IMG/VR virus record: IMGVR_UViG_3300030380_001392
Coordinates: 1 to 22,715 of that record
Origin: a virus
DNA length: 22,715 bases
Reading direction: 5' to 3' (one strand)
In this document: piece by piece, positions 1-22,715 of the stretch
How positions within the stretch are numbered: the stretch's first letter is position 1
How the letters are laid out: every line of letters begins with the position of its first letter
Position numbers and translations under genes: made by a program
The notes under the pieces: model-generated
What the model was told of the DNA's origin: nothing
The model's input: only the letters and a program-made list of their open reading frames with translations
Databases searched by the model: none

Positions 1-396
1 ATACTGACAGAGCAACAAAAGATGTTCGTTCAGAACTTTAGTCAAACAGGTAATGCAACTCAGTCTGCTATTAAGGCTGGATATAGTGTCAAGACAGCAG
101 AACAACAGGGCTACGAACTAAAGAATAAACTAGCCAATGAGATAGAAACAGCTACTAAAAAGCTGATTTCAAGTGCAGTACCAATGGCAGTACACAAATT
201 ACAGGAGCTAGTAGAAGACCCGAAGGTTAGTGCATCTGTAAAACTGGGTGCAATCAATTCAATCTTGGATAGAACTGGTTATCAAACAGTTCACAAAGTT
301 GAAAATGTAACTAATCAAAGAAGCGAAGAGGAGTTGGAAGCAGAGCTAAAAACCCTTTTGTCTGGTTTGATGGTTGGACCTAGTAATGTTAACTAA
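1..396 (+). CDS. terS: Terminase small subunit (5' end outside window)
   Basis: This is the DNA-recognition subunit of the packaging motor, which selects phage DNA for the large subunit. The frame is open from base 1 and reads LTEQQKMFVQNFSQTGNATQ, followed by SAIKAGYS. This is the characteristic N-terminal helix-turn-helix signature of the Terminase_2 family (PF03592): LTxxQxxFVxxY, then GNATxAAxxAGYS. The first ATG in the window (22) falls inside that motif, so the true start lies upstream and the gene is only cut by the window edge. About 131 residues are visible, close to the size of short family members. The C-terminal part is charged (SEEELEAELKTLLSGL), as expected for an oligomerisation or TerL-contact tail. 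It is followed after 5 nt by the methyltransferase gene and then terL, so it belongs to the packaging operon. Confidence 0.85.
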   Translation: MLTEQQKMFVQNFSQTGNATQSAIKAGYSVKTAEQQGYELKNKLANEIETATKKLISSAVPMAVHKLQELVEDPKVSASVKLGAINSILDRTGYQTVHKVENVTNQRSEEELEAELKTLLSGLMVGPSNVN

Positions 397-401
397 AGTT
401 A

Positions 402-947
402 ATGAGTGAATTGATATTAGATTTGCCTAATAAAAAATACAATACTATAGTTATAGACCCTCCATGGAAAATATCAATGTCAGGGAAAATAAAACATAGA
501 CCTAATAAAAAAACAAAATTAGACTATGAAACAATGACTTTAGAGGAAATAAAATCTATACCAATATACAAAATTGCTAATACTGGTTGCCATGTTTATT
601 GTTGGACTACTAATAAAATGCTAAAGGAAACCTTTGAAGTGTTAGAATCATGGAATGTTAATTATCATTTAACTTTAGTTTGGACAAAACCAACTGGAAT
701 GATGCCTTGTTTTGGATATAAATTTGCTACTGAATTTTGTTTGTTAGGTTTTTTTGGTAAACCTATGCAAAAATTTACAAATATGGGTAAATTAAATTGG
801 ATAGAAAAAATGCCACAAAAACCACATTCAACTAAACCACAAGAATTTTATGATTTAATTAGAAAAATGTCCCCAAAAAATTATTTTGAAATGTTTGCTC
901 GTAAACAACGAAGTGATTGGGATGTTTGGGGAAATGAAATTGAGTGA
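402..947 (+). CDS. MT-A70 family adenine methyltransferase
   Basis: This is a predicted S-adenosylmethionine-dependent N6-adenine methyltransferase of the MT-A70 type (PF05063). The catalytic DPPW motif sits at residues 19-22 (NTIVIDPPW). The C-terminus carries the family-typical ARKQRSDWDVWGNE (compare ARxxRxGWDxWGNE). The protein has 181 residues, near the short end for phage members, and looks intact. It lies between terS and terL, starts 5 nt after terS with no clear Shine-Dalgarno, and its last codons overlap the terL start. Its codons appear more A/T-ending than those of terL, which may mark a separately acquired gene. Likely roles are modification of phage DNA against host restriction or marking DNA for packaging. 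The substrate (DNA rather than RNA) is inferred from the phage setting. Confidence 0.85.
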   Translation: MSELILDLPNKKYNTIVIDPPWKISMSGKIKHRPNKKTKLDYETMTLEEIKSIPIYKIANTGCHVYCWTTNKMLKETFEVLESWNVNYHLTLVWTKPTGMMPCFGYKFATEFCLLGFFGKPMQKFTNMGKLNWIEKMPQKPHSTKPQEFYDLIRKMSPKNYFEMFARKQRSDWDVWGNEIE

Positions 948-2358
948 ACAACTAGAAAGAGCAGTAGAGATAGCCAAAGAACTTGAAAGGCGAAAGGCTT
1001 TGAATCGTTTAAAGCACTATGAGCCGTATGAATACCAAACTAAGTTCCATAATACAGTAGCATCTCAGAGATTACTTATGGCTGGTAACAGAATAGGTAA
1101 GTCTTTTTGTGGTGCAATGGAGATGGCCTACCATTTGACTGGTAAATACCCAGACTGGTGGAAAGGTCGCAAGTTTTCAAAGCCAATCAGAGCCTGGGCA
1201 GGTGGTTCATCTAACGAAACTACCAGAGATATCTGTCAAAAAGAACTATTAGGGCAGCCAGATGACCCTACTGCTAGAGGAACTGGCTCAATACCCTTTG
1301 ATGACATAGGAGAAGCTACAAGAAAGCCAGGTGTACCAAATGCACATAACTCAGTAGTTGTAAGACATAAATCTGGGGGGTGGTCAAGACTAGCATTTAA
1401 GGCATATGAGATGGGTAAAGAAAAATGGATGGGTGAAGCTGTAGATGTGGTCTGGCTAGACGAAGAACCACCAGGTCCTATCTATAGTCAGGCACTAACA
1501 AGGACTGCTGACAGGGCAGGAATGGTGTTTATGACCTTTACTCCAGAAAATGGCATGACTGAAACAGTTGCACAGTTTGTAAACAACTTAAAACCAGGAC
1601 AAGCACTACAACAAGCTGGGTGGGATGATGCACCTCACATGACAAAAGAAGTAAGAGAGCAGATATTAGCTGCATTACCACCACACGAAAGAAAAATGAG
1701 AGAACAAGGTATACCACAACTAGGTTCTGGTCTTGTATTTCCTGTAGCAGAAGATGAAATAGTATGCGACCCAATAGATATTCCTACACATTGGCCAAGA
1801 CTTTGTGGATTAGACTTTGGTTGGAATCACCCAACAGCTGCTGTGTGGATAGCTTGGGATAGAGATGCAGATATAGCATATATTTACGATACTTATGCAC
1901 TACGACAAGAATCTGTACCTATTCATGCAAGTGCAATCAAAGCAAGAGGCAACTGGATTCCTGTTATATGGCCAATGGACGGCAGACAAGCTGACAAAGG
2001 TTCTGGTAAATCACTTACTGAGCAGTATAGAACAGAAGGTGTGAACATGACAAAGGAACATTTTAGTAATCCACCAGCACAAGGACAGAAAGAAGGTTCA
2101 GGTGGTGTGTCAGTCGAAGCTGGTATTATGGAAATGTATACTAGAATGAAAACAAAACGATTGAAAATATTTAAAAATCAAGATAAACTTTTACAAGAAT
2201 TAAGAATGTATCATAGGAAAGATGGTAAGATTGTTCCTATAAATGATGATGTAATATCAGCTATGAGATACTGTGTTATGTCATTAAGAAAAGCAAGGGT
2301 CAAGAATTACGAACCTACCTATATACAAGCTGATTCGGAGTTTAGTATTTTTGCATGA
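934..2358 (+). CDS. terL: Terminase large subunit
   Basis: This is the packaging ATPase and nuclease that drives DNA into the prohead and cuts the concatemer. With the start at 934 the protein has 474 residues. It shows a Walker A-type loop GNRIGKS (about 51-57), a Walker B strand VVWLDEE (about 172-178), and an RNase H-like nuclease domain with candidate metal-binding acidic residues D294 (GLDFGWNHP), D349 (WPMDGRQAD) and D438/D439 (NDDVISAMRY). This pattern is typical of T7-like terminases. In-frame alternatives are TTG 886 and ATG 922. ATG 934 is preferred because the N-terminus then begins MKLSEQLERA and it overlaps the methyltransferase stop by 14 nt; GGGG at 928-931 is close for a Shine-Dalgarno. 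The start is therefore less certain than the function. The stop overlaps the next gene as ATGA. Confidence 0.93.
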   Translation: MKLSEQLERAVEIAKELERRKALNRLKHYEPYEYQTKFHNTVASQRLLMAGNRIGKSFCGAMEMAYHLTGKYPDWWKGRKFSKPIRAWAGGSSNETTRDICQKELLGQPDDPTARGTGSIPFDDIGEATRKPGVPNAHNSVVVRHKSGGWSRLAFKAYEMGKEKWMGEAVDVVWLDEEPPGPIYSQALTRTADRAGMVFMTFTPENGMTETVAQFVNNLKPGQALQQAGWDDAPHMTKEVREQILAALPPHERKMREQGIPQLGSGLVFPVAEDEIVCDPIDIPTHWPRLCGLDFGWNHPTAAVWIAWDRDADIAYIYDTYALRQESVPIHASAIKARGNWIPVIWPMDGRQADKGSGKSLTEQYRTEGVNMTKEHFSNPPAQGQKEGSGGVSVEAGIMEMYTRMKTKRLKIFKNQDKLLQELRMYHRKDGKIVPINDDVISAMRYCVMSLRKARVKNYEPTYIQADSEFSIFA

Positions 2359-2627
2359 GGAAAGAACACAAAAACCCAAAGGGTGGATTAACAGCAGCAG
2401 GTCGTAGATTCTTTAAAAAAAAAGAAGGAGCTAATTTAAAAGCACCTGTAAAGTCTGGTACAAATCCTAGAAGAGTTTCTTTTGCTGCAAGGTTTGGTGC
2501 AATGGCTGGAGCATTAAAAGATAAAAAGGGAAGGCCAACAAGACTTAAACTTGCATTAAAGGCATGGGGATTTGGAAGTAAAGAAGCTGCAAGAAATTTT
2601 GCAAAAAGACACAAGAAGAAAAAGTAG
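2355..2627 (+). CDS. Small basic phage protein (DUF6321-like)
   Basis: A 90-residue, very basic protein with 19 Lys, 10 Arg and only four acidic residues, ending in HKKKK. The pattern NPKGGLTAAGR, then NLKAPVKSGTNPRR, FAARFGAM and LKAWGFGSKEAA recurs in many phage and metagenomic small proteins and matches what I recall of the DUF6321 family. Its role is unknown. It starts on the ATGA overlap with terL and heads a run of similar small genes between terL and the portal, a position that suggests a head or DNA-associated role. The charge would suit nucleic-acid binding, but no recognised DNA-binding fold is visible. The existence of the gene is well supported by tight packing and conserved motifs; the function is inference. 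Confidence 0.75.
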   Translation: MRKEHKNPKGGLTAAGRRFFKKKEGANLKAPVKSGTNPRRVSFAARFGAMAGALKDKKGRPTRLKLALKAWGFGSKEAARNFAKRHKKKK

Positions 2628-2639
2628 GAGGAATACATT

Positions 2640-2774
2640 ATGCCAATGGGTAAAGGAACATACGGAAGCAAAGCAGGTAGACCAAAGAAAAAGAATGGTG
2701 GACTTACTAAGAAACAAAAGACATTACCACCAGCTTTGAAGAAAAAGATTGCAATGTCTAAGAAGAAAAAGTAA
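2640..2774 (+). CDS. 44-aa lysine-rich microprotein
   Basis: A very short gene encoding 44 residues: MPMGKGTYGSKAGRPKKK, a glycine/lysine linker, then a C-terminus ending MSKKKK. It has 15 Lys, 1 Arg and no acidic residue at all, so it is a polycation. A perfect AGGAGG site at 2626-2631 lies 8 nt upstream of the ATG, and the stop shares a base with the next ATG (TAATG at 2772-2776), so it is almost certainly translated. The opening GKGTYGSKxGRP resembles short proteins common in marine and gut phages. The GRPKKK stretch is AT-hook-like (a GRP core flanked by Lys), which would fit minor-groove binding, but that reading rests on the motif alone. Function unknown. Confidence 0.72.
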   Translation: MPMGKGTYGSKAGRPKKKNGGLTKKQKTLPPALKKKIAMSKKKK

Positions 2775-2956
2775 TGGCAAGAAAATTTAAGAAGGTTGCT
2801 AAGACAAAGGGTGGTGTACCAAAAAAATATGTAGCTGGTGCAAAGAACCCAAAGAAGCGAGAAGCTGAAATAAAAAGAACTCGTAAACTCTACAAAGCAG
2901 GAAAGCTAACTCCTGCTATGATGGATAAGATTAGTAAGCAAAGGAGTAGAGGATAA
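2774..2956 (+). CDS. 60-aa lysine-rich protein (DUF5872-like)
   Basis: This protein has 60 residues, with 16 Lys, 6 Arg and three acidic residues, and no hydrophobic segment. Its core, PKKYVAGAKNPKKREAEIKR, is followed by TRKLYKAGKLTPAMMDKISK. This resembles a small family found in phages and giant viruses that I recall as DUF5872 (PKKYLxGL...RxAEIxRxxKxY). The family has no established role. It begins on the single-base TAATG overlap with the preceding microprotein and ends on another TAATG with the next gene, so it is read as part of a translationally coupled string. A nucleic-acid or virion association is possible from charge and location only. Confidence 0.72.
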   Translation: MARKFKKVAKTKGGVPKKYVAGAKNPKKREAEIKRTRKLYKAGKLTPAMMDKISKQRSRG

Positions 2957-3192
2957 TGGCAGTAAAAAAGAAAACAGGAAAGTATTCAGGAATATCTGGT
3001 TCTTCTAGGTTTTCAAAGTCTAAATTAGATGCTGTGTATAAAAGAGGTCTTGGTGCTTACTATAGTTCAGGTTCAAGACCAAAGACATCTGCTCATGCTT
3101 GGGCTATGGGTAGAGTTAAAAGTTTTGTAACAGGCAAAGGTGGAGCTAGGAAAGCAGATGCAGATTTATTAAAAGGAAGGAAGAAAAAATAA
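2956..3192 (+). CDS. 78-aa basic protein (DUF5824-like)
   Basis: A 78-residue basic protein (15 Lys, 6 Arg, three Asp). The central motif KLDAVYKRGLGAYYSSGSRP continues KTSAHAWAMGRVKSFVTGKGGAR and KADADL. This matches a family recurrent in phages and large DNA viruses that I recall as DUF5824, in which the same Y-K-R-G-x-x-A-Y-x-S-S-G-S-R-P and ADxDL features recur. No biochemical role is established. It is joined by TAATG junctions to both neighbours and ends in RKKK like its neighbours. Because related sequences occur in unrelated viruses next to packaging or head genes, a virion or packaging accessory role is a reasonable guess, not a demonstrated one. Confidence 0.75.
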   Translation: MAVKKKTGKYSGISGSSRFSKSKLDAVYKRGLGAYYSSGSRPKTSAHAWAMGRVKSFVTGKGGARKADADLLKGRKKK

Positions 3193-3482
3193 TGGGTAGA
3201 GCAAGAGCAGTTACATCTCCAATAACAAAAACAATTTCAAAAACTATAAGTGCAGTAAAAGCTGGGGTTAGAAGTGCAGTACAAGCTGTTACAAAAGATG
3301 TAAAAGTACCTGATGCAAAAAAACTACAAGCTGCAACTACACAAAAAAAAACTACATTAGGACAAAAAGCACCAGCTGCTACTTCACCATTTAGTGCAGC
3401 TGCAGCAAATCCATTATTAGCAACAGGAACAGCAGGAATAGAAGAAAAAGCAAGGACACGAAAATCTATTTTAGGTGCATGA
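3192..3482 (+). CDS. 96-aa Ala/Thr/Lys-rich protein, unknown function
   Basis: I do not recognise a family. The 96 residues are rich in Ala, Thr and Lys, with almost no aromatic residues or cysteine, so the chain is probably extended or disordered. An amphipathic start (SPITKTISKTISAVKAGVRS) is followed by repeats of A-rich and T/K-rich sequence. The last residues, ARTRKSILGA, resemble the C-terminal RxSxLG-type ends seen on other small phage proteins next to portal genes, and compare loosely with SFLGSG near the end of the protein at 3898. It begins on TAATG with the preceding basic gene and ends in an ATG/TGA overlap with the acetyltransferase. The real-gene call rests on coupling and continuity of the operon. 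Confidence 0.6.
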   Translation: MGRARAVTSPITKTISKTISAVKAGVRSAVQAVTKDVKVPDAKKLQAATTQKKTTLGQKAPAATSPFSAAAANPLLATGTAGIEEKARTRKSILGA

Positions 3483-3907
3483 TGATACAAGTTACAAGTG
3501 ATGATAAATGGAGAACAAAATGTTTTGAGTGGATAAAGCCAAAAGCTCATATTCATTCTAATGACGATAAGTATTCTTTTCTAGGAATTATAGAAGATGA
3601 TGAAATATTAGGTGTTATATTGTTTTCAGATTATGATGGTAATAATATTTTTGTTCATACAGCACTTGATACTCCAAGAGCTTGTAATAGAAGAGTTATT
3701 AGATTAATGTTTGATTATATATTCAATCAAGCAAATTGTTCAAGAGCAACAGCGACTTGTGATAATAATTATGATAGAATAAAGAAGTTGATAGAAGGTC
3801 TTGGATTTGAGAAAGAGGGAGTTCTAAAACGAATGATGCAGATAGAAAATAAATATGTAGACTGTGCTGTGTATGGTTTGCTAAAGGAGAATTGCAAATG
3901 GGTATGA
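3479..3907 (+). CDS. GNAT-type acetyltransferase
   Basis: A predicted acyl-CoA N-acyltransferase of the GNAT superfamily, 142 residues. It shows a central strand pair (FLGIIEDDEILGVILFSDY, about 34-52), a segment TPRACNRRVIRLMFDYIF where the acetyl-CoA loop is expected, a second strand RATATCDNNYDR and the RimJ/RimL-like signature LGFEKEGVLKR (108-118). The usual Q/RxxGxG/A loop is degenerate here (R-A-C-N-R), as in some phage GNATs, so activity is not certain. The gene starts at ATG 3479, overlapping the previous stop; ATG 3482 is equally possible. It sits between lysine-rich small proteins and the portal. The substrate is unknown: protein N-termini, lysines or small amines are all possible. 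The 3' end overlaps the next gene by 10 nt. Confidence 0.7.
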   Translation: MMIQVTSDDKWRTKCFEWIKPKAHIHSNDDKYSFLGIIEDDEILGVILFSDYDGNNIFVHTALDTPRACNRRVIRLMFDYIFNQANCSRATATCDNNYDRIKKLIEGLGFEKEGVLKRMMQIENKYVDCAVYGLLKENCKWV

Positions 3908-4113
3908 AGCCTAGTGTTCCAAAACCACCAAAACCTGACACTCGTTTGGTAGATATGGAAATAGCAGAACAAGAAAAACTACAACAAGAACAAGAAAGAA
4001 GTCTTAAAGTAGCAAGGCAAGGTCGTAGTTTCTTAATACAATCTAGCCCACAAGGTGTTACAGAAGATGCAAATGTTGCAAAATCCTTCTTAGGTTCAGG
4101 AAATAGATATTGA
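3898..4113 (+). CDS. 71-aa portal-proximal small protein, unknown function
   Basis: A 71-residue protein with a proline/lysine-rich start (KPSVPKPPKPD) followed by a Glu/Gln-rich stretch, MEIAEQEKLQQEQERSLKVA, predicted helical or coiled coil, and a Ser/Gly-rich end (SFLGSGNRY). ATG 3898 is chosen over the in-frame TTG 3892 because AAGGAG at 3884-3889 lies 8 nt upstream of it. It overlaps the acetyltransferase by 10 nt, and its stop and the portal start form TGATG. Small proteins of this layout often precede podoviral portal genes and may be head or connector accessories, but I recognise no characterised family. Confidence 0.65.
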   Translation: MGMKPSVPKPPKPDTRLVDMEIAEQEKLQQEQERSLKVARQGRSFLIQSSPQGVTEDANVAKSFLGSGNRY

Positions 4114-5774
4114 TGGATAAATTTGATTATATAAAGAAAAGATTAAACTCTATGCAAGGAGTTAGAGGCACATGGGAAGACCATTGGCAAGAAATATTAG
4201 ACTATGTTATGCCTCGTAAAGCAGATATTGTTACTAAAAGAACTAGAGGAGAGAAGAGAGCAGAGGTTCTTTTTGATTCTACAGCAATTACTGCTAGTAA
4301 TTTACTTGCTGCTAGTTTGCAAGGTACACTAACTTCACCATCTTTACAATGGTTTCACATAAATATTAGAAACAAACAGTTTAATGAGAACAGAGAAGTA
4401 CAACTTTGGTTAGAAGATTCTGCAAATAAAATGTATGATGTCTTTAATCAAAGCAATTTCAACACAGAAGTACACGAACTATATTTAGATTTAGTAACAA
4501 TAGGCACAGGAGCATTGTTTGTAGAAGAAGATAAAAAAGGTTTTCTTGAAGGTGGTATACATTTTTCTACTTTACACATAGCAGAGTTTTACATACAAGA
4601 AAATACAAAAGGGTATGTAGATACTTTATATAGAAAATATAAACTTACTGCAAGACAAGCTGTGCAAGAGTTTGGTATAGATAATGTTGGACAAAAAATA
4701 ACAGAAGCTGTAAAAGACAAACCAGATAAAATGTTTAACTTTATTCATGCTGTTGAACCATTAGAAGATTATGAAAGAAGCATGGGTAAAGCTGAAACAA
4801 AACTACCATTTCATTCTTGTCATGTATGTGAAGAAGATAAAATGGTTGTTAGAGCTGGTGGATATAAAGAGTTCCCGTATCTTGTACCTAGATGGTCAAA
4901 AGCTACAGGAGAAATCTTTGGTCGTTCTCCATCTTACAATGCACTACCAGATATAAAAACTCTAAACAAAGCTGTAGAAATAGGACTTAGAGCTTGGTCA
5001 AAAGCTATTGACCCACCACTATTAGTACAAGATGATGGTGTTATAGGCAGAGTAAGAATGACACCAGGTGGTATTACAGTTGTTAGAAATGATGCAGCAG
5101 TTCAACCATTTCAATCTGGTGCAAACTTTGCATTAACAGATATGAAAGAAAATCAATTAAGACAAGCAATAAGACAAGCATATTATTCTGACCAACTACA
5201 ATTACAAGAAGGACCACAAATGACAGCTACAGAAGTACAAGTAAGATACGAACTTATGCAAAGACTATTAGGTCCTACACTTGGTAGATTTCAGTCAGAG
5301 TTTTTAAATCCTCTTATCGAAAGAGTATTTGGAATAATGTATAGAGCAGATGGTTTTATTGATGCACCAGAAATTGTTATTGGTGAGAGTATTGATGTTG
5401 AATATGTTGGACCATTAGCTCGTTCACAAAGAATGGAAGAAGCAGTAGCAGTAGAAAGATTGTATCAATTAGCTATGCAAGTAGCACAAATAGACCCTAA
5501 TATACTACAAATTATTAATCATGATAAAGCAATAAGGCTTAGAGCAGAGTTGCTTGGTGTACCTAAAACTGTATTGAAAGGTGAAGATGAAGTAGAAGCA
5601 GAAAGAGAAGCTGCAGCCCTGCAACAAATGATGCAACAACAGATGATGGTTGAACAACATCAAGCAGATGTAGCAGCAAAACAAGCTAAGACAGCAACAG
5701 AGTTTGCAAAACCTGAAACAAGAGAGCTTACCGAACAAGCTGTTCAGATAGCTGAAGAGGAAGAAATACAATAA
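4113..5774 (+). CDS. Portal (head-tail connector) protein
   Basis: This is the portal ring subunit at the capsid vertex, through which DNA enters and leaves. Its 553 residues match the T7-like head-tail connector family (PF12236). The N-terminus carries the typical segment RGTWEDHWQEILDYVMPRKA and then LFDSTAITASNLLAASLQG. The middle holds FPYLVPRW and GEIFGRSPSYNALPDIK, and the C-terminal half has MTATEVQVRYE and LGPTLGRFQSEFLNPLIERV, all conserved in these portals. The last ~50 residues are Gln/Glu-rich (LQQMMQQQMMVEQHQADVAA) and probably helical. ATG 4113 in the TGATG overlap is used rather than TTG 4110. The next gene follows by TAATG. Confidence 0.95.
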   Translation: MDKFDYIKKRLNSMQGVRGTWEDHWQEILDYVMPRKADIVTKRTRGEKRAEVLFDSTAITASNLLAASLQGTLTSPSLQWFHINIRNKQFNENREVQLWLEDSANKMYDVFNQSNFNTEVHELYLDLVTIGTGALFVEEDKKGFLEGGIHFSTLHIAEFYIQENTKGYVDTLYRKYKLTARQAVQEFGIDNVGQKITEAVKDKPDKMFNFIHAVEPLEDYERSMGKAETKLPFHSCHVCEEDKMVVRAGGYKEFPYLVPRWSKATGEIFGRSPSYNALPDIKTLNKAVEIGLRAWSKAIDPPLLVQDDGVIGRVRMTPGGITVVRNDAAVQPFQSGANFALTDMKENQLRQAIRQAYYSDQLQLQEGPQMTATEVQVRYELMQRLLGPTLGRFQSEFLNPLIERVFGIMYRADGFIDAPEIVIGESIDVEYVGPLARSQRMEEAVAVERLYQLAMQVAQIDPNILQIINHDKAIRLRAELLGVPKTVLKGEDEVEAEREAAALQQMMQQQMMVEQHQADVAAKQAKTATEFAKPETRELTEQAVQIAEEEEIQ

Positions 5775-6037
5775 TGAAACCAACTTATGGAAATGATGAC
5801 TTAGATGCTGATGTCTTTAATGACACAGCTGAAAAAGATTTAAAACTATTAGCAGGAGACTATAAACAAACTTTTACTTCTAAAGAAGGAGAAAGAGTTT
5901 TACAAGATTTAATGGAAGCCTACTATCACAGGATTTCATTTTCAAGAGACCCCTATGCTACTGCTTACAATGAAGGACAACGAGCAGTAGTTGTCAGAAT
6001 ACTTAATCTTTTAAAGGAGGATAATAATAATGGCTGA
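5774..6037 (+). CDS. Bbp19-like small phage protein
   Basis: This protein has 87 residues. The C-terminal half (ERVLQDLMEAYYH, then FSRDPYATAYNEGQRAVVVR, then ILNLLK) fits the Bbp19-like family found beside portal and scaffold genes of many podoviruses (consensus VLxDLL...F..D...AFxEGxRxVxLRI). The role of the family is not established; its constant position suggests head assembly. It starts on TAATG with the portal and overlaps the scaffold start by 8 nt, so the scaffold's strong Shine-Dalgarno lies inside this gene. Confidence 0.75.
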   Translation: MKPTYGNDDLDADVFNDTAEKDLKLLAGDYKQTFTSKEGERVLQDLMEAYYHRISFSRDPYATAYNEGQRAVVVRILNLLKEDNNNG

Positions 6038-6866
6038 CGAAACAATGACCACCGAACCAACAGATAGCCCACAAACAGAACAAAATTCAGAATCTGTTCT
6101 AGGGTCTGGTTCAGTAGGTGAAAATCAAAACTGGAGGGATAGTTTACCTGAGGAATTGAAGAATGACCCTACTCTACAGAATTACAAGGATGTAGAATCA
6201 TTAGCAAAAACTGTAGTACATCAACAAAAAATGATAGGTAGTAGAATACCTATACCTAAAACTGAAGAGGAAAAGACTGAACTCTATAGTAAATTAGGTA
6301 GACCTGAAGAACCAGGCAAATATGAAGTTGCAGTTCCAGAGGATTATCAACAATTCTTTAGAGAAGAATCAATGAATGAGTTTAGAAGTGTAGCTCATAA
6401 AATAGGTCTTAATAACGAACAAGTACAAGCACTTATGGATTTTCAAATTAATGAAATAAACCATGAGATGCAAGGTGCAGATACACAGCTTAACTCGCAA
6501 AGAGAAGAGATAGAACAAAACCTTAAACAAGAATGGGGTTATGACTACGACAAAAATGTAAAAGCAGCACAAAGAGCCGTACAAGTTTATGGAGATGCTG
6601 AAGTACAAGAATTGTTAAATGGCGAGTTAGGAAACAATCCAGCATTAATTAAGATGTTTGCTAGATTAGGAAAAGAAGTTACAGAAGATATGGCACAAAA
6701 TACACAGAACAACACATTATCTGTTTCTCCATTAGATGCAAAACAAGAGATTGCTAATATTATGAATAATCCAAAGCATCCATATTTTGATGGCAGACAT
6801 AGAGAACATAAAGATGCTGTAGAAAAAATGCGACAACTACACGAAAAAGCATTTGGCACAAGCTGA
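6030..6866 (+). CDS. Putative capsid scaffolding protein
   Basis: The likely internal scaffold on which capsid subunits assemble before packaging. The assignment rests on position (between portal and capsid) and composition: 278 residues, acidic and Gln/Asn/Glu-rich, with a disordered start and long predicted helices. The segment DSLPEELKNDPTLQNYKDVE followed by SLAKTVVHQQKMIGSRIPIP and the PGKYE motif is typical of podoviral scaffold-type proteins. The C-terminal portion has the common DAKQEIANIMNN, HPYFDGRHREH and AVEKMRQLHEKA features, the last being a short basic amphipathic helix that could contact the capsid. AAGGAGG at 6014-6020, 9 nt before the ATG, gives one of the strongest ribosome sites in the window, fitting a protein needed in many copies. 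Confidence 0.82.
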   Translation: MADETMTTEPTDSPQTEQNSESVLGSGSVGENQNWRDSLPEELKNDPTLQNYKDVESLAKTVVHQQKMIGSRIPIPKTEEEKTELYSKLGRPEEPGKYEVAVPEDYQQFFREESMNEFRSVAHKIGLNNEQVQALMDFQINEINHEMQGADTQLNSQREEIEQNLKQEWGYDYDKNVKAAQRAVQVYGDAEVQELLNGELGNNPALIKMFARLGKEVTEDMAQNTQNNTLSVSPLDAKQEIANIMNNPKHPYFDGRHREHKDAVEKMRQLHEKAFGTS

Positions 6867-6882
6867 TTTTTTGTGATATAAT
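6853..6882 (+). promoter_or_regulatory. Sigma70-like promoter for the capsid gene
   Basis: TTGGCA at 6853-6858 (5/6 match to TTGACA) is followed by an 18-nt spacer and a perfect TATAAT at 6877-6882. The -35 box lies in the last codons of the scaffold gene and the -10 box in the only real intergenic gap. Transcription would begin near 6889 and give a leader of about 114 nt before the capsid ATG at 7003. AT-rich DNA produces chance matches, but a near-consensus pair at the one place where a boost for capsid mRNA would be expected is good support. Confidence 0.6.
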
Positions 6883-6892
6883 TTTCGTACCA

Positions 6893-6967
6893 GTTCGCCC
6901 AGTAGGATAACGATATGGTAGCCGTGTGTGGCTATAAACCATAGGTTTCCCTTTTTGGATAAAAACC
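6893..6967 (+). promoter_or_regulatory. Structured 5' leader of capsid mRNA (tandem bulged hairpins)
   Basis: The capsid leader can fold into consecutive hairpins. The clearest one pairs TATGG (6914-6918) with CCATA (6939-6943) and TAGCC (6919-6923) with GGCTA (6930-6934), giving 10 pairs with a GTGTGT loop and a 4-nt TAAA bulge on the 3' side. Directly after it, GGTT (6944-6947) pairs with AACC (6964-6967) and TCC (6948-6950) with GGA (6957-6959), again with a TAAA bulge (6960-6963) on the 3' side. A weaker stem pairs GTT 6893-6895 with AAC 6909-6911. The capsid Shine-Dalgarno GGAGGA (6990-6995) lies unpaired downstream. Possible roles are mRNA stability, translational control or protein binding. 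A weak terminator is an alternative, since a T-rich stretch follows the first hairpin. Confidence 0.5.
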
Positions 6968-7002
6968 GAGAGACTAAAATTTATTTTATGGAGGACTGAA
7001 TT

Positions 7003-7866
7003 ATGTCAGTACAAATAACTACAGCTTTTATAGAACAATATAAAAGCAATGTTTTTCATTTGGCACAACAAAAAGGTTCGAGATTAAGAGATGCTGTAAA
7101 AACTGAAACAGTAAATGGTAAAGCCCATTACTTCGAAAGAATCGGTACAACTGCAGCATTAAAAAGAACATCCCGTCATTCTGACACTCCAAGAGTTGAC
7201 ACTCCTCATTCAAGAAGAAGGGTAACTATGGAAGATTATGACTGGGCAGATTTAATCGACAACGAAGATAAAGTAAGGATGCTTATAAGTCCTGAATCAG
7301 AGTATGCACAAGCTGGTGCTTGGGCAATGGGAAGAGCAATGGATGATGCAATTATTGATGCAGCTTCTGGTAATGCCTTTGGTGGTGTTGCTGGTGGTTC
7401 AACTGTAGCTTTACCATCTGGACAAAAAATTGTTCACGGCTCTGCAGGTTTATCAGTTACAAAACTTATCGAAGCCAAAGAAATTTTAGATGCTAACAGT
7501 GTAGACCCAGAAGAACCTAGGTTCTGTGTTGTTACATCAAAACAGCTATCAGACTTGTTAGCAATTACTCAAATTACATCTGCAGACTTTAACTCTGTTA
7601 AAGCATTGGTGCAAGGTGATATAGATACTTTCATGGGATTTAACTTTATAAGAACTGAAAGACTAGACACTAATGCATCAAGTAACAGATTAGTTTTAGC
7701 ATTTGCTCAATCTGGTATAGGCCTTGCTGTCGGCCAAGATGTTCAAACTAGAATATCCGAAAGGGCAGACAAAAATTATGCAACACAGGTATTCTTGTCA
7801 ATGACTATCGGTGCAACTCGTATCGAAGATGAAAAAGTTGTTGAGATAGAATGTACTGAAAGTTAA
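7003..7866 (+). CDS. Major capsid protein
   Basis: The icosahedral shell subunit, 287 residues. It carries the signature of a podoviral capsid family (recalled as Phage_capsid_2, PF19821): HSDTPRVDTPHSRRRVTMED, then YDWADLIDNEDKVRMLISP and YAQAGAWAMGRAMDDAI (about residues 58-117). It then has RFCVVTSKQLSDLL and a TFMGFNFIRTERL segment, which correspond to the HK97-like P- and A-domain strands of these proteins. The gene has its own promoter and a structured leader, and GGAGGA at 6990-6995, 7 nt before the ATG, is a strong ribosome site. All of this fits a very highly expressed protein. Its position between scaffold and tail genes agrees. Confidence 0.93.
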   Translation: MSVQITTAFIEQYKSNVFHLAQQKGSRLRDAVKTETVNGKAHYFERIGTTAALKRTSRHSDTPRVDTPHSRRRVTMEDYDWADLIDNEDKVRMLISPESEYAQAGAWAMGRAMDDAIIDAASGNAFGGVAGGSTVALPSGQKIVHGSAGLSVTKLIEAKEILDANSVDPEEPRFCVVTSKQLSDLLAITQITSADFNSVKALVQGDIDTFMGFNFIRTERLDTNASSNRLVLAFAQSGIGLAVGQDVQTRISERADKNYATQVFLSMTIGATRIEDEKVVEIECTES

Positions 7867-7881
7867 TAGGAGGAATCAAAA

Positions 7882-8391
7882 ATGGCAACAGCTAAATCAG
7901 TAGAAATAACAGCACTTGATGCTTCGCCTAGAGAGGTCCTAGAAACTGGAAGTTTACAGGGCAGGATGCGAGTAGCAAGTGGAACGATTGCAGCTGGAAC
8001 AGGCGACATTGATAATGATGATGTATTAATGATGGTACAAATCCCATCTAATGCAAAAGTATTATCAATCAAACTATTCAATGATGATTTAGATTCTAAT
8101 GGCTCACCAACTTTGGCAGCCAATGTAGGTCTATATTATGAGAATGGTACTGTTCTTGATGAAGATTGTTATGCAACAGCTATAACAACTTTACAAGCTG
8201 CAGAAACAGGTGGAGCTGAAGTTGCTTTCGAGGCAAGAAATGTTAATGCAGTTTCTAACTTTGCATGGGAAGATGGTGGTTTATCATCAGACCCAGGTGG
8301 AGCTTTAAGAATAGCTTTGACTATGTCTAATGTAGCAGCAACAGCAGCAGCTGGAGATGTAACACTAATTGTTACATATGTTGTAGACTAA
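7882..8391 (+). CDS. Putative capsid-associated (decoration-like) protein
   Basis: This 169-residue protein is Ala/Thr/Asp-rich with short alternating beta-strand segments: VLMMVQIPSNAKVLSIKLFN, DLDSNGSPTLAANVGLYYE and ALRIALTMSNVAATAAAG. It has no cysteine-rich or membrane segment. A near-perfect AGGAGGAA (7868-7875) 6 nt before the ATG predicts high expression, and it follows the capsid gene by only 15 nt. In many marine podoviruses a protein with the same IPSNAxVxSIKLFNDDLDS pattern follows capsid. A head decoration or minor head protein is the likely role, inferred from place and expression. A hairpin ends the transcription unit just downstream. Confidence 0.65.
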   Translation: MATAKSVEITALDASPREVLETGSLQGRMRVASGTIAAGTGDIDNDDVLMMVQIPSNAKVLSIKLFNDDLDSNGSPTLAANVGLYYENGTVLDEDCYATAITTLQAAETGGAEVAFEARNVNAVSNFAWEDGGLSSDPGGALRIALTMSNVAATAAAGDVTLIVTYVVD

Positions 8392-8400
8392 AAACAACAA

Positions 8401-8426
8401 GAGGGGGTAGTTTCGGCTACCCTCTT
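8401..8426 (+). terminator. Stem-loop between head and tail genes
   Basis: GAGGGGGTAG (8401-8410) pairs with CTACCCTCTT (8417-8426) over 10 base pairs, two or three of them G-U, around the loop TTTCGG, which can form a UUCG tetraloop closed by U-G. It is by far the most G+C-rich hairpin in the window. No long U-run follows (TCTTACAA), so it is more likely a partial terminator, attenuator or mRNA 3' stabiliser than a full stop. It lies 12 nt before the tail gene start and just ahead of its AAGGTG ribosome site, so it could lower tail-gene expression relative to capsid. Confidence 0.6.
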
Positions 8427-8438
8427 ACAAGGTGAATT

Positions 8439-9017
8439 ATGGCAACAGAAGTTTCAATATGTTCAAATGCACTTAGAAGATTAGGAGATGACCCTATAAC
8501 TTCGTTAACAGAGGATTCAGAAAGAGCTAGACTTTGCAATGCTTTTTATGCACCTGCTAGAGATTCTGTATTAAGAAGTCATCCTTGGAATTTTGCAATA
8601 ACAAGAGCAAGTCTTACACAGTTATCAACTACTCCAGCATACGAATTTGATTATCAATATGCTTTACCAACAGACCCATATTGTTTGAGAGTATTGCAAA
8701 TGGAATTTCAAGATTACATATTTAAAGTAGAAAATCTTGCAACAGAAGGAAGAGTATTACTTACTAACGAAGATACAGCAAAAATATTATATATAGCAAG
8801 AATCACAGATGCAGCATTGTTTGATTCATTATTTGTAGATTGTTTAGAAGCAAAACTAGCAGTACAACTTGCTTATCCAGTTACAAATAGTGTTACACTT
8901 CAAGCACAAATGCAAAAATTATATGAGATAAAACTCTCTGAAGCTCGTAGTATTGATGGACAAGAAGGGTTTATTGATGACCTTGTTTCAGATACATTTA
9001 CGGACTTTAGAAAATAA
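8439..9017 (+). CDS. Tail tubular protein A (gp11-like adaptor)
   Basis: The adaptor ring that joins the portal to the nozzle in T7-like tails. It has 192 residues with the family pattern: EVSICSNALRRLGDDPITSL at the start, then RARLCNAFYAPARDSVLRSH followed by PWNFAI, and YQYALPTDPYCLRVLQM. These are hallmark segments of the podoviral tail tubular A family. Length is normal for the family. AAGGTG (8429-8434) serves as the ribosome site 4 nt before the ATG. The gene is joined to tail tubular B by a TAATG overlap with no Shine-Dalgarno, consistent with coupled synthesis of two proteins that assemble together. Confidence 0.92.
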   Translation: MATEVSICSNALRRLGDDPITSLTEDSERARLCNAFYAPARDSVLRSHPWNFAITRASLTQLSTTPAYEFDYQYALPTDPYCLRVLQMEFQDYIFKVENLATEGRVLLTNEDTAKILYIARITDAALFDSLFVDCLEAKLAVQLAYPVTNSVTLQAQMQKLYEIKLSEARSIDGQEGFIDDLVSDTFTDFRK

Positions 9018-11509
9018 TGGCAACAGAAACAACAACAGTAAATACATTTCAAACAAATTTTACATCAGGTGAAATCACACCAAAATTAGCTGGTCATATA
9101 GATTTTGACAAGTACAGCAATGGTACAGAAACAATGGAGAATCTTGTTGTGCAAACACAGGGTGGTGCTACAAGGAGACCAGGCACTAGGTTTGTTGCAG
9201 AAGTAAAAGATTCTTCTAAATCTACAAGACTTATTTCTTTTGAATTTAATATTACACAATCATATTGTATAGAAGTTGGCGAAAACTATATGAGGTTTTT
9301 TAAAGACCAAGGACAAATAGTAGAAGCAAGTAAGTCTATATCTGCTATTACAAAAGCAAATCCTGCAGTTGTAACAGCAACTTCTCATGGTTATAGCAAT
9401 GGAGACCATGTATGGATAAATGATGTAGGTGGGATGACAGAAGTAAATGGCAGAAGATACACAGTTGCTAATAAAACAACAAATACTTTTGAATTATCAG
9501 GTGTAAACTCTACCAACTATACTACATATACTTCAGGTGGAACAGCAGAAAAAGTTTTTGAAATAACTACAACATATACAGAATCACAGGTATTTGATTT
9601 AAAATTTGCACAGTCAGCAGACACTATGTTTATAGTACATCCATCACATGAACCAGCAAAACTTACTAGAACAGGGCATACATCATGGACACTTGCAGAT
9701 GTAGATTTTGAAAAAGGACCATACCTAGATACCAATACAACAGCTACAACTTTAAATCCAGGTTCATCTGGAGTTGGCACAGGAGTTGCATTAGTTGCAT
9801 CTGCAGATTTATTTGCATCAACTGATGTTGGTAGGCTTGTAAAATTACATAATGGTCATGCAAAGATAACAGCATTTACAGATGCACAAAATGTAACAAT
9901 ACAAATACTTACAGCTTTAGATGCTTCTACAGCAACAACAAGTTGGCAACTAGGTAGCTGGTCAAACACAACTGGTTTTCCAGAAACAGTTTCATTTTTT
10001 GAACAACGATTAATTTTTGGTGGAACAACAAGTCTACCACAAACTATATTTGCATCTCAGTCAGGTTTGTTTGAGAACTTTGATGTAGGTGATGGCTCTG
10101 CAGCAGATGCTTTTATCTATACAATAGCAGCTAACAGAGTAAATAAAATTAGATTCTTAGCACCTATTAGAGATTTAGTTATTGGAACAGCAGGTGGTGA
10201 GTTTAGAGTTGATAGACCAACTGGTGAACCTTTAACACCAACAAATGTAAATATAAAACAAGAAACAACTTTTGGTTGTCATACAGTACAGACTATGCAA
10301 GTAGGTCCAAGTATTTTGTTTGTTCAAAGACAAAAAAGAAAGTTAAGAGAGTTTGGATATAGTTTCCAAAATGATGCTTATGTCGCACCAGATTTAACAT
10401 TGTTGGCAGAACATATTACTGATGGTGGAATTGTAGATGTTGAATATGCACAAGAACCTGATTCTATTTATTGGGCAGTAAGAAATGATGGAACATTGTT
10501 AGGTATGACATATCAAAGAGAACAAGATATTGTTGGTTGGCATAGACATATTATAGGTGGCAAAGGACAATCTTGTACTGTTACAGTAACAGATTACGAT
10601 AATACAGTATCAGGAACAAAATTAACTTTTACAAAATCAGATGGCACAACTGTTACTTTTACATCTACGACAGGTACTGCAGGAACAAATGAGTTTAAAA
10701 CTCAAACTAATAACAACACAACAGCAAGTAATTTACAATCTGCTATAAATGGTCATGCAGATTTTACAGCTACAGTATCAAGTGCAGTTGTAACAATTAC
10801 AGAAACAGCACCAGAAAGTACAGGATTTCTTACTGTTAGTAGTCAAGATGCAGTTAGATTAGCAACAACAAATCAAACAGCAGCTAAAGTAAAGAGTGTA
10901 ACTTCTCTTACAGAAACAGATGAAAACGAAGTATGGATAGTTGTAGAACGAATTGTTAATGGTTCTACTGTAAAATTTATTGAATACTTAGACACAACTC
11001 TTAATCAAGATTGTGGATTAGCAGGTTCAGTTACAGGGTCATCTACAAGAGTAACAGGTCTTGACCATTTAGAAGGTGAAACAGTACAAATACTTATAGA
11101 TGATGCAGTATATCCAGCACAAATTGTAACAAATGGAGCAGTAACAATTAGTCTACCAAGCACATTTGCAAGTAAAACAATAGAAGTAGGTTTAGGTTTT
11201 GTATCTACTTTGAAGACATTAAAAATAGAAGCAGGAGCAAGTACAGGTTCTGTAGCACAAGGAAAGAAAAAAAGGTATAATGAAGTTATTGTAAGATTAC
11301 TCGACACAGTAGGTGCAACAATTAATGGAGACCAGCTGCCATTTAGAAGTTCAGCAGATGAAATGGGTCAACCAATACCAGCATTTACAGGAGACAAGAG
11401 AGTTACAAATTTAGGATGGGATAGAAGTGGACAGATTACAATACAACAAACTCAACCACTTCCTATAACAATATTAGGTATAGCAGGGAGTTTGAAAACA
11501 AGTGCATAG
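9017..11509 (+). CDS. Tail tubular protein B (gp12-like nozzle) with inserted beta domain
   Basis: The tail nozzle, 830 residues. The start (FQTNFTSGEITPKLAGHIDF, then GGATRRPGTRFVAEV) and the segments FPETVSFFEQRLIFGGT, VGPSILFVQRQKRKLREFGY and VDVEYAQEPDSIYWAVRNDG are characteristic of the podoviral family. Residues about 108-180 (ITKANPAVVTATSHGYSNGD, ending FELSGVNSTNYTTYTSGGTA) form a small beta-barrel resembling the FCCH-type domain common in these nozzles. Residues about 518-620 are an extra Thr/Ser-rich beta domain inserted between the normally adjoining segments GWHRHIIGG and AKVKSVTSLTETDENEVWIV; its core is TKSDGTTVTFTSTTGTAGTN and SNLQSAINGHADFTATVSS. It begins on TAATG and has no Shine-Dalgarno of its own. 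Confidence 0.92.
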   Translation: MATETTTVNTFQTNFTSGEITPKLAGHIDFDKYSNGTETMENLVVQTQGGATRRPGTRFVAEVKDSSKSTRLISFEFNITQSYCIEVGENYMRFFKDQGQIVEASKSISAITKANPAVVTATSHGYSNGDHVWINDVGGMTEVNGRRYTVANKTTNTFELSGVNSTNYTTYTSGGTAEKVFEITTTYTESQVFDLKFAQSADTMFIVHPSHEPAKLTRTGHTSWTLADVDFEKGPYLDTNTTATTLNPGSSGVGTGVALVASADLFASTDVGRLVKLHNGHAKITAFTDAQNVTIQILTALDASTATTSWQLGSWSNTTGFPETVSFFEQRLIFGGTTSLPQTIFASQSGLFENFDVGDGSAADAFIYTIAANRVNKIRFLAPIRDLVIGTAGGEFRVDRPTGEPLTPTNVNIKQETTFGCHTVQTMQVGPSILFVQRQKRKLREFGYSFQNDAYVAPDLTLLAEHITDGGIVDVEYAQEPDSIYWAVRNDGTLLGMTYQREQDIVGWHRHIIGGKGQSCTVTVTDYDNTVSGTKLTFTKSDGTTVTFTSTTGTAGTNEFKTQTNNNTTASNLQSAINGHADFTATVSSAVVTITETAPESTGFLTVSSQDAVRLATTNQTAAKVKSVTSLTETDENEVWIVVERIVNGSTVKFIEYLDTTLNQDCGLAGSVTGSSTRVTGLDHLEGETVQILIDDAVYPAQIVTNGAVTISLPSTFASKTIEVGLGFVSTLKTLKIEAGASTGSVAQGKKKRYNEVIVRLLDTVGATINGDQLPFRSSADEMGQPIPAFTGDKRVTNLGWDRSGQITIQQTQPLPITILGIAGSLKTSA

Positions 11510-11521
11510 GAGGAATAAATA

Positions 11522-11959
11522 ATGCCACCACCAGCTTGGTTAGTACCAGCTTTAATAGCTGCAGGAACAGCAGTAAGTTATTATGGTAGCTTACAGCAAT
11601 CAAGAAACCTTAGAAGAGCAACAGAAACTGATAAAGTTTTTGCACAAGATGCTGCAAGAAAATTAGGAATAGAAGCTGCAAAACAAGGTAGAAAAAAATT
11701 ATCTTTAATTAGAGCTTTGCAAAGTGCAAGTGGTACAGCAGCTACGGGTTCTAATTTATTACAAAGAGTAGAAACAGTTAAAGAAATAGAAAATGCACAA
11801 TATTTTGCTTCTAAAAATTTAGCTGTAGAATTAGGACAAATTAGTGCGAGAGGTTCGTTAAGTCTTGCACAAGAAGCACAAAGCAGAAGTACAAATTTAT
11901 TAGGAGGAGGCTTCCAGTTTTATCAAGCAGGAGTAGATTCTGGATTATTTAAAGTATAA
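11522..11959 (+). CDS. Putative internal virion protein (gp14-like)
   Basis: This 145-residue protein opens with one hydrophobic segment (WLVPALIAAGTAVSYYGSL, about residues 5-23) and continues as an Ala/Gln/Arg-rich helix (NLRRATETDKVFAQDAARKL, then AQEAQSRSTNLLGGGFQFYQ). This matches the layout of the smallest ejection protein of T7-like phages, gp14, which is injected into the outer membrane during infection. Sequence identity with gp14 is not expected; the call rests on layout and position between the nozzle and two large internal proteins. It has a strong AGGAGGA (11508-11514) 7 nt before the ATG. The last GLFKV resembles the C-termini of other podoviral gp14-like proteins. Confidence 0.72.
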   Translation: MPPPAWLVPALIAAGTAVSYYGSLQQSRNLRRATETDKVFAQDAARKLGIEAAKQGRKKLSLIRALQSASGTAATGSNLLQRVETVKEIENAQYFASKNLAVELGQISARGSLSLAQEAQSRSTNLLGGGFQFYQAGVDSGLFKV

Positions 11960-13875
11960 TGGCAAAAATAGAATCTAAACCAAGAGGAGTAGATAGAGGT
12001 GCTGGTACTACTACAGGTAGAGACCTTAGAGATTTACGAACACAAGATTTAGTTCAAACTAATTTTACAAATCTTATATCACGAACACGACCAGACCTAG
12101 AAAGAATACAGCAAACAGCAAATTTTGCTGGAGAAGTATTAAATGATGTAGAAGAACTAAGAGCTGAAAACAGAGTAACAGATATTGAGGCAGAATTTGA
12201 CAAAGATTATGCTATTTTAAAAGAAAATTTTTTAACAGTTGCAAACAAAGTAGACCAAGTAACATTGACAAAAATGAGAAACCAAATAGGAAAAGGTTTA
12301 GAAGAAGTTTATACTAAAAAATTTGGAACAGATACTAGAGCCTTACGAAAATTTAAAGAGAATGTTGGTAACAAAATTAGATTTAATGATAATGATATTG
12401 TAAGTGCCTGGTTAACAAGAAACACATTAGAAGGAATAGAAAAAAATCAAACCAATATAGATACAAATTACAATTCTTATAAAACTCATACTCACAAATT
12501 AGATGCTGTTGCCAAAGAAGCATTTGAAGATTTACAAAATCAAATTAAAACTAGTAAAAGTAGAGGATTTAACTTAACAGGACAAACTAGTTATTTAGAG
12601 CAAAATCAAAATGATGTAAATGCTAAATCAGATTTTTATTTCCAAGCAGTAAAAAACTCAATGCAACTTAAACATGGTAAAGCTGACCCAGATTTGATAG
12701 AAGACTTTATTGCAAATGATAATTATGGTTCAAATGCAGGTTTTAATTTTAGAGCTGATGAAAAAGAATATATTAATAAGTTAGTAAAAGATTATAAAGA
12801 ACAACAAACAGCTATCAATATTAAATTTGAACAAGGTAAAATCAATAGTTTTTATAATACAGTAACAACTAATTTAACTGCACTAGATAGAAATGACCCT
12901 GATTTTACAACGAAAATTGCAGGAATTAGAGAAAGTGTACAAACTGATACTGCAAATTTAATAGGAGCAGAGGCAGAAAGTGCAAGAACAGTTTTATTAA
13001 CGGCTATTGATAATTATGAAAATGGCATAGACCCATCAGCAAATAATGCTAATATAGATTTGTTTTCATTTTTAAAGAAAGAAATATATGCAGGTAGGGT
13101 AAATGTAGTTACCGATACAGTAACTTATAAAGGTCTTAACAATAGAAGCCTTAGAAGTTTAGTAGGTACAGCAATATCAGAAAAACAATTTTCTGAATTA
13201 AGTACATTAATAAACGACCCAAATTTAAAAGCTGCAGCAGCAGCCGAAAATAGACTATATGAAACATATGCTGAGGCTATGACAAAACGAATAATAAGCA
13301 CATCAGACCCTACTTATGCAACAGCTTTGTTAAGAACACAAGAACTTATGGAGAGAAAATTTGCAGAAGCAAAAAAACAATATCCAGATTTAACAGTACA
13401 AGAATACTTTCAAGTATCAGGAGACCTGAAACCAGGCAGAAATGCTAATTATGAAAATGAATTTCTTATAGAAAACTTTAACATTATAAATCCAGTTGGA
13501 GAAGCTACTAAAACAAAAATTGATATAGCCACAGGTAAACTTACAGTAGTACCAGTTGTGCTTAACAATGCAGAACAGGCTATTGTTAATCTTAGAAAAA
13601 AAGAAGTACAAGTAGGATTTAATAAGCCAGAAGTTAGTTATTTAACAGAAGAAGATTTTCAAAGAAAAAATAAAGGTGCAGATGTAGAAGATGATTATTT
13701 TTTATTAGAAGATATAGTAGAACAGATTATAAAAGAGAATTCAACTGTTGAACAAATAGAAGAAGAATGGGGAAAAGAAGTAGCTAAAGACATTTTAATT
13801 AAAGCTAAACCTCAATTAGAAAACATAAAGCAATTTGCAGAGTATTATACCACAAAAGGTAGAACACAAGAATAA
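11959..13875 (+). CDS. Putative internal virion/ejection protein (gp15-like position)
   Basis: A 638-residue protein, strongly helical and rich in Lys, Glu, Asn and Gln, without membrane segments or an enzyme motif that I can see. The start (DRGAGTTTGRDLRDLRTQDL, then RPDLERIQQTANFAGEVLND) and long charged stretches (EDIVEQIIKENSTVEQIEEE) suggest coiled coil. Its place between the gp14-like protein and the 1404-residue protein is that of T7 gp15, part of the ejected DNA-translocation tube. I infer that role from order and composition, not homology. TAATG overlaps join it to both neighbours and no Shine-Dalgarno is visible at either junction, so the three ejection proteins are probably made in coupled fashion. 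Confidence 0.68.
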   Translation: MAKIESKPRGVDRGAGTTTGRDLRDLRTQDLVQTNFTNLISRTRPDLERIQQTANFAGEVLNDVEELRAENRVTDIEAEFDKDYAILKENFLTVANKVDQVTLTKMRNQIGKGLEEVYTKKFGTDTRALRKFKENVGNKIRFNDNDIVSAWLTRNTLEGIEKNQTNIDTNYNSYKTHTHKLDAVAKEAFEDLQNQIKTSKSRGFNLTGQTSYLEQNQNDVNAKSDFYFQAVKNSMQLKHGKADPDLIEDFIANDNYGSNAGFNFRADEKEYINKLVKDYKEQQTAINIKFEQGKINSFYNTVTTNLTALDRNDPDFTTKIAGIRESVQTDTANLIGAEAESARTVLLTAIDNYENGIDPSANNANIDLFSFLKKEIYAGRVNVVTDTVTYKGLNNRSLRSLVGTAISEKQFSELSTLINDPNLKAAAAAENRLYETYAEAMTKRIISTSDPTYATALLRTQELMERKFAEAKKQYPDLTVQEYFQVSGDLKPGRNANYENEFLIENFNIINPVGEATKTKIDIATGKLTVVPVVLNNAEQAIVNLRKKEVQVGFNKPEVSYLTEEDFQRKNKGADVEDDYFLLEDIVEQIIKENSTVEQIEEEWGKEVAKDILIKAKPQLENIKQFAEYYTTKGRTQE

Positions 13876-16800
13876 TGGGTAGAATTGCAGATGGCATTAG
13901 AGAAAAAAGATTAGCTGAACAAAACCAAATAGAGACTTTTGCTGAAACTTACATGGTTGAAGATGCAGGTAAGGGTATTAACTCTTACAAAAAACAATCT
14001 TTCGAAAGACAAAGTATAGATTTTGATGTTGACTTTGATAGGTCTAATGTCTTGATGAATTTTAAACCACCTCAAGAAGTTAAGGCAAATATAAATCCAA
14101 ATCGTTTAATTAAAAAAAGACCAGGATTTGCTGTTAATCCTCAAAGAAATTATCAAGATGTTATAAATGATTCAGATGGTTTTTGGGAATCTGTATGGAA
14201 AGGTATAGCAGGAGAAGATGGCAAATTAGAAATACAACCATATCTCGAAAGAGGTTTTGGAAAATCAAATCTTAACTTAATGTTACAGTACCATCAACCA
14301 TTTGGTTTTGATGGTGTAGATTATAAAAAAGCATTTGGATATGAACCAGAAGGCACAGGTATAATAGAAAGATTAATAGAAACTGGTGCAGGTTTATTTG
14401 CAGATGCACCAATTTTTCTACCAGCTTTTGCTTTATCTGCACCACTAGGTCCTGCTGGTGCAGCAGGAGTAGGTGCATTTGTAAATGAAACTATAAAGAC
14501 TATGTATTTAGAAGCATTAGAACGAGGTGATGTAGATACTTTTTCTGAATGGTTTGACATTTTTTATTCAAGAGCTTTATGGCAAGGAACTAAAGCAGGT
14601 ATAAATATGTTTGCAACTGTAGCAGCACCAGGACTTGCTCTTCCAAAGCTAAGTGCTTTTGCTTCAAAAACTATAAATCCAACTATAGGTAAAGCTCTAG
14701 CACCTAATTTTTTTACAAATACAGCAACACAAGTTTTAACAATGAATTCTGTAGGTCTTGCATTAGATGGTCATATGCCAACGAAAGAATCTCTTACAAA
14801 TGATTTTTTATTATTTGGTGCTTTTAATTACAGAGGTGGAGGCATGAAGTTAGCTAGGAAGTTAACTATTGGAGAAGCAGGTAAAATAGAAGGCAGAACT
14901 AACTTACAAAAAGTATTTAGAGAAAAAGTGTTACCAAAACTAGCATTAAGAGAAGGTGTAGTATCTGTAAATGGATTTGCAACACCAGGTAAAAGAGCAA
15001 AAACTCCAGTATCTTATGGACCACCACCAGAAAATGTAAGTGTTCTTACAAAAATCTCAAGGCATTTAAAAGATACAGACCTTAGTGCTACTAAAAGTGT
15101 TTTTAATATTTCTAGTCCAGCAGTATTAGTGCAAGGAAGAACAAAAGCACCAGGTAAAGTTTTTACAAGAGCAACAGAAACAAAGATTCAACAAACAGGT
15201 AAAAGTTTGTTAGAAAAACATTTGCCTAAAAATGCTTTTAAAGATAGAAGTTTTATGGATGAAATTGTAGATAGACTATATCCAGTTAAAGAGATTGTAA
15301 AAAGAATAGAAAAACATACAGGCAAAAAAGGTGAATTTGAAAGTTTAAATTTTTATGAATTACAAAGAATGTTGTCTGGAGCTTTTGGAACTGGCATGAC
15401 ATTTATAACTAGAGGTTCTTTAGATTTTAAAACAATGAATGTTAGAAAAGGATTTAAAGGATTAGAACAAATTTTAGACGATTTACAATTTAAAAAAGTT
15501 TCAAGAGAAAAGGATGTTGGTCTTGGTAGTGTAGTAAAAAGAGAAGTATTAGGAATAAAAGAAAGAAGGGTTAGACTAGACTCTAAGGTTGTAGAAAAAA
15601 ACTTTAAAGAATTAAACGAATATCTTATAGCAAAAAGAATATTAGAAAAATATGACATTGCTGTAAAAGCTGGTAATGCTAAAAACTACAATATAAAAAC
15701 TATAGAAAAATCAAGACGAGATGTAAGCAGATTAAAAAAGTATGAACCTTACTCAAAAGAAATACAAAAATATAACAAAGCATTGTTAGAATATGTGCAA
15801 CAATCTGGTGTGTTTAGTAAAAAAACAATGAATATGATTATAGAAGCCAACAAAGATTATGTTCCTTTTTATAAAGTTGTTGAGAATCCAGCACAATTTA
15901 GAACAGCTGCAAGTGTAAAAGAATTAAAAAAATGGAGAGACGATAAGTTTCCAACTTCCTTTAAAGATATAGACTTGCCTACTAATTCGTTATACAAAAA
16001 CACTTTGCATTTAGTTATGATGGCAGAAAGAAATATGGCACTTTCAAAAATGTTTGACATAGCTTTAAAAAATCCAAAACTTATGCCCGAAGTAAAGTTT
16101 GTAGGAAAAAATGGCAAAGTAACAATGTCTAAAGGAGACCTTGAAGCATTGCATTTTGGAGAATATATTGGAACAGGTGGCAAAGTTAAAGGTAAAAAAG
16201 TAGAAGTTGAAGCTGGTTTAGAAGCATTTCAACCAGAAGGGTTCTTTAGAGGCAGTAAAATAGAAATACCAAAAACTGCTGAAAATATATCTTATTTTAA
16301 AAATGGTGAAAAGTATACATTTAAAGTAGAGCCAAGATTATATAGAGCTTTAGCTCAAACTTCTACAGCATCAAGCAATGTATTCTTTAGAATGTCTAAA
16401 GGATTTTCTGAAAGTTTAAGATTTGGTGCTACTTTAACTCCTGAGTTTTTTGTTAAGAACTTATTTAGAGATGCACTAATGGTAGCAGCCGTTAGCAAAA
16501 ATTATCATATACCTTTTGTAGCAACAGTCAAAGGTGCAGCAGCTATGTTTGATGACTATATAAGACAGCAAAAAGGATTATCTGGCAATGAGTATATGAC
16601 ACAATACATAGCAACAGGTGGTGGTACAAGTGCATTTTTAAGAATGAATAAAAATTATTTAGACCCAAAATTAATTACTGAATTTAACTCAGGTCGTAAT
16701 TATAGAAATCAAGTACCTGAAAGTAAATGGGAAAGCACATTAGATGTACTTAGAACTATAGGAAGTGTTGGTGAAAACATGGCTAGGGTTGGTGAATTTA

Positions 16801-18089
16801 GAATTACCTTAGATAAATTAAGAAAATATAGCAGACAAGAACCAAGTTTTTTTGACAGAAAAGCTGGTTACAGAAGAAATCAAACTATGACACCTAGAGA
16901 ACAAGCACAAAGAGCAGGTTTTGAAGCTAGAGATTTAATAGACTTTGCAAAAGGTGGACATTCTACTATGGCTATAAACCAAATGTCAGCTTTCTTTAAT
17001 GCTAGATTAAGAGGTTATGAAAAACTTTATACAGCATTAAGAGACAGAACTGGTAAAACTTTAGGCACATTAGCCATGTTTATTACAGTACCAACTTTTG
17101 CACTATGGATGGTAAACAATGATGACCCAGCATATGATGCACTTACAGAATATGAAAAGGATAGTTTCTTTAATATTCCATTACATAAGTTTGGTGCTTT
17201 TGGTACAGATGAACCTACTTTTTTAAGATTTCCTGTACCTTGGGAAGCTGGACATTTAATGGGTACATCTATGAATAAGGTATTAGATTCTATAAAAGAA
17301 AAAGACCCTGATATAATTACTGATTATTTATTAGATTATGCTCTGCACCAAGGGCAAATGAATCTTGTTACTATGCCTACTATGTTAGCACCAATTTTAG
17401 AAGCTAGTGCAAATCATAGTTTCTTTACAGGCTTTAGCATAGTGCCAGAAAGCAAAAAAAATCTTTTACCAGAATATCAAGTAACAGAAGAAACTTCAGA
17501 ATTAGCTAAATACTTAGTAGATGTATTACCTTTTGATTTCTCTCCTATGTTTTTAGATAACTTTGTAAGAGGTTGGACAGGTGGTTTAGGAACAAATGTA
17601 AATAAAATTATTAATGCTACAGTAAAAGGACTAGACCCAGACAGAGATGTTTTTGATATATGGTCAGATGGTTGGATGTCAAATGTAAATGACATACCAA
17701 TCTTAAAAGCATTTTTTGTTAGAAGTCCAAATAATCAATCAAGTCATGTATCTAATTTTTATGATGAATTTAAAAAAACTAAACAAGCATACATGACTAG
17801 AGAAGAATTGCTTGAATCTGGTGAGTTTGCAGAAGCAGAAAAACTTAGGAAAGATATGCAATATTTAATATATGAACAGGTAAAGGGTGAAGCACAAACT
17901 ATAAGTGATTTGCGAAAATTGATAGAGCAAATAAGCACCTCTAAAACTAAGGTTTTAAGTGATAATGACAAAAGAGATGCTATTGATAGGCTTTATTTAA
18001 CGATAAATGAAATAGCAAAAAGAGCAAACCAAAAAATTAAAGACCAAAAGAAATTAATAAAACAATTAAAATCAAAAGGTTTGAACTAA
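13875..18089 (+). CDS. Giant internal virion/ejection protein with LPD38-like domain
   Basis: The largest gene here, 1404 residues, at the position of T7 gp16. I see no lysozyme or lytic transglycosylase signature in the N-terminal 150 residues, unlike T7 gp16. Residues about 173-204 are hydrophobic and small-residue-rich (LPAFALSAPLGPAGAAGVGA), a possible membrane-inserting stretch. The middle has MIIEANKDYVPFYKVV, a motif of large polyvalent-type phage proteins. Residues about 1050-1240 (TVPTFALWMVNNDDPAYDAL, FNIPLHKFG, FLRFPVPWEAGHLMGTSMNK) match the LPD38 (large polyvalent protein-associated) domain. The C-terminus is lysine-rich coiled coil. A role in crossing the cell envelope with the DNA is inferred from gene order and domain. 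Confidence 0.78.
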   Translation: MGRIADGIREKRLAEQNQIETFAETYMVEDAGKGINSYKKQSFERQSIDFDVDFDRSNVLMNFKPPQEVKANINPNRLIKKRPGFAVNPQRNYQDVINDSDGFWESVWKGIAGEDGKLEIQPYLERGFGKSNLNLMLQYHQPFGFDGVDYKKAFGYEPEGTGIIERLIETGAGLFADAPIFLPAFALSAPLGPAGAAGVGAFVNETIKTMYLEALERGDVDTFSEWFDIFYSRALWQGTKAGINMFATVAAPGLALPKLSAFASKTINPTIGKALAPNFFTNTATQVLTMNSVGLALDGHMPTKESLTNDFLLFGAFNYRGGGMKLARKLTIGEAGKIEGRTNLQKVFREKVLPKLALREGVVSVNGFATPGKRAKTPVSYGPPPENVSVLTKISRHLKDTDLSATKSVFNISSPAVLVQGRTKAPGKVFTRATETKIQQTGKSLLEKHLPKNAFKDRSFMDEIVDRLYPVKEIVKRIEKHTGKKGEFESLNFYELQRMLSGAFGTGMTFITRGSLDFKTMNVRKGFKGLEQILDDLQFKKVSREKDVGLGSVVKREVLGIKERRVRLDSKVVEKNFKELNEYLIAKRILEKYDIAVKAGNAKNYNIKTIEKSRRDVSRLKKYEPYSKEIQKYNKALLEYVQQSGVFSKKTMNMIIEANKDYVPFYKVVENPAQFRTAASVKELKKWRDDKFPTSFKDIDLPTNSLYKNTLHLVMMAERNMALSKMFDIALKNPKLMPEVKFVGKNGKVTMSKGDLEALHFGEYIGTGGKVKGKKVEVEAGLEAFQPEGFFRGSKIEIPKTAENISYFKNGEKYTFKVEPRLYRALAQTSTASSNVFFRMSKGFSESLRFGATLTPEFFVKNLFRDALMVAAVSKNYHIPFVATVKGAAAMFDDYIRQQKGLSGNEYMTQYIATGGGTSAFLRMNKNYLDPKLITEFNSGRNYRNQVPESKWESTLDVLRTIGSVGENMARVGEFRITLDKLRKYSRQEPSFFDRKAGYRRNQTMTPREQAQRAGFEARDLIDFAKGGHSTMAINQMSAFFNARLRGYEKLYTALRDRTGKTLGTLAMFITVPTFALWMVNNDDPAYDALTEYEKDSFFNIPLHKFGAFGTDEPTFLRFPVPWEAGHLMGTSMNKVLDSIKEKDPDIITDYLLDYALHQGQMNLVTMPTMLAPILEASANHSFFTGFSIVPESKKNLLPEYQVTEETSELAKYLVDVLPFDFSPMFLDNFVRGWTGGLGTNVNKIINATVKGLDPDRDVFDIWSDGWMSNVNDIPILKAFFVRSPNNQSSHVSNFYDEFKKTKQAYMTREELLESGEFAEAEKLRKDMQYLIYEQVKGEAQTISDLRKLIEQISTSKTKVLSDNDKRDAIDRLYLTINEIAKRANQKIKDQKKLIKQLKSKGLN

Positions 18090-18123
18090 ATGACAATAAA
18101 TGATAAAATAATGAGGATAGAAA

Positions 18124-20535
18124 ATGGCAATATCAACAACAATAATTAAGAATAGTTACAGTGGAGACGGGTCTAGCGATACCTTTGCATACCAGTTTAA
18201 GATAGCTGCAGATGCAGATATACAGGTTATTATTAGGTCATCTACTGGTGCAGAGACTGTAAAAACCCTTACTACACATTATACAGTAACTGGTGCAGGA
18301 AATGCAACAGGTGGTAATGTAGTCTTTGAATCTGGACATATACCTACATCTACAGAAACAGTAGTTATAAGAAGAAATACAACACAGACACAAACACTTG
18401 ACTTAGTAGAAAACGACCCATTTACAGCAGATTCTGTAGAAGGTGCATTTGATAAGAACCTTGCTGCTATACAAGAGTTACAAGAGCAGGTAGATAGGTC
18501 ATTTAAAGTATCAAGAACTAATACAATATCATCATCAGACTTTACAGACAATGCTACTACAAGAGCTGGTAAAACACTAGGATTTGATTCATCAGGTGAT
18601 TTGACTACAGTTGCAGACTTCTTACCAGCAGGTGGAGATTCAGCATTATTTAAATACTCAACAACTACATCAGAGGCAGACCCAGGAGCTGGTGTATTTA
18701 GAATGAACAACACTACATTTTCTAATGTTACAGAGCTTTACATTGATGATGCTGATTTAAACGGCTTAGATGTTGCAGCATGGGTACAATCTTTTGATGA
18801 TGTGTCTGGCAACGATACCAATAGAGGTCGTATCAGAATACAAAATGCAGGAACATTAACATCTTATATTACATTTAAAGTAAGAGGTGCAGTATCTGAC
18901 GAAACTGGATATACAAAAGTATTAGTAACTCACATAGCATCAAACGGCACACTAGCTAATGATGCAAAAGCATTTATATCTTTTGTACCTAGTGGTGAAG
19001 ATGGTGCAATACCAGGATATTTCTATAAGTTTGATACAGGCACAAGTGATGCAGACCCTGGAGCAGGAGAGATAGCATTTAATAACGGAACATATGCTTC
19101 AGTAACAAGAATATATATAGATGATGCAGATGCAAATGGTGTTACTACTTCTACAGATGTTTTAACATGGGATGATAGCACATCTACAATTAAAGGATAT
19201 TTACATATAGTAGACATAAATGATGCTAGTACATATGCAAGATTTTCTATTACAGGAACTAGTACAGATGGTAGTGGTTATAACACATTAGTAGTTACAC
19301 ATATAGCATCAAACAATACCTTCTCAGCAGCAGATGAGTTATCAGTACACTTTAGCAGAAATGGTGATAAGGGTGATACTGGTTCTACTGGTAGCACAGG
19401 GTCTACTGGTAGTACAGGAGCAACTGGTGCAGCTGGTACAAACTCACAATTATCTATGACATTTGAAAGCACAACCTCTGATGCTGACCCAGGTGCAGGT
19501 AAGATTGCATTTAACAATGGCACAGTATCTAGTGTAAATGTACTCTTTATAGATGATGCAGATGATGCAGGTGCAGATATATCTGGTTATGTGCAGAGCT
19601 TCGATGATGTATCTAATACAGTAGCAAGAGGAATAATAACAATAACAAAAGAAGGTACAGCTAGTACCTTTGCTACATTTAAAGTTAGTGGTGCTGTTAC
19701 AGATGCAAGTGGTTACACTAAAGTACCTGTTACTCATGTAGTAAGTAGTGGAACTTTCTCTGACAATGATGGAGTAGGAGTACACTTCAGTTATAGTGGA
19801 GCAGACGGAGCAGATGGTGCAGATGGTGCAGATGGCTCTGGTTCTATGTCAAGTTTTACTCTTGCAGGAGATAGTGGTTCTAATCAAACTATTGCAGATG
19901 GCAACACCCTAACTGTTACAGGTGGAGAAGGTATAGATACTGCTGCTAGTGCAACAGATACGATTACAATATCTGGTGAAGATGCAAGTACATCTAACAA
20001 AGGTGTAGCTCAATTCAGCTCAGATAACTTTGCAGCATCGTCTGGAACTATAACAATTAAAGATGGTGGTGTAAACAATGATGAACTAGCAGGTAGTATA
20101 ACAAATGCAAAACTTGCTACTCCTGGTTTAGTTGTGCAAGTAGTAACTGCTACTTCGACATCAACAAAATCTACAACAAGTACTTCATTTGTAGATACAA
20201 ATTTAAGTGCTAGTATTACACCAAGTTCTAGTTCTAACAAAGTTTTAGTTTTAGTACAAGGTCAAATGTTTATTAACACTGATGGTGGACAAGCAATAAC
20301 AACTATATTAAGAGATACAACTAATTTAGGAAATAGTGATAGAGGTATGATGCAACATACTGATTTTGAAGATAGATACCAAGGCAATGCTTCTATGATT
20401 GTTTTAGATTCTCCATCTACAACAAGTTCTACAACATATAAAGTTCAAATAAAAGTTTATAGTGGTAGTCATACTATTTTCTTTGGTGTTGATGCCACAC
20501 CACAAACAATAACATTATTGGAGATAACAGCATAA
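18124..20535 (+). CDS. Tail fibre / tail spike with T7-type N-terminus and collagen-like linkers
   Basis: The host-recognition fibre, 803 residues. Residues 1-165 form the virion-attachment domain of the T7 tail-fibre family (PF03906): KNSYSGDGSSDTFAYQFKIA, then HYTVTG, VVIRRNTTQTQTLDLVENDP, AAIQELQEQVDRS. Three copies of a roughly 110-residue beta module follow, with DPGAG at 186, 311 and 455. Modules two and three are followed by collagen-like Gly-X-Y runs (about 414-438 and 559-573). Residues 573-670 have the TLAGDSGSNQTIADGNTLTV type stem, and the last ~130 residues are a Ser/Thr-rich beta-sandwich likely to be the receptor-binding tip. TGAGGA at 18112-18117 lies 6 nt before the ATG, in the 34-nt gap after the ejection genes. 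Confidence 0.9.
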   Translation: MAISTTIIKNSYSGDGSSDTFAYQFKIAADADIQVIIRSSTGAETVKTLTTHYTVTGAGNATGGNVVFESGHIPTSTETVVIRRNTTQTQTLDLVENDPFTADSVEGAFDKNLAAIQELQEQVDRSFKVSRTNTISSSDFTDNATTRAGKTLGFDSSGDLTTVADFLPAGGDSALFKYSTTTSEADPGAGVFRMNNTTFSNVTELYIDDADLNGLDVAAWVQSFDDVSGNDTNRGRIRIQNAGTLTSYITFKVRGAVSDETGYTKVLVTHIASNGTLANDAKAFISFVPSGEDGAIPGYFYKFDTGTSDADPGAGEIAFNNGTYASVTRIYIDDADANGVTTSTDVLTWDDSTSTIKGYLHIVDINDASTYARFSITGTSTDGSGYNTLVVTHIASNNTFSAADELSVHFSRNGDKGDTGSTGSTGSTGSTGATGAAGTNSQLSMTFESTTSDADPGAGKIAFNNGTVSSVNVLFIDDADDAGADISGYVQSFDDVSNTVARGIITITKEGTASTFATFKVSGAVTDASGYTKVPVTHVVSSGTFSDNDGVGVHFSYSGADGADGADGADGSGSMSSFTLAGDSGSNQTIADGNTLTVTGGEGIDTAASATDTITISGEDASTSNKGVAQFSSDNFAASSGTITIKDGGVNNDELAGSITNAKLATPGLVVQVVTATSTSTKSTTSTSFVDTNLSASITPSSSSNKVLVLVQGQMFINTDGGQAITTILRDTTNLGNSDRGMMQHTDFEDRYQGNASMIVLDSPSTTSSTTYKVQIKVYSGSHTIFFGVDATPQTITLLEITA
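18652..19797 (+). repeat. Three tandem coding modules in the tail fibre
   Basis: Three diverged copies of a module of about 345 nt begin near 18652, 19024 and 19447. Each encodes TTSxADPGAGxxxxNN, then IDDAD, a region ending in SGYTKVxVTHxxSxGT (GYNTLVVTHIASNNT in copy two) and FSxxG at the module end. The DPGAG motif starts at 18679, 19054 and 19486, so spacing is 125 codons and then 144 codons because a collagen-like linker intervenes. Similarity is still visible in the DNA around DPGAGxIAFNNG in copies two and three, suggesting duplication within this gene or recombination among fibre genes. Confidence 0.75.
19363..19437 (+). repeat. Collagen-like repeat 1 (18-nt period)
   Basis: About eight Gly-X-Y triplets encoding GDKGDTGSTGST, further GST units, then GATGAAG. 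At DNA level an 18-nt unit recurs at 19381-19398 and 19399-19416 with two differences, and a third, more diverged unit follows at 19417-19434. Collagen-like runs in phage fibres form trimeric triple helices and change length easily by slippage. Confidence 0.85.
19801..19836 (+). repeat. Collagen-like repeat 2 (9-nt period, four copies)
   Basis: Four consecutive 9-nt units, GCAGACGGA, GCAGATGGT, GCAGATGGT and GCAGATGGC, encode Ala-Asp-Gly. They form the collagen-like linker after the third fibre module (residues about 559-573). The two identical central units mark recent expansion or a slippage-prone site. Confidence 0.85.
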
Positions 20536-20828
20536 TGGATATAATATCAGCAATTTTAGCATTAGATGCAAATGCACAAGTTAGTGTAGATGATAATAGT
20601 TTAGATAGTATTACATGGCATGATGGTAATCCGAACAGTATTACCAATGAGCAGATAACTGCAAAACAAACAGAGTTACAAGCAGATTATAATGCAAAGA
20701 AATATCAAAGAGATAGGGCAGAAGAATACCCAAGCATTGAAGACCAGTTAGACAAGATATATCATGATGGCATTGATGCTTGGAAGACAGATATAAAAGC
20801 AATAAAAGATAAATACCCAAAACCATAG
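20535..20828 (+). CDS. Small protein downstream of tail fibre, unknown function
   Basis: A 97-residue protein. The C-terminal half, AEEYPSIEDQLDKIYHDGID followed by AWKTDIKAIKDKYPKP, is a motif I recognise as very widespread in marine phage genomes, usually right after a tail fibre gene. The N-terminus (IISAILALDANAQVSVDD) is followed by a Gln/Lys-rich helix. A fibre-associated or fibre-assembly role is plausible from this constant position but has not been shown to my knowledge. It starts on the TAATG overlap with the fibre gene; GGAG at 20519-20522 could serve as a distant ribosome site. Confidence 0.68.
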   Translation: MDIISAILALDANAQVSVDDNSLDSITWHDGNPNSITNEQITAKQTELQADYNAKKYQRDRAEEYPSIEDQLDKIYHDGIDAWKTDIKAIKDKYPKP

Positions 20829-20840
20829 GAGAACAAATTA

Positions 20841-21038
20841 ATGAGTGTTATCGATAATATGTTAGAAAGGCTTAATCAACTAGAGGACAAGTTAAATGAC
20901 TTAGAAGACTTGTTACAAATAGAAGAGCCAGAAGATGATGACATATATTCTACTGACATAGTAGCAGAAGATGCTTACCCAGATTGTGAGTGTGAAGATG
21001 TCTGTGAGGAATGTGATGCCGAATATGTTGAGCAATAA
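20841..21038 (+). CDS. 65-aa acidic protein with coiled coil and Cys cluster
   Basis: I recognise no family. The first ~27 residues form a leucine heptad pattern (MLERLNQLEDKLNDLEDLLQ), a short coiled coil. The rest is extremely acidic (EEPEDDDIYSTDIVAEDAYP) and ends with four cysteines in a CxCxxxCxxC arrangement (CECEDVCEEC), which could bind a metal or form disulfides. There is no signal peptide. AGGAGAA (20827-20833) lies 7 nt before the ATG, so translation is likely. The 3' end overlaps the XhlA-like gene by 23 nt, in another frame. Confidence 0.62.
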   Translation: MSVIDNMLERLNQLEDKLNDLEDLLQIEEPEDDDIYSTDIVAEDAYPDCECEDVCEECDAEYVEQ

Positions 21039-21237
21039 TGAGCTTACTGTAGAGATTGAACGAATCAAAGGCGACATTCGTTTGATACATAAGTCTATAG
21101 AAACTATAGAGAAGAATCATTTGCGACACATTGAGGATGATGTCAATAGTATTAAAAAAATATTGTGGACTGTTGCAGTAGTAGCAGGAACACAGATGAT
21201 TATAATTGTCAGGGAGCTTTTAGTTAGAGGTATATAA
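21016..21237 (+). CDS. XhlA-like small membrane protein (lysis accessory)
   Basis: A 73-residue protein with a charged helical N-terminus (LTVEIERIKGDIRLIHKSIE, then TIEKNHLRHIEDDVNSIKKI) and one C-terminal membrane segment (ILWTVAVVAGTQMIIIV, about 52-68). This is the layout and style of haemolysin XhlA-type phage proteins (PF10779), which act with holins in lysis. ATG 21016 is chosen because GAGGA (21006-21010) lies 5 nt upstream; in-frame ATGs at 20971 and 21025 are less well placed. It overlaps the preceding acidic gene by 23 nt and joins the holin by TAATG, consistent with a lysis cassette. Confidence 0.68.
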   Translation: MPNMLSNNELTVEIERIKGDIRLIHKSIETIEKNHLRHIEDDVNSIKKILWTVAVVAGTQMIIIVRELLVRGI

Positions 21238-21614
21238 TGTTTGGATTGTTAGGAGCAGTATTTTCTACAGCAGTAGATTGTTTTAAACAAAGACAGGAGA
21301 CTAAGAAGTACGAAGCTATGGCAGAAAGAAACCATATGTATCGTATGGCTCAGGGGGAGATAGACTATCAAGCACAGGTAAGAGCAGACAATGCCAACGG
21401 ATGGAAGGATGAGTTTGTTCTTGTCATTGTATCATTACCAATATTAGTATTAGCATATGCAGTATTCTTTGGTGATGACATGATGAAAGAGAAGCTAGAC
21501 TTATTCTTTCAATACTTTAATGGATTACCTCAATGGTATCAATGGCTACTAATAGGTATCTTCGGAGCTATATATGGACTTAAACCAGCAGCTGGTATGT
21601 TTGGCAAGAAATGA
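21237..21614 (+). CDS. Holin-like membrane protein (3TM holin type)
   Basis: This 125-residue protein has an amphipathic or weakly hydrophobic start (MFGLLGAVFSTAVDCF), a charged region, and two strong membrane segments: FVLVIVSLPILVLAYAVFF (about 60-78) and WYQWLLIGIFGAIYGL (about 100-115). The NANGWKDEFVLVIVSLP and LPxWYxWLLxxIxGAIYGLK pattern matches the GTA_holin_3TM-type family (PF11351). It would form the lesion in the inner membrane that times lysis. It is coupled to the XhlA-like gene by TAATG and to the next gene by an ATGA overlap with no intergenic space. No endolysin gene is next to it, which is unusual. Confidence 0.75.
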   Translation: MFGLLGAVFSTAVDCFKQRQETKKYEAMAERNHMYRMAQGEIDYQAQVRADNANGWKDEFVLVIVSLPILVLAYAVFFGDDMMKEKLDLFFQYFNGLPQWYQWLLIGIFGAIYGLKPAAGMFGKK

Positions 21615-22234
21615 AACATATAGTATTCTTTTTATTACTAACATTTAGTGTTTATGCGACAGATAATAGTGTATCTAATCAAACTAATACTTCGGGTTCT
21701 AACACTTCCATATCGGGTGGTTACACCTCAACGACCACGAACAGCTACTCAGGAGGTCAGGTTAACACCACGACCAATAGCACGAGTAACACGACAGAAA
21801 GTCAAGCAATACCAGTAAGCTCTGCAATAGCACCTAGCATGAGTAGTTATTCCCAAGACCTATGTGTAGTGGGAGTAAGTGGTGGTGTGCAAATGACTGG
21901 CTTTGGTGTAGCTGGTGGTACATTTTTAACTGATGAGAATTGTGAGAGGATGAAACTATCAAAGCTCCTATACGATTTTAATATGCGAGTTGCATCAATC
22001 GCAATTCTCTGTCAGGATGATAGAGTATTTAGTGCTATGGAAAATGCTGGAACTCCTTGTCCTTTTGAAGGAGCTATAGGAAAAGAGGCTGAAGCACAAT
22101 GGAAAAAGTATGATATAGAAAGACCTGATTATGACAAGTATGTAGAGAAACTTAAAAGGAGAGCAGCTATAGATAACAAAAAAGAATTTGTTCCTATAGA
22201 TACACAATACGATTTGTATGGAGATGATAACTAA
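21611..22234 (+). CDS. Exported Ser/Thr/Asn-rich protein with four cysteines
   Basis: A 207-residue protein with an N-terminal signal peptide (MKHIVFFLLLTFSVYA, cleavage likely after residue 16) and no lipobox. A low-complexity Asn/Ser/Thr/Gly region follows (about 18-65, TNTSGSNTSISGGYTSTTTN). The folded part has cysteines at 85, 111, 134 and 150 (LCVVGVSGG, DENCERMKLSKLL, AILCQDDRVF, GTPCPFEGAIGKEA) and a charged C-terminus. Similar signal peptide plus low-complexity plus CERxKLSxxL proteins occur in many marine phages near the holin; no function is known to me. Two disulfides in the periplasm would fit. The low-complexity DNA (about 21690-21800) is richer in ACG and other C/G-ending codons than its neighbours. 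It starts on an ATGA overlap with the holin. Confidence 0.72.
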   Translation: MKHIVFFLLLTFSVYATDNSVSNQTNTSGSNTSISGGYTSTTTNSYSGGQVNTTTNSTSNTTESQAIPVSSAIAPSMSSYSQDLCVVGVSGGVQMTGFGVAGGTFLTDENCERMKLSKLLYDFNMRVASIAILCQDDRVFSAMENAGTPCPFEGAIGKEAEAQWKKYDIERPDYDKYVEKLKRRAAIDNKKEFVPIDTQYDLYGDDN

Positions 22235-22715
22235 ATGTGGCTTCTTGTTGTTAATACTATTCTTGATAGTGTGGGTAGTACAAGCAGAAGAAACTACAGG
22301 AAACCTATTACCAAATGGCACAGGCAACTCAAGTTCCTACCAAAGTGTAGACAACACAATACCTAGTGTATCTACAAACGGATTTAATACAGCAGGAACT
22401 ATAAGAGACTGGGGTGGTGAGCTAGAAACTACAGCTACAGGTAGTATTAATTATACTGGCAACCTAACTGACCATGCTACACAACAACAATTAGACAATG
22501 GCATAACCCTTAACTCCACAACAATAGTGCAGAACTGTGAGTGGCAAGGCTCTAACTGGCAATGTGGTCAAGCTAGAGCAGGACAAGATTCATATACAAC
22601 AACTGTAAAAATATTAGATGATGATGGCAATGTTCTTGCCGTAGTAAACCAGACTAGAAACAATGATGCTGGATATGGTAGTAATGCTTTTAAGTATGAA
22701 GATTCTGTTAGCTAT
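22218..22715 (+). CDS. Exported beta-rich protein (3' end outside window)
   Basis: This open frame runs off the window end with 166 residues visible. It starts with a signal peptide: MEMITKCGFLLLILFLIVWV followed by VQA, with a likely cut before EETTGNLLPNG. ATG 22224 is an alternative start. The exported part is Thr/Asn/Gly-rich and predicted beta, with NGFNTAGTIRDWGGELETT, GSINYTGNLTDHATQQQLDN and a cysteine pair in CEWQGSNWQCGQARAG. Then comes a strand-rich segment TTTVKILDDDGNVLAVVNQT. The NLLPN start of the mature chain recurs in exported marine phage proteins of unknown function. It overlaps the previous gene by 17 nt. A surface or fibre-like role is possible but unsupported by a recognised domain. 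Confidence 0.62.
   Translation, partial: MEMITKCGFLLLILFLIVWVVQAEETTGNLLPNGTGNSSSYQSVDNTIPSVSTNGFNTAGTIRDWGGELETTATGSINYTGNLTDHATQQQLDNGITLNSTTIVQNCEWQGSNWQCGQARAGQDSYTTTVKILDDDGNVLAVVNQTRNNDAGYGSNAFKYEDSVSY

Follow-up and report, generated by a model that had tools for sequence, protein, structure and literature searches.

A structured RNA leader with a recurring internal-loop module upstream of the capsid gene in HTVC010P/Baldr-like pelagiphages

The capsid locus and the structure of the leader

The window (the whole stretch of DNA that was analysed, 22,715 nucleotides or 22.7 kb, from a virus record of 34,583 bases) contains late genes of a podovirus, an HTVC010P/Baldr-like pelagiphage, and its terminase, portal, capsid and tail genes were named by PHROG matches. 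All features of the capsid locus described below lie on the + strand. The major capsid gene (7003..7866; PHROG 3437, major head protein) encodes a protein with 76% identity to the capsid protein of Pelagibacter phage Baldr and 57% to that of the more distant HTVC010P. It is followed by a gene (7882..8391) without a PHROG match, whose product shares 45% identity with HTVC010P gp10 and, judged by its position, is probably a head protein. The scaffold gene stops at 6866, and the stretch 6867-7002 between this stop and the capsid ATG at 7003 is non-coding. Elsewhere in the window, a DNA methyltransferase-like gene (PHROG 359, 402-947) lies immediately upstream of the large terminase gene, and at 18672-19564, within a tail-fibre-like gene, an 86-nt sequence is directly repeated three times with imperfections, close to a Gly-Ser-Thr stretch of collagen-like character. 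In the GenBank records OQ414636/OQ414635 the locus tags of Baldr and Hodr are exchanged (the Baldr record is tagged EXVC031PHodr, and vice versa).

We examined the DNA upstream of the capsid gene in the best 80 of 434 relatives, as ranked by capsid. Every one of these 80 loci had, upstream of the capsid gene, a hairpin with the pattern stem-C-CC-loop-GG-A(U/C)AA-stem'. This hairpin, with its characteristic internal loop, the C/AYAA module, was counted 148 times in the leaders and not once in the remaining 1.12 Mb of strand sequence from the same loci. A covariance model (R1) was built from 38 leaders with a hand-drawn structure and matched 58 of 61 sources (all except L137, L139 and L099). In the resulting alignment of 58 non-redundant leaders, which was fitted to R1 so that the pairing statistics favour the drawn structure, 94.7% of cells were paired, compared with 31-53% when the partners were slid. 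Both sides had changed at 18 of the 23 pairs, and 206 cells were double-compensated versus 61.1 +/- 6.5 after shuffling. Unconstrained RNAalifold recovered the first and last conserved hairpins (H1 and H4) with identical internal loops. Folding energy alone is a weak test here (z = -2.13 for 6889-7005, which includes the ribosome binding site, and -0.91 for 6889-6990). Judged by this comparison of sequences, the scaffold-capsid intergenic stretch is a structured RNA leader, and its structure is well supported. The sequence-only reading had proposed a dedicated RNA element because of its repeated architecture and had named the absence of compensatory changes as a refutation; such changes were sought and found, and the strong covariation among relatives bears the proposal out.

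The leader of the window comprises three hairpins, and those of relatives three to five. The first, H1 (6895..6913; UCG-C-CC-AGUA-GG-AUAA-CGA), which the sequence-only reading had overlooked, carries the first copy of the C/AYAA module and is the best covarying helix, above all in its lower stem. H2 (6915..6942) has an upper stem at 6920-6923/6930-6933, followed by AUAA, and a lower stem at 6915-6919/6938-6942. It corresponds to a hairpin previously placed at 6914-6943, of which the upper stem AGCC/GGCU proved to be conserved, whereas the lower stem AUGGU/ACCAU, or an equivalent of at least four pairs, was found in only 4 of the 58 leaders, indicating that it is lineage-specific. The region between H2 and H4 holds an optional hairpin, H3, in 31/58 leaders, but not in the window. 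H4 (6944..6967; GGUUU-C-CC-UUUUU-GG-AUAA-AAACC) is the second copy of the module and is present in 58/58 leaders. A hairpin had been predicted at the same position with a TAAA bulge, but this register was wrong: covariation of the upper stem supports GGUUU-C-CC/GG-AUAA-AAACC, in which AUAA lies opposite an unpaired C. H1 and H4 thus share a 1x4 internal loop, with C opposite A(U/C)AA and flanking C-G pairs; 54/58 H1 and 58/58 H4 hairpins have C/AUAA or C/ACAA.

The ribosome binding site, GGAGG (6990..6994), is not part of any conserved stem, as had been suggested from the window itself. The distance from H4 to the ATG ranges from 26 to 80 nt (34 leaders measured), and this variability implies that the leader is uncoupled from the ribosome binding site. 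Sequestration of the Shine-Dalgarno (SD) sequence was considered, as the start of the leader is paired with the SD region in the window's minimum-energy fold, and was rejected because the same bases form H1 across relatives. In L083, L086 and L131 a further hairpin (GAAUA...UAUUC with an inner stem) between H4 and the ribosome binding site seems, by eye, to be conserved within a subgroup. The motif AACTT(T)AA was found within 45 nt before the capsid ATG in 11/32 and 8/38 unique leaders, versus about 0.6 and 0.9 expected; we take this motif ahead of the ribosome binding site to resemble the epsilon enhancer of T7 gene 10.

The promoter assigned to this locus by the sequence-only reading, TTGGCA-N18-TATAAT (6853-6882), is present in the window, matches at 11 of 12 positions and is the best of 23 promoter candidates in 7 kb, a total that is not in excess of the shuffle mean of 23.9. 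Its -35 part did not hold up among relatives: the -35-like hexamer TTGGCA (6853..6858), which lies within the final scaffold codons, is not conserved, and the relatives' leaders average 3.7 of 6 matches compared with 3.1 in shuffles. The conserved part is the extended -10, TGATATAAT (6874..6882), which is of the host sigma-70 type and lies at a fixed distance from H1. The TG was present in 49/58 leaders, a -10-like element was located 13-21 nt upstream of the H1 bulge in 54/58, and an extended -10 occurred 11-20 nt before H1 in 51/58, versus 15% in shuffles. Given this near-constant spacing, transcripts should begin at H1 or within a few bases of it, and the predicted start in the window is 6889..6890, about 7 nt past the -10.

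Occurrence of the module in other phages

The HTVC010P-type phages were analysed in a separate set (best 80 of at least 598), in which 77 loci were usable and three (L256, L268 and L269) lacked upstream DNA. Their first hairpin, GUAAG-ACAA-UUC-GNAA-GAA-C-CUUAC, contains the same loop with the strands exchanged. In an alignment of 35 leaders (A3; 33 of the 77 loci and two isolates), 98.8% of cells were paired and 70 double changes were counted versus 17.8 +/- 6.2, and unconstrained folding of the leaders agreed with the drawn structure. The strict swapped descriptor was satisfied in 55 of the 77 leaders. Outside the leaders it gave 57 matches, all at one site just inside the scaffold gene, where a hairpin with the AYAA/C loop is located about 10 nt within the coding region in 62/64 HTVC010P-type loci (L196:4762-4788 in HTVC010P). 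The stems of this hairpin are compensated although the encoded peptide varies (pairing 0.91 with their own arms versus 0.71 with swapped arms; seven distinct stems). No promoter was visible beside the scaffold-gene copy in HTVC010P-type phages, and the copy is absent from Baldr/window-type phages.

Both orientations are combined in Vibrio phage CKB-S2, whose capsid is 29% identical: one hairpin of each kind directly follows the -10, and both loops are present in the minimum-energy fold of the leader. Another Vibrio phage, PG9A-2, lacks the module even though its capsid and scaffold are 83% and 63% identical, respectively, to those of CKB-S2; a plain GC hairpin takes the place of its leader. 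By BLAST, which could miss distant homologues and hence a shared phage factor, CKB-S2 has only portal, capsid and tail-tube proteins in common with G000 and Baldr, and additionally the terminase with HTVC010P. Since PG9A-2 has every protein that CKB-S2 shares with the pelagiphages and yet lacks the module, a host partner, or none, is favoured.

Searches with Rfam 15 gave no match at the gathering score for the window or eight related loci, in agreement with the earlier statement that the element belongs to no named RNA family; a relaxed score yielded one chance-level miRNA match. Among the openly licensed papers that were searched, none describing the leader was found, and nothing useful on scaffold autoregulation in P22. 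Model R1 detected no second copy in the genomes of G000 or Baldr, and the strict descriptor matched G000 and CKB-S2 in the leader only and gave one weak B-type match elsewhere in Baldr. The strict module was not found in HTVC028P, Skadi, ZP6, MEP301, Hodr, K300, YeP5, PG9A-2, Vibrio 1.182.O, ct8d5349 or an Escherichia phage; Skadi, in our reading, escapes the strict scan because of a large insert in its first hairpin. Phage ct9yY11 passes only with a 2-bp lower stem, and the two matches in ct3Et533 overlap. Capsid-based scans returned two relatives for CKB-S2 and one for ct9yY11. Among 113 newly fetched viral loci with the pattern, 15 had no capsid gene downstream; all 15 were scanned and none scored E <0.09.

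In cellular genomes, the H4 pattern, which is specific enough that a host element with the bare module could be missed, matched seven contigs; apart from L293 and L290, these had E >0.1 or no match to the model. L290 (E 0.005) was taken as a chance match, as no H1 was visible and the contig had been selected by the H4 pattern. L293 (NHDJ01000148.1) is filed under a Verrucomicrobia MAG but is phage-like: it has the complete leader together with the beginning of a capsid-like gene, which makes misbinned phage DNA the probable explanation.

The capsid transcription unit and the possible function of the leader

Downstream of the capsid gene and its neighbour, a conserved, terminator-like GC hairpin (8401..8426) may end the unit. 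Its U-tract is weak in the window and full in many relatives, where a textbook terminator comes after the capsid gene and, as a rule, a second gene. A GC hairpin with a U-run within 900 nt after the capsid gene was found in 16/47 window-type and 29/55 HTVC010P-type unique loci, compared with 0 in shuffles, and CKB-S2 has a terminator-like hairpin right after the capsid gene. By eye, a stem-loop, mostly without a U-run, follows the capsid region in Baldr, HTVC028P, Lederberg, Greip, HTVC100P, Skadi-2 and HTVC035P.

The leader lies at the 5' end of its transcript and is uncoupled from the ribosome binding site, the unit tends to be short and the shared genes are few, which together favour a 5'-end mRNA element. 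We therefore propose, tentatively but as the leading reading, that the leader acts in cis from the 5' end of the capsid mRNA and makes this message abundant by stabilising or boosting it, in a manner similar to T7 gene 10; a stabilising leader had been among the suggestions of the sequence-only reading. Transcription from the host-type extended -10 promoter would start a few bases before H1, and the nascent RNA would fold into the three hairpins seen in the window, two of them built on the C/AYAA loop, and the ribosome site would stay unpaired. Across many relatives, transcription would continue through the capsid gene, mostly also through the gene after it, and end at the terminator-like hairpin. 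The leader may protect the 5' end against RNA decay by the host while keeping the downstream site accessible to ribosomes, and the C/AYAA loops perhaps bind a widely conserved host factor. The T7 gene 10 unit consists of a promoter, a 5' stem-loop leader, a free A/U-rich stretch, a strong ribosome binding site, the capsid gene and a terminator. The pelagiphage unit shares this layout, including the hairpin leader ahead of the capsid gene, with a U-run terminator only in the loci counted above. It differs in its host-type promoter, where T7 has a promoter for the phage polymerase, and in its several hairpins with a conserved C/AYAA loop, where T7 has one plain stem-loop. The E. coli ompA-type 5' stabilisers have a stable stem-loop at or near the transcript 5' end, which is the likeness to the leader; the conserved internal-loop module and the multi-hairpin array are the difference. 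In Cupriavidus, the T7 gene 10 stem-loop is described as increasing expression 1.5-3-fold and stabilising the mRNA (PMC6146998). The plain GC hairpin of PG9A-2 also speaks for a 5' element, as if any stable 5' hairpin sufficed.

Simple protection, however, requires no conserved internal loop and leaves the scaffold-gene copy of HTVC010P-type phages unexplained, and the poor U-tract of the window's own terminator-like hairpin also counts against the proposal. In both hairpins the sequence of the C/AYAA loop is almost invariant, even when the strands are swapped, which points to specific recognition. Together with the scaffold-gene copy, this strictness lends some weight to a put-like antiterminator and to a protein operator, both discussed below. 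A more far-reaching proposal, which we consider rather unlikely, is that C/AYAA is a previously undescribed two-orientation RNA block, read by a factor widely conserved in bacteria, be it RNA polymerase, a ribonuclease or a ribosomal protein. Podoviruses infecting hosts from SAR11 to Vibrio would use it to single out capsid messages, and scaffold messages in some lineages, for preferential expression.

Recognition by RNA polymerase itself would be expected if the nascent leader were a put-like antiterminator that binds the host enzyme, so that it passes terminators, as put RNAs let it do without the help of a protein, and transcribes the late genes past the capsid gene. The put RNA of HK022 is described as about 70 nt long, with two tandem bulged stem-loops just downstream of the promoter, and putL as about 70-100 nt of such stem-loops (PMC9378689). 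The likeness of the leader to putL/putR is one of layout alone, that is, promoter-proximal tandem bulged hairpins of similar size. The conserved bulges would suit direct contact with the polymerase, terminator-like hairpins precede the tail genes, and host RNA polymerase is reported to serve related phages, which are said to have none of their own (PMC10504331). Unlike the HK022 elements, the leader is placed upstream of a capsid gene, contains three or more hairpins and has a terminator closely downstream; a conserved terminator soon after a constitutive antiterminator, as right after the capsid gene of CKB-S2, would be pointless. As G000 and CKB-S2 also lack a second strict module outside the leader, we regard antitermination as rather unlikely.

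The module could also be an operator to which a phage protein, such as scaffold or capsid, binds and so tunes the scaffold-to-capsid ratio. Binding by capsid or scaffold, already suggested by the sequence-only reading, is weakened by the comparison of PG9A-2 with CKB-S2, whereas the HTVC010P-type scaffold-start module, with its compensatory changes under a varying peptide, keeps a shared binder alive. The two module copies per leader suggest two binding sites, and the pattern loci that carry the leader all adjoin a capsid gene. The scaffold copy is nevertheless missing from Baldr/window-type phages and the ribosome site is not covered by the leader hairpins, making an operator unlikely. In MS2-type RNA phages, the coat-protein operators are bulged hairpins near capsid or scaffold translation starts; here the phage has a dsDNA genome, the 4-nt bulge lies opposite a C and the leader hairpins are away from the ribosome binding site. 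In carrying one module in tandem, the leader resembles tandem-hairpin riboswitches, and the loops of H1 and H4 are constrained in sequence. A ligand-sensing riboswitch, or a leader processed to a trans-acting small RNA, is very improbable all the same: the leader shows no conserved expression platform, with a free ribosome binding site, a variable gap to the ATG and no terminator-like site inside it, and has no Rfam match.

A cis-acting mRNA leader is of a kind already known; the surprising part is the internal-loop module that recurs in both orientations. Under the proposed 5'-end function, the leader and the terminator would define a capsid expression unit in phages reported to be without their own RNA polymerase, which bears on how HTVC010P-type phages time and dose their late genes, and the C/AYAA loop provides a handle for finding the factor involved. 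Among known pelagiphage groups, the HTVC010P type is reported to rank second in abundance (PMC12753301), and the leader probably helps to make enough shell protein in many of the ocean's commonest bacterial viruses. A paper on Skadi is reported to have found neither terminators nor riboswitches in such a genome (PMC10504331), so this layer of control appears to have been overlooked.

By eye, phages ZP6 (L204), K300 (L302) and YeP5 (L299), which have related capsids, carry different hairpin-like leaders with repeated GGUAGC-type motifs, and in ZP6 and K300 a TATAAT lies just ahead of the leader. These leaders are possibly an analogous element.
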